Assembly: GCF_003268885.1 (NCBI RefSeq)
Contig: NZ_QLSX01000011.1
Location: 62,001 to 126,000, forward strand
Reading direction: 5' to 3'
Length of the DNA stretch: 64,000 nucleotides
From: Onishia taeanensis
GTDB lineage: Bacteria > Pseudomonadota > Gammaproteobacteria > Pseudomonadales > Halomonadaceae
The position numbers and the translations under genes are program-made. Position 1 is the stretch's first letter. Every line of letters begins with the position of its first letter. Shown here in pieces: positions 1-64,000 of the stretch. The notes under the pieces are model-generated. The model was not told the origin of the DNA and ran no database searches. It saw only the letters and a list, made by a program, of their open reading frames with translations.

Positions 1-1
1 C

Positions 2-1171
2 AGCCTGCTGACCCAGACCATCGGCAAACGCATTCGCCTGCCGGAAGACCTCAAGCGCAAGCTGCCGCTGCTCGAAACGCGTCTCAATGCCTACGTGCCC
101 AACCTGCTGCGGGTGGTCCGGGCGCTGATCCTGATCACGGTGATCATGATCGCTGCCAGCGCCTGGGGCATCTTCGACCTGGCCGGCTGGTATGCCACTG
201 ACGTGGGCCGCGGCCTGGTCGCCAAGGTCATCAGCGTGCTGCTGATCGTGACCGTGGCCATGGCCCTGTGGGTCGGGCTCGCCAGTCTGATCGAGCACCG
301 CCTTAACCCGGAAACCGGCAGCGGCGAACCCACGGCCCGCGCCCAGACGCTGCTGAGCCTGTTCCGTAACGCCCTGGCTATCACCATCATTGCCATGACG
401 CTGATGATTGCGCTGTCCGAGATCGGCATCAATATCGGCCCGCTGATCGCGGGTGCCGGGGTGCTGGGTCTGGCCATCGGTTTCGGTGCCCAGAAGCTGG
501 TACAGGACATCATCACCGGGGTGTTCATCCAGGTGGAAAACGCCATGAATACCGGCGACGTGGTCACCGTGGGTGGCGTCACTGGCACCGCAGAACGCCT
601 GAGCATCCGCTCGGTGGGCATCCGCGACCTGTCCGGCACCTACCACATCGTGCCCTTCTCCAGCGTCGATACCGTGTCCAACTACATGCGTGAATTCGCC
701 TACCACGTCGGCGAATACGGCATCGCCTATCGCGAGAGCATCGACGAGGCGATCGAGTGCCTGAAGGAAGCCTTCGAGGAACTGGCCGCCAGCGACGATC
801 ACAAGCAGAACCTGCTCGCCCCGCTGGAAGTCGCTGGCGTCATCGCCCTGGCCGACAGCTCGGTGAATATCCGCGTGCGCCTGAAGACCACACCGGGCAC
901 CCAGTGGGCCACCGGCCGTGCCTACAACCGGCTGGTCAAGATGCACTTCGACGCCGCGGGCATCGAGATTCCCTTCCCGCACACCACGCTCTACTTCGGC
1001 GAGGACAAGGACGGCTCATCGCCGGCCGGCAACATTCGCGTCCTGGAAGGCCGTGCTAAGCGCCGGTCCAGTGCCGACACAGACGACGAGTCTCACGATG
1101 AGCAGCCGGTGGAGCAAGGCAAAGGATCGATTCCCGCGGTCGACTACCGAGGCGAGAACGACGAGTCCTGA
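2..1171 (+). CDS. MscS-family mechanosensitive channel, C-terminal part (YbiO-like)
   Basis: The reading frame is open from base 2 and continues to the left of the window, so only the last 389 residues are seen and the true start is missing. Several hydrophobic helices are followed by the pore-lining MscS signature, rich in Gly and Ala (around bases 425-520, 'GAGVLGLAIGFGAQ'), then the beta domain and a cytoplasmic vestibule. The charged stretch before the first visible helix and the length suggest a large MscS paralogue such as YbiO. Such channels open on hypo-osmotic shock to release solutes, which suits a halophile. The tail after about base 1050 is hydrophilic and low in complexity. An internal GTG at 95 is not the start. 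Family assignment is firm, subtype tentative. Confidence 0.85.
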   Translation, partial: SLLTQTIGKRIRLPEDLKRKLPLLETRLNAYVPNLLRVVRALILITVIMIAASAWGIFDLAGWYATDVGRGLVAKVISVLLIVTVAMALWVGLASLIEHRLNPETGSGEPTARAQTLLSLFRNALAITIIAMTLMIALSEIGINIGPLIAGAGVLGLAIGFGAQKLVQDIITGVFIQVENAMNTGDVVTVGGVTGTAERLSIRSVGIRDLSGTYHIVPFSSVDTVSNYMREFAYHVGEYGIAYRESIDEAIECLKEAFEELAASDDHKQNLLAPLEVAGVIALADSSVNIRVRLKTTPGTQWATGRAYNRLVKMHFDAAGIEIPFPHTTLYFGEDKDGSSPAGNIRVLEGRAKRRSSADTDDESHDEQPVEQGKGSIPAVDYRGENDES

Positions 1172-1202
1172 TCCTGACTCGGATAGATCAAGGATCGATG
1201 CA

Positions 1203-1229
1203 GGGCCACCCTCGGGTGGCCCTTTTTTT
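1203..1229 (+). terminator. Rho-independent terminator after the MscS gene
   Basis: GGGCCACC and GGGTGGCCC arms around a short CTC loop are followed by seven T. The same hairpin and T-run recurs at 24950-24976. Confidence 0.9.
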
Positions 1230-1230
1230 G

Positions 1231-1559
1231 TGCCCTTTACCGACAGCGGCGGCAAAAGCACCGGTAGCCATGGCAAGTCCGAGCATTACTATCGAGAACG
1301 GATTCATAAACACTTCAAGCCGGGCATAGAGGCCACGACATATCCACACGTCCGGCTTTGGCGTGGATATGCCAATGGTCTCGCCAACCGAAAGGTGTCC
1401 GCACCACGGCAGGTTGCCGAGAGTGTTGATACGGGCGCTCCTGAGCGGTTGAGAAGCAGACTACTCCCCAAGGGGACAAACGTAATGGGTATCAAGCGGA
1501 GCCGCAGTTATTGGTGCTGCTAGGTGCAGCCCAGGTGGGGCCCACTGGCGATTGTCTAC
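1231..1559. other. Intergenic left boundary of the metal-resistance block
   Basis: These 329 bases carry no gene I can support. They hold a 9-bp inverted repeat (CATATCCAC and GTGGATATG, about 1342-1375) and a short CCCCAAGGGG palindrome near 1466. A plus-strand reading frame crosses the region and ends with an unrecognised 80-residue stretch without a ribosome-binding site; it may be a gene remnant. Base composition shifts here from the GC-rich MscS gene to the more AT-rich metal genes, so this may be an insertion junction. Confidence 0.4.
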
Positions 1560-2465
1560 CTAACTCAAATTACCCGCCCCGCAATCGGGATCGGCATCAC
1601 AAGCTTGGCGGATAACGGCATCCTCAGGTTGTAGAGTGCTGTGCTCAATATCGAAGCGCTCCCGCAATATCTTTTGCAGTTGCGGCAGTATCTCTTCCCA
1701 TCTTCCCATCGCCTCCACATCAATGTGCGCCGCTAGAGCCTGGCTGTTTGATGACAGGCTCCAGATATGCATGTCATGGATAGCGCAGACACCGTCGACC
1801 CGGACGAGAGTGCAGCCAACTTCATGCGCATCGATTCCTTTTGGCACACCTTCCATCAACACGTGCGTCACCTCACGCAGTAGTCGAATCGCGGACACCA
1901 GAATCAATAGGCTGACGAAAAGAGACAGGACCGGGTCAGCAATGGACGGCCCGCCCAGATAAATGATCGCCCCGGCAACCAGCGCAGCGACCGAGCCCAG
2001 CAAGTCTCCCATCACGTGCAGGAGCGCTCCGCGAACATTTATGGTCTGCTCTCCACGCATCAGCACCCAAGCCACTACCATATTCACCAGCAAACCGAGC
2101 CCGCCGATCGCCAAAACCATGCCACCGGCAACTGCTGGTGTATCTGCCATGCGGCGGATCGCCTCGTAGGCAATGAATACAATCACCCCGAACATAAACA
2201 GCACGTTGAACAGGGCGCCGAGAATTTCCGCGCGCTTGAGTCCAAAGGAGTGCTGACGCGATGTTGGCTTCTTGGCCAGCCAAGCAGCGAAGGCACCAAT
2301 CCCTAACGACAATGAATCGGTAAACATGTGGCCTGCGTCCGATAGCAGAGCAAGAGAATCAGCTAACAGGCCGCCGAAGACTTCGATAGCTGCAAAACCT
2401 GTGGTGAATACCAGTGCGAACAGCAAGGTCTTGCCGCCGCTATGGCTGTGATTGTGGTCTGACAT
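1560..2465 (-). CDS. CDF-family divalent cation efflux protein (CzcD/ZitB-like)
   Basis: A 301-residue inner-membrane antiporter expected to expel Zn, Cd, Co or Ni in exchange for protons. The N-terminus has a small His cluster (HNHSHS, residues 4-9). Six hydrophobic segments follow. Metal-site pairs H46/D50 in segment 2 and H148/D152 in segment 5 form the HD-HD arrangement typical of Zn-type CDF proteins. The C-terminal soluble domain ends in a Cys-containing tail. I chose the ATG at 2465 because GAAGGAAG lies 7 nt upstream; an earlier in-frame start lacks this. It belongs to the metal block with the RcnR-like regulator and NreB-like exporter. Codon use is less GC-rich than in the heme genes, suggesting acquisition. 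Confidence 0.88.
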   Translation of the reverse strand: MSDHNHSHSGGKTLLFALVFTTGFAAIEVFGGLLADSLALLSDAGHMFTDSLSLGIGAFAAWLAKKPTSRQHSFGLKRAEILGALFNVLFMFGVIVFIAYEAIRRMADTPAVAGGMVLAIGGLGLLVNMVVAWVLMRGEQTINVRGALLHVMGDLLGSVAALVAGAIIYLGGPSIADPVLSLFVSLLILVSAIRLLREVTHVLMEGVPKGIDAHEVGCTLVRVDGVCAIHDMHIWSLSSNSQALAAHIDVEAMGRWEEILPQLQKILRERFDIEHSTLQPEDAVIRQACDADPDCGAGNLS

Positions 2466-2554
2466 ATATGCTTCCTTCGTTATTGGCCCTCGAGACTCCC
2501 AGCGGACTGCTCTCTCTATCAAGCCATTGGGTCGATACGTTTTTCCGCGCTGAT

Positions 2555-2575
2555 AAAAGGCAGGATGTACCTGCC
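2555..2575 (-). terminator. Probable terminator downstream of the DUF1232 gene
   Basis: A 6-bp perfect stem (GGCAGG/CCTGCC) with a 5-nt loop is followed on the minus strand by TTTT. It lies just past the stop of the DUF1232 gene and before the CDF gene, so the two are probably separate transcripts. Confidence 0.5.
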
Positions 2576-2594
2576 ACTTTTCGGTTGGATATAT

Positions 2595-2972
2595 TTACAA
2601 GAACAGTCTTGCCAGGAAGGTTGCGAAAACGATCCAGATAGCGATAAACACCCCAGCAGCTATTCGGCTTACCGGGCGTTCAGAGGCTTCGTCAGCGGTT
2701 TCTCGGTGCTCGTTCATGACCTCTGGTGGTATAAGTTTCACCACCAACAATATCCCGAGTGGCACAATGATGATGTCGTCCACGTAGCCGAGTAAGGGAA
2801 TGAAGTCGGGGATCAAGTCGATGGGTGAGACAGCATAGGCCGCGACAACCACTGCTAACACCTTTGCGAGCCATGGAGTCCGTGGATCACGAGCGGCAAG
2901 CCAGACGGCGTGTATATCTCGTTTGATCGTTCGAACCCATTGTTTGGCGTTCGAGATTGGCTTTGTTGTCAT
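2595..2972 (-). CDS. DUF1232 (YkvA-type) small membrane protein
   Basis: A 125-residue protein with the DUF1232 core: a hydrophobic helix leading into 'SPIDLIPDFIPLLGYVDD' (about residues 49-66), a second helix, and a C-terminal membrane segment (about residues 102-122). The family has no established biochemical role, but members often sit next to metal transporters or stress genes. It lies between the CDF pump and the RcnR-like regulator on the same strand. A role in metal handling is inference from position only. The ATG at 2972 has AAAGGG a short distance upstream. Confidence 0.75.
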   Translation of the reverse strand: MTTKPISNAKQWVRTIKRDIHAVWLAARDPRTPWLAKVLAVVVAAYAVSPIDLIPDFIPLLGYVDDIIIVPLGILLVVKLIPPEVMNEHRETADEASERPVSRIAAGVFIAIWIVFATFLARLFL

Positions 2973-3215
2973 CGGCCCTTTTCTCTACTCGATACTGGTG
3001 TCCAACAAGAAACATGGCCAGTGTCCCGGGGGGGCTCAGCACAGCGAGGAAGCCGGGGCGGATAACTGTAGTCGTCTCGTAACAGAAATCACTCTAGGCG
3101 CTGGTGATCTCGGTACCGGCGCCAGTGCCTTTGAGCCTTTTCTTCGAGCAAGTGGCGGTCTTGCTCTTTACTCTCATTCATTTTGAGTATTCTGTGTGCC
3201 AGGCTTCTTTCTGTC

Positions 3216-3485
3216 CTACTTGAGGTAGGACTTTATTACCTGTAGCACCGCATCCAAGTCTTGTTGCCGCTGCTCCAGCTCGGGCTCCCTGACGACGTGA
3301 TCAGTCAGGTGGCCCTCAATGATGGCTGCCATCAGACCATTCACTGCCCCGCGAATCGCAGCGGTCTGTTGCAGCACGGCAGTGCAATCTCCCTCCTTAT
3401 CAAGTTGCTTTTCCAGTGCGGCTGCCTGCCCCTGAATGCGTCGAACACGAGTTAGCAGCTTCGCTTTGTCTTTGATCGTGTGCAT
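3216..3485 (-). CDS. rcnR: RcnR-like nickel/cobalt-sensing repressor (CsoR/RcnR/FrmR family)
   Basis: An 89-residue all-helical repressor. With the ATG at 3485, the metal ligands fall at H2, C34, H59 and H63, each one residue before E. coli RcnR ligands H3, C35, H60 and H64, so the Ni/Co site is intact. The start and end (MHTIKDK..., ...VLQVIKSYLK) also resemble RcnR. An in-frame upstream start would add 26 residues that read through the operator region; it is rejected because His must be near the N-terminus. It is divergent from the NreB-like exporter gene, with two operator-like sequences between them. The protein is expected to release DNA when Ni or Co binds. DmeR is a close alternative name. 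Confidence 0.85.
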   Translation of the reverse strand: MHTIKDKAKLLTRVRRIQGQAAALEKQLDKEGDCTAVLQQTAAIRGAVNGLMAAIIEGHLTDHVVREPELEQRQQDLDAVLQVIKSYLK

Positions 3486-3514
3486 GTGGTTGTCTCTTTT
3501 GAGAAGGAAAACTA

Positions 3515-3550
3515 TACATGGTGGTAGTATATCGATACTAGGGGGTAGTA
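3515..3550. promoter_or_regulatory. Tandem RcnR-type operators between rcnR and nreB-like genes
   Basis: At 3536-3550 lies TACTAGGGGGTAGTA, one mismatch from the known RcnR operator form TACT-G6-N-AGTA. A weaker copy, TACATGGTGGTAGTA, lies at 3515-3529. The copies are 21 bp apart start to start, two helical turns, so both face the same side of the DNA. They lie 30-65 bp upstream of the regulator start and could control both divergent genes. Confidence 0.75.
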
Positions 3551-3638
3551 TGAGCTCTTGCAAGAAAGGTAAATGTGTATAAATCGTTCTATCCCAGCAT
3601 GCCGTCTGTAACCGACAGCAACGCCTCGAGGAGGTCCC

Positions 3639-5018
3639 ATGCTTCAGGTGCTAAGCCACCGTCGTTACCGCCATTTATTTCTGGCTCAGGTTACCGCCCT
3701 CGTCGGTACCGGCCTAACCACCGTCGCCTTGGCGCTGCTAGCCCATGAGCTGGCGGCCGGGCAGGCGGGGGTCGTTTTAGGTACGGCCCTGGCGATCAAG
3801 ATGGTTGCCTATGTGGGCATCGCGCCGGTAGTCGGGGCCTACGCCTCGCGTCTGCCGCGCCGCACCCTGCTGGTAGGCCTCGACCTGCTGCGGGCGTCCG
3901 TGGTCTGTGCGCTGCCCTTCGTCACCGAGGTCTGGCAGATCTATGTGCTGATCTTCCTGCTCAACGCCGCCTCGGCGGGCTTCACCCCGGTCTTCCAGGC
4001 GACGATCCCGGATCTCCTCGAGGACGAGGGGCAGTACACCCGAGCGCTGTCGCTGTCGCGGCTCGCCTACGACCTCGAGAACCTGCTCAGCCCCATGGCG
4101 GCCGCGGCGCTGCTGATGGTGATGAGCTTCGATGTGCTGTTCCTGCTCAACGGCCTGGCCTTCTTGGTCTCGGCCGGTCTGGTGGTCTCGGTGGTGTTGC
4201 CGTCGCCCCAGGCGGCGGAGGACGAGGCGCCGAGCGTGTGGCTTAAGGTCTCCCACGGCATGAGGATCTACCTGAAGACGCCTCGGCTGCGCGGGCTGCT
4301 GGCCCTGAACATGGTGGTGTCGGCCGCCGGCGCCATGCAGATCGTCAATACCGTGGTCTACGTCCGCTCTACCCTGGGACTGGGCGAGCAGGCGGTGGCC
4401 ATGGCCTTAGCGGCGGTCGGAGGCGGTTCGATGTTGGTAGCCCTGCTGCTGCCGAAAGTACTGGAGCGAGTCCGTGAACGCCCGATCATGCTCGCGGGCG
4501 GCGCGTTGATGACGGTGAGCCTGTTCCTCGGCCTGCTCGCCCCCGGGTTCGTCGGCCTGATGGGGCTGTGGTTCCTGCTGGGCGTCGGCGCCTCGCTGGT
4601 CATGACGCCCACCGGACGCCTGCTCAAGCAGTCATGTCACCCCGAGGACCGTCCGGCGCTGTTCGCCGCGCAGTTCTCGCTGTCGCATGGCTGCTGGCTG
4701 GTGGCCTATCCGCTGGCCGGCTGGGTAGGGGCCGAGGTGGGCCTAATCGAGACCTTCGCTCTGCTGGGTACGATCGCACTGGTATCGACGGTGCTCGCGA
4801 CCCGTATCTGGCCGTCACGGGACCCGATGGCGCTTGAGCATGCTCATGCTCCCGTGGAGCACACCCATCGGCATTACCACGACGACCACCACCAGCATGA
4901 GCATGAGCATGAAGGCTGGGAGGGGCCGGAACCGCATCGCCATCCCCACTATCATCCGGTAGGCTGGCATCAGCACGCCTTTGTGATCGATGGTCATCAC
5001 ACGAGATGGCCATCGTGA
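3639..5018 (+). CDS. NreB-like MFS nickel exporter with His-rich C-terminal tail
   Basis: A 459-residue major facilitator protein with about 12 hydrophobic segments (residues 10-400). Residues about 402-455 form a hydrophilic tail dense in His (HAHAPVEHTHRHYHDDHHQH and further HP/HY pairs), as in NreB/NrsD nickel exporters, where the tail binds metal. Together with the divergent RcnR-like gene and operators, this points to Ni (perhaps Co) efflux. GAGGAGGT (3628-3635) precedes the ATG. The stop is only 29 bp before the ISL3 transposase start, so the insertion may have altered the last residues. Substrate is inferred from tail and context, not proven. Confidence 0.82.
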   Translation: MLQVLSHRRYRHLFLAQVTALVGTGLTTVALALLAHELAAGQAGVVLGTALAIKMVAYVGIAPVVGAYASRLPRRTLLVGLDLLRASVVCALPFVTEVWQIYVLIFLLNAASAGFTPVFQATIPDLLEDEGQYTRALSLSRLAYDLENLLSPMAAAALLMVMSFDVLFLLNGLAFLVSAGLVVSVVLPSPQAAEDEAPSVWLKVSHGMRIYLKTPRLRGLLALNMVVSAAGAMQIVNTVVYVRSTLGLGEQAVAMALAAVGGGSMLVALLLPKVLERVRERPIMLAGGALMTVSLFLGLLAPGFVGLMGLWFLLGVGASLVMTPTGRLLKQSCHPEDRPALFAAQFSLSHGCWLVAYPLAGWVGAEVGLIETFALLGTIALVSTVLATRIWPSRDPMALEHAHAPVEHTHRHYHDDHHQHEHEHEGWEGPEPHRHPHYHPVGWHQHAFVIDGHHTRWPS

Positions 5019-5047
5019 CATGACAAAGAGGCACAAGGAACGTTTGC

Positions 5048-6322
5048 ATGACCAGTCTGCCTGACAGCATCCTTCACTTTACCGGAATACGGCATCCTGG
5101 CAACAAAGATGGAAGAGCATGATCTCCACTTTCAGGTCGAAGCTCCGGTCCATGTGGCCTTCGAGGAGTGCGGCGTAGAGGGAGAGTTCGTCAGGTTTGG
5201 TAAGCGCAATGTGGCTTACCGAGATCTACCCTTCCACGGCAAGCGTGTCACTCTATGGGCGGTCCGTCGCCGCTACACTTGCCGAGCCTGAGGAAAGACA
5301 TTTTGCCCAGTGCTTCCCGAGATGGTGGACGATCATCGCATGACGCAGAGGCTTTACAGTCACGTTGAGAAGGAAGCCTTCAACTATCCCTTCGCCTATT
5401 TGGCCGATACCACGGACCTTGAAGAGAAGACCGTCCGTGCGGACTTCAAGAAGAAGGCCGAGTTCCTTGCGGCTTGGCACCGTTTCTAAACGCCCCGCTG
5501 GTTAGGGATTGATGAGCTGTACCTGAACCGGTGCTACCGCTGCATCCTGACCAACCTGGAGGAGCGCACTCTGTTGGACCTGCTGCCGGGTCGCCAGCAG
5601 GAGGCGGTGACAAAGCGCCTCATGAGCATGACCGACCGCGACGAGGTCGAGATTGTCAGCATGGACATGTGGAAGCCCTACCGCCGTGCTGCCCAGGCGG
5701 CACTGCCACAGGCTCGCAGCGTGGTCGATAAGTTCCATGTCGCGCGGATGTCCAACGAGGCCCTGGAGAAGATTCGCAAGGGCCTCAGGAAGGAACTGAA
5801 GGCCAACCAGCGACGGACCGACCGGAAGATTCTACTGAAACGATGCCTCAGACCGCGAACGCCTAATCATGGAGACTTGGACAGGAGCCTTCCCTCAGCT
5901 CCTGGCAGCCTACGAGCATAAGGAGCGGTTCTAGCACATTTGGGACTGCGCCAGTCGGCGTGATGCCGAGGTGGCTCTGGCTCGCTGGATTGACGAGGCA
6001 GGAAGAGGTCTGGAAGGATCTCGTCAGTGCCGTCAGTAGCTAGCGTGAAGAAATGCTGACCTATTTCGAGACCGACATACCGATCACCAACGCCTTCACG
6101 GAGTCGATCAACCGCCTGGCTAAGGACAAGAACCGCGATGGCCGGGGCTACTCATTCGAGGTAATGCGAGCCCGGATGCTCTTCACCACCAAACACAAAA
6201 TGAAGTCACCACAGGCCAAGGAATTCCCGTTCCTGGGCAGGACAACCATGACCTACAGCATGGATCTTCTCGAGGTTGAGGAGAACTACGGCATCGATCT
6301 ATCAACCCTTTGGAAGGATTAA
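5048..6322 (+). pseudogene. Decayed ISL3-family transposase
   Basis: Reading across frames recovers nearly a full ISL3 transposase: N-terminal zinc-ribbon-like region (CRA...GKTF-type), DDE core (GIDELYLNR; VVSMDMWKPYR-like at 5650-5685; VVDKFHV at 5725-5745) and C-terminal 'TESINRLAKDKNRDGRGYSFE'. Lesions seen: an extra T near 5081 shifting frame just after the original ATG at 5048; TGA at 5289; TAA at 5487; a frameshift near 5843; TAG at 5932; and a deletion or frameshift near 5990. The element cannot encode its own transposase. I could not define terminal inverted repeats. Some ISL3 elements carry CDF pumps as passengers, which may explain the metal genes alongside. Confidence 0.88.
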
Positions 6323-6374
6323 TGTCTTGGTGGCTCAGAAGAGATCATCAACCACTTAATCCGGATACCCGCAT

Positions 6375-6399
6375 AAAAAAGGGCGCCACGAAGGCGCCC
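6375..6399 (-). terminator. Terminator of the heme operon
   Basis: A perfect 7-bp stem GGGCGCC/GGCGCCC with a 5-nt loop is followed on the minus strand by six T. It lies 24 bp past the hemY stop. Confidence 0.88.
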
Positions 6400-6422
6400 G
6401 GAAGAGCAAAACAGGGGATCGC

Positions 6423-7646
6423 TCAGCGATTGGCATCGCTGGGCTGAGGCAGGGCAGGCAGCGAGCGATCGAGCAGCTCGACGCTCTGGCGATAGTAGAG
6501 CTGACTCTTGTTGTGCTCGCCAAGGTTGGCAAACAGCCTGGCAAGCTCAGCACAGACCACCCCGCTGGGGCGCTGGCGCTGGCTGGATTCGAAGTATTCC
6601 TGCGCCTTGCCCCAGTAGGCATTGCGCAGCGACAGGCGACCCAGCGTCAGTAGCAGGTCAGGGTCGTTGGGCCGCTCCTGCAGCCACTTCTCGGCATAGG
6701 CCAGCTGGCGCGAGGCATCGACATTCAGAAGCCCATAGCGCATCACCAGGCGCGCGTCCCAGTGATCCTTCAGCGAATGGCGCAGCAGGCGCTCGGCGAG
6801 GCCTTCCTCGCCGCCGCGCACCAGCGCCTCGGCGTACAGCCCCACCAGCTCGATGTTGCTGCGCAGGTGGTCGGGCATGTCGGCCCACAGGTTGCGTACC
6901 CGCTCGATGTCGTCGGGGTTGCGTGAGGCCTGCACGATCAGCTCACGATAGGCACGCTGCTCGAGTTCCTGGCGTTCGTCCTCGGCGATCAGCTGGTGTC
7001 TCGCGAGGCGCGGCATCAGCCGGCGCAGGCCATCCCAGTCGCTGACGCTCAGGTACGCCTGCTTAAGCAGCTTGAGGATCTGCGGGTGATCGGGCAGCTG
7101 CTTGTCGAGGCGCGTCAGGGTGGCCAGGGCTTCCTCGTAGTGCTGGCGATCGAGCATCAGCTGGGCCTGCACCATGCCCACTGCAGTGTCGGCCCCTTCG
7201 GTGGACAGGTGGGCACGTTTGAGTAAGGTATCGGCCTGCTCGTAGCGCCCCTGATAGTGGGCCGCCAGGGCTGCGGAAAGGTAGTTGACCAGTGGCGTAC
7301 TGGAATCATCGGCCGCCTTGACCAGCGATTTCTCGGCGCGTTTCCAGCGGCCTTCGGCCAGCGCCACCAGCCCCCGCACCGTGCGACGCATGGCGTTGCG
7401 GTTACGGTTGCGGCTGCTCCACAGCTTCAGGCGGCTGACCGGGCGACGCATGCGCATCAGTATCCGCAGCACGAAATGCAGCACCAGGAAAGCGCCCAGC
7501 AACAGCACCAGACCGAACCAGAAAGAGGTCTGCACCGAGGTATCGCCGACCCGGACCAGCCAGTAGCCGGGCACTGTCTGCATCAGCTGTCCGAACAGGG
7601 CGCCAACGGCCAGCCCCAGGACGATCAGCAGGATCAGCTTTCTCAT
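6423..7646 (-). CDS. hemY: HemY-like tetratricopeptide membrane protein of the heme operon
   Basis: A 407-residue protein with two N-terminal membrane segments (about residues 3-22 and 40-63) and a long helical-repeat region (TPR-like, about residues 90-390) expected in the periplasm or cytoplasmic rim. Length and order match the HemY_N family found last in hemCDXY operons of gammaproteobacteria. Its role in late heme synthesis is not defined biochemically; it is not the oxygen-dependent protoporphyrinogen oxidase also called HemY in Bacillus. The ATG overlaps the hemX stop by 4 bp (ATGA), so the two are translationally coupled. Confidence 0.88.
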   Translation of the reverse strand: MRKLILLIVLGLAVGALFGQLMQTVPGYWLVRVGDTSVQTSFWFGLVLLLGAFLVLHFVLRILMRMRRPVSRLKLWSSRNRNRNAMRRTVRGLVALAEGRWKRAEKSLVKAADDSSTPLVNYLSAALAAHYQGRYEQADTLLKRAHLSTEGADTAVGMVQAQLMLDRQHYEEALATLTRLDKQLPDHPQILKLLKQAYLSVSDWDGLRRLMPRLARHQLIAEDERQELEQRAYRELIVQASRNPDDIERVRNLWADMPDHLRSNIELVGLYAEALVRGGEEGLAERLLRHSLKDHWDARLVMRYGLLNVDASRQLAYAEKWLQERPNDPDLLLTLGRLSLRNAYWGKAQEYFESSQRQRPSGVVCAELARLFANLGEHNKSQLYYRQSVELLDRSLPALPQPSDANR

Positions 7647-9319
7647 GCATCACCTCCCTGGGCACCGGCATCGAAACGCGTCTGGATGAAGTGCGCCATG
7701 GCCTGCTGAGAACCGCTGATGTCCGGAAGCTCGGGGCGAATGGTCTTGCCACGCATGTCGGTGAGCCGCGCGATGGAAGTCTTGACGCTATCACGATCGG
7801 TGTCGTAGTAGCCTTCGATCAGGGTCACGGCCTTGTCGAGGCTGGCCCGGTACAGCTCCGGCTCTTCCTTGAGCAGCGCCAGCTGGGCCTGCTCAATCAC
7901 CAGACGCACGTTCTGGCGCAGGTAAGTCTCCTGCTCGGGGGTGATCAAGGCTTCCAGGGCCTGGTCGTGGCGGCGCACCGTGACCAGGTCCTTGAGCTCG
8001 CTGCCAAAGCGCTTCAGCTGCTGCTGCCAGTCGCCGCTGGGCGGCGTCTCGATGCTGCCTTCGGCGGCGATCTCGGCCACGTCCTGCTTGAGGGGCAGGC
8101 TGGCAAGCTGCTCCTGCTGGGCATTGAGCGTCAGATAGAGACCGGTGCGATCGACATCCGGCACCGCATCCAGCTTGGCAAGCTCATCGGCAACGGCTCG
8201 GCGCACCGGCAGCAACGCCGGGTTGTCGGCCTCTTTCAGACGCTTGTCGGCGGTCTCGAGCAGCGCCATGGCGCCGCCCACGTCGCGTTCAAGCTGCAGC
8301 CGCTGATTGGCCAGGCGCAGCAGGTAGGCGACTTCGGCATGCAGCCACTCGCGCTCATCGGTCTGCTGCTGGCTATTGAGCTCATCGAGCACGCGATCCA
8401 GGGTGTCATTGACCTGGCTTCGGTAGTCGGAAAACTCACTCTCGACACTCGCCACGGCGTCATCCACCGAGGCGCGGGCCTGTTCGGCCTCGCTGAGGCG
8501 ACTCTCTAGGGCACTGACTGCCTCACGGTTGGAGTCGACCTGTGCCAGGCGCTGTTGCTGTTGCTCCAGGCGCTGCCAGCCGAACCAGCCAGCGACCACC
8601 ACGCCCACGGCCAACAGAATCACCAGCACCAAGGCAACGGTGCCGATGGTCTGGCGCCCGCCGCCGCCCCTGCCTGAGGCAGCCGTGGCCGAACCACCCT
8701 GACCGGTGCCGCCTGTCCCACCAGCTGTCGACGCAGACGGGGAGGGTGAGGCCTTTGACGTTGATGGCTTGGAAGATGATGGCTTGGAAGATTCTGGCTT
8801 GGAGGCCGCAGCACTCGCCGATGATGTCCCGGTCGAGGCCTTGGCGTCGGCACTCGCGCCGGTGTTCTTGTCACTGGACGTCTTGCTAGTGGACGCCTTG
8901 CTATCCGGGCTCTTGCTCTCAGAGCTCATACTATCGGGGCTTTTAGCCTCTGAACTGTTGCTGCTCTGCGAGCTGCTGCTATCAGAGCTCTTGGCATCCG
9001 CGGCCCCGCTATCGGCGCTCTTGCTGGCGGCCGGATCGCTCGCCTGCTGCGAGGCATCGTCATGCTGAGCTCCGGTGCTCGCGCTATCGCGCGTGTTCGA
9101 GGTACGTCCCTTGCCGCCGCGACGCCCCCGAGGGCGGCCACGTGCGCTCGTCTTGTTCGTCTCGCCCATGCCGGACGCATCCGCTGAGCGGGTATCCGGC
9201 GCATCGGCGGTCGACGACTCGGCGCCCGACGATGAGGTGTCATTCTGAGCAGCGGCGGCCGAGGCGGAAGTGCCCGGCGCCTGCTGCGGTTCGTCCTGAT
9301 CGTGTGATTGCTTGCTCAT
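7643..9319 (-). CDS. hemX: HemX-like membrane protein with expanded Ser-rich N-terminus
   Basis: A 558-residue protein of the HemX family. A single membrane segment lies at about residues 227-248, followed by a coiled coil with a Q/E-rich stretch (about 250-300) and a helical domain (300-558). The first 220 residues are low-complexity Ser/Ala/Asp/Lys with repeated SPDS/SSES-type units and a basic Arg/Gly patch (about residues 59-71, 'ARGRPRGRRGGKG'). E. coli HemX is near 390 residues, so the expansion accounts for the extra length. The family name 'uroporphyrinogen III methyltransferase' is probably misleading, as no SAM-binding domain is visible. ATG at 9319 is 6 nt after the hemD stop. Confidence 0.85.
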   Translation of the reverse strand: MSKQSHDQDEPQQAPGTSASAAAAQNDTSSSGAESSTADAPDTRSADASGMGETNKTSARGRPRGRRGGKGRTSNTRDSASTGAQHDDASQQASDPAASKSADSGAADAKSSDSSSSQSSNSSEAKSPDSMSSESKSPDSKASTSKTSSDKNTGASADAKASTGTSSASAAASKPESSKPSSSKPSTSKASPSPSASTAGGTGGTGQGGSATAASGRGGGGRQTIGTVALVLVILLAVGVVVAGWFGWQRLEQQQQRLAQVDSNREAVSALESRLSEAEQARASVDDAVASVESEFSDYRSQVNDTLDRVLDELNSQQQTDEREWLHAEVAYLLRLANQRLQLERDVGGAMALLETADKRLKEADNPALLPVRRAVADELAKLDAVPDVDRTGLYLTLNAQQEQLASLPLKQDVAEIAAEGSIETPPSGDWQQQLKRFGSELKDLVTVRRHDQALEALITPEQETYLRQNVRLVIEQAQLALLKEEPELYRASLDKAVTLIEGYYDTDRDSVKTSIARLTDMRGKTIRPELPDISGSQQAMAHFIQTRFDAGAQGGDA

Positions 9320-9325
9320 CTGTCG

Positions 9326-10159
9326 CTAGCCCTTTTCAAGATCGTCATGATCGACATCGGCACCGTCCAGGTGGCAGGCCCTGGCGACTTCAGCCGCCAG
9401 AGCGACTGGCGTGGCGCCTGCGGCGACGCGGCAATCCGCGAAGCCCAGGCTGCCTGCCAGTGTAGCCAAGCGCTGACTGGAAACGATTAGCGGTTGGTTC
9501 AACGCTGCCGGTTGGCACCATCCTGCCAGATGTTCGAGGATTTCGCCGCTACTCACCACCAGCGCGGCGTAGTCGCCGGTGGCCAACCGTTGCTGCATGC
9601 TCGCTTCTGGCGTGAGAAGCACGCGCCGGTAGACCGCCAGACGGGTCAGGCGGGCGCCACGCGCCGCCAAGGTGTCGGCCAGCAGAGGACGGCCGCCCTC
9701 GCCGGCCACCACCAGCACCTTCTGCTCATTAAGCACCTGCAGCGAAGGCAACGCCAGCAACGCCTCGCTGGTATCTCCCTGCGCTTGGCGTGTTTCGCCA
9801 GCGTCGTGCCCGATCAAGCCTCGTCCAGAGCTTGGCACACGGACACGAACGCCGAGCCGTTCATGCAGGATAGCGGCGGTGGCGGCACCTACCGCATAAA
9901 AATCCACACCGACCGGTAGCTGTGGCCAGTAGCGATCGAGTGCGTCAACCAGACACTCGGCCGCCAAGGGGCTGACCACTACCACACGCCGGAACTCATC
10001 GACGTTCAGCCAGAGGCTGCGCTGTTCCGGCGTCTCGGGCAGCGCTTCCAGGCGCATCACCTCAAGGGCCTCGGGAGCGGCACCGGTCGCCGCGATAGAG
10101 GCGGCCAGATGCCGTGCCCGCTCACCGGGTCGGGTAATCAGTACCCGCGGCACCGTCAT
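9326..10159 (-). CDS. hemD: Uroporphyrinogen-III synthase
   Basis: A 277-residue cytosolic enzyme that closes and isomerises hydroxymethylbilane to uroporphyrinogen III. The N-terminus (VLITRPGERARHLAASI, residues 5-21) is the family hallmark, and the two-lobed alpha/beta pattern with 'VVVVSPLAAE' and 'ALVVSSGEIL' matches HemD. Sequence is otherwise weakly conserved in this family. The ATG at 10159 lies 2 nt after the hemC stop; a longer in-frame extension upstream would overlap hemC and is rejected. Order hemC-hemD-hemX-hemY supports the call. Confidence 0.9.
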   Translation of the reverse strand: MTVPRVLITRPGERARHLAASIAATGAAPEALEVMRLEALPETPEQRSLWLNVDEFRRVVVVSPLAAECLVDALDRYWPQLPVGVDFYAVGAATAAILHERLGVRVRVPSSGRGLIGHDAGETRQAQGDTSEALLALPSLQVLNEQKVLVVAGEGGRPLLADTLAARGARLTRLAVYRRVLLTPEASMQQRLATGDYAALVVSSGEILEHLAGWCQPAALNQPLIVSSQRLATLAGSLGFADCRVAAGATPVALAAEVARACHLDGADVDHDDLEKG

Positions 10160-10161
10160 GC

Positions 10162-11103
10162 TCAAACGTCGCCGTAGACTCGGGCGAGAATCTCGCCGGC
10201 GCCCTGATCGAGCAGGTCCTCGGCCACACGAATGCCCAGCGCCTCGGGCTCTTCGGCCGAGCCACGCCCCTCGGCACGCAGCACCTCGGTACCCTCCGGA
10301 TTGCCCACCAGGGCACGCAGCCACAGGGTGCGACCGCCGTCCTCGAAGACCGCATGGCCACCGATCGGCACCTGGCAACCGCCCTCGAGGCGCGTGTTCA
10401 TGGCCCGCTCGGCGCGCACCCGGGCCGCGGTATCGGGGTCATCGAGGGCGGCCAGCAGGCGCACCAGGTCGGCATCATCGTTGCGGCACTCGATGCCCAA
10501 GGCGCCCTGGCCACAGGCCGGCAGGCTAATCTCGGGCGGCATATCCTGAGCGATGCGGTCTTCGAGCCCCAGGCGCTTGAGGCCGGAGGTGGCGAGGATG
10601 ATGGCGTCAAAGTCGCCGTTGTCGAGCTTGCGCAGGCGCGTCTGCACGTTGCCGCGCAGGCTCAGCACCTCGAGGTCCGGACGCGCCTCGCGCACCTGCA
10701 GGCCGCGCCGCAGGCTTGAGGTGCCGACTCGAGCGCCCTCGGGCAATTCGGCAAGCGAGGTGTAATGGTTGGACACGAAGGCATCGGTGGGCTCGGCCCC
10801 CTCGAGGATCACCGACAGCCCCAGCCCCTCCGGAAAGTGCATCGGCACGTCCTTCATCGAGTGCACGGCGATGTCGGCGCGGCCGTCGAGCATGGCGTCC
10901 TCGAGCTCCTTGACGAACAGCCCCTTGCCGCCGACCTTGGCCAGCGGCGTGTCGAGAATCTTGTCACCGCGGGTGGACATGGCCACCAGCTCGACCTCGA
11001 GATTGGGATACAGGGCCATCAGGCGGTCGCGCACGTGCTCGGCTTGCCAGAGGGCGAGGAGGCTCTTGCGGGTGGCGATGCGTAAGGATGTCTTGGCAGG
11101 CAC
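10162..11103 (-). CDS. hemC: Porphobilinogen deaminase (hydroxymethylbilane synthase)
   Basis: A 313-residue enzyme joining four porphobilinogens into hydroxymethylbilane. C243 in '[10 protein letters not shown]' is the cofactor attachment residue for dipyrromethane, and D85 in 'HSMKDVP' is the catalytic Asp. Arg-rich substrate-binding stretches (R11-xK, 'TSSLRR') are present. The start is non-ATG: I prefer GTG at 11103 because GGAG lies 6 nt upstream, over a TTG at 11115 that has no ribosome-binding site. It is the first gene of the minus-strand heme operon and is divergent from argH. The 11104-11327 gap contains a CGAGACGCGTCTCG palindrome. Confidence 0.96.
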
Positions 11104-11327
11104 AGCGATCTCCAATCGGGGCGAGACGCGTCTCGGGCGGCGCTCGAGACGCTAACGGGGCGAGACGCCCGCGTCGGTCATGACCTCATCATAAAGCACC
11201 CGCGGGGGCAGGAAAAATTCTCTCAGCCCGCCGACTGCCCCCGGCGGGCAGCGTGGCCAGCCTCGCCGACTCTGGTACACTCCGAAGTCATACTCTCATG
11301 CTACTTCACAGCGGGATTGCCAGTCCG

Positions 11328-12731
11328 ATGACGACGTCTACCAATCAGTCCTGGGGCGGTCGCTTCAGCGAGCCCACCGATGCCTTCGTCGAGCGTTTCA
11401 CTGCCTCGGTGGATTTCGACCAGCGCCTCTATCACCACGATATTCGCGGCTCCATCGCCCACGCCACCATGCTCGAGCGGGTCGGCGTGCTGACCGCCGA
11501 CGAGCGCGATGCGATCATCCAGGGCCTCGGTGAGATCGAGCAGGAAATCGCCGAGGGCCGCTTCGCCTGGTCGGTGAAGCTCGAAGACGTGCACATGAAC
11601 CTCGAGGCGCGGCTGACCGAGAAGATCGGCATCACCGGCAAGAAACTGCACACCGGGCGCTCGCGCAACGACCAGATCGCCACCGACATTCGCCTCTACC
11701 TGCGCGATGAGATCGACGCGGTCAGCGCCGAGCTCGGCCGGCTTCGTGAAGGGCTGATCGAACTGGCCGCCGGTGAAGCCGACACCATCATGCCCGGTTT
11801 CACCCACCTGCAGACCGCCCAGCCGGTGACCTTCGGTCATCATCTGCTGGCCTGGCAGGAAATGCTGACCCGCGACCACGAGCGCCTGCTCGACTGCCGC
11901 CGCCGCGTCAACGTGATGCCGCTGGGCGCCGCGGCCCTTGCCGGCACCACCTTCCCCATCGATCGTCACATCACCGCCGAGCTGCTCGGCTTCGACCGGC
12001 CCAGCGAGAACAGCCTGGACTCGGTGAGCGATCGCGACTTCGCCATCGAATTCACGTCCTTCGCCAGCCTGTTGCTGATGCACATGTCGCGCATGAGCGA
12101 GGAACTGGTGCTCTGGACCAGCGCCCAGTTCGACTTCATCGACCTGCCTGACCGCTTCTGCACCGGCTCCTCGATCATGCCGCAGAAAAAGAACCCGGAC
12201 GTGCCCGAGCTGGTGCGCGGCAAGAGCGGACGCGTCTTCGGTCACCTGATGAGCCTGTTGACGCTGATGAAGTCGCAGCCGTTGGCCTACAACAAGGATA
12301 ATCAGGAAGACAAGGAACCGCTATTCGACACCCTCGACACCGTCAAGGGTTGCCTCAAGGCCTTCGCCGACATGGTGCCGGCCATCGAAGCCAAGGCCGA
12401 CAGCATGTATGAAGCGGCGCGCAAGGGCTTCTCCACCGCCACCGACCTCGCCGACTATCTGGTGCGCAAGGGCGTGGCCTTCCGCGACGCCCACGAGATC
12501 GTCGGCCAGTCGGTCGCCTTCGGCCTGAAGGAAGGCAAGGACCTGTCCGAGATGACCCTCGACGAGCTCAAGCAGTTCTCCGACATCATCGGCGAGGATG
12601 TCTTCGAAGTGCTGACCCTGGAAGGCTCGGTGGCCGCCCGCGACCATATCGGCGGCACCGCCCCGGACCAGGTCCGCGCCGCCGCCCAGCGCGCCCGCGA
12701 CGCCCTGGCCACCCTGCGCAGCGAGGGCTGA
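11328..12731 (+). CDS. argH: Argininosuccinate lyase
   Basis: A 467-residue enzyme cleaving argininosuccinate to arginine and fumarate, the last step of arginine synthesis. The fumarase/aspartase signature '[12 protein letters not shown]' contains the flexible-loop catalytic Ser. 'TGRSRNDQ' and '[10 protein letters not shown]' are further family blocks. I placed the start at ATG 11328 ([14 protein letters not shown]); 25 in-frame codons upstream lack conservation. A TACACT box near 11275 could be the -10 of its promoter. It heads a compact plus-strand run continuing into lptM and lysA with only 1-2 bp gaps. Confidence 0.97.
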
Positions 12732-12732
12732 G

Positions 12733-12957
12733 ATGAGAGCTAAGATGCGCGCCCTGACGATGATCGCCCTGGCGGCCCTGCTGCTCGCCGGCTGCGGCCA
12801 GAAAGGGCCGCTGTATATGCCCGCTGACAGCCAAGGCGACAACGCCGCCGTAGTGAACGAGAAAGCGAGCGAGACAGCGAGCGACGATACCAACGACCAG
12901 ACCGGCGAGAGCACGCCGGTCGATGCGGCCCCCGACGCACCCGAAGACGAGAGCTGA
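12733..12957 (+). CDS. lptM: LptM (YifL) small outer-membrane lipoprotein
   Basis: A 74-residue lipoprotein. A short hydrophobic signal (residues 8-19) leads to lipobox LLAGC with 'GCGQKGPLY' immediately after, which is the defining YifL/LptM motif. LptM is known in E. coli to help the LPS translocon LptD/LptE mature its disulfides. The rest is an acidic Ser/Thr/Asp-rich tail with no structure. It starts 1 bp after the argH stop and ends 2 bp before lysA, the position where it occurs in many gammaproteobacteria. Confidence 0.88.
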   Translation: MRAKMRALTMIALAALLLAGCGQKGPLYMPADSQGDNAAVVNEKASETASDDTNDQTGESTPVDAAPDAPEDES

Positions 12958-12959
12958 GC

Positions 12960-14234
12960 ATGGATCATTTCGACTACCGCAACGGCGTGATGCACGCAGA
13001 AGACGTGCCCCTGGCCTCGGTCGCCGAGCGCTTCGGCACGCCCTGCTACGTCTACTCCCGGGCCACCCTGGAGCGGCATTTCCGCGCCTACGACGAGGCG
13101 CTGGGCAGCCACCCACACCTGATCTGCTACGCGGTCAAGGCCAACTCCAACCTCGCCGTGCTCAACGTGCTGGCCCGCCTCGGCGCCGGCTTCGACATCG
13201 TTTCCCGGGGCGAGCTGGAGCGGGTGATGGCCGCCGGCGGCGACCCCGCCAAGGTGGTGTTCTCCGGCGTCGCCAAGCAGGAAGATGAGATGGCCCGGGC
13301 ACTGGAGCTCGGCATCAAGTGCTTCAACGTCGAATCGCTGCCCGAGCTCGAGCGTCTCAACGCCGTCGCCGGGCGGCTCGGCAAGGTGGCGCCGGTGTCG
13401 CTGCGGGTCAATCCCGACGTCGACGCCCGCACCCACCCCTATATCTCCACCGGCCTCAAGGACAACAAATTCGGCATCCCGGTGGACGATGCCTTGGCCG
13501 CCTACGAGCACGCCGCTGCCCTGCCCCATCTCGACGTGGTTGGCATCGACTGCCATATCGGCTCACAGCTCACCGAGCTCGCGCCCTTCCTCGATGCCCT
13601 CGACCGCCTGCTGGCGCTGCTCGAGCGTCTCGAGGAGCGCGGCATCCAGGTCGAGCACCTGGATCTCGGCGGCGGCCTCGGCGTGCCCTACCAAGGCGAG
13701 CGGCCGCCCGAACCCTTCGCCTATGCCACCGCGCTGCTCGAGCGCCTGGCAAGCCACGGCGGCCGTTCACTGACCCTGCTGTTCGAGCCGGGCCGCTCGA
13801 TCGCCGCCAACGCCGGGGTGATGCTGACCCGGGTCGAGTTCCTGAAGCCCGGCGAAACCAAGAACTTCGCCATCGTCGACGCGGCCATGAACGACCTGAT
13901 TCGCCCGGCGCTCTACCAGGCCTGGCAGGCGATTCTGCCGGTCGACACCCGCGAGGCCCGTGAGAGCGCCATTTACGACGTGGTCGGTCCGGTCTGCGAG
14001 ACCGGCGACTTCCTCGGCAAGGAGCGCGAACTGGCGATCGCCCCGGGCGACCTGCTGGCGGTGCGTTCGGCGGGCGCCTATGGCTTCGTGATGGCCTCGA
14101 ACTACAACAGCCGACCGCGCCCCGCCGAGGTGATGGTCGACGGCGAGACGATGCACCTGGTGCGCCGCCGCGAGCGCATCGAGGAACTGTGGACCGGCGA
14201 GGCGCTGCTCCCCGATGGCCAGGAGGCATGCTGA
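12960..14234 (+). CDS. lysA: Diaminopimelate decarboxylase
   Basis: A 424-residue PLP enzyme converting meso-diaminopimelate to lysine. K60 in 'YAVKANSN' is the PLP Schiff-base lysine; 'HIGSQ' (about residues 198-202) and the glycine-rich '[10 protein letters not shown]' bind the phosphate; 'FEPGRSI' is the family block before the second domain. The C-terminal '[17 protein letters not shown]' is typical. The stop TGA shares its last base with the dapF ATG, so translation is probably coupled. Neighbours dapF and argH fit lysine and arginine biosynthesis. Confidence 0.97.
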
Positions 14235-15067
14235 TGCTCCTGCACTTCACCAAGATGCACGGGCTCGGCAACGACTTCATGGTCGTCGACCTGATCACCC
14301 AGCGGGCCCGGCTGCGCGACGAGCAGATTCGCGAACTGTCCGACCGCCACTTCGGCATCGGCTTCGATCAGCTGCTGATCGTCGAGCCGCCGCTGGACCC
14401 GGACATGGACTTTCGCTACCGGATATTCAACGCCGATGGCAGCGAAGTGGAGAATTGCGGCAACGGTGCGCGCTGCTTCGCCCGCTTCGTGCGCGACCAG
14501 CGCCTGACCCACAAGCATGAGATCCACGTCGAAACCCGCGGCGGCCCCCTGACCCTCAAGGTCGAGGACGACGGTCGGGTCAGCGTCGACATGGGCGTGC
14601 CGCGCTTTGCGCCGCAAAGCCTGCCCTTCGAGGCCGACGAGGACCGCCTGCGCCATCGCCTGGAGGTCGACGGCGAAACGCTTGAGATCGGCGTGGCCTC
14701 CCTGGGCAATCCTCATGCGGTACTCACGGTCGAGGACGTCGACACGGCCCCGGTGGCCCGCTTAGGCCCCGCAATCGAAGCACATCCGCGCTTCCCGCGT
14801 CGGGTCAACGTCGGCTTCATGCAGGTGGTGTCGCCCCACGAGATCCGCCTGCGGGTCTTCGAGCGCGGCAGCGGCGAGACCCTGGCCTGCGGCACCGGCG
14901 CCTGCGCGGCGGTGGCCTGCGGCATTCGCCAGGGCCGGCTCGAAAGCCCGGTCACCGTGCACCTGCCCGGCGGCGATCTGACCATCGCCTGGCCGAGCCA
15001 GGATGCGCCTTTGGTGATGACCGGGCCGGTTGTGCGTGTCTTCGACGGGCGGGTCGCGCTAAGCTGA
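14234..15067 (+). CDS. dapF: Diaminopimelate epimerase
   Basis: A 277-residue PLP-independent racemase converting LL- to meso-diaminopimelate, giving the precursor of both lysine and peptidoglycan. The two catalytic cysteines are C75 in 'ENCGNGARC' and C219 in 'LACGTGACA'. The opening '[11 protein letters not shown]' is a family signature. I chose ATG 14234 rather than 14228 because AGGAGG (14221-14226) is 7 nt before it but only 1 nt before the other. It overlaps the lysA stop by one base. Confidence 0.96.
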
Positions 15068-15136
15068 TACCGCGCCGCCATTACGATGGGCTGGCAAAAC
15101 GAGCAAGGCGAAACGAGACGACAGAAGGAGTGCCCA

Positions 15137-15874
15137 ATGGCCGGTGCCAAGATCCCCGAGCCGCGCCAGACCCTGGACCCGGAGATGGTCGCTCACTGGT
15201 TGGCGCGCCACCCTGACTTCTTCGAAGGGCGAGAGGGCCTGTTGCAGCAGCTAAAGGTCCCGCATCCCGAGACCCGCGGCGCCACCTCGCTGCTTGAGCG
15301 CCTGGTACACGATCTGCGCGGCCGCGCCGAAACCGCCGAATGGCGCCTCGAGACGCTGCTCGAATCGGCGCGCCACAACGAGGCTCAGTACCGGCGCATC
15401 CGGGAGCTGGTGCTGGCACTGCTTGAGACCGAGAGCAACGACGACCTGGGCCAGGCCCTGGCTCGGGAGCTCAGCGAGCGTTTTCAGACGCCGAGCGTAG
15501 CGCTGTGGTGCCCATCAAGCCTCAGCGACGGTGAGAACACTCCGCCCCAGGCCCCGCGCCAGGTGCTCGACTCGGCCGCTGAGACGCGGTTATCCGCACT
15601 GCTCGACGGCCGAGCCAGCCGCTGCTCGCGGCTATCGGTCACCGACTGGAAACGCCTGCTGCCTCACACCAAGGTTCCCGAAAAGGCAGGCTCCTGCGCC
15701 CTGACCCGCCTGACGCTTGGTGAGCCGCTGGGCTATCTGGTATTGGCGAGCCCCGACCCGGATCACTTCCGTGCCAGCCTCGACACCCTGTTCACCGAAT
15801 ACCTGGGCGAGGTCGTGTCGCGACTGCTGGTCCGTCATGCCCCGCCACCCCATGACACGCCCCGCCATGCCTGA
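15137..15874 (+). CDS. DUF484 family protein
   Basis: A 245-residue soluble protein. The N-terminus holds the DUF484 motif '[19 protein letters not shown]' (about residues 20-38), then a helical coiled segment (about 50-90) and a GAF-like C-terminal domain. Function is unknown; the gene stands between dapF and xerC in many gammaproteobacteria (E. coli yigA position). AGAAGGAG is 6 nt upstream of the ATG. The stop overlaps the beginning of xerC. Confidence 0.88.
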
Positions 15875-16784
15875 GCCCGCCCTCGAGGCGCCGCTGGCGG
15901 CCTTCCTCGAGGCCTTGGCACGCCACGCAAGCCCGGCCACCGTCGATGCCTATCGGCGCGATCTGCTCCGCTTTCGTGCCTACGCCGAGGAGGCATCGCT
16001 TGAATCCTGGTCGCAGCTGGACGCCGCCCTGGTGCGCCGTTTCCTTGGCCAGGAGCGCAGCCGCGGGCTGGCACCGAGGAGCCTGGCCCGGCGCCGTGCG
16101 GCCCTGTCACGGTTCGCCGACGCACTGGTTCACGAGGGCATGCTGACCCATAACCCGGTCTCGCTGACGCCCTCGCCGCGCCAGCCCCAGCACTTGCCGC
16201 GCCCCGTGGACGTCGACCAACTGGCGCACTTCCTGAATACCCCGCATGACGACGACCCGCTGGCACGCCGCGACCAGGCCATGCTGGAGCTTTTCTACTC
16301 CAGCGGCCTGCGCCTGGCCGAGCTGGCGGCGCTGAATCTGACCGATCTCGAATCGATGCGAGTGCGAGTGATCGGCAAGGGCGGCAAGCCCCGCCAAGTG
16401 CCGGTGGGGCGCCGCGCCGCCACTGCGCTGGACGCCTGGATTCAGGCCCGCGGCCAGTGGGCCGGCGCCGGGGAGCCGGCGCTGTTCGTCGGCCAGCGTG
16501 GCGCCAGGCTCGGCCATCGCGCCATTCAGCTGCGCCTGGCGTCCCTTGCCCGGGAGCGCGGCCTCGCCGAGCATCTGCACCCGCACCGGCTGCGCCACTC
16601 CTTCGCCAGCCACCTGCTGGAATCGAGCCAGGATCTGCGCGCGGTGCAGGAGCTGCTCGGCCATGCCCACCTGTCGACGACCCAGGTCTACACAAGGCTC
16701 GACTGGCAGCACCTGGCCGCCAGCTACGATGCCGCCCACCCAAGGGCGCGACGCCGCCCGCCGTCCGACGAGGGAACCCCATGA
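15867..16784 (+). CDS. xerC: Tyrosine recombinase XerC
   Basis: A 305-residue site-specific recombinase that acts with XerD at dif to resolve chromosome dimers. An N-terminal SAM-like DNA-binding domain (residues 10-95) precedes the catalytic domain with the full set R149, K171, H240, R243, H266 and nucleophile Y275 ('STTQVYTRL'). Start at ATG 15867 overlaps the DUF484 stop and gives the usual XerC length; an ATG at 15852 would add five residues. Context between DUF484 and a YigB-like phosphatase is the standard one, arguing that this is the housekeeping enzyme and not a mobile-element integrase. Confidence 0.95.
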
Positions 16785-17536
16785 CACAGGCCCGGCCGCT
16801 GACGGCCCTGACCTTCGATCTCGACGACACCCTTTGGGATAACGGCCAGGTCATGGCCCACACCGAAACCGGCCACTACGCCTGGCTCGACGAGGCCCTG
16901 ACCACCTGGCATGCCCCCCGCCTCGATGCCCTGGGCCGATTCGGCGAGCGTTTCCCGCTCACCGCCTACCAGCAGCGCCGCGGCGAGCTGGCCGCACGCC
17001 ACCCGCTGCGCCGTGGCGACTTCACCTGGATTCGCGAGCAGAGCCTCTATGAGCTGCTGACGGAGTATGGGCTGGCCACCGAGGAGGCACGGCGCTGGGC
17101 CACCGCCGCCATGGACGAGTTCATGACCCTGCGCCATCGCCTGACACCCTATGTCGAAGTCGAGCCCCTACTCACCGCCCTCGGCGCAGACTTTCGACTG
17201 GCCGCCGTCACCAACGGCAACGTCGACCTGACAAGGCTACCGCTGGCGCATCATTTTCCGGTGCGCATTGCCGCCGGCGAGATGCACGCGCCCAAACCCG
17301 ACGCGCGCCCCTTCCTGGCGGCCCTGTCACGCTTGGGGGCGACGCCGTCGCAGGCCATGCATGTGGGAGATTCCTGGGCCGAGGACGTGCTACCGGCCCA
17401 GCGCCTGGGGATGCGCGTGGCGTGGATCGACAAGCGTGACGAGGGGCTACCGTCGCACCTGCCGGGCGTACACCGGCTGCCCCACGTCCGGGAGCTGCCC
17501 GCGCTGCTGGCGAGCCTCGAGCAAGGCGGCCGCTGA
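16781..17536 (+). CDS. HAD-superfamily phosphatase, YigB-like
   Basis: A 251-residue phosphatase of the haloacid dehalogenase superfamily. Motif I '[10 protein letters not shown]' holds nucleophile D13 and general acid D15; motif II is 'AAVTNGN'; motif III/IV is 'KPDARPF' followed by '[19 protein letters not shown]'. In E. coli the equivalent gene after xerC is yigB, whose product dephosphorylates FMN and the riboflavin precursor. The ATG overlaps the xerC stop (ATGA). It is the last gene of the run from argH. Confidence 0.88.
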
Positions 17537-17805
17537 CGCAGTCGGCGCCACGGCCCGTACCGCAACCGATATCCCGACATGACATGTCGCGTCGCCCCAT
17601 CGGCCCCTCTACTGGGGCGACTGACCGGAACGAAGAGCGCGTGGCTTAAATAGCGAGGAAAGGAAAGCCGGGCAAGACAAGCGGGGTAAGAAAAGCAAGG
17701 CGAACAACGAGTGGTGAAGAAGGCGGGATGAGATGCCAGAACCCTTGTACAAAAGGCGGCGCAGAACCATACTTCTGTACAGGATGTGTATAGGAGGCAT
17801 AACTC

Positions 17806-18213
17806 ATGCGCCCTCGTGACTGCGTCGCCTCGACCAAGGCAGCCCTATTTTCAGCTCTATTTCCCGCCCGATCCCAAGCCCTATCTCCCGCCCTGGCCTT
17901 GGTGCTTGGCTGGGGGCTTACCGATGCATCGTTCAACGTGATGTTCAGCGACAGGCACTACCCGGTGCCGGCGCAAGCGATGGCAGTCGAGCCCACGGTC
18001 GCGGTGAATGGCACGGCCAATATCGCGCCGTCCTTAAAGCCCTGGGGGGCCTGGGAGGGGAAAGGTGCACCGCCCCATCGCACCTGGCCCAAGCATTCTG
18101 AGCGTGAAGCGACCGGTCTGGAAGGCGCCGGCTGCAGCGGTGAGTGCCTTGAGACCCTGCGCCAGCGCCTCCTCGATCATCATCGTCAGGCGGCGCCGGT
18201 CTGGGTTTTCTGA
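17806..18213 (+). CDS. Possible hypothetical protein (weak call)
   Basis: A 135-residue open frame that I do not recognise. AGGAGG lies 8 nt upstream of the ATG, which is the main support. A weakly hydrophobic segment at about residues 12-46 could be a signal or membrane piece. Against it, the early part coincides with a degenerate 12-nt repeat array, composition is unremarkable, and the opposite strand is also open. It may be non-coding sequence or a decayed gene. Confidence 0.3.
   Translation: MRPRDCVASTKAALFSALFPARSQALSPALALVLGWGLTDASFNVMFSDRHYPVPAQAMAVEPTVAVNGTANIAPSLKPWGAWEGKGAPPHRTWPKHSEREATGLEGAGCSGECLETLRQRLLDHHRQAAPVWVF
17841..17900. repeat. Degenerate 12-nt tandem array (5 units)
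   Basis: Five consecutive 12-base units resemble AGCCCTATCTCC, with better conserved units at 17841, 17853 and 17877 and diverged ones at 17865 and 17889. Confidence 0.55.
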
Positions 18214-18262
18214 TCGGCTGAGTCTGCTACATCGCCGACCCGGAAGGGCCAGCCCCGCCTTC

Positions 18263-18880
18263 TCAGCTCGCCTCGTCGCCCAGCAGCCAGTCATCAAGCT
18301 GACGATGCACTTCATCGACGCCCTGACGCTTGAGCGCCGAGAACAGCTGGACCGACACTAAGTCCTCCCACTCCCGCAGCCGGCCGCGCACGTTATGCAG
18401 GGCGTTCTTGGCCGCCCCCGGCTTCAGCTTGTCGGCCTTGGTCAGCAGAATGCGAACCGCCATGTCCTTATCGTCGGCCCAGCCCAGCATCATCTCGTCG
18501 AACTCGGTCAGCGGATGGCGCACGTCCATCAGCAGCACCAGGCCACGCAGCGATTCACGTTCCTGCAGGTACTCCGCCAGGTGGCGCTGCCACTCGAGCT
18601 TGACCTGCTCCGGCACCTTGGCATAACCATAACCGGGAAGGTCCACCAGACGGCACTCTTCGCCGTTGGCGAGGCCGAAGAAGTTGATCAGCTGGGTGCG
18701 GCCCGGCGTCTTGGAGGTCCGCGCTAACGCTTTCTGCTGCGTCAGGGCATTGATGGCGCTGGATTTTCCAGCATTGGAGCGGCCGGCAAAGGCCACTTCA
18801 ACGCCCAGGTCCGGCGGGCACTTGGCAAGCGTCGGCGCACTGGTGAGGAAACGGGCAGTCTGATAATTGAGACGCGGCAT
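18263..18880 (-). CDS. engB: Ribosome-biogenesis GTPase EngB (YihA/YsxC)
   Basis: A 205-residue small GTPase needed for large-subunit ribosome assembly. G1 is 'GRSNAGKSS' at residues 33-41, G2 'KTPGRT', G3 '[10 protein letters not shown]', and G4 'TKADKL'. I chose ATG 18880 ([12 protein letters not shown]), giving the usual family length; a TTG 42 bases earlier is rejected. It is monocistronic and divergent from the cytochrome c4 gene. Confidence 0.95.
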
Positions 18881-18922
18881 GATCGGTGGGAATCCTGAGG
18901 CTTGACGGCGACTATCGGGCAA

Positions 18923-18951
18923 TTCAAGTTGCTAGATGAACTGGCTATACT
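18923..18951 (+). promoter_or_regulatory. Possible sigma-70 promoter for cytochrome c4
   Basis: TTCAAG, a 17-base spacer and TATACT lie about 170 bp upstream of the cytochrome c4 start and point toward it. The -35 box is imperfect. Confidence 0.35.
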
Positions 18952-19117
18952 GCAGTTTCTAATATCTGCGGCATAGAGAGGGTTAGTGTACCACCGCGCT
19001 CTCACCGACCGCGAACCGCGCCCTGACGGTTAGGCCGCGCTCATGACACGGCGTTCCCACCGGGGACGTACCGGTCAATTACGGACAGGCATCACGTTTA
19101 GGCAGAGTGGATTTGCG

Positions 19118-19738
19118 ATGAGAAAGTTACTGGCACTGGTAAGCTTGGCCATCACCCTGAGCGCAGGCGGCGTGGCCCAGGCCGAACTCAAGGGCGATCC
19201 GGCAGCGGGTCGCGAAATGGCGCAAAGCTGCGCCGCCTGTCACGGAGCCGAAGGGATCAGTGCCGTGGGCATGTTCCCGAACCTCGCGGGGCAGCAGGCG
19301 TCGTATCTGGCCAAGCAGATCAGGGATATCCGCGACGGCAATCGGGTGGTGGCGCAGATGGCCGGACAGGTCGATAACTTCTCCGACCAGGATGCCGCCG
19401 ACGTGGCCGCCTACTTTGCCGGCAAGACGCCGAACCTCGGCCAGGTCGATGCACAGCCAGAGGTCATCGACCGCGGCGAGCAACTCTACCGTGCCGGCGA
19501 CATCGCCAAGGGCATCCCGGCCTGTACCGCCTGCCATAGCCCCACCGGACAGGGCATCGGCACCGCTGCCTATCCGGCGCTGTCCGGCCAGAAGACCGAC
19601 TACATCGTGTCCACGCTTCAAGCCTTCGCGGCCGGCGAACGGGCCAACGATCCCAACGCCATGATGCGCACCATTGCCGGCAAGATGAGCGATGATGACA
19701 TGCAGGCGGTCTCCCAGTACGTGCTGGGCCTGCATTAA
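19118..19738 (+). CDS. Cytochrome c4, diheme periplasmic c-type cytochrome
   Basis: A 206-residue periplasmic electron carrier. A signal peptide (residues 1-22, ...VAQA) precedes two tandem cytochrome c domains with heme-binding CAACH (C38, C41, H42) and CTACH (C136, C139, H140). Distal Met ligands are probably in 'QMAG' and 'MMRTIAGKM'. Such proteins donate electrons to cbb3-type or other terminal oxidases. ATG 19118 was chosen because it begins the signal peptide. In many gammaproteobacteria this gene sits between engB and dsbA, as here. Confidence 0.93.
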   Translation: MRKLLALVSLAITLSAGGVAQAELKGDPAAGREMAQSCAACHGAEGISAVGMFPNLAGQQASYLAKQIRDIRDGNRVVAQMAGQVDNFSDQDAADVAAYFAGKTPNLGQVDAQPEVIDRGEQLYRAGDIAKGIPACTACHSPTGQGIGTAAYPALSGQKTDYIVSTLQAFAAGERANDPNAMMRTIAGKMSDDDMQAVSQYVLGLH

Positions 19739-19833
19739 GGCCTGTATCAAGACAGCCGCCAGGCAGCCTTCGGCGCCTGACAGCACTATGAACGAACCTG
19801 TGTGAGGGCCTGACGCCAGCGCAGATCTGATGA

Positions 19834-19856
19834 GGGCGGCCCGAGGGTCGCCCTTT
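19834..19856 (+). terminator. Probable terminator after cytochrome c4
   Basis: GGGCGGC and GTCGCCC arms (one G-T pair) with a 6-nt loop are followed by only three T. Confidence 0.55.
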
Positions 19857-20035
19857 GCGTTGAGGTACCCCACGTCGAGGCCATGGCATCAGCGGGCATC
19901 GCTAATGGAACCCTGTCGCCCGGCCGGGCTCAAAGCCTGTGGCTGGGGCTCACCCCGCCGGCATTTCCTGTTACCTTTGTGGATATCCTAACGGTTCCGC
20001 GATCCGTACAAGCCTTTTCAAGGAGAGTCTGTCGC

Positions 20036-20674
20036 ATGTTCAAGACACTAAGCGTTGCCCTTATCGGCCTCGGCATGTCCACCCTGGCCATGGCGGCCCC
20101 GACGGTTGCCGGTCAGCACTATGAGGTGCTGGATGAACCGGTACCGACCCGCGTCGAGGACGGCCAGATCGCGGTCACTGAAGCGTTCTGGTACGGCTGC
20201 CCGCACTGCTACAAGCTCGAGGAACCGCTTAACGCCTGGGTGTCAGAACTGCCCGATGACGTCACCTTCCAGCGCATGCCGGCCACCATGGGCGGTGCCT
20301 GGAACCGTCACGCCATGGCCTTCTATGCCGCCAAGCAGTTGGGCATCCAGGAAGCGATACACGATGATTTCTTCAATGCGATCCACCAGGACGGCAAGCA
20401 ACTGACCGACCCCGAAGAGATCGCTGCCTTCTTCAGCGACTACGGCGTCAGCGAGCAAGACGCGCTCGATGCGCTGAACTCTTTCGGCGTCAAGAGCCAG
20501 GTCAACCAGGCCCATGCCCGCATGCGCGCCATGCAGCTAATGGGCGTGCCGGCCCTGATCGTCGACGGCCGCTACGTGATCACTCCGTCAAGCGCCGGCA
20601 GCCTTGAGAATATGCCACAGATTGCCGGGGAGCTGATCGACCAGGTCCGCGAGGAACGTGACGACGCCTCATGA
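20036..20674 (+). CDS. dsbA: Thiol:disulfide interchange protein DsbA
   Basis: A 212-residue periplasmic oxidase that introduces disulfides into exported proteins. Signal peptide residues 1-20 (...AMA). The thioredoxin active site is CPHC at residues 55-58 in 'WYGCPHCY', the classical DsbA dipeptide. The cis-Pro loop is 'GVPALIV'. A helical insert lies between these, as in DsbA. AAGGAGA is about 11 nt before the ATG at 20036. It could share a transcript with the following EEP hydrolase gene. Confidence 0.95.
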   Translation: MFKTLSVALIGLGMSTLAMAAPTVAGQHYEVLDEPVPTRVEDGQIAVTEAFWYGCPHCYKLEEPLNAWVSELPDDVTFQRMPATMGGAWNRHAMAFYAAKQLGIQEAIHDDFFNAIHQDGKQLTDPEEIAAFFSDYGVSEQDALDALNSFGVKSQVNQAHARMRAMQLMGVPALIVDGRYVITPSSAGSLENMPQIAGELIDQVREERDDAS

Positions 20675-20711
20675 GCGAGATAAACGCTTCCAGGCGCGGG
20701 GTAAGGTTGCC

Positions 20712-21527
20712 ATGAGCCACGCCATGTCCCGCGCCGAAGGCCATCGGCTGCATCGCGACGGCCACCGCCTGCGCCTGCTGACCTTCAACCTGCAGGTCGG
20801 CATTCAGACCTCGGCGTATCACCATTACCTGACCCGCAGCTGGCAGCACCTGCTGCCGCACCCTCGCCGTCTCGATCGTCTGACGATGATGAGCGACGTG
20901 CTCAGGGACTTTGACCTCGTCGGCCTGCAGGAGGTCGACGGAGGCAGCTTTCGGTCCGGCCACGTCAACCAGGTCGAGTACCTGGCCCGCAAGGCCGGTT
21001 TTCCCCATCACTATCAGCAGCTTAATCGCAATCTGGGCCGGGTCGCCCAGCACAGCAATGGTCTGCTCTCGCGGCTCACGCCCACGCGGCTCATGGAGCA
21101 TCGCCTACCCGGCACCCTACCCGGGCGAGGCGCCATCCATGCCCGTTTCGGCACCGGCCCCAACGCCCTGCACCTGTTCGTCGCCCACCTGGCGCTGGGC
21201 TATCGCGCCCGTTCTCGTCAGTTGGATTACCTGAGCGAGATCATCAGTCCGCTTAACCATGTGGTGGTGATGGGCGATCTGAACTGCACCCCCGAACAGC
21301 TGCACTCTCACTCACGGTTCTGCGCCTCCTTGCCGCTAGATCCGGTGCTTCCCCCGCTGAGCTATCCGTCTTGGCAGCCGCGACGGGCGCTGGATCACAT
21401 CCTGCTCTCCAGGTCCCTCGACGCCACCGAGGTGCGCGTGCTCGATCAGCTGTTTTCCGACCATCTGCCGATCGCCGTCGATATCACCCTGCCAGAGGCA
21501 TGCTACGCCGCCCTGGGCAATAGGTAA
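20712..21527 (+). CDS. Endonuclease/exonuclease/phosphatase (EEP) family protein
   Basis: A 271-residue soluble enzyme of the EEP fold. Metal and catalytic residues appear in order: Asn in 'TFNLQVG', Glu in 'GLQEVDGG', His in 'VAHLALG', Asp/Asn in 'VMGDLNCTP', and 'SDHLPIAVDI' at the end. Substrate cannot be told: nucleic acid, phosphoinositide or sphingomyelin-type phosphodiesters are all possible in this fold. I chose ATG 20712, preceded by GGGTAAGG; a GTG at 20658 would overlap dsbA. It follows dsbA closely. Confidence 0.82.
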   Translation: MSHAMSRAEGHRLHRDGHRLRLLTFNLQVGIQTSAYHHYLTRSWQHLLPHPRRLDRLTMMSDVLRDFDLVGLQEVDGGSFRSGHVNQVEYLARKAGFPHHYQQLNRNLGRVAQHSNGLLSRLTPTRLMEHRLPGTLPGRGAIHARFGTGPNALHLFVAHLALGYRARSRQLDYLSEIISPLNHVVVMGDLNCTPEQLHSHSRFCASLPLDPVLPPLSYPSWQPRRALDHILLSRSLDATEVRVLDQLFSDHLPIAVDITLPEACYAALGNR

Positions 21528-21686
21528 GACCAATTCCTTCGACCAATGGATAAGTGCTTGGCATAACAGCGCTTGGGCAAATCACGTACACTCATCGACC
21601 ATGGTGGTAGTGACCACCCGCCCGGCTTGCCATCGCTGGCGAGCCTGCGGCGTAGACCTCCGTTGGATACCCAAAGCGAGACTCCC

Positions 21687-22241
21687 ATGCCCCCCTCTTC
21701 CACTCTGCCGGGCATCTTTGCCAGGCTTGACCAGGCCTCCGAATGGCTGGGCAAAAGCCTGGCCTGGTTGATCCTGATCATGATGCTGATCCAGTTCCTG
21801 ATCGTGGTGCTGCGCTACGCCTTCAACTTCAACAGCATCCCCATGCAGGAATCGGTGATGTACATGCATGCCAGCGTCTTCATGCTGGCCGCCGGCTATA
21901 CCCTCAAGCACGACGGTCATGTGCGGGTGGATATCTTCTATCGCGCCATGACGGCGCGCAAGAAAGCGCTCGTTGACCTCCTCGGCACCCTCTTCCTGCT
22001 GCTGCCGGTGATGATCTTCGTGATCGTCTCGAGCCTTGGCTATGTCGATAAATCCTGGGCGATCCTTGAAGGCTCACCGGAATCCGGCGGTATCCCCGGC
22101 GTCTTCCTGCTCAAGACGCTGATCCCTGCCTTTGCTGGCCTGATGATTCTGCAGGGTCTCGTCGAGATCGCACGCAACGCCATGATCTTCACCGGGCGCC
22201 TGGCGCCGACCCACGATGACGACGCCGAGGAACTGCTGTAA
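21687..22241 (+). CDS. TRAP transporter small membrane subunit (DctQ family)
   Basis: A 184-residue inner-membrane protein with four predicted helices (about residues 28-50, 64-84, 105-130 and 145-165). The family motif region 'MQESVMYMHASVFMLAAGYTLKHDGHVRVD' is typical of DctQ (given here as a region at about residues 55-84). It forms the permease with the next gene. Start ATG 21687 gives the usual length. Its stop overlaps the large subunit start (TAATG), so the pair is translationally coupled. Confidence 0.92.
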   Translation: MPPSSTLPGIFARLDQASEWLGKSLAWLILIMMLIQFLIVVLRYAFNFNSIPMQESVMYMHASVFMLAAGYTLKHDGHVRVDIFYRAMTARKKALVDLLGTLFLLLPVMIFVIVSSLGYVDKSWAILEGSPESGGIPGVFLLKTLIPAFAGLMILQGLVEIARNAMIFTGRLAPTHDDDAEELL

Positions 22242-23644
22242 TGCTGGAATTCATGCCCCTGATCCTGTTCGCCGTCATCTGCGTGGTGCTGATGTTCGGT
22301 TTCCCGGTCGCCCTGTCGCTGGCAGGCACCGCGCTTGCCTTTGCCGGCTTCGGCATGGGCCTAGAAGCGCTTGGCATCAACGCCCACTTTGACCCCAGTT
22401 TCCTGTCGGCCTTCCCCAACCGCCTCTACGGCATCATGACCAACCAGACACTGCTGGCGGTGCCGCTGTTCGTGCTGATGGGCGTGTTGCTCGAGAAGTC
22501 GAAGGTTGCCGAGACCCTGCTTGATGCCATGGCATTGCTGTTCGGCTCGCTGCGCGGTGGCCTGGGCATCTCGGTGACCCTGGTCGGCATGATGCTGGCG
22601 GCCTCTACCGGCATCGTCGGTGCCACCGTAGTGACCATGGGCCTACTGTCGCTGCCGACCATGCTCAAACGCGGCTACAGCATGCCGCTCGCCACCGGCA
22701 CCATCTGCGCCACCGGCACCCTGGGCCAGATCATTCCGCCGTCGATCGCCCTGGTACTGCTGGGTGACGTGTTGTCCTCGGCCTATCAGCAGGCACAGCT
22801 GTCGATGGGTATCTTCAGCCCCAAGACCGTCTCGGTAGGTGATCTGTTCATGGGTGCCCTGGTGCCCGGTCTGATCCTGGTGGCGCTCTACATCGCCTAT
22901 GTCGCCTTCATCGCCTGGCTCAAGCCCGAGACGGCGCCGCCCGCCAACCGCGAAGAGCTGATGGAAGAGCTTGGCCACCAGGGCAGCCTGTTCACGCTGC
23001 TGCTCAAGGGACTGGTGCCGCCGATCATGCTGATCATCGCGGTGCTGGGCTCGATCCTCGGCGGCTTCGCCACGCCCACCGAGGCGTCGGCGGTGGGTGC
23101 CTTCGGCGCCCTGGTGCTGGCCCTGGCCTATCGCCAGCTGGACTTCAACACCCTCAAGGAAGCGCTCCGCTCCACTGCCCATGTCACCACCATGGTGTTC
23201 CTGATTCTGATCGGGGCGGCGTTGTTCTCACTGGTGTTCCGCGCCTTCGGCGGCGAGGAACTGATCCACGAGGTCTTCAACAACATGCCTGGCGGCGTGG
23301 TGGGAGCGACCCTGGTGGTGATGGTGGTGATCTTCCTGCTCGGCTTCATCCTCGACTTCATCGAGATCACCTTCGTGGTGGTGCCAATCGTCGGGCCGAT
23401 TCTGCTGGCCATGGGGCTCGACCCGATCTGGCTGGGCATCATGATCGCCATCAACCTGCAGACCTCATTCCTGACACCGCCCTTCGGCTTCGCGCTGTTC
23501 TACCTGCGTGGCGTAGCACCGGAGTCGGTACCGACATCGGCCATCTACCGAGGGGTCATCCCGTTCATCGGCCTGCAGTTGGGCATGCTGATCGCCCTGG
23601 CCTTCTTCCCGGAGCTTGCCACCTGGCTTCCAGCGCAATTCTGA
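22241..23644 (+). CDS. TRAP transporter large membrane subunit (DctM family)
   Basis: A 467-residue, about 12-helix sodium-coupled permease. Characteristic motifs: 'FPVALSLAGTALAF', 'VPLFVLMGVLLEKS', 'STGIVGATVVTMG' and 'IPPSIALVLLGDV', with 'TPPFGFALFYLRGVAP' near the C-terminus. The insert around residues 185-205 (AYQQAQLSMG) is seen in the TakM-like subgroup. It works with the small subunit upstream and the binding protein downstream; the M-then-P order separates the binding-protein gene by a 178-bp leader. Confidence 0.93.
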   Translation: MLEFMPLILFAVICVVLMFGFPVALSLAGTALAFAGFGMGLEALGINAHFDPSFLSAFPNRLYGIMTNQTLLAVPLFVLMGVLLEKSKVAETLLDAMALLFGSLRGGLGISVTLVGMMLAASTGIVGATVVTMGLLSLPTMLKRGYSMPLATGTICATGTLGQIIPPSIALVLLGDVLSSAYQQAQLSMGIFSPKTVSVGDLFMGALVPGLILVALYIAYVAFIAWLKPETAPPANREELMEELGHQGSLFTLLLKGLVPPIMLIIAVLGSILGGFATPTEASAVGAFGALVLALAYRQLDFNTLKEALRSTAHVTTMVFLILIGAALFSLVFRAFGGEELIHEVFNNMPGGVVGATLVVMVVIFLLGFILDFIEITFVVVPIVGPILLAMGLDPIWLGIMIAINLQTSFLTPPFGFALFYLRGVAPESVPTSAIYRGVIPFIGLQLGMLIALAFFPELATWLPAQF

Positions 23645-23679
23645 CCGATGCTGATTACATAAGAAGTGCATGAAGTTTC

Positions 23680-23804
23680 CCGGCACTCTTACAGTGCCGG
23701 CCCCGGGCCACTGGCCCAACTCGCATGCCGGTCCGCCTCGGCGGGCCTCTCGCACCACAATCCGTACAACAATCCGCAAAACAACCTGTACAACAATGCG
23801 CAAA
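23680..23804 (+). promoter_or_regulatory. Structured leader before the TRAP binding-protein gene
   Basis: Three elements follow one another: a perfect hairpin CCGGCACT/AGTGCCGG (23680-23700, loop CTTAC), a GGGCC/GGCCC hairpin just after (near 23705-23717), and an unstructured A/C-rich run. The hairpins lack T-runs, so they look more like mRNA processing or stability elements than terminators. Higher expression of binding protein than permease is a common need. Confidence 0.4.
23757..23804. repeat. Four-unit 12-nt tandem array in the leader
   Basis: Four consecutive 12-base units alternate between ACAATCCGTACA-like and ACAATCCGCAAA-like forms, ending 18 bp before the binding-protein ATG. Confidence 0.75.
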
Positions 23805-23822
23805 ATAACGAGAGGAAGTCGC

Positions 23823-24929
23823 ATGAAACTTAAATCACTCGTCGCCGCCGTGGCCATCAGCACCGCCGCCTCCGGCCTATTCCTGGTCTCCAGCGTGGAT
23901 AACACCGCTCAGGCTCAGGAAAACTTCGAATGGAAGATGGTCACCTCCTGGCCGAAAAACTTCCCGGGCGTCGGCCAAGGGCCGGAGCGCCTGGCCAAGC
24001 TGGTCGATGAAATGTCCAACGGACGTCTGACCATCGACGTCTACGGCGCCGGCCAGCTGGTGCCCGGCTTCGAGGTCTTCGACGCCGTCGCCGAAGGCAC
24101 CGCCGAACTCGGCCACTCCGCTTCCTACTACTGGAAAGGCAAGGCCCCGGCAGCCCAGTTCTTTGCGGCGGTGCCCTTCGGCATGAACGCCCAGGAAATG
24201 AACGCCTGGCTGCACTACGGCGGCGGCATGGAACTGTGGAACGAGCTCTACGAGCCGTTCGGCGTAGACGTCATGGTCGCCGGCGCGTCCGGCGTGCAGA
24301 TGGGGGGCTGGTTCAACAAGGAGATCAACTCCACCGCCGACCTGGACGGCCTCAAGATGCGCATGCCGGGCCTCGGCGGCGAGGTCATGAACCGCATGGG
24401 CGTGGCCATCGTCAACATGCCGGGCGGCGAGATCTTCACGTCGCTGCAGTCCGGTGCCATCGACGCCACCGAGTGGATCGGCCCGTACAACGACCTGGCC
24501 TTTGGCCTCTATCAGGCGGCCGACTACTACTACTATCCGGGCTGGCACGAGCCGACCGTGATGTTCGAGGCAATCGTCAACGACGAGGCCATGTCGTCGC
24601 TGCCGGCCGACCTGCAGGCGATCCTCAGGACCGCGATCCGTGACGTCAACGCCGACATGCTCGACGAATACACCGCGCGCAACAACGACGCTCTCGAGAC
24701 GCTGATCAACGAGCATGACGTCGAGCTGCGTCGCCTGCCGGACGACGTGCTGGCCCGGGCCAAGGAACTGTCCGCCGAGGTCGTCGCAGAGCTTGGCGAG
24801 TCCAGCGAGATGGCCAAGAAGATCTACGACTCCTACACCAGCTTCCAGGAGAAGGTCGTGAACTATCACGCCATCTCCGAGCAGGCCTACTACAACGCCC
24901 GCAACCCCGAGGGCGACACCACCGAGTAA
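23823..24929 (+). CDS. TRAP substrate-binding protein, TakP-like (2-oxoacid type)
   Basis: A 368-residue periplasmic binding protein. Signal peptide about residues 1-31. The mature start 'TSWPKNFPGVGQGPERLA' and the later 'WIGPYNDLAFGLYQAADYYYYPGWHEP' region are hallmarks of the TakP-like branch that binds 2-oxo acids such as pyruvate with a sodium ion. The conserved TRAP Arg is in 'GLKMRMPGLGG'. It delivers ligand to the DctQM permease encoded upstream. A terminator follows 20 bp after the stop. Ligand class is inferred from family resemblance. Confidence 0.9.
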   Translation: MKLKSLVAAVAISTAASGLFLVSSVDNTAQAQENFEWKMVTSWPKNFPGVGQGPERLAKLVDEMSNGRLTIDVYGAGQLVPGFEVFDAVAEGTAELGHSASYYWKGKAPAAQFFAAVPFGMNAQEMNAWLHYGGGMELWNELYEPFGVDVMVAGASGVQMGGWFNKEINSTADLDGLKMRMPGLGGEVMNRMGVAIVNMPGGEIFTSLQSGAIDATEWIGPYNDLAFGLYQAADYYYYPGWHEPTVMFEAIVNDEAMSSLPADLQAILRTAIRDVNADMLDEYTARNNDALETLINEHDVELRRLPDDVLARAKELSAEVVAELGESSEMAKKIYDSYTSFQEKVVNYHAISEQAYYNARNPEGDTTE

Positions 24930-24949
24930 GGCACACGCCGCTCAGATCA

Positions 24950-24976
24950 GGGCCACCCTCGGGTGGCCCTTTTTTT
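24950..24976 (+). terminator. Rho-independent terminator of the TRAP operon
   Basis: GGGCCACC/GGGTGGCCC hairpin with seven T, the same as the terminator at 1203-1229. Confidence 0.92.
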
Positions 24977-25062
24977 GTCCTCTCTTTGTGAGCCTGGGCT
25001 TTTCCCCCGAGGCCGTTGCATTAGATGTCCTTCCCTCTGACATTTCCCCCACGCGGCCGGCC

Positions 25063-25497
25063 TCACCCGGCGCAAAGCGGCGCCAGAAAGCGCTCGGCGA
25101 GCCACAGTACCAGCGCATAGCGTCCCCCCTTGGCGACCAGGATCCACAGCGTGGCCCGCCACCAGGGCAGCCGGAAAAGACCGGCCAGCACCGTCAGCGG
25201 ATCGCCGATCACCGGTGCCCAGGCCAGTAGCAGGCTTGTCTCGCCAAAGCGCCGGTAGCCCCGTTCGGCTCGCGCCAATGCCCGTGGAGAAACCGGAAAC
25301 CAGCGTCGATGCTGATAGTGGCGGGCATGCCGCCCCAGGGCCACGTTGATCAAGCTGCCAAGGGTATTCCCGGCAGTGGCCACGCTCCAAAGCGCCAGCG
25401 CCGGCTCGCCCTGGCACCACAGCCGCGCCAGCCAAAGCTCGGAGCCTCCAGGCAGCAGAGTGGCGCTGGCCAGCGCCACCAGGAAGAGGCTTAACAT
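25063..25497 (-). CDS. YqaA-family membrane protein
   Basis: A 144-residue inner-membrane protein with three to four hydrophobic segments. The middle motif 'AGNTLGSLINVALGR' and 'WAPVIGDPLTVLAGLFRLPWW' are typical of YqaA, a small branch of the DedA/SNARE-associated (VTT) superfamily. Family members are linked to membrane homeostasis and lipid flipping, but YqaA itself is uncharacterised. It is convergent with the TRAP operon and divergent from thiD. Confidence 0.82.
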   Translation of the reverse strand: MLSLFLVALASATLLPGGSELWLARLWCQGEPALALWSVATAGNTLGSLINVALGRHARHYQHRRWFPVSPRALARAERGYRRFGETSLLLAWAPVIGDPLTVLAGLFRLPWWRATLWILVAKGGRYALVLWLAERFLAPLCAG

Positions 25498-25560
25498 GGC
25501 CGGAAGCGCCGCGACTGGCGTATGCTGAGCGGCGTTTTCCGGCTAAAAGACGATGCCACG

Positions 25561-26391
25561 ATGTCCAACTCTCCTCGCATTCCCCATACCCTGACTATCG
25601 CAGGCTCTGACCCCTCGGGTGGCGCCGGCCTGCAGGGTGATATCAAGACGTTCTCGGCTCTCGGCACCTACGCGACCAATGTCATCACCGCGGTGATCGC
25701 ACAGAATACCCGCGGCGTGGCGGCGGTTCACCCGGTGCCTGCCGAGGTCATCCGCGAGCAGCTCGACAACCTGCTCGATGACGTATGCATCGATGCAGTC
25801 AAGATCGGCATGGTAGCCAGTCGCGAGGTAGCCGAGACGATACACGATGTCCTGATCCAGCGACGGCCCCGCTGGATCGTGCTCGACCCGGTCATGGTGG
25901 CCAAGAGCGGCGATATCCTGGTCGATGCCGACGGCATCCGGGCGGTGCGCGAGGTACTGGTGCCACTGGCCGACGTGATCACTCCCAACCTGCCCGAAGC
26001 CGCCGTGCTGCTGGATAGCGAGGTGCCACAGACTCCCGACGCCATGGAGGCAATGCTTCCCGGCCTGCAGTCGCTCAAGGCCCCCTATGTGCTGCTCAAG
26101 GGAGGGCACCTCGCCGGTGCCGCCTGCCCGGACCTGCTGGCCACTCCCACCGATAGCGCCTGGCTGCCGGCCCCGCGCGTGGCCACCGACAACCTGCACG
26201 GCACCGGCTGTGCGCTGTCCTCGGCGATTGCCGCCAAGCTGTCGCGTCTGCCGGCCGATGCCTCCCAGGCCGACATCGTGGCAGCCATTGGCGACGCCAA
26301 GCACTGGCTGCATGCCGGGCTGGAAGCCAGTCACCGTCTGCAGATCGGCAAGGGTCGCGGCCCTGTGCACCATTTTCATGCCTGGTGGTGA
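25561..26391 (+). CDS. thiD: Hydroxymethylpyrimidine/phosphomethylpyrimidine kinase
   Basis: A 276-residue ribokinase-fold kinase that phosphorylates HMP and HMP-P for thiamine synthesis. 'TIAGSDPSGGAGLQGDIKT' (residues 10-28) forms the substrate pocket, 'VLDPVMVAKSG' is the mid signature, and 'DNLHGTGCALSSAIAA' holds the anion hole and catalytic Asp region (the GTGC motif). The ATG at 25561 was chosen over an upstream in-frame ATG because family members start just before the first motif. No TPP riboswitch was seen upstream. Confidence 0.95.
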   Translation: MSNSPRIPHTLTIAGSDPSGGAGLQGDIKTFSALGTYATNVITAVIAQNTRGVAAVHPVPAEVIREQLDNLLDDVCIDAVKIGMVASREVAETIHDVLIQRRPRWIVLDPVMVAKSGDILVDADGIRAVREVLVPLADVITPNLPEAAVLLDSEVPQTPDAMEAMLPGLQSLKAPYVLLKGGHLAGAACPDLLATPTDSAWLPAPRVATDNLHGTGCALSSAIAAKLSRLPADASQADIVAAIGDAKHWLHAGLEASHRLQIGKGRGPVHHFHAWW

Positions 26392-26655
26392 CGCAGCGAC
26401 GAGGCAACGGATTCTGATCGAGGATGCGGCGAGAGCCTCCTGCGAGATGAGCGGGCATGAAAGGCTAGCGTAAATGCCCGGCGCACGCGGCTGACACTGA
26501 CATGAGTGGCTGACATGAGTGGCCGGCGTGATGCTTGACCTGTCCTGGCAGGACGCCATCGTCATGATCCGCCTTGCAGGCATCGGCAACTGCCACCATG
26601 CTGAAAACTGCCTGCCCCGCGCCGGCTGATGCGCGAGACGAGAGGGAGGGAGACC

Positions 26656-27501
26656 ATGACCCGCACCCTGCTGTTCGCCTGTGACCTGTCCGCCGAGAAC
26701 CGTGCCGCCTTCGGCCGGGCCATCCGCCTGGCGCTGGAGACCGGTACCCGACTCGATGTCCTTCACGTCCTCGACCCCTACCTGCCACATGCGGCCCTGC
26801 ATGACCTCGAGCAGGCAGTGATCGCCGACATGGAGCGCATGCTCACCGACATCCGCGAGGATTATGCGCTCCCCGCGCCGGAGTGCCTGATTCAGACGGT
26901 GACCGGCGCGCCCTATGCCGAGATCATTCGCGAGGCGCACGAACGCGAGGTCGAGATGATCGTGATGGGCGCCCACCGCAAGCGTGGCCAGCCCGACCTG
27001 GTTGCCGGTACCACTATGGCTCGGGTGCTGCGAGGGGCGCCTTGCCCGGTGATCTCGATCAGCCATCCGCCCACCCAGACCTGGCGCGATATCCTGGTAC
27101 CGGTGGACTTCTCGCTGACCTGTCGCAATGCCCTGCGCGAGACCCTCACGCGCTTCCCCGCCGCACATCTGACACTGCTGCATGCCTGGGAGCTGCCCGG
27201 TGAACGCGAGCTCGGCTCGACGCCGAACTATGCCCAGTGGCGCGATACCCGCGTGCGCCAGCTGCGCCGCCAGCTGCAGGCCGAGGTCGAGGCCCTGATG
27301 GCCACCCTCGACGACGTACCGGAACTGGAGCTTGAGCTCGAACAGGGTAACCCCGAGGCGGTGTTGATGAATCGCCTGCGCCGCCAGCCCCCGGACCTAT
27401 TGGCGCTGGGCAGCCGCGGTGACTGGCAGGCCAGGGGGCAGCTCAGCGAGCGACTGCTGGCCGAGCCCCACTGCGATGTCATGGTCTGTCGCGCCTGGTA
27501 A
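26656..27501 (+). CDS. Tandem-domain universal stress protein
   Basis: A 281-residue soluble protein with two Usp domains (residues 1-142 and 147-281). The first ends in 'GAHRKRGQPDLVAGTTMARVLRGAPCPV', resembling the ATP-binding G-2x-G-9x-G(S/T) motif only partly; the second has 'LGSRGDWQARGQLSERLLAEPHCDV'. Similar to UspE-type tandem proteins induced by stress. AGGGAGGGAGA lies just upstream of the ATG. The 264-bp gap before it contains a 13-bp direct repeat (TGACATGAGTGGC twice near 26500-26525) and no gene. Confidence 0.88.
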   Translation: MTRTLLFACDLSAENRAAFGRAIRLALETGTRLDVLHVLDPYLPHAALHDLEQAVIADMERMLTDIREDYALPAPECLIQTVTGAPYAEIIREAHEREVEMIVMGAHRKRGQPDLVAGTTMARVLRGAPCPVISISHPPTQTWRDILVPVDFSLTCRNALRETLTRFPAAHLTLLHAWELPGERELGSTPNYAQWRDTRVRQLRRQLQAEVEALMATLDDVPELELELEQGNPEAVLMNRLRRQPPDLLALGSRGDWQARGQLSERLLAEPHCDVMVCRAW

Positions 27502-27570
27502 GAGGCCTGCCGAACCTTTCCCCAGCCCTCGTGTCCTTACAGTGACCCTATTGCTGCTGGAGAGTGACGC

Positions 27571-28146
27571 ATGCACCTGCCCCTGACGCGACTTATTCCG
27601 CTGATCGCCTGGCTACTGACCATGTTTATCGCCCCGACCGCGCTCGCCCAGGAGCAGGTCGAAGTAGAAGGGGCGACCTTTCCTACCCGGATCGAGCAGC
27701 AGGGGCAGTCCTACCGGCTGATCGGCAGCGGCATGTTTCGCTACCTGATGTGGGATGCCTACGCTGGCGCCTACTACCAGGCCAGCGACGTGCCTGAGCC
27801 TGCGCCCCAATCGGACGTACCGAGGCGCCTGGAGCTCGAGTACTTCCACGCCATCGACGCAGAGGACTTCGCCAAGGCCACCGAGGACACGCTGCGCGAC
27901 AACCTTAGCAACGACGCCTATCAAGAGATTCGCCAACGAGTCGAGGCCTTCAGTCGCCAGTATCGCGACGTCGTTCCGGGCGATCGCTACACCCTGAGCT
28001 GGGACGGCACGACCCTGAGCCTGGCGCTCAATGGCGAGAGAATCTTCGAGGATAACGACCTGCCCCTGGCCAAGGCCCTGTTCGGCATCTGGCTCGGCGA
28101 TGCGCCGCTGGGGGATGACTTCCGCGACGCCCTGCTGGGGCGCTGA
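27571..28146 (+). CDS. Chalcone isomerase-like exported protein
   Basis: A 191-residue protein with a signal peptide (residues 1-26, ...TALA). The mature part matches the bacterial chalcone-isomerase-like domain: '[20 protein letters not shown]' near the start and '[20 protein letters not shown]' at the end. Bacterial members are periplasmic or lipoprotein-like and are not thought to make flavonoids; their role is unknown. It lies between usp and dtd on the same strand. Confidence 0.8.
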
Positions 28147-28196
28147 GCCGACGCCATGCTAGGCTTCACCCTTTCATTCAGCCAGGGGAAGCCGCC

Positions 28197-28634
28197 ATGA
28201 GAGCCTTGATTCAGCGCGTCAGCCACGCCCGCGTCAGCGTGGCGGGACGCGAAACCGGGAGCATCAATCAGGGCCTTGCGGTACTGGTCGGCGTCGAGCG
28301 CGACGATGACGAGGCGCGGGCCGACAAGCTTCTACACAAGCTGCTGCACTACCGGGTCTTCAGCGATGCCGATGACAAGATGAACCTCGACCTGCAGCAG
28401 GTCGAGGGCGGCTTGCTGCTGGTGTCCCAGTTCACCCTGGCCGCCGACACCCGCAAGGGGCTGCGACCCAGCTTCTCCCGAGCCGCGCCCCCCGCCGAGG
28501 GTGAGCGCCTTTATCAGTACCTAGTCGATGCGGCCCGTGCGCGCTGGTCAAACGTCGCCTGCGGAGAGTTCGGCGCCGATATGCAGGTAGAGCTCACCAA
28601 CGACGGCCCGGTGACCTTCCTGCTGGAAAGCTGA
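28197..28634 (+). CDS. dtd: D-aminoacyl-tRNA deacylase
   Basis: A 145-residue proofreading enzyme that removes D-amino acids and glycine mis-attached to tRNA. Near-invariant motifs are present: '[17 protein letters not shown]' (about residues 77-93) with the catalytic SQxT, and the cross-subunit Gly-cisPro motif in 'NDGPVTF' (about residues 135-141). AGGGGAAGCCGCC precedes the ATG. Convergent with the ABC-F gene, with a gap of only 23 bp. Confidence 0.96.
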
Positions 28635-28657
28635 GGCCGACGATGGCAGACGCCCCC

Positions 28658-30616
28658 TTAGTCCTCGGCCAGCAGCGCCTGCTCTTCGGCTTCCATGATC
28701 TCTGCGGCCTCCATCCAGCGCTCTTCCAGGCGCGCCTGACGGCTGGTCAGCTCTGCCTGGCGAGACAGCTTTGTGGCCAGCTCATCCTTGCGCGCCGGGT
28801 CGGTATAGAGCTCGGCATCGGCAAGCTCCGCCTCCAGCGCGGTGAGCGCCTCGACGACCTGGTTGAGCTCCTTTTCGGCCTTGTCGCACTCGCGTTTGAG
28901 CGGGCGCAGCTTCTCGCGAAGCTCCGCGGCGGCGCGACGCTGTGCCTTGCGGTCATCCTTCTGCACGCCGCTTGAGGCGGCTTTGGCCGCGCTGTCCTCG
29001 GCCTTGTCGGCCCGGGCCTCGCGGCGCGACTCTTCGAGGCGCTGCTTGAGCCAGACGCGATAGTCATCGAGATCGCCATCGAAGGGCGTCACGCGATGAT
29101 CGGCGACTCGCCAGAACTCATCGACGGTGGCCCGCAGCAGGTGACGATCGTGAGAGACGATGATCACCGTGCCCTCGAAGCCCGCCAAGGCCTCGGTCAG
29201 CGCTTCGCGCATCTCGAGGTCCAGGTGGTTGGTGGGCTCATCGAGCAGCAAAAGGTTGGGCTTCTGCCAGGCCACCAGCGACAGCGCCAAGCGGGCCTTC
29301 TCGCCCCCGGAGAAGCTGCCGACCTGGGCGAAGATATCATCGCCGCGAAAACCGAAGCCGCCGAGGAAGTTGCGAATATCCTGGTCGCTGGCGGTAGGCG
29401 ACAACCGCTGCACGTGCAGGAAGGGCGTGGCGCCCAGATCCAGCCCCTCGAGCTGGTGCTGGGCGAAGTAGCCAATGGCCAGGTGCTCCCCGGCGACCCG
29501 CTTGCCGGCCAGTGGCGCGAGCTCGCCGGTCAGCGACTTGATCAGGGTCGACTTGCCGGCACCGTTAGGGCCCAGTAGTCCAATGCGCTGCCCGGGCAGC
29601 AGGGTCAGCTTGACGTCGTCGAGCTGAACCCGCTCGCCGTCCTCGCTGGAATAACCCAGCCGCGCCTCATCGAGCACCAGCAGCGGGTGCGAGGTCTTGT
29701 CGGCGGAGGGCAGGGTGAAGTGAAAGGGCGAATCCACATGCGCCTGGGCGACGGTGCCCATGCGCTCGAGCATCTTCAGCCGGCTCTGGGCCTGGCGGGC
29801 CTTGGTGGCCTGGGCACGAAAGCGCGCCACGAAGCGCTCGATTTCCGCGCGACGGGCCTGCAGCTTGGCGGCCTCGGCCTGCTGTTGTGCGAGCTTTTCG
29901 GCGCGAGTGCGCTCGAAGGTCGAGTAATTGCCGCGATACAAGGTCAGTCGCTGCTGGTAAAAGTGCACGATGTGATCGCAGACCGCATCCAGGAAATCCC
30001 GGTCGTGGGAAATCAGCAACAGCGTGCCGGGGTAGCGGCTGAGCCACTGTTCGAGCCACAGGAGGGCGTCGAGATCCAGGTGGTTGGTCGGCTCATCGAG
30101 CAGCAGCAGGTCGGAGGGCATGAACAGGGTACGCGCCAGGTTGACGCGCATCCGCCAGCCCCCTGAAAAGTCCGCCAGCGGCCGCTCGAGATCATCCTGG
30201 TCGAACCCCAGTCCGACCAGCAGCTGCGAAGCCCGCGCCCGGGCGCTGTAGCCATCCAGCGCTTCGATGGCACCGTGCAGCTCGGCCTCGCGATGGTTAT
30301 CACCGCTTGCCTGAGCCGCGTCCAGGGCTCGCTCGGTGGCGCGCAGTTCATGGTCGCCATCCAGTACGTAATCGACGATGGCCCCGTCCAGTGCCTCGAT
30401 TTCCTGATCCATGTGGGCGATGCGCTGGCCGCCGGACATCTCGAGCTGGCCCTTGTCGGGGGCCAGCTCGCCGAGCAGCAGCTTGAACAGGCTCGACTTG
30501 CCGGCACCGTTGGCGCCCACGATGCCTGCCTTGTGGCCGTCGTGCAGGGTCAGGTCGGCATCCTCGACCAGCGTCTGGGTCCCGCGTTGCAGACTGAGTT
30601 GACGCAGTGCAATCAT
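28658..30616 (-). CDS. ABC-F family ATPase, YheS-like
   Basis: A 652-residue soluble protein with two ABC ATPase domains and no membrane segment. Walker A 'GANGAGKSS' (about residues 34-42) and 'GPNGAGKST'; signatures 'FSGGWRMR' and 'FSGGEKARLAL'; Walker B 'LLLLDEPTNHLDL' in both. The inter-domain P-site tRNA interaction linker (about 240-300) is Arg/Lys/Ala-rich, and a C-terminal charged coiled coil follows (about 530-640). ABC-F proteins act on the ribosome E site. Length and first-domain sequence fit YheS better than Uup or EttA. CGGAG precedes the ATG. Confidence 0.92.
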   Translation of the reverse strand: MIALRQLSLQRGTQTLVEDADLTLHDGHKAGIVGANGAGKSSLFKLLLGELAPDKGQLEMSGGQRIAHMDQEIEALDGAIVDYVLDGDHELRATERALDAAQASGDNHREAELHGAIEALDGYSARARASQLLVGLGFDQDDLERPLADFSGGWRMRVNLARTLFMPSDLLLLDEPTNHLDLDALLWLEQWLSRYPGTLLLISHDRDFLDAVCDHIVHFYQQRLTLYRGNYSTFERTRAEKLAQQQAEAAKLQARRAEIERFVARFRAQATKARQAQSRLKMLERMGTVAQAHVDSPFHFTLPSADKTSHPLLVLDEARLGYSSEDGERVQLDDVKLTLLPGQRIGLLGPNGAGKSTLIKSLTGELAPLAGKRVAGEHLAIGYFAQHQLEGLDLGATPFLHVQRLSPTASDQDIRNFLGGFGFRGDDIFAQVGSFSGGEKARLALSLVAWQKPNLLLLDEPTNHLDLEMREALTEALAGFEGTVIIVSHDRHLLRATVDEFWRVADHRVTPFDGDLDDYRVWLKQRLEESRREARADKAEDSAAKAASSGVQKDDRKAQRRAAAELREKLRPLKRECDKAEKELNQVVEALTALEAELADAELYTDPARKDELATKLSRQAELTSRQARLEERWMEAAEIMEAEEQALLAED

Positions 30617-30685
30617 GCCTGACTCCGGAGTTCAAAAAGTTCGCGCCCCACCCTCCGGTCAACCCCCTCAGGCGGCGACGACACG

Positions 30686-31261
30686 ATGAGCATGGATTCT
30701 ACCGAATTGCGCCAACACTTGCGGGCCCCAATTGGCGATGACAATACATCGCCAGCCTGGCGGCGCTCGCTATGGGACTTCGCGCTGGCCTTCTATGCCC
30801 GTCCAGGCATCGAGGCCGCCTGCCTGCACCTGCAGGACAGCGCGGATCTGGACGTCAATGCACTGCTCTGGGCCTGCTGGCTCGATACCCATGGCCTGAC
30901 CCCAGAGGCGGAACTCGCCGCTGGCGATCACCCGCTATGGGCCGACATCTGGGCCTGGCAAGACCAGATCACTTCTCCCTTGAGGCGTCAGCGCCGGGCG
31001 CTCAAGGAGCAAGCACTCGCCAACCCGGCCATCGCCGAACTGCGAGAGACAATCAAGCATGCCGAGCTACTTGCCGAGCGTGAGACACTGACGCGACTGC
31101 AAGCACTGGCCAGCACAGGACAGGGCATTCGTCCTCTGAGCGATGAGGACCCTCACCTGGCCAGACGCCTGAGTATTTGGCTCTCAGCACCGACATTTTC
31201 TGACCTCCGAGCCCTGCATACCCTGCAGGCGCGTCTTGACCCCCCAAGTCCGTCGGACTAG
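30686..31261 (+). CDS. TIGR02444/DUF2390 family protein
   Basis: A 191-residue soluble protein of a small gammaproteobacterial family of unknown function. The defining block 'SLWDFALAFYARPGIEAACL' followed by 'NALLWACWL' is at about residues 28-64. The rest is helical and charged. Usually found next to a YheS-like ABC-F gene, as here (divergent). The stop is 106 bp upstream of teaA. Confidence 0.82.
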   Translation: MSMDSTELRQHLRAPIGDDNTSPAWRRSLWDFALAFYARPGIEAACLHLQDSADLDVNALLWACWLDTHGLTPEAELAAGDHPLWADIWAWQDQITSPLRRQRRALKEQALANPAIAELRETIKHAELLAERETLTRLQALASTGQGIRPLSDEDPHLARRLSIWLSAPTFSDLRALHTLQARLDPPSPSD

Positions 31262-31367
31262 TGTTTGAGTAGGAAGACCTTATTAAATTCGCCGCTTTGC
31301 GGGTGAAAGTTTGCGGCCGAGTCATGCGGCCAATCCAATGCCAAATGTGGCTAAGGGGATGACAATA

Positions 31368-32384
31368 ATGAAGGTGCAAAAACTGCTGACTACTGCCAGT
31401 GTGGGTGCTCTGATGATGGGGCTATCCACGGCGTCCTTCGCCGACAACTGGCGTTATGCGCACGAGGAATATAAAGGCGACGTTCAGGATGTCTTCGCCG
31501 TGGCCTTCAAGGATTACATCGAGGCCAACTCCGACAACACCCTGCAGATCTATCGCTTCGGTGAGCTCGGCGAGTCCGACGACATCATGGAGCAGACCCA
31601 AAACGGCATCCTGCAATTCGTCAACCAGTCACCCGGCTTCACCGGTTCACTGATTCCCGAAGCGCAGATCTTCTTCATCCCGTACCTGATGCCGACCGGC
31701 ATGGAGGACGTGCTTAAGTTCTTCGACGAGAGCAAGGCCATCAACGAGATGTTCCCCGAGCTCTATGCCGAGCAGGGTCTCGAGCTTCTGCAGATGTATC
31801 CGGAAGGCGAGATGGTGGTCACCGCCGACGAGCCGATTCACACGCCTGCGGACTTCGACAACAAGAAGATCCGCGTGATGACCAATCCGCTGCTGTCGGA
31901 AACCTACAGCGCCTTCGGCGCCACGCCGACGCCGCTGCCCTGGGGCGAGGTCTATGGCGCGCTGCAGACCGGCATCATCGACGGCCAGGAAAACCCGATC
32001 TTCTGGATCGAGTCCGGCGGCCTGTATGAGGTCTCTCCGAACCTGACCTTCACCCGCCACGGCTGGTTCACTACCGCCATGATGGCCAACCAGGACTTCT
32101 ACGAGGGTCTCTCCGACGAAGACAAGGCGCTGGTCCAGGACGCCACCGATGCGGCATACGCCAAGACCATCGAGCACATCCAGGGCCTCGCCGAGGAATC
32201 GCTCGCGAAGATTCAGGCGGCCTCCGATGATGTGACCGTGACGCGCCTCACCGAGGAAGAAATGGACGCCTTCAAGGAGCGCGCTCCGCAGGTCGAGAAA
32301 GCCTTCATCGACATGACCGGTGACAGCGGCAAGAAACTGCTGGATCAGTTCAATGCCGATCTGAAGGCCGTGACCGGGGAGTAA
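31368..32384 (+). CDS. teaA: Ectoine/hydroxyectoine TRAP binding protein TeaA
   Basis: A 338-residue periplasmic protein that captures ectoine and hydroxyectoine, the main compatible solutes of Halomonas. Signal peptide residues 1-25 (...STASFA), mature start DNWRYAHEEY. Long stretches match what I remember of H. elongata TeaA, for example 'RFGELGESDDIMEQTQNGIL' and 'NPIFWIESGGLYEVSPNLTF'. The conserved TRAP Arg lies in 'NKKIRVMTNP'. AAGGGG is 9 nt before the ATG. The 106-bp upstream region is AT-richer, with a TTATTAAAT stretch that may belong to an osmoregulated promoter. A terminator follows, separating it from teaB. Confidence 0.95.
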   Translation: MKVQKLLTTASVGALMMGLSTASFADNWRYAHEEYKGDVQDVFAVAFKDYIEANSDNTLQIYRFGELGESDDIMEQTQNGILQFVNQSPGFTGSLIPEAQIFFIPYLMPTGMEDVLKFFDESKAINEMFPELYAEQGLELLQMYPEGEMVVTADEPIHTPADFDNKKIRVMTNPLLSETYSAFGATPTPLPWGEVYGALQTGIIDGQENPIFWIESGGLYEVSPNLTFTRHGWFTTAMMANQDFYEGLSDEDKALVQDATDAAYAKTIEHIQGLAEESLAKIQAASDDVTVTRLTEEEMDAFKERAPQVEKAFIDMTGDSGKKLLDQFNADLKAVTGE

Positions 32385-32405
32385 CGGCTCTTACTACCAC
32401 GCCAA

Positions 32406-32432
32406 GGGGGCGGCCACGGCTGCCCCCTTTTT
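32406..32432 (+). terminator. Terminator-like hairpin between teaA and teaB
   Basis: GGGGGC and GCCCCC arms with an inner GC pairing around CACG are followed by five T. It lies 22 bp after the teaA stop and would reduce teaBCD transcription relative to teaA. Confidence 0.8.
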
Positions 32433-32552
32433 GTTTCCGATTCCCCAACGTACACCCAGCGTTGAGATCGGGCCGCTACCGGTTGTCGTGTTTCTTGTAG
32501 CCTGACAGCGAGGGGGCCTAGATTTGGGGAACCCGTTCGAGGGAGTGTGTGC

Positions 32553-33128
32553 ATGTCCGACGAGGAAGAAAGAGCCTATACCTCCGGGCTTCCCGGGGTA
32601 CTGGGGCTGATCGATACAGCCATCAGCCGCTTGGAGGCCGTGATTCTGGCCATCGGCGTGCTGTTGATGGCAATCAATACCGTGGCCAACGTAGTCGGCC
32701 GCTTCGTGTTCGGTGAGAGTATTTTCTTCTCCGGCGAGATCAATCGAATCCTGATCATCATGATCACCTTCGCCGGGATCGGCTATGCGGCGCGCCATGG
32801 CCGGCATATCCGCATGTCGGCGATCTATGACGCCCTGCCCGTAGGTGGCCGCAAGGCGCTGATGATCGGTATCTCGTTCTTCACCTCGCTGGTGATGTTT
32901 TTCCTGCTCTACTATTCGGTACTCTACATTGTCGATCTATACAGCAAGGGGCGCATCCTGCCCGCCCTTGGCTTTCCGATCTACATTATCTACATCTGGG
33001 TCCCGGTCGGCTTTCTGATCACCGGCATCCAGTACCTCCTGACTGGCATCAAGAACTTCCGCACGCGGGACGTCTACCTCTCGACCTCGGTAGTAGACGG
33101 TTATAAAGACACGGAAACGGAAGTCTGA
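32553..33128 (+). CDS. teaB: Ectoine TRAP small membrane subunit TeaB
   Basis: A 191-residue DctQ-family protein with four membrane segments (about residues 28-48, 60-80, 100-125, 140-165). '[32 protein letters not shown]' (region about residues 56-87) carries the family core. GGGAG lies 7 nt before ATG 32553; a GTG six bases earlier is less likely. It sits between teaA and teaC, as in H. elongata, and forms the permease with TeaC. Confidence 0.93.
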
Positions 33129-33155
33129 CACAGGGCTAACTCGCAGGAGCGCGCG

Positions 33156-34442
33156 ATGACGACAATAATGGTATCGACCATGATAGCCCTGCTGTTGCTG
33201 GGCTTCCCGATGATGATTCCGCTGATTACTGCGGCCGTCATCGGTTTCTTCATGATGTTCAACGGCTTCGGGCAGATGGAGACCTTCATCCAGCAGATGC
33301 TGGCGGGGATCCGTCCGGCTTCGCTGATTGCCGTGCCGATGTTCATCCTGGCCGCCGACATCATGACCCGGGGGCAGTCGGCGAACCGACTGATCGCCAT
33401 GGTCATGTCCTTCATCGGCCATATCAAAGGCGGGCTGGCGGTCAGCACTGCCGCCTCTTGTACCCTGTTCGGCGCCGTCTCGGGCTCGACCCAGGCCACG
33501 GTGGTCGCAGTCGGTTCGCCGCTGCGCCCCAAGATGCTCAAGGCCGGGTACTCGGACTCCTTCACCCTGGCACTGATCATCAACGCCAGTGACATTGCCT
33601 TCTTGATCCCGCCGAGCATCGGCATGATCATCTACGGCGTCATCTCGGGCACCTCTATCGGCGAGCTGTTCATCGCCGGTATCGGCCCAGGGCTCTTGAT
33701 TCTGCTGATGTTCTCGATCTACTGCGTGCTCTACGCAGTCATCAAGGGCGTGCCCACCGAGCCACGCTCTACTTGGCGTGAACGCATGACGGCCGTTCAA
33801 CAGGCGCTGTGGCCGCTTGGCTTCCCGGTGATCATCGTCGGCGGCATCTATGGCGGCATTTTCAGCCCCACAGAAGCGGCGGCGGCCTGCGTGCTCTACG
33901 CCATCCTGCTGGAGTTCGTGATCTTCCGTTCGTTGAAGATGTACGACATCTACACCATCGCCAAGTCCACCGGCCTGATCACCGCTGTGGTGTTCATTCT
34001 GGTCGGGGTCGGCAACGGTTTCTCCTGGATCATCTCTTTCGCGCAGATTCCGCAGGCGATCCTCGAGTCGGTCGGCATCAACGAGGCCGGTCCCACCGGG
34101 GTGCTGATCGCTATTTGTGTGGCCTTCTTCGTGGCCTGCATGTTCGTCGATCCCATCGTGGTGATTCTGGTGCTAACGCCGATCTTCGCCCCGGCGATCG
34201 AAAGCACAGGACTCGACCCGGTGCTGGTCGGCATCCTGATCACGCTGCAGGTCGCCATCGGCTCCGCGACGCCACCCTTCGGTTGCGACATCTTCACGGC
34301 CATCGCCATCTTCAAGCGGCCTTACCTGGATGTGATCAAGGGCACGCCCCCGTTCATCCTGATTCTGATCCTGGCGGCGGCTCTGCTGATCATGTTCCCG
34401 CAGATCGCCCTGTTCCTGCGCGATATTGCCTTCGCCGATTGA
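33156..34442 (+). CDS. teaC: Ectoine TRAP large membrane subunit TeaC
   Basis: A 428-residue DctM-family sodium symporter with about 12 helices. Motifs '[17 protein letters not shown]', '[15 protein letters not shown]', '[12 protein letters not shown]', '[17 protein letters not shown]' and '[17 protein letters not shown]' mark the family. GCAGGAGC precedes ATG 33156. It directly follows teaB and precedes teaD. Function as the ectoine permease is assigned by the whole teaABCD arrangement. Confidence 0.94.
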
Positions 34443-34464
34443 CCCTGACGGAGGGAATGACGCC

Positions 34465-34905
34465 ATGTTCAAGAAGATTCTAGTACCCGTAGACGGCTCG
34501 AGGGGCGCCCTCGAGGCGCTGTTCAGAGCGGTAGAGTTGGCCAAGCTCACCGGCGCCGAACTCTATGTGCTGAGCGTGTTCAAGCACCACAGCCTGATCG
34601 AGGCATCGCTGTCGATGGTACGCCCGGCCAAGCTGGACCTGCCTGACGATGCACTCAAGGAATATGCCTCCGAGATCGCAGTGGATGCCAAGAACCGGGC
34701 GCTCAAGATGGGGGCCACCGAAGTGCGCGCCTTCGTCAAGGGCGGCCGCCCGTCCAGCACCATCGTGCGCTTCGCCAAGAAGCGCCAGGTGGACCTGATC
34801 GTGATTGGCTCCCAGGGCGCCGGCGGCGAAAAGAGCGCCTCCTTCCTCGGTAGCGTTTCCCAACGGGTGGCCAGTCAGGCCCACTGCCCGACCCTGGTGG
34901 TTTAG
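34465..34905 (+). CDS. teaD: UspA-type ATP-binding regulator TeaD
   Basis: A 146-residue universal stress protein. The ATP-binding pattern G-2x-G-9x-GS is visible near the end ('[16 protein letters not shown]'). Strong resemblance to H. elongata TeaD, including '[17 protein letters not shown]' and '[18 protein letters not shown]'. H. elongata TeaD binds ATP and dampens ectoine uptake by TeaABC. It begins 22 bp after teaC, supporting co-transcription. Start ATG 34465 gives the family N-terminus [11 protein letters not shown]. Confidence 0.95.
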
Positions 34906-34948
34906 AGGGTGATTTAGAGAGTGGTATAGCGGGTGGAAGAAGCGGGTG
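34901..34948. repeat. Degenerate 12-nt tandem array at the 3' end of teaD
   Basis: About four 12-base units related to TTTAGAGGGTGA begin at the teaD stop codon, with units at 34901, 34913, 34925 and a more diverged one at 34937. Confidence 0.5.
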
Positions 34949-35064
34949 ATCTGATCAGCTGATACGATCACCCTGCATGACAATTCGACCGGATGCGGAA
35001 CCCGATCAGGCTTGGTAGAGTCCGAAGGGTTGCGTATCCATCCTCAAGACTGCAAGGACCCTTC

Positions 35065-35775
35065 ATGAAGACATTGGTTAAAGCCGCCACGATTGGCGCC
35101 CTGCTGACCGCAGCAGCGCCCTATGCTCTGGCTGCCCCCGAGACCGACGAAGCCAAGCTCGGCTATAGCCTGGGTGTGACCCTGGGTCAGAGCCTGGTCC
35201 AAGACGTTGAGGATCTCGACCTCGAGTCCTTCACTCAGGCCCTCGAAGATGTCTATGCCGGCGACGACCTCGCCATGAGCGAAGAGGCAATGGCGAAGTC
35301 GCTGCAGCAGTTCCAGCAGCAGGCCATGGCCAAGCGTCAGGAAGCCGCCAAGGCCGAGGCCAACGCCAACCTCGAAACCGGCCAGGAATTCCTCGCCGAA
35401 AACGCCGATAAAGAAGGAGTAACCACTACCGACTCCGGCCTGCAGTACAAGGTGCTGGAAGCCGGTGATGGCGCTACCCCGAGTGCCGGTGACACCGTCA
35501 AGGTCCACTACGAAGGCAAGTTGCTCGACGGCACCGTCTTCGACAGCTCCTACGAGCGCGGTGAGCCGGTCAGCTTCCAGGTCGGCCAGGTCATCCCGGG
35601 CTGGCAGGAAGCCCTGAAGATGATGAGCGTCGGCGACACCTGGATGGTCTACATTCCCGCTGATCTCGCTTATGGCAGCAGCGGTCAGGGCCCCATCGGC
35701 CCCAACGAAACGTTAACCTTCAAGGTCGAGCTGCTCGACGTCAATCCGGATGCCGATCAAGCCGACGACTCTTGA
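35065..35775 (+). CDS. FKBP-type peptidyl-prolyl isomerase, FkpA/Mip-like
   Basis: A 236-residue periplasmic folding helper. Signal peptide residues 1-23 (...YALA). An N-terminal dimerisation domain ('KLGYSLGVTLGQSL', residues 30-43, then a long helix) is linked to a C-terminal FKBP domain (about residues 120-228) with 'VKVHYEGKLLDGTVFDSS' and 'PGWQEAL' active-site blocks. Start ATG 35065 begins the signal peptide. The short acidic tail is unremarkable. The stop lies 7 bp before the next ATG, so it may be co-transcribed with the esterase gene. Confidence 0.93.
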   Translation: MKTLVKAATIGALLTAAAPYALAAPETDEAKLGYSLGVTLGQSLVQDVEDLDLESFTQALEDVYAGDDLAMSEEAMAKSLQQFQQQAMAKRQEAAKAEANANLETGQEFLAENADKEGVTTTDSGLQYKVLEAGDGATPSAGDTVKVHYEGKLLDGTVFDSSYERGEPVSFQVGQVIPGWQEALKMMSVGDTWMVYIPADLAYGSSGQGPIGPNETLTFKVELLDVNPDADQADDS

Positions 35776-35782
35776 TCTCAGG

Positions 35783-36886
35783 ATGAGAACGGCACGCTTC
35801 ACTGCCGTTCTGGCGCTGGGCCTAGCGGGCCCAGCGCTGCCATCTGACGCCCCCCCGCCTCCGCTCCCTGATCTCACCCTCGACCCCAGCGCCACCATCG
35901 TGATGGGCGTCTCCTCCGGTGGCTACATGGCCACCCAGCTTGCCGTAGCCTACCCCGAGCTCTTCCAGGGCCTCGCCGTGTTCGCCGCTGGCCCATGGGG
36001 CTGTGCCCAGGGCGAGCTGAATCGTGCACTGGGCCAGTGCATGTCGACCCTCCGCGGCCTGCCGGAGCGCGATGCTCTGCAGGCGCGCCTTTCGGACTAC
36101 CGCACTCAGGGGTTGGTCGGCCAGGCCAGGGCGCTTTCCGGCCAGCGGGTTTATCTCTGGCATGGCAGCGCCGATACCACCGTAGAGCCCGCTCTGGGCG
36201 AGATGCTCGCCGAGCAGTACCGCGACTGGCTAACCGCCCCCGAGTCGCAGCTCAAGGTCGTGCGCCAGGCCGACGCCGGGCACGGCTGGCCGGTGGACGC
36301 CAGCGTCCTGAGCGATTCGGCCGAGTTCGTCGACTGCCGGGAAGGTGGCACGCCCTACTTGCTGGACTGCGGCCTCGATGGGGCCGGAGAGGCGCTTGGC
36401 TGGCTGTATGCTGAAGATGGTGAGGAAAGTGTGAAAGGTGAGTCAGGTGAGGAAGAAACGCCCCTTACTACCCCGACAACGCCACCACCCGAGCGGTTGT
36501 TCACCTTCGACCAGTCAGCCTTCGACGACGATCTGGCCGAACAGGGCTATCTCTATGTGCCGCAAGCCTGCGAGTCCGGCAGGACCTGCAGTCTGGTCGT
36601 TGCCCTGCACGGCTGCAGCATGAACGCCGCCGCGATCGGCGAGGCCTTCATGCGCGACACGAGTCTCAATCAGTGGGCCGACACCCTTGGCCTGGTGGTG
36701 CTCTACCCTCAGGCCACCACCAGCCTCGCCAACCCACTGGGCTGCTGGGACTGGTGGGGCTATGAGGAAAGTCTCTGGCAGCCGCAACCTCAGCACGACA
36801 GCCGTGCCGGCAAGCAGTTGGCGGGATTGGTAAAGATGGTTCGACAACTGCTCGACCTGCCCGATGGCGCAGCATCTGACAGCTGA
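35783..36886 (+). CDS. Exported PHB-depolymerase-like esterase, circularly permuted (type II) fold
   Basis: A 367-residue protein with an N-terminal signal peptide (about residues 1-20) followed by a proline-rich stretch. The catalytic elements come in permuted order: lipase box 'GVSSGGYM' with S44, then D131 ('WHGSADTTV') and H167 ('DAGHGWP'), then an acidic linker (about 210-235), and finally the oxyanion-hole block 'LHGC' (H276) and 'NPLGCWDWWGY'. In type I depolymerases the LHGC block precedes the Ser; the order here is that of type II enzymes. No substrate-binding domain is visible, so the target may be soluble oligomers or another ester. Start ATG 35783 begins the signal. Confidence 0.82.
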   Translation: MRTARFTAVLALGLAGPALPSDAPPPPLPDLTLDPSATIVMGVSSGGYMATQLAVAYPELFQGLAVFAAGPWGCAQGELNRALGQCMSTLRGLPERDALQARLSDYRTQGLVGQARALSGQRVYLWHGSADTTVEPALGEMLAEQYRDWLTAPESQLKVVRQADAGHGWPVDASVLSDSAEFVDCREGGTPYLLDCGLDGAGEALGWLYAEDGEESVKGESGEEETPLTTPTTPPPERLFTFDQSAFDDDLAEQGYLYVPQACESGRTCSLVVALHGCSMNAAAIGEAFMRDTSLNQWADTLGLVVLYPQATTSLANPLGCWDWWGYEESLWQPQPQHDSRAGKQLAGLVKMVRQLLDLPDGAASDS

Positions 36887-36965
36887 GCCTTCTCCTGCTC
36901 CTGCTAATCAGTCAGCGAAGCAAGAGCACACCACTCAAGCGCCCACGTCTTGCCCCGCCACGGCT

Positions 36966-37475
36966 TCAACGGCTTCTGACCACCTCGAAGTCGAACCAGC
37001 TGCCGCGACGCGCCTTATCGGTTTCGACCACCACCTGGGCACGCCAGGGCATTACCGCCTCGGTACACAAACCGATCTGTCCTTCTCCAACGAAGGTGCC
37101 CGGCCCGACTTTTTTCAGCGGGAAGCGATGCAGCCCCATGGGCATGTTGCGCCCCACGAACTCCACCGTGACCGCCTTGGCGTCGAGGCCTTCCAGGGCC
37201 ACGGTGAGTGGCAGGGTCGTCATCGGGGCCAGGTCGTTGCCAACACCAAACACCAGTCGCCCACCAAACCCGAGATTGGCTTCGCAGGGCCCGTCGTGAA
37301 GGTCGCAAGCGCCAGACGGTGGATACCAGGTCACGTCGCTCTGGCTGTCTCGCAGGTAGTAGTCCAGCAAATACCAGCAGGCCACCACGACGGTGGCCAG
37401 AGTGACCATGATCAGCAGATTGAGCAGGGGTGAGCGCGGAGCATCATCGTCCTGAGCATGAGGGGAAGAGTTCAT
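36966..37475 (-). CDS. Membrane-anchored protein of unknown function (FixH-like possibility)
   Basis: A 169-residue protein with one N-terminal membrane segment (about residues 19-42) and a soluble beta-rich remainder facing the periplasm. Two Cys lie close together ('GACDLHDGPCEAN', about residues 57-69) and a third at 'GLCTEAV', so disulfides are possible. The late part ('MPWRAQVVVETDKARRGSWFDFEV') loosely recalls FixH/YtkA domains. I do not recognise it firmly. It is convergent with the esterase gene and divergent from the AEC carrier. Confidence 0.6.
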   Translation of the reverse strand: MNSSPHAQDDDAPRSPLLNLLIMVTLATVVVACWYLLDYYLRDSQSDVTWYPPSGACDLHDGPCEANLGFGGRLVFGVGNDLAPMTTLPLTVALEGLDAKAVTVEFVGRNMPMGLHRFPLKKVGPGTFVGEGQIGLCTEAVMPWRAQVVVETDKARRGSWFDFEVVRSR

Positions 37476-37588
37476 GGCGGCGAAAACAGCACTCCCAAGG
37501 CATGTCTAAAAGGTTAAGCTTATCAGCATTTGTCGTTGACGCCCTGGGCAGCAATGTCGCAGGGCGACCACAAGGATGAGGAGACGCC

Positions 37589-38506
37589 ATGACCAGCGTC
37601 GAACAGGCTCTCGGACCGCTATTCCTGCTGATTCTGACGGGTGCGCTGCTGGGCGTTGCACGATGGCCCGGCGGCGACTTCTGGACGCGCCTCGAAGGGG
37701 TCATCTATCACCTGCTGTTCCCCGCCATGCTGGTGGCGACCCTGGCCACCGCTGAGGTCGGCTCGGTGCCAGTGGTGCGCCTGGCGCTTGTGCTACTGGG
37801 AGCGATGCTCGTCTTCGCGCTGCTGCTATGGCTTGGCCGAGGCTGGCTGTCGCTGAGCCAGCCGGCCTTTACCTCGGCTTTCCAGGGGGCGCTGCGCTTC
37901 AACACCTATGTCGGCGTGGCCGGGGCCGCCGCCCTGCATGGCAACGCCGGTGCCACAGTGGCCGCCGTGGCGGTGGCGCTGATGGTGCCGGTGGTCAACG
38001 TGCTGTGCGTTGCGGCCTTCGTTGCCGCCGGCACTCTGGGGCCCTCTAGCCTGGGCAAGAGCTTCGCCGCCCTGGCGCGAAATCCGCTGATCCTGGCCTG
38101 CCTGGCAGGCATCGCGCTCAACCTTACCGGCACCGGGCTGCCCGGCTGGAGCGAAGCGGCGGTCAGTCTGTTGGGCCGGGCCGCCCTGCCGCTGGGCCTG
38201 GTGGCGGTGGGGGTCGCCCTGCGTCCTCAGGTTCTGCTGCGGCTCTCGGCCGGCGTCTGGGCCGCCACGGCCATCAAGCTCGCGCTGATGCCGGCGCTGG
38301 TGCTGTGCCTCGCTCTGCTGCTGGGTCTGCCCCCCGTCAGCCGCGACGTGGCGCTGCTGTTCGCCGCCCTGCCCACCGCCACCTCGGCCTATATCCTCGC
38401 CCGCCAGCTGGGCGGCGATGCCGAACTGATGGCCGCTCTGATCACCGCCCAGACCCTGCTGGCCATGCTGACCCTGCCGCTGTGGCTTGGCCTGGTGATG
38501 GGCTAA
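37589..38506 (+). CDS. AEC-family transporter (auxin efflux carrier-like permease)
   Basis: A 305-residue inner-membrane protein with about ten hydrophobic segments across its length. The N-terminal block (LGPLFLLILTGALLG; later 'RLEGVIYHLLFPAMLVATLA') and the C-terminal 'AALPTATSAYILARQLGGD' are typical of bacterial AEC permeases, several of which carry malate or other organic acids. GAGGAG precedes the ATG. Proximity to D-lactate dehydrogenase (convergent) allows but does not prove an organic-acid substrate. Confidence 0.88.
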   Translation: MTSVEQALGPLFLLILTGALLGVARWPGGDFWTRLEGVIYHLLFPAMLVATLATAEVGSVPVVRLALVLLGAMLVFALLLWLGRGWLSLSQPAFTSAFQGALRFNTYVGVAGAAALHGNAGATVAAVAVALMVPVVNVLCVAAFVAAGTLGPSSLGKSFAALARNPLILACLAGIALNLTGTGLPGWSEAAVSLLGRAALPLGLVAVGVALRPQVLLRLSAGVWAATAIKLALMPALVLCLALLLGLPPVSRDVALLFAALPTATSAYILARQLGGDAELMAALITAQTLLAMLTLPLWLGLVMG

Positions 38507-38570
38507 CCTCTTGCCTGACTGATCTTTTGGCGAGGCTATCACGCCATATTCTGCTCTCCGAGTCGCCGCT

Positions 38571-39572
38571 TTAGCCTTCCTGGGTGACCCGGTTGGCGCA
38601 AGGCATACCGCGACTCAGGGCATCGATGTTGGCAAGCGTCACCTCGGCGATCTCGGTGAGCGCCTCGGCGGTAAAGAAGCCCTGATGGCCGGTGATCAGC
38701 ACGTTGGGGAAGGTGGTCAGGCGTTGGAAAACATCGTCATCGATGATGTCGCCCGAGTGGTCGCGGAAGAACAGCGACGTCTCCTGCTCGTAGACGTCGA
38801 TGGCCAGGCCCCCTAGACGCCGCGTCTTGAGCGCCGCGATCGCGGCCCGGGTATCGATCAGCCCGCCCCGCGAGGTGTTGATCAAGATCGCCCCAGGCTT
38901 GAGCCGGCAAAGCGCCTGCTCATCGATCAGATAGCGGGTCTCATCGGTGAGCGGGCAGTGCAGGCTGATCACATCGCTTTCGGCCAACAGCCGTTCCCGG
39001 GACACATACTCCCCGTCCAGCGCCTGGAAGGCTTCGCTCGGGTAACGGTCCTCGCCGAGCAACCGGCACCCGAAGCCGCGGAAGATGCGCGCCGTGGCAA
39101 GGCCGATGCGGCCGGTACCAATCAGGCCCACCGTCTTGCCGGCAAGCGTCATGCCTAAAAGCCCCTCGAGCATGAAGTTGCCCTCGCGCACCCGGTTGAA
39201 GGCGCGGTGGGTGCGACGGTTGAGGGTCAGCAACAGCGCCAGAGCATGCTCAGCCACCGCTTCCGGTGAATAGGCCGGCACCCGCGCCACCGCGAGGCCC
39301 AAGCGCTCGGCGGCGGCCAGATCCACGTTGTTGAAACCGGCGCAGCGCATGGCAACGAAACGCACGCCGAAGGCCGCCAGCGCTTCCAGCACCTCGGCAT
39401 CCAGCCGATCGTTGACGAAGGCGCAGACCCCGTCGACACCCTGGGCCAGCACCGCACTGTCCGGCGTCAGGGTCACCTCGTGAAACTGAAGGTCGATATC
39501 GCGACCTGCACACGCCTCGGTGAAGAAACGACGGTCGTAGGGCTGAGCACTGAACACGGCAACGCGGGACAC
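38571..39572 (-). CDS. ldhA: D-lactate dehydrogenase (NAD-dependent 2-hydroxyacid dehydrogenase)
   Basis: A 333-residue cytosolic enzyme reducing pyruvate to D-lactate. NAD-binding 'GLIGTGRIGLATARIFRGFG' (about residues 147-166), substrate Arg in 'INTSRGGLID', catalytic Glu in 'YEQE' and His in 'ITGHQGFFT' (the usual His site) are present. The start is GTG 39572, 5 nt after AAGGAGG; the GTG six bases earlier is inside that ribosome-binding site. Upstream lies a 12-nt repeat array and then the divergent candidate small RNA. Confidence 0.93.
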   Translation of the reverse strand: MSRVAVFSAQPYDRRFFTEACAGRDIDLQFHEVTLTPDSAVLAQGVDGVCAFVNDRLDAEVLEALAAFGVRFVAMRCAGFNNVDLAAAERLGLAVARVPAYSPEAVAEHALALLLTLNRRTHRAFNRVREGNFMLEGLLGMTLAGKTVGLIGTGRIGLATARIFRGFGCRLLGEDRYPSEAFQALDGEYVSRERLLAESDVISLHCPLTDETRYLIDEQALCRLKPGAILINTSRGGLIDTRAAIAALKTRRLGGLAIDVYEQETSLFFRDHSGDIIDDDVFQRLTTFPNVLITGHQGFFTAEALTEIAEVTLANIDALSRGMPCANRVTQEG

Positions 39573-39584
39573 GGACACCTCCTT

Positions 39585-39668
39585 GTGAAGACTCTGGTGA
39601 AGACTCTGGTAAAAACCCGTATGAAGACTCTATGTGCAAAAACTTCTGAAAACTCTTGTGGAAACACG
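39585..39668. repeat. Degenerate 12-nt tandem array upstream of ldhA
   Basis: Seven consecutive 12-base units, the first two identical (GTGAAGACTCTG at 39585 and 39597) and the others increasingly diverged, cover the ldhA leader/promoter region. Confidence 0.7.
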
Positions 39669-39696
39669 GGTCGAGACCTAGAGCCAGATCTTTTGT

Positions 39697-39746
39697 TGAA
39701 AAACATTCTCGTTACGCTTGACCGATCAAATGAGAATGCTTATCTT
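39697..39746 (+). promoter_or_regulatory. Sigma-70 promoter with overlapping Fur boxes
   Basis: TTGACC (39718-39723), 17-base spacer and TATCTT (39741-39746) form a good sigma-70 promoter. TGAGAATGCTTATCT (39731-39745) agrees at 12 of 14 defined positions with the 7-1-7 Fur consensus TGATAAT-N-ATTATCA and covers most of the -10 box. A second, weaker match (10 of 14) lies at 39697-39711. This is the layout of an iron-repressed promoter. Confidence 0.65.
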
Positions 39747-39752
39747 TGGTGT

Positions 39753-39866
39753 GTGGCGCTCGCCAAGCGCCACTTACCATGCAGAGAATGTCAGGTTCCC
39801 TGTCATGGTTTCTCCTCATCAAGCTAGTCACGGTCTTAATGCCGCCCTCCCGGGCGGCGTTTTTTT
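39753..39866 (+). ncRNA. Candidate Fur-controlled small RNA (RyhB/PrrF-like in design)
   Basis: The predicted start, 7 nt after the -10 box, coincides with a perfect 8-bp hairpin (GTGGCGCT/AGCGCCAC, 39753-39773). About 65 nt of less structured sequence follow, including a UCUCCUC stretch near 39811 able to pair with ribosome-binding sites, then a Rho-independent terminator (39841-39866). Length is about 114 nt. Reading frames through it run into the terminator and have no family match. The 5' hairpin, open middle and terminator resemble iron-responsive small RNAs, but I see no recognisable RyhB or PrrF core, so it would be a functional analogue only. Confidence 0.6.
39841..39866 (+). terminator. 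Terminator of the candidate small RNA
   Basis: GCCGCCC and GGGCGGC arms with a short loop are followed by seven T on the plus strand. No T-run exists on the minus strand, so it does not serve the LysR gene. Confidence 0.9.
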
Positions 39867-39982
39867 GTCTGGCTTTCAAGACGGTAAGGCCATTGTGCCG
39901 GGCATCGGTCGGGCTCGCCTTGTCCTCCGTCAAGCTCGACCGTGTCATCACGTTCCTCAGCGCCAGCATGCTCTGCACAGCC

Positions 39983-40891
39983 TCAGCGAGCGCCCCGCTC
40001 CCGCCACAGGCCGCGCTGATAGAGCCGCTCGTGGAGCAGTGCGGCCAGTGCATCCACCGCGGGCTTCGAGGCCGCCGACATCCGTTTGCCGAGGTGAAGC
40101 TGCGCCTCGCCGCCGGTCAGCGCCGGCAGCCCATCCGCCGGCCCTAGCTCGCGCATCGCCGGCGTCAGCCGCTCCCGGTCGAGCACGCTGATCGACAGCC
40201 CCGCCTCCACCGCCGTTTCCAGGGCATGAACGCTGGTGCTGGTGAAGACCGCATACCAGGCGCGCTCCTCGGCCTCCAGCGCCTCAATGCCGATCGCTCG
40301 GTACGGGCAATCCACCGGATGCAGGCCCAACGGCAAGGGCTGCGTCGGGTCGAGCACGTACTCCCGAGCCGCGGCCCAAACCGGTGAAGTGCGCCACAGC
40401 GGCTGGCCACCTTCGAGCCGGTGCGAGCGGTCGAGCAGCAGCGCAAGCGTCAGCTCACCACGCTCGAGCCGTCGGGCCAGTTCACCGCTGGTCGCGGTGA
40501 CCGCCTCCAACAGCACATCAGGATGCTGAGCCATGAACTCGGGCAGGATCTGGCCTACCAGCTCGCGGGCAAAATCCTCCGGCATGCCGAAGCGCACCCT
40601 GCCGGAAAGCCCTTGGCCGGTGAAACGCGCCAGCAGCCGATCATGCTGCCCCAGCAGGGCGCGAGCCTCGCGCATCAGCGACTCGCCGGCGGGCGTCAAC
40701 GTCATGCCGCGAGCGCTGCGGATCAGCAGCCGTGTCGCCAAGCGCTCCTCTAATCGCTTGATTTGCATGCTGATCGCGCTGACCGTGCGATGCCGCTGCT
40801 CGGCGGCTGCGGCCAGGGTGCCAAGCTGCGCGACGGCCAGAAAGCTGCGCAACGACTCAAGATCCAGGGCGCTGGACACGACTTCAGACAT
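39983..40891 (-). CDS. LysR-family transcriptional regulator
   Basis: A 302-residue regulator. The N-terminal helix-turn-helix ('SLRSFLAVAQLGTLAAAAEQRHRTVSAISMQIKRLEERLATRLLIRS', region residues 13-59) is typical, followed by a two-lobed effector domain. Divergent from the DMT exporter gene with 121 bp between starts, the usual layout for a LysR protein and its target. Effector is unknown. Confidence 0.88.
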   Translation of the reverse strand: MSEVVSSALDLESLRSFLAVAQLGTLAAAAEQRHRTVSAISMQIKRLEERLATRLLIRSARGMTLTPAGESLMREARALLGQHDRLLARFTGQGLSGRVRFGMPEDFARELVGQILPEFMAQHPDVLLEAVTATSGELARRLERGELTLALLLDRSHRLEGGQPLWRTSPVWAAAREYVLDPTQPLPLGLHPVDCPYRAIGIEALEAEERAWYAVFTSTSVHALETAVEAGLSISVLDRERLTPAMRELGPADGLPALTGGEAQLHLGKRMSAASKPAVDALAALLHERLYQRGLWRERGAR

Positions 40892-41012
40892 ATTGAAGGC
40901 TCACTGCAATTTTAATCGATTCTCTTAACACTCTAGTCGCCCGAGAATGGCCACGCCATCATCGCCAACGACCGCTGAACACCTGGGATGTGATGATGCG
41001 CTAGGAGACACC

Positions 41013-42206
41013 ATGCAACTGCACTCATCGACACCTGGATTCTTTCACCGTCTGCCACTCGGGACCCTGTCCATCGCCGCGGGCTTCGTGCTCTGCTGGA
41101 GCAGTGGCTTCGTCGGCAGCCGCCTCGCGGTCGCCGTCGACACCCCGGTACTCACCCTCTACGTCTGGCGTTTCGCCCTGGCGACCCTGATCGCGGCCCT
41201 GATCTGGGCGGCACAGTCGGGGCCGCAAGGCCTGCGTGAGCAGCTTGCGTGGCGGTCACTGGGGCGGGAGGCGGCGATTGGCAGCCTGACCGTGGGCCTT
41301 TATCTGCTGGCCATGCTGGTGGCCGTCCAGCAGGGCGTCAGTGCCGGAGTCGCCTCGCTGGTGGGTGCACTGCAGCCGCTGGCCGCCGCCGGATTGGCCG
41401 GCCTATGGCTCGGCGAAATCAACGGTCGCGGCCGCTGGATCGGCATGGGCGTGGCCACCCTGGGTGCCGGACTATGCGTGCTGGATGACGTGCAAGGAGT
41501 TGGCGGGGCGCCGGCCTGGGCCTATGCCCTGCCAGTGCTGGCGGTGGCAGCGGTGACGCTTGGCAGCGTCATGACCTCGACGCCACGGGTGAAGCTGCCG
41601 TTGATGGCACGCCTGACGGCTCAACTCATGGCGGCAACGCTGGTGTTCGTCGCGGCGGCGCTTGCCGCTGGCAGCCCTCTGACGCCGCCGGCGATGGACG
41701 CCGAGACGCTCACCGTGATGGCTTGGCTGGTGGGACTTGCCACCTTCGGCGGCTACGGTTTCTTCGTGGTCGGGCTGGGACGCTTGGGAGTGGCGCGGTT
41801 GTCGACGTTGATCTACCTGACGCCGGCGGTAACGCTGGGCTTCACCGCCGTACTGTTCGACGAGCTGCCGGGGCAGCTTGGCTGGCTGGGGATGGCGGTG
41901 GCCGCCGCCGGGGTGCTGATGGCCCTGGGCTCACGCCCACGCTCAAGCAGCTCGACGCAAGCACCCGACCGGGCAACCAGCCAGACGTCCTCTCAGGCCA
42001 ACATGGAGGCATCCCATTGGGCAGCCCAGGTCAGTGACGCGCTCGATGGCGAGCACGCGCACCAGGAGATCCCTAAGACCCAGGCCCGGCCGGTGGGCGA
42101 GGCTCAGGCCTCGCGAGCGAAGATCAGGTCCCAGACGCCGTGGCCGAGTCGTTCGCCGCGGGCCTCGAACTTGGTCAGCGGCCGGAAGTCGGGGCGCGGC
42201 ACATAG
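41013..42206 (+). CDS. DMT-superfamily (EamA) exporter with long C-terminal tail
   Basis: A 397-residue protein with ten membrane helices in two EamA repeats (about residues 12-140 and 160-300). TAGGAGA lies 4 nt before the ATG. After about residue 302 comes a hydrophilic tail of roughly 95 residues, rich in Ser, Gln and Arg, that is not part of the EamA fold. The last 103 bp overlap the 3' end of convergent trmB, so the tail may be the result of a lost earlier stop. Probably exports a metabolite or amino acid under control of the divergent LysR protein. Confidence 0.85.
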
Positions 42207-42940
42207 GGCGTGCTCTCGGCGGGGGCAGTGTTGCGATAGCCGGGCGCCTCCGCCATCACCTCCGCCATCACCTCCGCCATCCACTCGGCATAGGCCTCCC
42301 AGTCGGTGGCCATGTGCAGGGTGCCGCCGGGCTTCAGGCAGCGGCGCACCAGCTCGACAAAGGCCGGCTGAACGATGCGGCGCTTGTGATGCTTCTTCTT
42401 CGGCCAGGGGTCGGGGAAGAATAACTGCAGGCGCTCAAGGCTCGCGTCGGGCAGGCACTCGTCTAGTACCCGCAGGGCATCTTCACGGTAAACCCGCAGG
42501 TTGCTGAGCCCGCGCTTGTCGGCCTCATCCAGCAGCTTGCCCACGCCTGGGGCGTGCACCTCGATGCCGATGAAGTCGGTCTCGGGGTGGCGCTCGGCCT
42601 GCTCGATCAAGGAGCCCCCCATGCCGAAGCCAATCTCCACCACCAGCGGCGCCTGACGCCCGAACAGGGTCGCCGGGTCCTGAGGGCCATCATCGAGCGT
42701 CAGGCCGAGCCGCGGCCAGACCTCCTCGAGGCCGCGGGTCTGGGCCTGCGTCATGCGCCCGGCCCGCAGCACATAGCTCTTGATGCCGCGGCGGTGCAGC
42801 GGCGCGGCCTCGTCTTGCGTTGTCTTCTCTTGCACAGATACATCGTGTGTCGCCTGCGCAGCGCCATCGGCGGCAGGGGCGGTGTCATCCACCTTAGCGG
42901 CGGCTGCGGTGTCGGGCGTCGGGGTGCGGTCGTCGTTCAT
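42104..42940 (-). CDS. trmB: tRNA (guanine-N7-)-methyltransferase
   Basis: A 278-residue SAM-dependent enzyme that makes m7G46 in tRNA. SAM motif '[12 protein letters not shown]', then '[11 protein letters not shown]', and the hallmark '[19 protein letters not shown]' are all present. ATG 42940 was chosen; a TTG 51 bases upstream lacks a ribosome-binding site. The first 55 residues are a low-complexity Asp/Thr/Ala-rich extension. A small in-frame 12-bp repeat gives '[12 protein letters not shown]' near residue 240. It follows thiG on the same strand; its 3' end overlaps the DMT gene. Confidence 0.95.
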
Positions 42941-43000
42941 ACGGCGGCGGTCGAATATCCGTGAGTCATAAGTAAGGCGGTCGTCAGTCAACGGCAGTGA

Positions 43001-43798
43001 TCAGCCGTTGATGCGTCCGGCGAAGGGCGAGGACGGCTCGGCGTTCTGGCGGCGCGGCATGCGGCCGGCCAGGAAGGCCTCGCGACCGGCTTCCACGGCC
43101 TGACGCATAGCGTTGGCCATGCGCTCAGGATCGCGGGCATGGGCGATCGCCGAATTCATCAGCACGGCGTCGCAGCCAAGCTCCATGGCCAACGCCGCGT
43201 CCGAGGCGGTGCCGATGCCGGCATCCACCAGCACCGGCACCTGGCTCTGCTCGACGATCAGGCGCAGGTTGTGCGGGTTCTGGATACCATGGCCGGAGCC
43301 GATCAGCGAGCCCAGCGGCATGATCGCCGCACAGCCCATGCGCTCGAGCTCACGGGCAACGATCGGATCGTCGCTGGTATAGACCATGACGTCGAAATCG
43401 TCGGCCAGCAGCTCCTCGGCGGCCTTGAGAGTCTCGACCACGTTCGGGTAGAGGGTGCCGTCGTCGCCGAGCACTTCGAGCTTGACCAGGTTGTGGCCGT
43501 CGAGCAGCTCGCGGGCGAGCTTGCAGGTGCGCACGGCGTCGCGAGCCGTGTAGCAGCCGGCGGTGTTGGGCAGCAGGGTATAGCGGCTCGGCGGGATCAC
43601 ATCGAGCAGATTGGTCGCGTCAGCGTCCTGACCCAAATTGGTGCGGCGCACCGCGAAGGTGACGATCTCGGCGGCGCTGGCCGCGATCGCGCGGGACGCC
43701 TCGTCGAAGTCACGATACTTGCCGGTGCCGACCAGCAGCCGCGAGCCGAACTCGCGGCCGGCGATCGTCAGCGGTTGATCCTCGATACGTTCAGACAT
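43001..43798 (-). CDS. thiG: Thiazole synthase
   Basis: A 265-residue TIM-barrel enzyme that forms the thiazole phosphate of thiamine from deoxyxylulose phosphate, ThiS thiocarboxylate and an imine. The Schiff-base Lys is in '[11 protein letters not shown]' (about residue 106). 'GTGKYRDF' near the start and '[16 protein letters not shown]' bind phosphate and substrate. GAGGAG precedes the ATG. It follows thiS and precedes trmB on the minus strand. Confidence 0.97.
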
Positions 43799-43840
43799 CT
43801 GGTCTCCTCGGGTGGGGCAGGCGCGCGGTGAACGCGCCAG

Positions 43841-44041
43841 CTAGCCGCCGCCGATGGCATGCACGATTTCGACGCGATCGCCTTCGGCGAGCCGGGTGGC
43901 CTCGTGCTGGCTGCGGGGCACGATCTCTTCGTTGACCTCGACAGCGATCCGCCGGCCGGCCAGTTCAAGCGCAACAACCAGCTCGCCGACGGTGGTCTCG
44001 CTCGCAAGCTGCTTGGCATCACCATTGAGCTGGATCTGCAT
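43841..44041 (-). CDS. thiS: Sulfur carrier protein ThiS
   Basis: A 66-residue ubiquitin-fold carrier. It ends in Gly-Gly ('HAIGGG'), whose terminal carboxylate becomes the thiocarboxylate that donates sulfur to ThiG. 'VEVNEEIVPRSQH' is the family mid-section. It lies 42 bp upstream of thiG and is first in the operon. Confidence 0.95.
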   Translation of the reverse strand: MQIQLNGDAKQLASETTVGELVVALELAGRRIAVEVNEEIVPRSQHEATRLAEGDRVEIVHAIGGG

Positions 44042-44172
44042 GGCATCCTCTCAACAGGCTGTTAAAGGGCACATATTGTAGCCTGTTCGCGGCGCTCGGG
44101 GTACGGTAATCCCGGCATCGGCGCCAGGTGCGGCGAGCGGCCTCACCGCCCCCAGTTGAACAGGAGAGCAGA

Positions 44173-44544
44173 ATGCGAGATAGGCGATGGTGGATGACGG
44201 CAGCCGGCAGCGGCGCGCTGACGGTGATGGCCGGGGCCTTCGGCGCCCATGCCCTGGGCGACACCCTGGCCCCCAAGCTGCTGGCGGCTTTCGAGACCGG
44301 CGTTCGCTACCAGGCCTGGCACACCCTGGCGATACTCGGCGTGCTGGCCTGGCGGTCAAGCCTGCCGCGCGCCGGGCAGCTGGCGGTGATCCGGCTGTGG
44401 ACGCTGGGCATGCTGCTGTTCTCGGGCTCGCTGTATACGCTGGCACTCAGCGGCGTGACGCTGCTTGGCCTGATCACCCCGTTTGGCGGCCTGTGCCTGA
44501 TACTCGGCTGGCTGGCACTGGGCTTCAGCGCCTGGCGGGCCTAG
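44173..44544 (+). CDS. DUF423 membrane protein
   Basis: A 123-residue inner-membrane protein with four helices. The N-terminal 'GALTVMAGAFGAHAL' (about residues 11-25) and 'FETGVRYQAWHTLAIL' (about 37-52) are the DUF423 signature. Function unknown. AGGAG lies about 7 nt before ATG 44173. Divergent from thiS. Confidence 0.87.
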   Translation: MRDRRWWMTAAGSGALTVMAGAFGAHALGDTLAPKLLAAFETGVRYQAWHTLAILGVLAWRSSLPRAGQLAVIRLWTLGMLLFSGSLYTLALSGVTLLGLITPFGGLCLILGWLALGFSAWRA

Positions 44545-44575
44545 GGCTTAGGCGTAGAGACAGGGCGCTCAAGTT

Positions 44576-44989
44576 TCAGTCGCCGTCGGGCAGCGCATAG
44601 GTCGCGGTGACGATGGCCACCGGCTGCTCGTCGCCGGCGGAGTAGAGTTCCACCTCGCCGACCGCCAGGCGCCGGCCCAGCTTGACGATACGCGCGTTGG
44701 CAATAAGGTCGCGATCACCCCGGGCACGGCGCAGGAAGTGGCAGTTGAAATCGGTGGTCACGGCCATCGCCTCGGGGCCGATCTGGGCCAGAATCGCCAC
44801 GTACAGGCAAACATCGGCAAGCCCCATGATGCTCGGGCCGGACACGCTGGCGCCGGGGCGCAGGTGCTCATCCTCGATGGCGAGGCTCATGGTGGCACGC
44901 ATCTCATCGACGCCCTCGATGGTGCCCTGGCGATGGGGGAAGGCCTCATCGAGAAATTCTTCGATGGCGGCGGCGGACATCACGGTCAT
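44576..44989 (-). CDS. PaaI-type hotdog-fold thioesterase
   Basis: A 137-residue hotdog protein. 'SVSGPSIMGLADVCLYVAIL' (about residues 48-67) is the PaaI active-site helix with Asp, preceded by a glycine/proline loop, and a beta sheet follows ('DFNCHFLRRA', 'GEVELYS'). Such enzymes hydrolyse acyl-CoA esters. AGGGAG precedes the ATG. The 314-bp gap to glcB contains only the terminator of glcB and no gene I can support. Confidence 0.85.
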   Translation of the reverse strand: MTVMSAAAIEEFLDEAFPHRQGTIEGVDEMRATMSLAIEDEHLRPGASVSGPSIMGLADVCLYVAILAQIGPEAMAVTTDFNCHFLRRARGDRDLIANARIVKLGRRLAVGEVELYSAGDEQPVAIVTATYALPDGD

Positions 44990-45145
44990 GGCGGGCTCCC
45001 TGCGGCGAGACGTTCCTATGAGGTGTTGCTATGAGGTGTTCCGATGATACACGGGGGTCGGGCCCAAGATAGCCTATTGGCAGGCCGCGCGCCCAGTCCC
45101 AACGCCCCTTCAAAGGTGGCAGACCGGGCCGCCATCAGGCCACGC

Positions 45146-45178
45146 AAAAAGGCCCCGGAACAGAGGTTCCGGGGCCTT
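45146..45178 (-). terminator. Strong terminator downstream of glcB
   Basis: A 13-bp perfect stem (AAGGCCCCGGAAC and its complement) with a 4-nt loop runs into five T on the minus strand, 126 bp past the glcB stop. Confidence 0.88.
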
Positions 45179-45303
45179 GCTTGCTTACGTCAATCGGTCC
45201 CTCGGCCTGGGGCGTCCAAGTCATGCCCCAACACTGACCAGGACTCAGGGCTCAGCCCACTGGCGCGGGAGGAGCCAGGCGAGACCAGGCGAGGATATCG
45301 CCG

Positions 45304-47487
45304 TCAGTGCGCAACCTTCGCCTTGTGCACCGCCCGCCAGTGGTGCAGCAGCGGCTCGGTGTAGCCGGCAGGCTGTACCCGGCCCTTGAACACCAGGTCA
45401 CAGGCGGCCTGGAAGGCGCTGGAGGCAGCGAAGTCGGCACTCATCGCCGTGTAGTCCGGGTCACCGGCATTCTGCTCATCGACGACCCGCGCCATGCGCT
45501 CGAGTGTTTCCTGAACGCGGTCGGCGCTCACCACGCCGTGGTGGAGCCAGTTGGCGATATGCTGGCTGGAGATACGCAGGGTGGCGCGGTCCTCCATCAG
45601 GCCGACGTTGTGGATATCCGGCACCTTGGAGCAACCGGTGCCGTGCTCGACCCAGCGCACCACGTAACCGAGGATGCCCTGACAGTTGTTGTCGAGCTCC
45701 TGCTGGATGTCCTCGTCGGACCAGTCGGGCTTCTCGGCCACCGGCACGGTCAGCAGATCATCCAGCAGGTCGGCCTCGCCCTTGGCTTCCAGCTCACGCT
45801 GGACGCCGGCCACGTCGATCTGGTGATAGTGCAGGGCGTGCAGTACAGCGGCAGTCGGCGAGGGCACCCAGGCGGTGTTGGCACCGGCCTTGGGGTGGCC
45901 GACCTTCTGCTCGAGCATGGCGGCCATGCGATCCGGCATCGCCCACATGCCCTTGCCGATCTGCGCGCGGCCGCGCAGGCCGCAGGCCAGACCGATCTGC
46001 ACGTTGTTGTGCTCGTAGGCCCCGATCCACTTGCTGCCCTTCATGTCGCCCTTGCGGATCATCGGCCCGGCTTCCATGGCCGTGTGCATCTCGTCGCCGG
46101 TGCGATCCAGGAAGCCGGTATTGATGAAGGCGACCCGTGACGCAGCCTCGTGGATGCAGGCCTTGAGGTTCGCCGAGGTGCGACGCTCCTCGTCCATGAT
46201 GCCCATCTTCAAGGTGTCCCGATCCATGCCCAGCAGGTCCTCGACGCGGGAGAACAACTCGCTTGCGAAAGCGACCTCGGCCGGGCCGTGCATCTTCGGC
46301 TTGACGATGTAGACCGAGCCACTGCGCGAGTTGCGCGGCGCGCCGTCGGCCTTCTTCAGGTCGTGCAGCGCCAGCAGGCCGGTGACCACGGCGTCGAGCA
46401 TGCCTTCCGGCACTTCGTTACCATCGGCGTCAAGAATCGCCGGCGTGGTCATCAGGTGGCCGACGTTGCGCACCAGCATCAGCGAGCGGCCGTGCAGGCT
46501 CAGCGTGGAACCGTCAGGCGTCAGATAGTCGCGATCGGCGTTGAGGCGACGGGTGACGGTCTTGCCGCCCTTCTCGATCTGCTCTTCGAGATCGCCGCGC
46601 ATCAGCCCCAGCCAGTTGCGATAGACGCCGACCTTGTCCTCGGCATCCACCGCGGCCACGGAATCCTCGCAGTCCATGATGGTGCTCAGTGCGGCCTCGA
46701 CCACCAGGTCCTTGACCCCGGCCGGGTCGGTCTTACCGATCGGGTGGCTGCTGTCGAACTGCAGTTCCAGATGCAGACCATGATTGGCCATCAGAATGGC
46801 GGTAGGCGCGCTGGCCTCGCCCTGATAACCGATCAGCTTGCCCGGATCCTTGAGACCGGTCTCACGGCCGCCCTCGAGACGCACCAGCAGGTGGCCGTCG
46901 CGCAGCGAATAGCCGACGGCATCGCGATGCGAGCCGGTGGCCAGCGGCACGGCACGGTCGAGCACGCCGCGTGCGTAAGCCACCACCTTGGCGCCGCGCT
47001 TGGGATTGTAGCTGGTGCCCTTCTCGGCACCGTCGTCCTCGCTGATCGCATCGGTGCCGTACAGCGCGTCGTACAGGCTGCCCCAGCGAGCGTTGGCCGC
47101 GTTCAGGGCATAGCGGGCGTTGCTGACCGGCACTACCAGCTGCGGACCGGCCTGAACGGCGATCTCACGATCGGTATTGGCGGTGGTGGCGCTGACGGTC
47201 TTCGGCGCATCGACCAGATAACCGATCTCCTCGAGGAAGGCCCGATAGGCCGGCATGTCGCTTACCGGGCCGGGATGTTCGCGATGCCAGGCATCCAGCT
47301 TCTGCTGCAGGCGCTCGCGTTCGGCGAGCAATTCGCGGTTGCGCGGTGTCAAATCAGCGAAGAGGGCATCGACGCCGGTCCAGAAGGCCTCGGCGTCGAT
47401 GCCGCTGCCCGGCAGGGCCTGATCGGTGATGAAGCTATCCAGCTCGCGGGCCACCTGAAGGCGGTGGTGGGTAACTCGTTCAACCAT
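45304..47487 (-). CDS. glcB: Malate synthase G
   Basis: A 727-residue TIM-barrel enzyme condensing glyoxylate and acetyl-CoA to malate. Length is that of the G isoform (about 720), not the shorter A isoform. Typical blocks: '[17 protein letters not shown]' with catalytic Asp/Glu, '[16 protein letters not shown]', '[13 protein letters not shown]' and '[14 protein letters not shown]'. AGGAG lies 7 nt before ATG 47487; an ATG or similar codon nine residues earlier is rejected. Monocistronic. Allows growth on acetate or glycolate-derived carbon. Confidence 0.96.
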
Positions 47488-47567
47488 GGGGATCTCCTGA
47501 TGCACGCTGACCAACCGGCCAGGCTCGCCGCAGCGAGCGCCCTCTCGTCGGCACGGAGGGCTGTTTG

Positions 47568-47591
47568 TGGAAATTAATTCCAGAATATTCT
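47568..47591. promoter_or_regulatory. Palindromes upstream of glcB
   Basis: TGGAA-N5-TTCCA (47568-47582) and AGAATATTCT (47582-47591) abut each other about 80-105 bp upstream of the glcB start. They may be a regulator-binding site; no regulator can be named. Confidence 0.3.
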
Positions 47592-47718
47592 CGAGCTGAT
47601 GCTATCCCATATTTCGTCGGGCGTCGTCAACTCCTCGACCAAATGATGAGAGCCGTCGTTTACAAATATGGCTTGTGCCCCCCGCTAGCGCTAGCATGTG
47701 AGCACTAGGGAGAGATTG

Positions 47719-48705
47719 ATGACCGACTTCGCATCACTGCAGGCGCTTGGGCCGATGGAACGCACAGGTGCCCCCGGCGGCCCACCTCATGCCGGGACCC
47801 TCGGCCGATATCTCGAGCATTACCAGCTGTCGCCGCTGCTCGCCGACCAGGTCGGCCTGCACGTAGGGTTTGTCGAGGCCGGCAACTTTCGTCTCTGGGC
47901 CCAGGTATGGAGCCCAGCCGAGCCCAAGGGCACGGCCTTCGTGGTGCATGGCTATTTCGACCATCTAGGACTCTACCGCCACCTGCTGGCCCTGCTGCTC
48001 GAGCGCGGCTGGCGAGTCGTGATGTGGGACCTGCCCGGCCATGGCCTGTCCAGCGGTCCCCGGGCCACCATCGAGGATTTCGACGACTACGGGCTGTGCT
48101 TGCGCGCATTGCAGGACCATCTTTCCAACCGCGGTCTGGCGCCACAGCCCTGGATCGGCATCGGCCAGAGCACCGGTGCGGCGATACTTGCCACCGATGC
48201 CCTGCGCCAGGGGCCCAACAGTCAGTGGGCGGGGCTCGCCCTGCTGGCGCCGCTGGTCCGGCCCTTTGGTTGGTCGCAGTCGAGCTGGCTGCACCTGCTC
48301 GCCGGCCCCTTCCTGCGCAGCCTGCCAAGGCGCTTCAATCCCAACTCCACCGACAGCGATTTCACTACCTTCCTCAAGGAGAGTGACCCCCTGCAGCCCG
48401 ATCGCCTGCCGGTAAGCTGGATCAACGCCATGCGCCGCTGGATGCCGCGCCTGCTGGCGCTGCCCCCCAGCGAACTGCCCGTGCTGATCCTGCAGGGCGA
48501 GCAGGACCTGACCGTCGACTGGCAATGGAACCTCGAGGTGCTGCGCGGCAAGTTTCCGCGCGCCATCGTCCACCGCCACCCCGAAGCGCGTCATCACCTG
48601 GTCAATGAAGCAGAGGAGATCCGTCAGAGCATGTTTGCCGAGCTCGAGACCTTCCTGGCCCAGTTCGAGACGAGCCCCGCCGTGACCCAGGAACCCTCGG
48701 TATGA
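47719..48705 (+). CDS. Alpha/beta hydrolase (lysophospholipase/monoacylglycerol lipase-like)
   Basis: A 328-residue serine hydrolase. 'VVHGYFDHLGLYRHL' is the oxyanion region, 'GIGQSTGAAI' the nucleophile elbow (GxSxG), Asp in 'LQGEQDLTVDW', and His in 'PEARHHLVNE'. Matches the PldB/Hydrolase_4 type acting on lysolipids or monoacylglycerols. No signal peptide. AGGGAGAG is 4 nt before ATG 47719. Its stop overlaps the next gene by 4 bp. Confidence 0.87.
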   Translation: MTDFASLQALGPMERTGAPGGPPHAGTLGRYLEHYQLSPLLADQVGLHVGFVEAGNFRLWAQVWSPAEPKGTAFVVHGYFDHLGLYRHLLALLLERGWRVVMWDLPGHGLSSGPRATIEDFDDYGLCLRALQDHLSNRGLAPQPWIGIGQSTGAAILATDALRQGPNSQWAGLALLAPLVRPFGWSQSSWLHLLAGPFLRSLPRRFNPNSTDSDFTTFLKESDPLQPDRLPVSWINAMRRWMPRLLALPPSELPVLILQGEQDLTVDWQWNLEVLRGKFPRAIVHRHPEARHHLVNEAEEIRQSMFAELETFLAQFETSPAVTQEPSV

Positions 48706-49226
48706 GCTACCTCACCTGCCCCACTCAGAAAGCGTGCCTGGCGGTTCTGGCCATACTCTGGCTGATGGCCGGCTGCGCCAGCACGCCCGAGGCGCCCCCG
48801 ACCCTGCGCCAGGCGCTGCTGGGGCTCAGCGATCGCGCCGCCGCGCTGGTGCTGGCCCAGCCGGCCTGGTCGCAGGCCGATACCAGCGCAGGACAGGACA
48901 TCGTGCTGCTGCTGGGCGAGACTCAGGTCGACGCCAGCCTCGGCATTACCCCGGAGCGCTTTGGGGAGAGCCTGTCGCGAGCCCTGTTGGCCGCCCCCCA
49001 GGGCCCTCAAGTGCTCGACTGGATGCCAAGCATGACCACGCGCGAAAGCGATAACGCCAATCTCTGGCTGCTGGAGAGCCGCCTCGAACCCGATGGCCCC
49101 AGGCTGACCCTCTCGGATCGGGACCTGCTGCCCTACCGGCTGACCCTGGCGCTGCGCCACCCGGGCGATGACGAGATCCGCTGGCAGCGGATGGTAAGCG
49201 GCGCCTTCGACACCACCGCGCTCTAA
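48702..49226 (+). CDS. Putative lipoprotein of unknown function
   Basis: A 174-residue protein. Signal with lipobox LMAGC at residues 21-25 (Cys 25). The mature part has alternating hydrophobic pattern and ends 'WQRMVSGAFDTTAL'. Resembles small outer-membrane lipoproteins in general but I cannot name a family. The ATG overlaps the hydrolase stop (ATGA), so the two are probably co-translated. An 8-bp tandem repeat begins 9 bp after the stop. Confidence 0.75.
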   Translation: MSYLTCPTQKACLAVLAILWLMAGCASTPEAPPTLRQALLGLSDRAAALVLAQPAWSQADTSAGQDIVLLLGETQVDASLGITPERFGESLSRALLAAPQGPQVLDWMPSMTTRESDNANLWLLESRLEPDGPRLTLSDRDLLPYRLTLALRHPGDDEIRWQRMVSGAFDTTAL

Positions 49227-49234
49227 GCTCCTAG

Positions 49235-49322
49235 CTCTCAAGTTCTCAAGTTCTCAAGTTCTCAAGTTCTCAAGTTCTCAAGTTCTCAAGTTCTCAAGTT
49301 CTCAAGTTCTCAAGTTCTCAAG
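49235..49322. repeat. 8-bp microsatellite, 11 copies
   Basis: Ten perfect copies of TTCTCAAG (49243-49322) preceded by one copy with a single change. It lies between the lipoprotein stop and the aminotransferase gene. The unit is not a multiple of three and has no spacers. Confidence 0.97.
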
Positions 49323-49402
49323 CCAGCTTCCTGCGGCCAGCAGAGTTGAGTCACTCCTCCTCTGGCGCCACAATCATGCTATCGCTTGTAAGGAGAGCCC
49401 GC

Positions 49403-50500
49403 ATGCCCCGCTTCGCCGATCACCTTTACCGCGACGGCCCCGCCAACCCCTTCCCGGGGATCAAGGCGCTGGAGCGCCGCCTGGGCCGCGAGATTCCCCA
49501 CCGACTGGGCTCCAACGAGGGCCTGGATATGCCGCACCGGGCGCTTGAGGCCCGCTTCGGCGCAGCGCTCAGCGAACTGGCCCGCGGCTACGGCGACGCA
49601 GGCGCCATGGGCGTGCGCACGCGGCTCGCCTCAGCGCTCAATGTTGAGCTGGATAACCTGCTGGTCGATGCCGGCGCCGACAGCCTGCTGGCGCTTGCAC
49701 TGCGCGCCGTGGCTCCCGCCGGCACAACGGTGGTGACCAGCGCCGGCAGCTACCCGACCTTCGGCTACTTCGCCGCCGGTCAGGGCTGTCGAATCATCGA
49801 GACCCGCTATCAGGAAGCGCCGGGGCTGCTCGCGCCGGACCTGGCGGCCCTGGCCGATGCCGCCACACGCGAAGACGCCCGGCTCGTGTATCTGGCCAAT
49901 CCCGACAATCCGGGCGGCCACCTGCACGATGATGACGCCATCGCCGCGCTGCGCAACGCCTTGCCCGAGACCTGCACCCTGCTGCTCGACGAGGCCTATC
50001 ACGACTTCCGCGATGATGCGGCAAGCCACGCCGTGCTGCCCGGGGTGATCCGCGTGCGCACCTTCTCCAAGGCCCACGGCCTGGCTGGACTGCGCATCGG
50101 TTACGCCCTCGCCGAGGCCGAGACCCTCGAGATGCTGATGAAGGTCCGCATCCACTATGCGGTGTCATCGCTTGCCGAGGCCGCCGCCGAGACCCTGCTC
50201 GACCACCCGGACGAGACCCGCGAGCATATCGAGGCGGTGATCGCGCGCCGCGAGCGCCTGGCCACCCACCTGCGCGGACTCGGCGCCGAAGTGCTGCCCA
50301 GCGCCACCAACTTCATCGCCGTGCGCCTGCCCGATGCCGAGCTGGCCGGTCGAGTACACGGCGAGCTACTCGCCGCCGGTAGCCTGATCCACCGCCCCCC
50401 GCATCCGGCGCTTGGCCATGTGCTGCGCATCAGCGCCGTCGAGGACGCCCTGGTACCTGGCCGCCTGGCCGCGCTGGAAGAGGCCCTGGCCAACGGCTGA
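49403..50500 (+). CDS. PLP-dependent aminotransferase, HisC-like (class I/II)
   Basis: A 365-residue fold-type I enzyme. PLP Lys is in 'RTFSKAHGLAGLRIGY' (about residues 219-234), Asn/Asp pocket in 'VYLANPDNPGG' and 'LLLDEAYHDF'. The family covers histidinol-phosphate aminotransferases and CobD/CobC-like decarboxylases. With no his genes nearby, it may be a second HisC-type enzyme with another substrate. AAGGAGAG precedes ATG 49403. The upstream 176 bp include the 8-bp microsatellite. Confidence 0.86.
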   Translation: MPRFADHLYRDGPANPFPGIKALERRLGREIPHRLGSNEGLDMPHRALEARFGAALSELARGYGDAGAMGVRTRLASALNVELDNLLVDAGADSLLALALRAVAPAGTTVVTSAGSYPTFGYFAAGQGCRIIETRYQEAPGLLAPDLAALADAATREDARLVYLANPDNPGGHLHDDDAIAALRNALPETCTLLLDEAYHDFRDDAASHAVLPGVIRVRTFSKAHGLAGLRIGYALAEAETLEMLMKVRIHYAVSSLAEAAAETLLDHPDETREHIEAVIARRERLATHLRGLGAEVLPSATNFIAVRLPDAELAGRVHGELLAAGSLIHRPPHPALGHVLRISAVEDALVPGRLAALEEALANG

Positions 50501-50562
50501 GGCGCCTCCCGTCGCCCAGGGTCGGCCCTGCCCCGCTAACGCCCCGCTGGCTGGCCCCTTGG

Positions 50563-52071
50563 TTAGCCGCGCTTCAACAGCCGGTCGAGCTGGCGAAAGC
50601 CGATCGCTTCCATCAGCTCGGCCCGCCCGGGACGCGGTTCGCCGGCGAGATCGGCAAGCGTCAGCGCCACCCGCAGCACCCGGTGATAGGCACGCGCCGA
50701 GAGCGACAGCCGCTCAAGCACGCTGGCAAGCCAGGCGCGGTCGGCGGCTTCCAGAGCACAGGCGGCTTCCAGTTCGCGTCCCGGCAGATGGGTATTGAGA
50801 GCACCGCGCTCGGCCTGTCGAGCCCGGGCGGCGATCACCCGCGCGCGCACCGTGGCCGAATCCTCGCCGGTCTCCCTTGATGTCAGCTGTTCAGGCGCCA
50901 GCGCCGGCACCTCTACCTGCAGGTCGATACGATCGAGCAGCGGGCCGGACAGCCGCCCCTGATAGCGCTGAATCTGCGCGGCGGTGCAGTGACAGGCCCG
51001 TCGCGGGTCGCCGAGATAGCCGCAGGGGCAAGGATTCATGGCCGCGACCAGCTGGAAGCCGGCCGGGTAGCTGCGCTGTTGGCTGGCCCTGGCGATATGA
51101 ATCTGCCCGGACTCCATGGGTTCGCGCATCACTTCGAGCACATGGCGGGAGAATTCCGGCAGTTCATCCAGAAACAGCACGCCGTGATGCGCAAGCGAGA
51201 TTTCGCCGGGTCGCGGCTTCGAGCCACCGCCGACCAATGCCACGGCGCTGGCCGTGTGGTGAGGCGCGCGAAAGGGCCGCTGACCCCAGTGTTCGCGCAG
51301 GCCAAGCCCGCATACCGAGCGAATCGCCGCCACCTCCAGTGCCTCGTCTTCGGAAAGTGCCGGCAGAATGCCCGGCAGGCGGCTGGCCAACATGGTCTTG
51401 CCGGTGCCGGGCGGGCCCGCAAACATCAGGTTGTGCCCGCCAGCGGCGGCCACCTCGAGGGCGCGGCGCGCCTGATGCTGACCGCGGACCTCGGAAAGAT
51501 CGGCGCTGACTATCGCGGGGGGCAATGGGCTTGATAGGCGATGGGGCGTCAGCGGTGTCTGCTTCACCAGGTGCGCCACCACCTCTAGCAGGTGGTCGGC
51601 GGGCAGTACCTCAAGACCGCTCACCAGCGCTGCCTCGTCGGCATTGGCGCGGGGCACGATCAGCTTGCGGCCCCGCGCCCGCGTGGCAAGCGCCACCGGC
51701 AGCACCCCGGGAACCGGGCGCAAGCGGCCGTCGAGGGCCAACTCGCCGAGGCACTCCAGATCGGTCAGGGATTCGGCGGGCAGCTGGCCGGAGGCCACCA
51801 GGATGCCCAGCGCGATCGGCAGATCGAAGCGCCCGCCTTCCTTGGGAAGGTCGGCAGGCGCCAGGTTAAGGGTAATGCGCCGAGTGGTGGGGAACTCGAG
51901 CTGGGAATTGACCAGGGCGCTGCGCACCCGTTCGCGGCTTTCCTTAACCGCCGTCTCCGGCAGGCCGACCAGAGTCAGGCCCGGCAGGCCGTTGGCCAGG
52001 TGCACTTCAACCAGCACCTCGGGGGCCTCGAGGCCGAGGCTCGCCCGGCTCGAGATGATCGCCAGTGTCAT
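50563..52071 (-). CDS. comM: YifB/ComM-family AAA+ ATPase (Mg-chelatase-like)
   Basis: A 502-residue protein. An N-terminal Lon-protease-like domain (residues 1-170) is followed by an AAA+ module with Walker A 'GPPGTGKTMLA', Walker B 'VLFLDELPEF', and a C-terminal winged region; two Cys-rich loops ('CPCGYLGDPRRACHC') are typical. ComM in Vibrio drives branch migration during natural transformation. The start context is weak, but the conserved N-terminus begins at this ATG. Confidence 0.92.
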   Translation of the reverse strand: MTLAIISSRASLGLEAPEVLVEVHLANGLPGLTLVGLPETAVKESRERVRSALVNSQLEFPTTRRITLNLAPADLPKEGGRFDLPIALGILVASGQLPAESLTDLECLGELALDGRLRPVPGVLPVALATRARGRKLIVPRANADEAALVSGLEVLPADHLLEVVAHLVKQTPLTPHRLSSPLPPAIVSADLSEVRGQHQARRALEVAAAGGHNLMFAGPPGTGKTMLASRLPGILPALSEDEALEVAAIRSVCGLGLREHWGQRPFRAPHHTASAVALVGGGSKPRPGEISLAHHGVLFLDELPEFSRHVLEVMREPMESGQIHIARASQQRSYPAGFQLVAAMNPCPCGYLGDPRRACHCTAAQIQRYQGRLSGPLLDRIDLQVEVPALAPEQLTSRETGEDSATVRARVIAARARQAERGALNTHLPGRELEAACALEAADRAWLASVLERLSLSARAYHRVLRVALTLADLAGEPRPGRAELMEAIGFRQLDRLLKRG

Positions 52072-52164
52072 ACGCGTTCCTTGCGTAGCTCAGTGTCTTT
52101 TCCTAGACACTAGCGCAGGTAAGGCCCGCCTGTCGCTGATTCCCGACTCAACGCGCGCCCGGTC

Positions 52165-52560
52165 TCAATGCCGGCCCGGGGCCTTCTTGTCAGCGGACGG
52201 TTCCGCCGCCTTGTCGTCACTCGGGGTTGCTTCGTCGGCCGGCGACTCATCCAGCGCCTCAGGGGCAACTTCTGCGGCTTCGGCCGCCAGCGGCGTTTCG
52301 TTAGACGCCGAGGTATCGCGTTCGATGGCGGCCTCCAGCGCTGCGACCTGTTTCTCCAGCGATTCGACCCGCGAGCGGGTGCGCTGCAGCACATCCATCA
52401 GGATGTCGAAGTCCTCGCGGGTCACCAGTTCCATGCGATCGAAGGCGCTGCGCACTACCTGTTGAACGCTGCGCTGCAGCTCCTCGGGGGCATGGGAGGC
52501 GCCCTGCAGGCGCTCGCCGAGCTGCTGGGCCAGACGGCTGATACGATCGTTCGTCACCAT
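52165..52560 (-). CDS. ubiK: UbiK accessory factor (BMFP domain)
   Basis: A 131-residue protein. Residues 1-85 form the BMFP helix and coiled coil ('DRISRLAQQLGERLQG', then 'SRVESLEKQVAALEAAI'). UbiK trimers bind UbiJ and assist ubiquinone assembly under aerobic conditions. The remaining tail is acidic and disordered (Ala/Glu/Asp-rich), longer than in E. coli. CAGGAG lies about 8 nt before ATG 52560. It lies upstream of comM on the same strand, as is common. Confidence 0.88.
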   Translation of the reverse strand: MVTNDRISRLAQQLGERLQGASHAPEELQRSVQQVVRSAFDRMELVTREDFDILMDVLQRTRSRVESLEKQVAALEAAIERDTSASNETPLAAEAAEVAPEALDESPADEATPSDDKAAEPSADKKAPGRH

Positions 52561-52688
52561 GGGTCGCACTCCTGTCGGTCAATGTCGGTGGCTTTTTACA
52601 GGATACGCAAGGCACGGCGATCACGCATGCACTCTACGTCCCCTCCAGCACTTCACTCTCTTGGTGCACCGCCCCGCTGAGCGTTCAA

Positions 52689-52736
52689 TGCACCCTGCAA
52701 GCGCACCGTCGGGAGGCATTGGCACCAAATTAGTGC
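52689..52736 (+). promoter_or_regulatory. Two NtrC-type enhancer sites upstream of glnK
   Basis: GCAC-N7-GTGC occurs exactly at 52722-52736, with a near match GCAC-N7-GCGC at 52690-52704. The centres are 32 bp apart, about three helical turns, as for paired NtrC sites at glnA of enterics. They lie roughly 100-135 bp before the sigma-54 box. Confidence 0.65.
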
Positions 52737-52822
52737 GCAAATACATGCTGCATTGCGAAGTCATTTCTTCTTAGACTCATAACAACCTCACATCTTTCTG
52801 ATTTACTTGAATTAAATCGGGA

Positions 52823-52839
52823 TTGGCACGCTATGCGCT
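52823..52839 (+). promoter_or_regulatory. Sigma-54 promoter for glnK-amtB
   Basis: TTGGCACG gives a perfect -24 element; GC of the -12 element follows with the required GG-N10-GC spacing. The rest of the -12 box is imperfect. It would start transcription near 52850, 60 bp before glnK. Confidence 0.65.
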
Positions 52840-52841
52840 AA

Positions 52842-53249
<408 letters not shown>

Positions 53250-53360
53250 TCCGCAGCAACCCGACGCAGGGCCCTTCACATAACAACCTAACCCTATAAC
53301 GCGAGTACCACCGTCAGCGTCACAACGACACAAGGCAGCGCTGGCCCAGGAGAGTACCCT

Positions 53361-54611
53361 ATGATCGAACTTTCAGAGCTGACTTACGCGCTCGATACCT
53401 TCTACTTCCTCATCTGCGGCGTGCTGGTGATGTGGATGGCCGCTGGCTTCGCGATGCTTGAAGCCGGCCTGGTACGTTCCAAGAACACCGCCGAAATCCT
53501 GACCAAGAACGTGGTCCTGTTCGCGATCGCCTGCACCATGTACCTGGTGGTCGGCTACTACATCATGTATTCCAGCAGCGCCGGCGGTTTCCTGCCGAAC
53601 CTGGGCTTCCTGATCGGTAGCGAAAACACCCTGGACGCCATCACCGCAGGCGGTGACGACGCGCCCTACTACTCCATGCGTTCCGACTTCTTCTTCCAGG
53701 TGGTGTTCGTGGCAACCGCCATGTCCATCGTCTCGGGTGCCGTCGCCGAGCGCATGAAGCTGTGGGCCTTCCTGGCCTTCGCTGTGGTCATGACCGGCTT
53801 CATCTATCCGGTGTCCGGCTACTGGACCTGGGGCGGCGGCTGGCTTTCCGAGGTCGGTTACTCCGACTACGCCGGTTCCGGCATCGTGCACCTGGCCGGT
53901 GCTGCGGCAGCACTCGCTGGCGTGATCGTACTGGGACCGCGCAAGGGCAAATACGGCAAGGACGGCTCTATCTACGCCATCCCCGGTGCCAACCTGCCGC
54001 TGGCGACCCTGGGTACCTTCATCCTGTGGATGGGCTGGTTCGGCTTTAACGGCGGCTCTGAGCTGAAACTGTCCGACGCCACTTCCGCCAACAACGTGGC
54101 TCAGGTGTTCGTCAACACCAACGCCGCGGCGGCTGGCGGCGTGATCGCTGCCCTGATCCTGGCCAAGCTGTGGTTCCGCAAGGCCGACCTGACCATGGCA
54201 CTGAACGGCGCCCTCGCTGGCCTGGTGGCCATCACCGCCGATCCGCTGTCGCCCTCAGCGCTGGGCTCCGCCTTCATCGGCGCCATCGGCGGCCTGATCG
54301 TGGTGGTATCCATCGTCAGCCTCGACAAACTGAAGCTCGATGACCCGGTCGGCGCCATTTCGGTGCACGGTGTGGTCGGCATCTGGGGCGTCCTGGCCGT
54401 ACCGCTGTCCAACGACGGTGCCTCCTTCGGTGCTCAGATCATTGGCATCGCCGGCATCTTCGCCTGGGTCTTCCTGGCAAGCCTGGTGGTGTGGCTGATC
54501 CTCAAGGCCATCATGGGTGTACGAGTCAGCGAAGAAGAAGAATACGAAGGCGTCGACCTGGCCGAGTGTGGCCTGGAAGCCTACCCCGAGTTTTCCGTCG
54601 CCAAGAAGTGA
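53361..54611 (+). CDS. amtB: Ammonium transporter AmtB
   Basis: A 416-residue membrane channel with 11 helices. Family blocks 'FAMLEAGLVRSKNTAEI' (about residues 30-46), 'VSGAVAERMKLWAF' and 'GSGIVHLAGA' are present, with the pore His pair in the middle ('DYAGSGIVHLAG') and 'ISVHGVVGIWGVL' near the end. No signal peptide-like extension. AGGAGAG is 7 nt before the ATG. It lies between two PII genes; the first is expected to bind it directly. A terminator follows. Confidence 0.96.
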   Translation: MIELSELTYALDTFYFLICGVLVMWMAAGFAMLEAGLVRSKNTAEILTKNVVLFAIACTMYLVVGYYIMYSSSAGGFLPNLGFLIGSENTLDAITAGGDDAPYYSMRSDFFFQVVFVATAMSIVSGAVAERMKLWAFLAFAVVMTGFIYPVSGYWTWGGGWLSEVGYSDYAGSGIVHLAGAAAALAGVIVLGPRKGKYGKDGSIYAIPGANLPLATLGTFILWMGWFGFNGGSELKLSDATSANNVAQVFVNTNAAAAGGVIAALILAKLWFRKADLTMALNGALAGLVAITADPLSPSALGSAFIGAIGGLIVVVSIVSLDKLKLDDPVGAISVHGVVGIWGVLAVPLSNDGASFGAQIIGIAGIFAWVFLASLVVWLILKAIMGVRVSEEEEYEGVDLAECGLEAYPEFSVAKK

Positions 54612-54644
54612 GGCGACACACCGAGTGAGCTGGCGTGCTCCCCT

Positions 54645-54668
54645 GGCCCCCTAACGGGGGCCTTTTTT
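54645..54668 (+). terminator. Terminator after amtB
   Basis: GGCCCCC/GGGGGCC perfect stem with TAAC loop and six T. Confidence 0.92.
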
Positions 54669-54696
54669 ATTCCCGCTCGGTGCGGTGTATGCTTGA

Positions 54697-55119
<423 letters not shown>

Positions 55120-55120
55120 G

Positions 55121-55169
55121 CTCGAAGCTCGAAGCTCGAAGCTCGAAGCTCGAAGCTCGAAGCTCGAAG
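55121..55169. repeat. 7-bp microsatellite, 7 copies
   Basis: Seven perfect copies of CTCGAAG start 2 bp after the PII stop codon and end 15 bp before the terminator, so they lie in the transcribed 3' UTR. Confidence 0.97.
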
Positions 55170-55183
55170 CCAGCATAAACAGC

Positions 55184-55222
55184 ACCGCCCCCAGACGCAT
55201 GCGCCTGGGGGCGGTTTTTTTT
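55184..55222 (+). terminator. Terminator of the second PII gene
   Basis: An 11-bp perfect stem (ACCGCCCCCAG and its complement) with a 10-nt loop is followed by eight T, counting the last stem base. Confidence 0.93.
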
Positions 55223-55272
55223 CCAGCTTCAAGCTTATGGCTTACAGCTCCCGACGAAGCCCGGGCTCCGGC

Positions 55273-56049
55273 TTATTTCTCAACGAAAGCACGCTCGATC
55301 ACGTAGTCGCCGGGCTCGCCCAGACGCGGAGAGATCTTGAAGCCCAGATCGTCGAGCAGGGCGCTGGACTCGTCCAGCATCGCCGGGCTGCCGCAGATCA
55401 TGGCGCGGTCCTGCTTGGGGTCGAGCGGCGGCAGACCGGTATCTTCGGCGAGCTTGCCGCTGCGGATATGGTCGGTCAGGCGGCCCTGGGTATGGAACTC
55501 CTCGCGGGTCACCGTGGGGTAGTAGACCAGCTTCTCGGCGATCTCTTCGCCCAGGTACTCGTGTGCAGGCAGCTCCTTGGTGATGAAGTCGGCGTAGGCC
55601 AGTTCACTGACGGTACGTACGCCGTGGATCAGCACGATCTTCTCGAAGCGCTCGTACACCTCCGGGTCCTGGATCAGGCTCATGAAGGGTGCAAGGCCGG
55701 TACCGGTGGACAGCAGGTAGAGGTTGCGGCCAGGCAGCAGATCATCGGTGACCAGGGTGCCGGTAGGCTTGCGGCTGACCATGATCTGATCGCCGACCTC
55801 AAGGTGCTGCAGGCGCGAGGTCAGCGGGCCGTCGGGCACCTTGATGCTGAAGAACTCGAGGTGATCCTCGTAGTTGGGGCTGGCGATGGAATAGGCACGC
55901 ATCAGCGGTTTGCCTTCGACCTCAAGACCGATCATCACGAACTGGCCGTTCTTGAAGCGCAGGCTACGCTCGCGGGTGGTCTTGAAACTGAACAGGGTAT
56001 CGTTCCAGTGATGGACGCTTAAGACTTCTTCCAGGGCAAACTTGCTCAC
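55273..56049 (-). CDS. fpr: Ferredoxin/flavodoxin-NADP reductase
   Basis: A 258-residue FAD enzyme passing electrons between NADPH and ferredoxin or flavodoxin. FAD motif 'RAYSIASPNYEDHLEF' (about residues 50-65), NADP motif 'LLSTGTGLAPFMSLI' and 'MICGSPAMLDE' are present; the C-terminus ends 'YVIERAFVEK' as in the bacterial subclass without a terminal aromatic. The start is GTG 56049 with AAGGAG 6 nt before. Divergent from a FinR-like regulator, as in Pseudomonas, where it responds to oxidative stress and sulfite. Confidence 0.95.
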   Translation of the reverse strand: MSKFALEEVLSVHHWNDTLFSFKTTRERSLRFKNGQFVMIGLEVEGKPLMRAYSIASPNYEDHLEFFSIKVPDGPLTSRLQHLEVGDQIMVSRKPTGTLVTDDLLPGRNLYLLSTGTGLAPFMSLIQDPEVYERFEKIVLIHGVRTVSELAYADFITKELPAHEYLGEEIAEKLVYYPTVTREEFHTQGRLTDHIRSGKLAEDTGLPPLDPKQDRAMICGSPAMLDESSALLDDLGFKISPRLGEPGDYVIERAFVEK

Positions 56050-56077
56050 GACCGACTCCTTATATGCTCAAGACGAG

Positions 56078-56094
56078 TATTCCAAAAACGAATA
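56078..56094. promoter_or_regulatory. Inverted repeat between fpr and finR-like genes
   Basis: TATTC-N7-GAATA (17 bp) lies 29 bp upstream of the fpr start; a TATAAT -10 box for the LysR gene is at 56175-56180. The inverted repeat has the form of a LysR-type binding site. Confidence 0.4.
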
Positions 56095-56208
56095 ACATCG
56101 CCGGAAAGATCAATGAGTGAAGTCTAAGCATCGGCCACCTATCTGTTAAATGGTTTGTATGGATAACACTTATCTATAATGCCGATATTGACTCAGCGGA
56201 GTGTGACC

Positions 56209-57135
56209 ATGCGCTATACCCTGCGCCAGCTCGAAGTCTTCGTCGCCGTCGCCCAGCACGAGAGCGTATCCCGCGCTGCCCGGGAGCTGGCGCTGTCCCA
56301 GTCGGCCGCCAGCACCGCGCTCTCCGAGCTCGAGCGCCAGTTCGACTGCCAGCTGCTAGACCGGATCGGCAAGCGGCTGAAGCTCAACGCCCTGGGCTTT
56401 CAACTGTTGCCCAAGGCGGTAGCGCTGCTCGACCGCGGCGAGGAAATCGAGGAACTGCTGCGCGGCCAGCGGGGCATCGGCTCGCTGGACGTCGGCGCTA
56501 CGCTTACCATCGGCAACTATCTGGCTACGCTTCTGATCAGCGACTTCCTCAAGGCACATCCGGACAGCCGGGTACGCCTGCAGGTGGGCAACACCCGCAG
56601 CATCATCGAGCGGGTGGCCCAGCATGAGCTGGATCTGGGACTGATCGAGGGCGACTGCCAGAACGAGGCGCTAGTCATGCAGCCCTGGGTGGAGGATGAG
56701 CTGGTGGTGTTCTGTGCGCCCCATCATCCCCTGGCGGGAAGCGACGCACTGGATATCGATCATCTGCTGCGCGAGGACTGGATCATGCGCGAGCGAGGCT
56801 CGGGCACCCGCCTGACGCTTGAGCACGCGGCCCGCCATCGCCGCGGGCGCTTCAACATCCTGCTGGAGCTCGAGCACACCGAGGGCATCAAGCGGGCGGT
56901 GGAGTCAGGACTTGGCATCGGCTGCGTGTCGCGCCTGGCGCTGCGCGATGCCTTCAGGCGGGGCAGCCTGGTGGAACTTTCCACCCCCGAGCTCGACCTG
57001 CGCCGCCAGTTTTCCTTCATCTGGCACCGCCACAAGTACCTGACCACCGGCATGCGCGAATACTTGAAGCTGTGTCGACAGATGACGGCAGGCATCCAGC
57101 GCAGCGACGAAATTCCGCTGCCCCTGACGCCCTGA
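56209..57135 (+). CDS. LysR-family regulator, FinR-like
   Basis: A 308-residue regulator with a typical HTH ('TLRQLEVFVAVAQHESVSRAARELALSQSAAS', region residues 4-35) and effector domain. In pseudomonads the divergently encoded LysR protein FinR activates fpr; the position and sequence style here suit the same role. ATG 56209 was chosen because GGAG precedes it and the HTH starts there. A TATAAT box lies 29 bp upstream of the ATG, with a poor -35 as is usual for autoregulated LysR genes. Confidence 0.85.
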   Translation: MRYTLRQLEVFVAVAQHESVSRAARELALSQSAASTALSELERQFDCQLLDRIGKRLKLNALGFQLLPKAVALLDRGEEIEELLRGQRGIGSLDVGATLTIGNYLATLLISDFLKAHPDSRVRLQVGNTRSIIERVAQHELDLGLIEGDCQNEALVMQPWVEDELVVFCAPHHPLAGSDALDIDHLLREDWIMRERGSGTRLTLEHAARHRRGRFNILLELEHTEGIKRAVESGLGIGCVSRLALRDAFRRGSLVELSTPELDLRRQFSFIWHRHKYLTTGMREYLKLCRQMTAGIQRSDEIPLPLTP

Positions 57136-57170
57136 GCCCCTGAAACCCGCCCCCGATCAGCGACGCGCTA

Positions 57171-57202
57171 ATCGCCAGGGCATCACACGACGCTCTGGCG
57201 AT
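57171..57202. terminator. Inverted repeat between convergent finR-like and chemoreceptor genes
   Basis: An 11-bp stem (ATCGCCAGGGC and GCTCTGGCGAT, one G-T pair) with a 10-nt loop lies between the two converging genes. There is no T-run, so it may be a weak bidirectional terminator or mRNA-end stabiliser. Confidence 0.4.
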
Positions 57203-57246
57203 AGGGTCGAAGAGTAACAACCGGGTCTTAGGCCGGCATGTCCGGG

Positions 57247-59100
57247 TCAGCCGCGCGCCACGCTCTCGGGCGAGGCCAGCGCCGGCCGTTCAGCGACCTC
57301 GCGCAAGGTGAAGCCAGAGACCACCTGACTCAGCCGGTCCGACTCGTTTTTCAACTGCTCGGCGGCGGTGGTCGATTCCTCGACCAGGGCGGCATTCTGC
57401 TGAGTCATGCGATCAAGCTCCGAGACCGCCACGTTGACCTGGCCGATGCCGTCGCTCTGCTCGCCGGTGGCGGCGGTGATCTCGCCCAGCACGTCGGTGA
57501 CCCGTGCCACACTTTGCACGATCTCCTCCATGGTCTCGCCGGCGGCCCGCACCTGGGCAGCGCCCTCTTCGGTGCGGGCGCCGGAGGTGTCGATCAGGCC
57601 CTTGATCTGCTTGGCGGCATCAGCACTGCGCCCGGCCAGCTGGCGTACTTCGCCGGCCACCACCGCAAAACCACGGCCCTGTTCGCCGGCACGCGCAGCC
57701 TCCACCGAGGCGTTCAGCGCCAGCAGGTTGGTCTGGAAGGCGATGCCGTCCATCACGCTTACGATCTCGCTGATCTGCGCCGAGGAATCCCGAATGCCCT
57801 GCATGGTATCGACTACCTTGCCGACCGCTTCGCCGCCGCGGCGAGCGACCACGGACGCCGATTCGGCCAGGCCATTGGCCTGACGCGAGGACTCGGCGGT
57901 GTGTTCGACGGTGCTGGTGATCTCTTCCATCGAGGCCGAGGTCTGTTGCAGGCTCGAGGCCGCATTCTCGGTACGCCGCGAGAGATCCTGACCGCCGGTC
58001 GAGATCTCGGTGGCAGCGACCCGCACCGATTCGCTGCTCTGACGGATGGTCACCATCACTGCCTCCATCTTGCCGACGAAGCGGTTGAAGGCAGCGGCGA
58101 TCTGCGCCACTTCATCGCGACCCTGCTCCGGCAGGCGCCGGGTCAGGTCGCCCTCGCCGCTGGCAATGTCTTCAAGGGCATCCCGGGCACGCTCCAGCCC
58201 GGCGAGAGTCCGCTTGAGCCACAGGCCGAGCAGCAGGGCAGTGACGGCGATGATAATCACCAGCGTGATCAACGAGGATTCGAGAATCGCCCGCAGACCG
58301 GCGGTGGCCTCGCCCTCGTCCAGCGCCACCCCGAGTTCCCAGTCGCTGCCAGCGATAGGAGTCACGGACAGCCGCTTGTCGGCACCGTCGATGGCGAAAT
58401 GCTTCCAGTTATTCTCGGTATTGCCCAGACGCGAGATAGTGGACGGCGTCAGTTGCTCGCTAAGTCGGGTCAGAGGCTTGAGGGTCAGATCGGCATTGGG
58501 ATGGGCTATCAGCGTCTCGCCGCCGCTGCTCAAGAAGGCGAAGCTTGATGGCGTCGGCTGGATACCATTGACCTGGGCGATCAGCTTGTCGATCACCACA
58601 TCACCACCGATCACGCCATACAAGCGCCCGCCACGCTCGACCGGTGTGGCGAAGGTGACCACCATCCGGCCGCTGTTGGCATCCACATAGGGCATCGAAA
58701 CGATGGTCTTGTTCTGCTCGGTAGCCGAGAGATACCAGCCGCGCTGTCGCGGATCGTAATCGTCTGGCGGCACCCAGCCATCTGAGGTGGTCAGAGAGCC
58801 ATCCGGCTTGCCGAGATAGGTCGACAGGAAACCACCGGACTCGGCCAGCTGGACCAGCGCCGGCACGGGGGTATCGCCCTTGACCGGCTCACGGGCCGCT
58901 TCGACCATGCTGGTGCGAGCGGCGATCCACTCTTCGATCGCCATGGCATTGCCGGTAGCAATGGAACCCAGCTGCTCGGCAATCTGCTGTTGATCATGAG
59001 ACTTGACGGTCAGGTAACTAACGGTCGCATTGATCATCAGCGCCAAGGCGATGACCGCCAGGGTGATGATCAGGATGCGCTTGCGCAGGGAGGAAAACAT
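57247..59100 (-). CDS. Methyl-accepting chemotaxis protein with amino-acid-binding dCACHE domain
   Basis: A 617-residue chemoreceptor. Membrane helices at about residues 9-31 and 275-297 flank a periplasmic double-CACHE domain; HAMP (about 298-350) and a signalling hairpin ('[31 protein letters not shown]') follow. The ligand pocket retains the seven amino-acid-sensing residues known from PctA: Y115, R120, W122, Y123, Y138, D140 and D167, with the same spacing as PctA Y121, R126, W128, Y129, Y144, D146 and D173. Amino acids are therefore the likely attractants. No C-terminal CheR-binding pentapeptide is seen. A FliA promoter lies upstream. Confidence 0.93.
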
Positions 59101-59180
59101 GGAGGGGCGCCCTCAATTAGAAAAATATTGTATTATTTGACCGCAAACACCTGAGCTAAAAGATGTTTGCCACATCGTGC

Positions 59181-59207
59181 CTATCGGCGAGGGCGCCCAT
59201 TTCTTGA
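59181..59207 (-). promoter_or_regulatory. FliA (sigma-28) promoter for the chemoreceptor
   Basis: On the minus strand, TCAAGAAA, an 11-base spacer and GCCGATAG closely fit the flagellar sigma-28 form (TCAAG/TAAAGTTT-N11-GCCGATAA). It lies about 80 bp before the receptor start, linking expression to flagellar genes. Confidence 0.65.
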
Positions 59208-59243
59208 GTCGCCGACGGGGCAAGACGCCTGCGCTGAACGTAG

Positions 59244-59672
59244 CTAGCGCATATCGCTGACTGCCTCCTGAATGGTCTCGAGACTGGCCTTCGACAGATC
59301 CTTGGCCAGGCTGTGAATCACCCGATGTGCGGTCGGACCATCGAGCTTGTCGCGCAGCTGGCCGAGAAAGCGCGGCGGGGCCACCAGGATCAATTTGTCG
59401 AGATCGTTCTCGATTCGCGCCCGGTAAAGGCGTTCGGCGACTTCCTTGGCGAAGCGCTCGGCGTGGTGCTGGGTCGCCACATCCTCGCCTCCCGAGGCAC
59501 TAGCAGCTGTCGTCGACGACTGGTGAACGTCTCCTCCGTTGTCGGTGACAAGGTCCCCCTCATGCAGACGCCCCTCGGCATGTAGCAGGCTGTCGTGCTC
59601 GACCAGCGTGAGGGCATCCCGGGTAAAGACACGCGCCCGGGCGGCGTCAGCGACCAGAATATAGGTTGTCAT
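59244..59672 (-). CDS. Host-attachment-protein family (AtaA-like/eRF1-like fold)
   Basis: A 142-residue soluble protein. The start 'TYILVADAARARVF' and the later 'KLILVAPPRFLGQLRDKL' are the family signature of the 'protein required for attachment to host cells' domain, named from Agrobacterium. Actual function in free-living bacteria is unknown; the fold resembles release-factor domains. GAGGAA precedes the ATG. It lies downstream of nothing obviously related; divergent from the next gene. Confidence 0.82.
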   Translation of the reverse strand: MTTYILVADAARARVFTRDALTLVEHDSLLHAEGRLHEGDLVTDNGGDVHQSSTTAASASGGEDVATQHHAERFAKEVAERLYRARIENDLDKLILVAPPRFLGQLRDKLDGPTAHRVIHSLAKDLSKASLETIQEAVSDMR

Positions 59673-59892
59673 AGCAGTTCCTCGGTTGAGTGAAACGCAT
59701 CACTCCAGCACCTGCGTTCCTATACTGGAGATTGGCAAGCACCCGAGAGGGCGTCAACTGCGTGTCGTCGCCCGGTGGCGACAGGATGCGCACCGAGGGC
59801 GCTGTGCTAAAATCCCCGCCGCCAGGAAGGCACCCCTGACCCGTAAATGCGGTCATGGCCCCGCCCCACTTTCGTCACTGGAGACGCTCTCG

Positions 59893-60417
59893 ATGCGCAA
59901 TCTGTTGCTGATGCGCCGCCCCATGCCGCGCGGCCTGCTGGTCTTGCTACACCTGCTGAGCCAGCTCGGGATGCTGGCGACCGGCGGGCTCTGGACGCGC
60001 GAGGCACTGGCGCCGCTTGCCACCACGCCGCTGTCGGGCCAATGGCCGACGCTGGCGCTGGGCGTTGGCGCGACCCTGGCCGCCTGCCTGCTGGTGCGCA
60101 TGCTGTTCGAACTGCTGATGACGCCCCACCATGTGCAGGCCATGATCGCCCTCCAGCAACTGCCTTTCACGCGCTCCACTCGCCGACGCCCGGCGGTCCA
60201 CGACGAGGACGACAGCTGGGCAGGCGAGGCGCGCCAGGTCAACCCTACCGCTGCCATGCCCGCACCCTCACAGCCCGAACCGTTCTCCGCCGCCCCCGAA
60301 GCTGCGGCTGCCGCACAGCCAGTAGCCGGCACGCCGTGGCCCCGTGAACCGCAGCTCGACCTCGCCGCGGCCCCCTGGATAGACAGCTACGCGCCCCCGG
60401 CCGGGCCGCGCTTATAG
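59893..60417 (+). CDS. Small membrane protein of unknown function with Pro/Ala-rich tail
   Basis: A 174-residue protein. Two hydrophobic segments (about residues 12-32 and 48-78) are followed by a hydrophilic, Pro- and Ala-rich tail (about 95-174) likely facing the cytoplasm. I do not recognise a family. GGAG lies 9 nt before ATG 59893; an in-frame extension upstream lacks support. It is flanked by a host-attachment gene and ridA on the other strand. Confidence 0.6.
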   Translation: MRNLLLMRRPMPRGLLVLLHLLSQLGMLATGGLWTREALAPLATTPLSGQWPTLALGVGATLAACLLVRMLFELLMTPHHVQAMIALQQLPFTRSTRRRPAVHDEDDSWAGEARQVNPTAAMPAPSQPEPFSAAPEAAAAAQPVAGTPWPREPQLDLAAAPWIDSYAPPAGPRL

Positions 60418-60504
60418 GTAGTAGGAAAGTCGCCGAGGCATCACCATCAAACGGGCACGCTCACCCGTGGCTGGACGGCCATGGGAGCAGGATGTCCCCA
60501 TGGG

Positions 60505-60915
60505 TCACGAGCCACTGGTGGACTCGCGGGGGGCGGACGGAATCCAGGCAATCATGTCGACCTCAACGTCGGCGCCACCGGCCAGGCCGGTCACCCCAAT
60601 GCACGTCCGCGTGGGCAGGGGCGCAGGAAAGTAGCTGGCGTAGACCGCGTTGACCTCTTCGAAGTGCCCCATGTTGGTGATAAACACCCGTGACTGAACC
60701 ACATATTCGAAGTCACTGCCCACGGCGTCGAGAATGATCGCCAGGTTTTGCATCACGCGATGGGTCTGCTCGGTAAAGGTGCCGAGCAGCATCTCGTTCG
60801 TTTCCGGGACCGTCGGCATCTGCCCCGTGATGAAGACCAGATCACCGACCCGACAGGCATGGGAAAAGGGCGCGATCGGCTGGGGCGCACGATCGATGTA
60901 AAGCTTTTCAATCAT
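60505..60915 (-). CDS. RidA/YjgF-family deaminase
   Basis: A 136-residue trimeric enzyme that hydrolyses reactive enamines and imines formed by amino-acid-metabolising PLP enzymes. The C-terminal signature 'PTRTCIGVTGLAGGADVEVDMIAW' (region about residues 102-125) includes the catalytic Arg. GGGAG lies 8 nt before ATG 60915; in-frame upstream codons belong to the palindromic region. It follows the Aap amino-acid transporter genes on the same strand, which fits amino-acid catabolism. Confidence 0.88.
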   Translation of the reverse strand: MIEKLYIDRAPQPIAPFSHACRVGDLVFITGQMPTVPETNEMLLGTFTEQTHRVMQNLAIILDAVGSDFEYVVQSRVFITNMGHFEEVNAVYASYFPAPLPTRTCIGVTGLAGGADVEVDMIAWIPSAPRESTSGS

Positions 60916-60931
60916 CAAGGAAGCTCCCATG

Positions 60932-60955
60932 GCACAGCCGGCATGCCGGCTGTGC
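60932..60955. repeat. 24-nt perfect palindrome between aapP and ridA
   Basis: Two 11-nt arms (GCACAGCCGGC and complement) separated by AT form a perfect hairpin between the aapP stop and ridA start. No T-run follows, so it is not a classical terminator. Confidence 0.85.
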
Positions 60956-60965
60956 ATGATGCGAC

Positions 60966-61730
<765 letters not shown>

Positions 61731-61798
61731 ACCGATATCCTTGTTCTTGTGGGCGACCGCCCGCCGAACAGACGGTCGCCGGCTGCGCCTGTGCGCGT

Positions 61799-62902
61799 CT
61801 AGTGGCCGGTGTGCAGCTTGCGTTCCAGGTACTGGCTGTAGCGGGACATGCCGAAGCAGAAGATCCAGAACACAAACGCAACGAAGACATAACCTTCAAT
61901 CGAGAAGCCCAACCAATCGGCGTCGGCGAGTGCCGCCTGCACGATCGCCAGCAGGTCGAACAGGCCGATGATCAGCACCAGCGAGGTATCCTTGAACAGG
62001 GCGATGAAAGTATTGACGATGCCGGGGATCATCATCTTCAGCGCCTGGGGCAGCACGATCAGGCCCATGCGCTTCCAGTAGCCCATACCCAGCGCCGCAG
62101 CCGCTTCTTCCTGGCCCCTGGGAATCGCCTGCAGACCACCCCGCACCACCTCTGCCATGTAGGCACTCTGGAACAGGGTGATGCCGATCAGCGCCCGCAC
62201 CAGCTTGTCCATGTCCACCTCGGTGGGTACGAACAGCGGCAGCATCACCGAGGCCATGAATAGCACCGTGATCAAGGGCACGCCGCGCCAGAACTCGATG
62301 AACACCACCGAGATACTCTTCACGATCGGCATCTTCGACTGGCGCCCCAGCGCCAGCACGACGCCGATCGGCAGCGCCGCAACGATCCCCACTACCGCCA
62401 GCACCAGGGTCAGCATCAGGCCACCCCAGCGATGCGTCGGCACCGCCGGCATGCCGAACGAGCCGCCGTGCAGCAGGTAGAAGGCCACGACCGGGAAGAC
62501 CACCAGAGTCACCACCGCGGCCAGCTTCTTGGCCGGCAGGCGGGGCAGTGCCAGCCAGCCAATCAGCAGAGCAAACAGCACAAAGGTGAGATTGACCCGC
62601 CAGCGCAGTTCACTGGGATAGAAACCGTAGATGAACTGCTCGAAGCGAGCCGAGATGAACACCCAGCAGGCACCGCCGGAGTTGCAGGCCTCGCGGCTGG
62701 TGCCGAGCCAGTCGGCATCGATGATGGCCCACTGGATCAGCGGCGTGAGCCCCGCGATCAGCGCCCAGATCGCCAGCAGCGAGAGCACGCTGTTGATGGG
62801 CCCCTGAAAGAGGTTGCTGCGCAGCCAGGCGATGGGGCCCACGCCGCGCTTGGGAGCGGGGCGTGCATCCACCGGCGTCGTATTTAAGGTCAGTTTGCTC
62901 AC
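61799..62902 (-). CDS. aapM: Amino-acid ABC transporter permease AapM
   Basis: A 367-residue permease with about eight membrane segments. The C-terminal HisM-type domain contains the EAA loop '[26 protein letters not shown]' region (about residues 270-295). The large N-terminal part with a periplasmic Cys-containing loop ('[10 protein letters not shown]') is typical of AapM. The start is GTG 62902, directly after the aapQ stop, with GGAG upstream. Confidence 0.93.
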
Positions 62903-64000
62903 TTATCGCTCCACCAGCGCCATGCGCGCGTTGAACCAGTTCATGAACATCGACACCAGAAGACTCAGCGTCAGATAGACCGCCATGGTCATCATGATCA
63001 CCTCGATAGCCTGGCCGGTCTGGTTGAGCGTGGTGCCGGCGAACACGGACACCAGGTCCGGGTAGCCGATGGCAGTGGCCAGCGACGAGTTCTTGATCAG
63101 GTTGAGGTACTGACTGGTCAGCGGCGGGATGATCACCCGCATTGCCTGGGGAATCACCACCAGCCGCAGGGTCATGCCACCGGACAGCGACAGCGCCCGG
63201 GCCGCTTCGGTCTGGCCGTGAGAGACGGCCTGGATGCCTGAGCGCACGATCTCGGCGATAAAGGCACCGGTGTAGATCGACAGCGCCAGCCACAGCGCCA
63301 GCAGCTCCGGCAGCACGGTGATACCGCCCGAGAAGTTGAAGCCGCCAAGCTTGGGCAGATCCCAGGTCAGCGGCATGCCGCTGGCGACGAACACGAGGGC
63401 AGGCAGAGCGACAATCATCCCGGCACTGATCCATCCGGCAGGCAGCCGATCGCCGGTCGCTTCCTGGCGACGGCGATTCCAGCGCACCAGCACGATGGCC
63501 GCGATGACGGCAACGGCAAGCGCCACCAGCGTCCACACGAACCCCGACCCACCCACTGGCGCGGGCACCACCAGGCCACGGATGTTGAGGAACACGGCCT
63601 CACCGAGGCTCATGCTGTCGCGCGGCGACGGCAAGCTGCGCAGTACGGCGAAGTACCAGAAGAAGATCTGCAGCAGCAGCGGAATGTTGCGAAAGATCTC
63701 GACGTAGGCGCCGGCAATCCTGGCGATCAGCCAGTTGGGCGACAGCCGGGCGATGCCCATCAGAAAGCCGATGACAGTGGCCGCAAAGACGCCGAGGGCC
63801 GAGACCAGCAGGGTATTCAGCAAGCCGACCAGGAAGGTGCGGCCATAACTGCTCTGAGGCGTGTAGTCGATCAGACTCTGGACGATACCGAAGCCGGCGG
63901 TGTCATTAAGGAAGCCGAAACCGGTAGTGATCCCCCGAGCGTCCAGGTTCTCGAGGGTATTGCTGACGATGAAGCCAACCACCATAAACAGCGCGGCGAG
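62903..64000 (-). CDS. aapQ: Amino-acid ABC transporter permease AapQ, 5' end outside the window
   Basis: A partial gene of at least 366 codons; the frame stays open to base 64000, so the real start lies beyond. An ATG at 63985 is inside the reading frame and should not be taken as the start. Membrane segments, a periplasmic loop and the EAA motif 'GQTEAARALSLSGGMTLRLVVIPQAM' region match AapQ. It abuts aapM with no gap. The periplasmic binding protein AapJ would be expected just to the right. Confidence 0.92.
   Translation of the reverse strand, partial: LAALFMVVGFIVSNTLENLDARGITTGFGFLNDTAGFGIVQSLIDYTPQSSYGRTFLVGLLNTLLVSALGVFAATVIGFLMGIARLSPNWLIARIAGAYVEIFRNIPLLLQIFFWYFAVLRSLPSPRDSMSLGEAVFLNIRGLVVPAPVGGSGFVWTLVALAVAVIAAIVLVRWNRRRQEATGDRLPAGWISAGMIVALPALVFVASGMPLTWDLPKLGGFNFSGGITVLPELLALWLALSIYTGAFIAEIVRSGIQAVSHGQTEAARALSLSGGMTLRLVVIPQAMRVIIPPLTSQYLNLIKNSSLATAIGYPDLVSVFAGTTLNQTGQAIEVIMMTMAVYLTLSLLVSMFMNWFNARMALVER

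Follow-up and report, generated by a model that had tools for sequence, protein, structure and literature searches.

The transcription unit analysed here lies at 39697-39867 on the plus strand of the window, which is the whole stretch of 64,000 nucleotides that was analysed. It stands alone between a D-2-hydroxyacid dehydrogenase gene, called ldhA in the original prediction, and a LysR-type regulator gene, and is divergent from the former. The features of the locus are listed in Table 1. The closest named loci are two from Onishia taeanensis of the Halomonadaceae (L082 and L085), with main blocks that are 86-91% identical. Searches across the genome with BLAST and the Rfam model RF00444 give a copy number of one, the sole further BLAST match of the unit being a 30-base terminator-like piece.

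Table 1. Features of the locus, with positions counted from the first letter of the window
Feature	Position	Strand	Basis
D-2-hydroxyacid dehydrogenase gene ('ldhA')	38571-39578	minus	named by resemblance
Upstream AT-rich block, putative second Fur site, weaker, reverse-oriented	39699..39714	+	conserved in 47 rows; Fur binding predicted
-35 hexamer TTGACC	39718..39723	+	TTG invariant in 47 aligned promoter rows
Putative Fur box AAATGAGAATGCTTATCTT over the -10	39728..39746	+	block conserved in 47 rows; not rare as a lone motif
-10 hexamer TATCTT	39741..39746	+	promoter scan
prrF homologue, predicted sRNA of about 115 nt	39753..39867	+	start placed from the -10; RF00444 and R1 matches
5' hairpin, 8 pairs	39753-39760/39766-39773	+	fold; double changes at 6 of 8 pairs across 43 sequences
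Second stem-loop ACCAUG...CAUGGU	39776..39809	+	single-sequence fold only; absent from the RNAalifold consensus
Predicted pairing core UCUCCUCAUCAAGCUAGUCACGGUC, mostly single-stranded	39811..39835	+	PrrF consensus match; unpaired probability
Core segment GCUAGUCACGG, complementary to the sdhC start codon region, 10/11	39823..39833	+	predicted pairing
Rho-independent terminator and U tract	39838..39867	+	terminator scan; double changes at 3 of 4 consensus pairs
LysR-type regulator gene	39983-40891	minus	named by resemblance

Across 78 named loci, an AEC transporter gene is near 52, trmB is near 54, a LysR-type gene is near 26, and ldhA is near 10. These loci are at most 8 kb each, thus the counts are lower bounds on the presence of each gene. 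Based on these counts, the AEC gene and trmB are the older neighbours and the adjacency of ldhA is incidental.

The original prediction had read a complete non-coding transcription unit from these letters, and its parts are recovered. The sigma-70 promoter TTGACC-N17-TATCTT is present at 39718-39746 and is the single sigma-70-like site between 39300 and 40300 (shuffle mean 0.0). The Rho-independent terminator is a strong one, with its stem at 39838-39861, followed by seven T, giving a unit of about 115 nt; two terminator-like sites are found in the same 39300-40300 interval, with a shuffle mean of 0.9. The Fur-type box over the -10 had been credited with 12 of 14 positions. Direct reading of 39731-39745 gives 11 of 14 against TGATAATNATTATCA, which we take to be the Fur-box consensus, and overlapping 19-mers at 39726 and 39732 each agree at 13 of 19 positions with what we take to be the E. 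coli-type consensus. The window holds 10 Fur-like sites of at least 13/19, mostly elsewhere, with 1.25 expected per Markov window, and locally 9 of 500 simulated stretches attain this score. As a lone motif the box is not rare, and the count of Fur motifs is not persuasive by itself.

Support for the box comes from 47 aligned promoter rows, since strong conservation is seen in both the AAATGAGAATG-TTATCTT block over the -10 and the upstream AAAA-ATTCTCGTT block, in contrast to the variable bases separating the -35 from the Fur box. This conservation favours the two blocks being Fur operators, the upstream one corresponding to the weaker second box that had been proposed.

In the copies from Kushneria sinocarnis (L097), Cobetia crustatorum (L109), and Carnimonas (L114), read by eye among the alignment rows listed, the Fur box over the -10 has been lost and the upstream Fur-like block is kept. 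It is possible that iron control of these prrF copies is altered.

Homology with PrrF

An Rfam scan of the window at the gathering cut-off found no family. A permissive scan identified RF00444 (PrrF) at 39718-39868, promoter included, with 57.6 bits (E 1.7e-9) and an alignment spanning model positions 1-150 of 150. The curated gathering cut-off for RF00444 is 90, and it is because the score lies below this that a default scan misses the gene. Homology to PrrF is claimed here, rather than formal RF00444 membership. The second-best family, ncS54, reached 27 bits (E 2.3e-4) over the end of the core and the terminator, and RyhB was absent from the 13 families listed at E<=10. The core, which had not been recognised when the unit was first read, shares 22 of 24 positions with the PrrF consensus.

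The homology was also approached from the other side. A model, R1, was built from an alignment, A1, of 43 sequences (this one and 42 relatives), none of them from Stutzerimonas. Searching with R1 picks up L120, a Stutzerimonas locus, at 49.3 bits (E 1.6e-10). Against RF00444 this locus reaches 127.5 bits, a score over the cut-off. The model of the new group thus finds an accepted PrrF member. Its score for the present locus is 120.1 bits at 39747-39865, this sequence itself being part of R1. The predicted length of about 115 nt agrees with the 116 and 114 nt given for PrrF1 and PrrF2 (PMC2851614), which counts in favour of the same identity.

The unit is predicted, with a probability of about 0.88, to be a prrF gene, the only one in this Halomonadaceae genome, encoding an iron-sparing PrrF homologue. 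The original prediction of a Fur-controlled iron-sparing RNA on a PrrF-like plan is well supported by the sequence, and its guess at function is probably right. It had, however, proposed an undescribed functional analogue. Most likely this is a relative of the known PrrF, and not a new kind of RNA, which the Rfam cut-off has concealed and which the standard RNA database misses.

At E<=1e-3, RF00444 matches 90 of 146 genomes, the present one included, and none of 14 control genomes; one of the 146 passes the cut-off. Within the family (G000-G090), 81 of 91 genomes match, none of them over the cut-off, and 18 of the 81 have at least two matches. Each of the six genomes in the genus of the window has a single match. 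Plain BLAST of the unit finds matches in 85 of the 146 genomes, some through short pieces only. The exact core is present in 78 stretches from named genomes, by title 69 of Halomonadaceae type (a placement of genera that is partly our assumption), one unclassified (MFB021), six Oceanospirillum, one Oceanospirillaceae MAG, and one Stutzerimonas. The gene therefore extends beyond Halomonas, to which it had been assigned, into Oceanospirillum, Stutzerimonas, and other genera. Order-wide, R1 matches 42 of 293 genomes under strict filters that lose weak matches, and PrrF appears to be patchy at this scale. In the open-licence literature searched, no description of a native PrrF in Halomonadaceae was found, and there was no match for PrrF together with Oceanospirillales.

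In genus g3, which belongs to the same family as the window, RF00444 finds nothing at E<=1e-3 in three genomes (G007, G056, and G076) and matches four others. At some loci two or three prrF cores are found within a few kb (L124, L108, L074, L068, and L063), the hosts being Oceanospirillum sediminis, Phytohalomonas, Larsenimonas, Halomonas sp. McH1-25, and Halotalea. By analogy with PrrH of P. aeruginosa, a read-through RNA is conceivable at such clustered cores. Five tandem R1 matches, 277 to 301 bases apart, are present on contig C3 of genome G339 (family f38) at 1547579-1548837.

Predicted targets and sdhC

The sdhC gene of this genome begins AGAGCCGUGAAUAGC and is complementary to the core at 10 of 11 positions across its GUG start, the sdhC side of the predicted pairing being GCCGUGAAUAGC. 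It ranks 8 of 562 gene starts by complementary length. When pairing energy is considered in a 27-nt window, 11 of the 562 starts and 3 of 1000 shuffled cores pair at least as strongly; in a 40-nt window these become 45 of 562 and 80 of 1000. For other candidates in 40-nt windows, the null starts pairing at least as well numbered 165 of 562 for sodB, 78 of 562 for acnA, and 55 of 562 for leuC. Target prediction against iron-protein mRNAs, suggested at the outset as a check, thus singles out sdhC in the narrow window but leaves sodB ordinary and acnA at the rank just given. In 40-nt windows, the predicted pairing with targets of this genome is modest.

In a 60-nt test, acnA-type starts, a label assigned by length and profile, are in the best 0.5 to 2.1% for 9 of 10 family genomes from four genera. 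The present genome is at 2.1%, and the exception is G007, a genome lacking a PrrF match. Among relatives, ferritin-family genes gave no signal at their starts, many of which the simple start finder had put in the wrong place.

A single long antisense target was considered and rejected. The genome-wide search for the complement of the 24-nt core, with G-U allowed and up to 3 mismatches, returned the opposite strand of the gene itself and one 3-mismatch site, and the reversed-pattern control returned 1 site. At 37574-37584, the AEC transporter gene has a ribosome site (GGATGAGGAGA) in which 10 nt are perfectly complementary to the PrrF core. As a conserved target this was also rejected, a run of at least 9 being found in only 3 of 46 relatives' starts, all from Onishia, in a set where at least one start (L081) is mis-cut. 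The complement appears to be lineage-specific or due to chance.

The simple start finder misplaced sdhC starts as well, and these were then read by motif; of 107 sdhC loci, 94 had readable starts and 13 were dropped. A match to the 11-base sdhC site at no fewer than 10 positions is seen in 29 of 35 PrrF-positive genomes versus 6 of 59 PrrF-negative genomes. Counted by family this is 6 of 8 versus 1 of 22 (Fisher p 3e-4, with families that are not independent and shared ancestry uncorrected), and the site shares bases with conserved N-terminal codons of SdhC. There are cases in which the site is kept without a PrrF hit, these being family f8 (2/2), three f20 genomes, and one f29 genome, and in f16 and f37 it is missing from the one PrrF-positive genome of each family for which the start was read. 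In G007, the only one of the three g3 genomes without a PrrF match for which the start was read, the site differs (GTGAAAGAC).

It may be, at somewhat less than even odds, that PrrF is ancestral to the wider order, presumably Pseudomonadales in the GTDB sense, that its core co-evolved with the start-codon region of sdhC, and that sdhC was its founding target. PrrF carriers would then have kept GCCGUGAAUAG(C) across the GUG start, and the sdhC site would have drifted in lineages that lack PrrF. If true, this would explain the near-frozen GCUAGUCACGG, and it is an idea open to testing. That sdhC is a PrrF target is not new, since it has been termed a validated one (PMC8534726).

The findings on targets also bear on whether the unit could be a Fur-controlled sRNA that descends from PrrF but has shifted its main targets in the Halomonadaceae, making 'iron-sparing' in the Pseudomonas sense only partly right. 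Such a shift would be in keeping with predicted sodB, acnA, and leuC pairing that is not outstanding here, with ferritin-family starts that are unremarkable in relatives (many of them misplaced), and with the complement at the neighbouring AEC transporter start in this lineage. The core, however, is nearly the same as in Pseudomonas, which suggests that its partners have been kept, and the sdhC site and PrrF occur together across families. A shift in the main targets is considered unlikely, and the iron-sparing PrrF homologue is the preferred reading.

RNA structure and coding potential

In folding, the 115-nt unit is more stable than its shuffles (z -5.2, with 0 of 200 as stable). The 8-bp hairpin that had been read at the predicted start is found at 39753-39773, and the open middle with its UCUCCUC stretch is likewise present, the stretch lying at 39811-39817 within a core of mean unpaired probability 0.82. 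In alignment A1, the 5' helix and terminator core pair in 92.8% of cells versus 83.8% when shuffled, and slid versions of the helices pair in no more than 57.9%. Double-change cells number 64 versus 22.9 shuffled, with double changes at 9 of 12 consensus pairs; the rows are related and the structure was taken from their own consensus, which favours both the pairing and the covariation measures. On this alignment the hairpin and terminator covary as RNA. A covariation search among relatives had been proposed for the unit, and in the Halomonadaceae it gives these covarying elements together with a conserved core. Nor have the promoter, box, and terminator been lost, all being conserved across the Halomonadaceae.

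It could be argued that the stretch acts mainly as DNA, serving the divergent ldhA-type gene as its Fur operator and supplying a terminator, with no free RNA. The conserved Fur-like blocks and the divergent arrangement would be expected from this. Yet it is the transcribed core that is most conserved (in alignment rows partly selected on the core), the helices covary as RNA, and the neighbours vary, with ldhA and the LysR-type gene each near a minority of the 78 loci. A role at the level of DNA is very improbable, and an RNA of the PrrF kind is better suited to these observations.

A conserved small open reading frame was considered and rejected. One frame is open in some of the 43 relatives and shifted or stopped in others, with no consistent ribosome site at its starts, in agreement with the first reading that no plausible protein lies inside. 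That the promoter-like, Fur-like, and terminator-like matches are due to chance, or that this is a small protein gene, can hardly be credited, for although equal Fur-like matches occur elsewhere in the window and that frame is partly open, the covariation, the reciprocal match of R1, the conservation, and the homology contradict it, as do the shifts and stops.

Proposed mechanism and comparison with known systems

The genome has genes for Fur (151.4 bits), for a second Fur-family protein (60.9 bits), and for Hfq (100.9 bits). Iron-loaded Fur would bind the box over the -10, and probably also the upstream block, leaving the prrF gene silent. When iron is scarce, transcription would produce the RNA of about 115 nt, which the 5' hairpin would protect and which Hfq could hold by the terminator U tract. 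The exposed core would pair with the start regions of iron-protein mRNAs, stopping translation and sparing iron. The most plausible target is sdhC, where GCUAGUCACGG would pair over the GUG start, with perhaps acnA or sodB, where UCUCCUC may pair at the ribosome site. In P. aeruginosa at low iron, sdhCDAB, acnA, and acnB are described as lowered by PrrF (PMC2851614). The pairing of PrrF with antR is reported to need Hfq, and the antR complementarity is placed at the translation start (PMC5501646).

New here is the predicted presence of PrrF in the Halomonadaceae beyond the curated family line; PrrF as a kind of RNA and sdhC as its target were already known. P. aeruginosa PrrF1 scaffolds are reported to be in use already in Halomonas bluephagenesis, in one system with its Hfq (PMC12164125, PMC13101641, PMC13414033). 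The Halomonadaceae, including industrial chassis strains, gain a predicted native iron-sparing sRNA that annotation at the Rfam cut-off has missed. A native RNA with a near-identical core could cross-talk with the imported PrrF1 scaffolds.

The same regulatory logic is seen in RyhB of the enterobacteria and Vibrio, which is a Fur-repressed iron-sparing sRNA. The present unit is unlike RyhB in that the RyhB model is not among its matches at E<=10, which places it outside that family. BrrF of Burkholderia, NrrF of Neisseria, and ArrF of Azotobacter also share this logic. The predicted interactions of BrrF include sdhC, acnA, and sodB, and it is described in the same source as present only within the Burkholderiales, downstream of hemP, and without a Fur box of its own (PMC7377471).

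With PrrF1 and PrrF2 of Pseudomonas, the unit has in common the -35, a Fur box over the -10, the 5' hairpin, the single-stranded core, and the terminator, together with end-to-end alignment, the core identity of 22/24, and the length of about 115 nt. It differs from them in having one copy rather than two, in hairpin sequences that have diverged, in a score of 57.6 versus the cut-off of 90, and, for many of its relatives, in the location of the gene between the AEC transporter gene and trmB.
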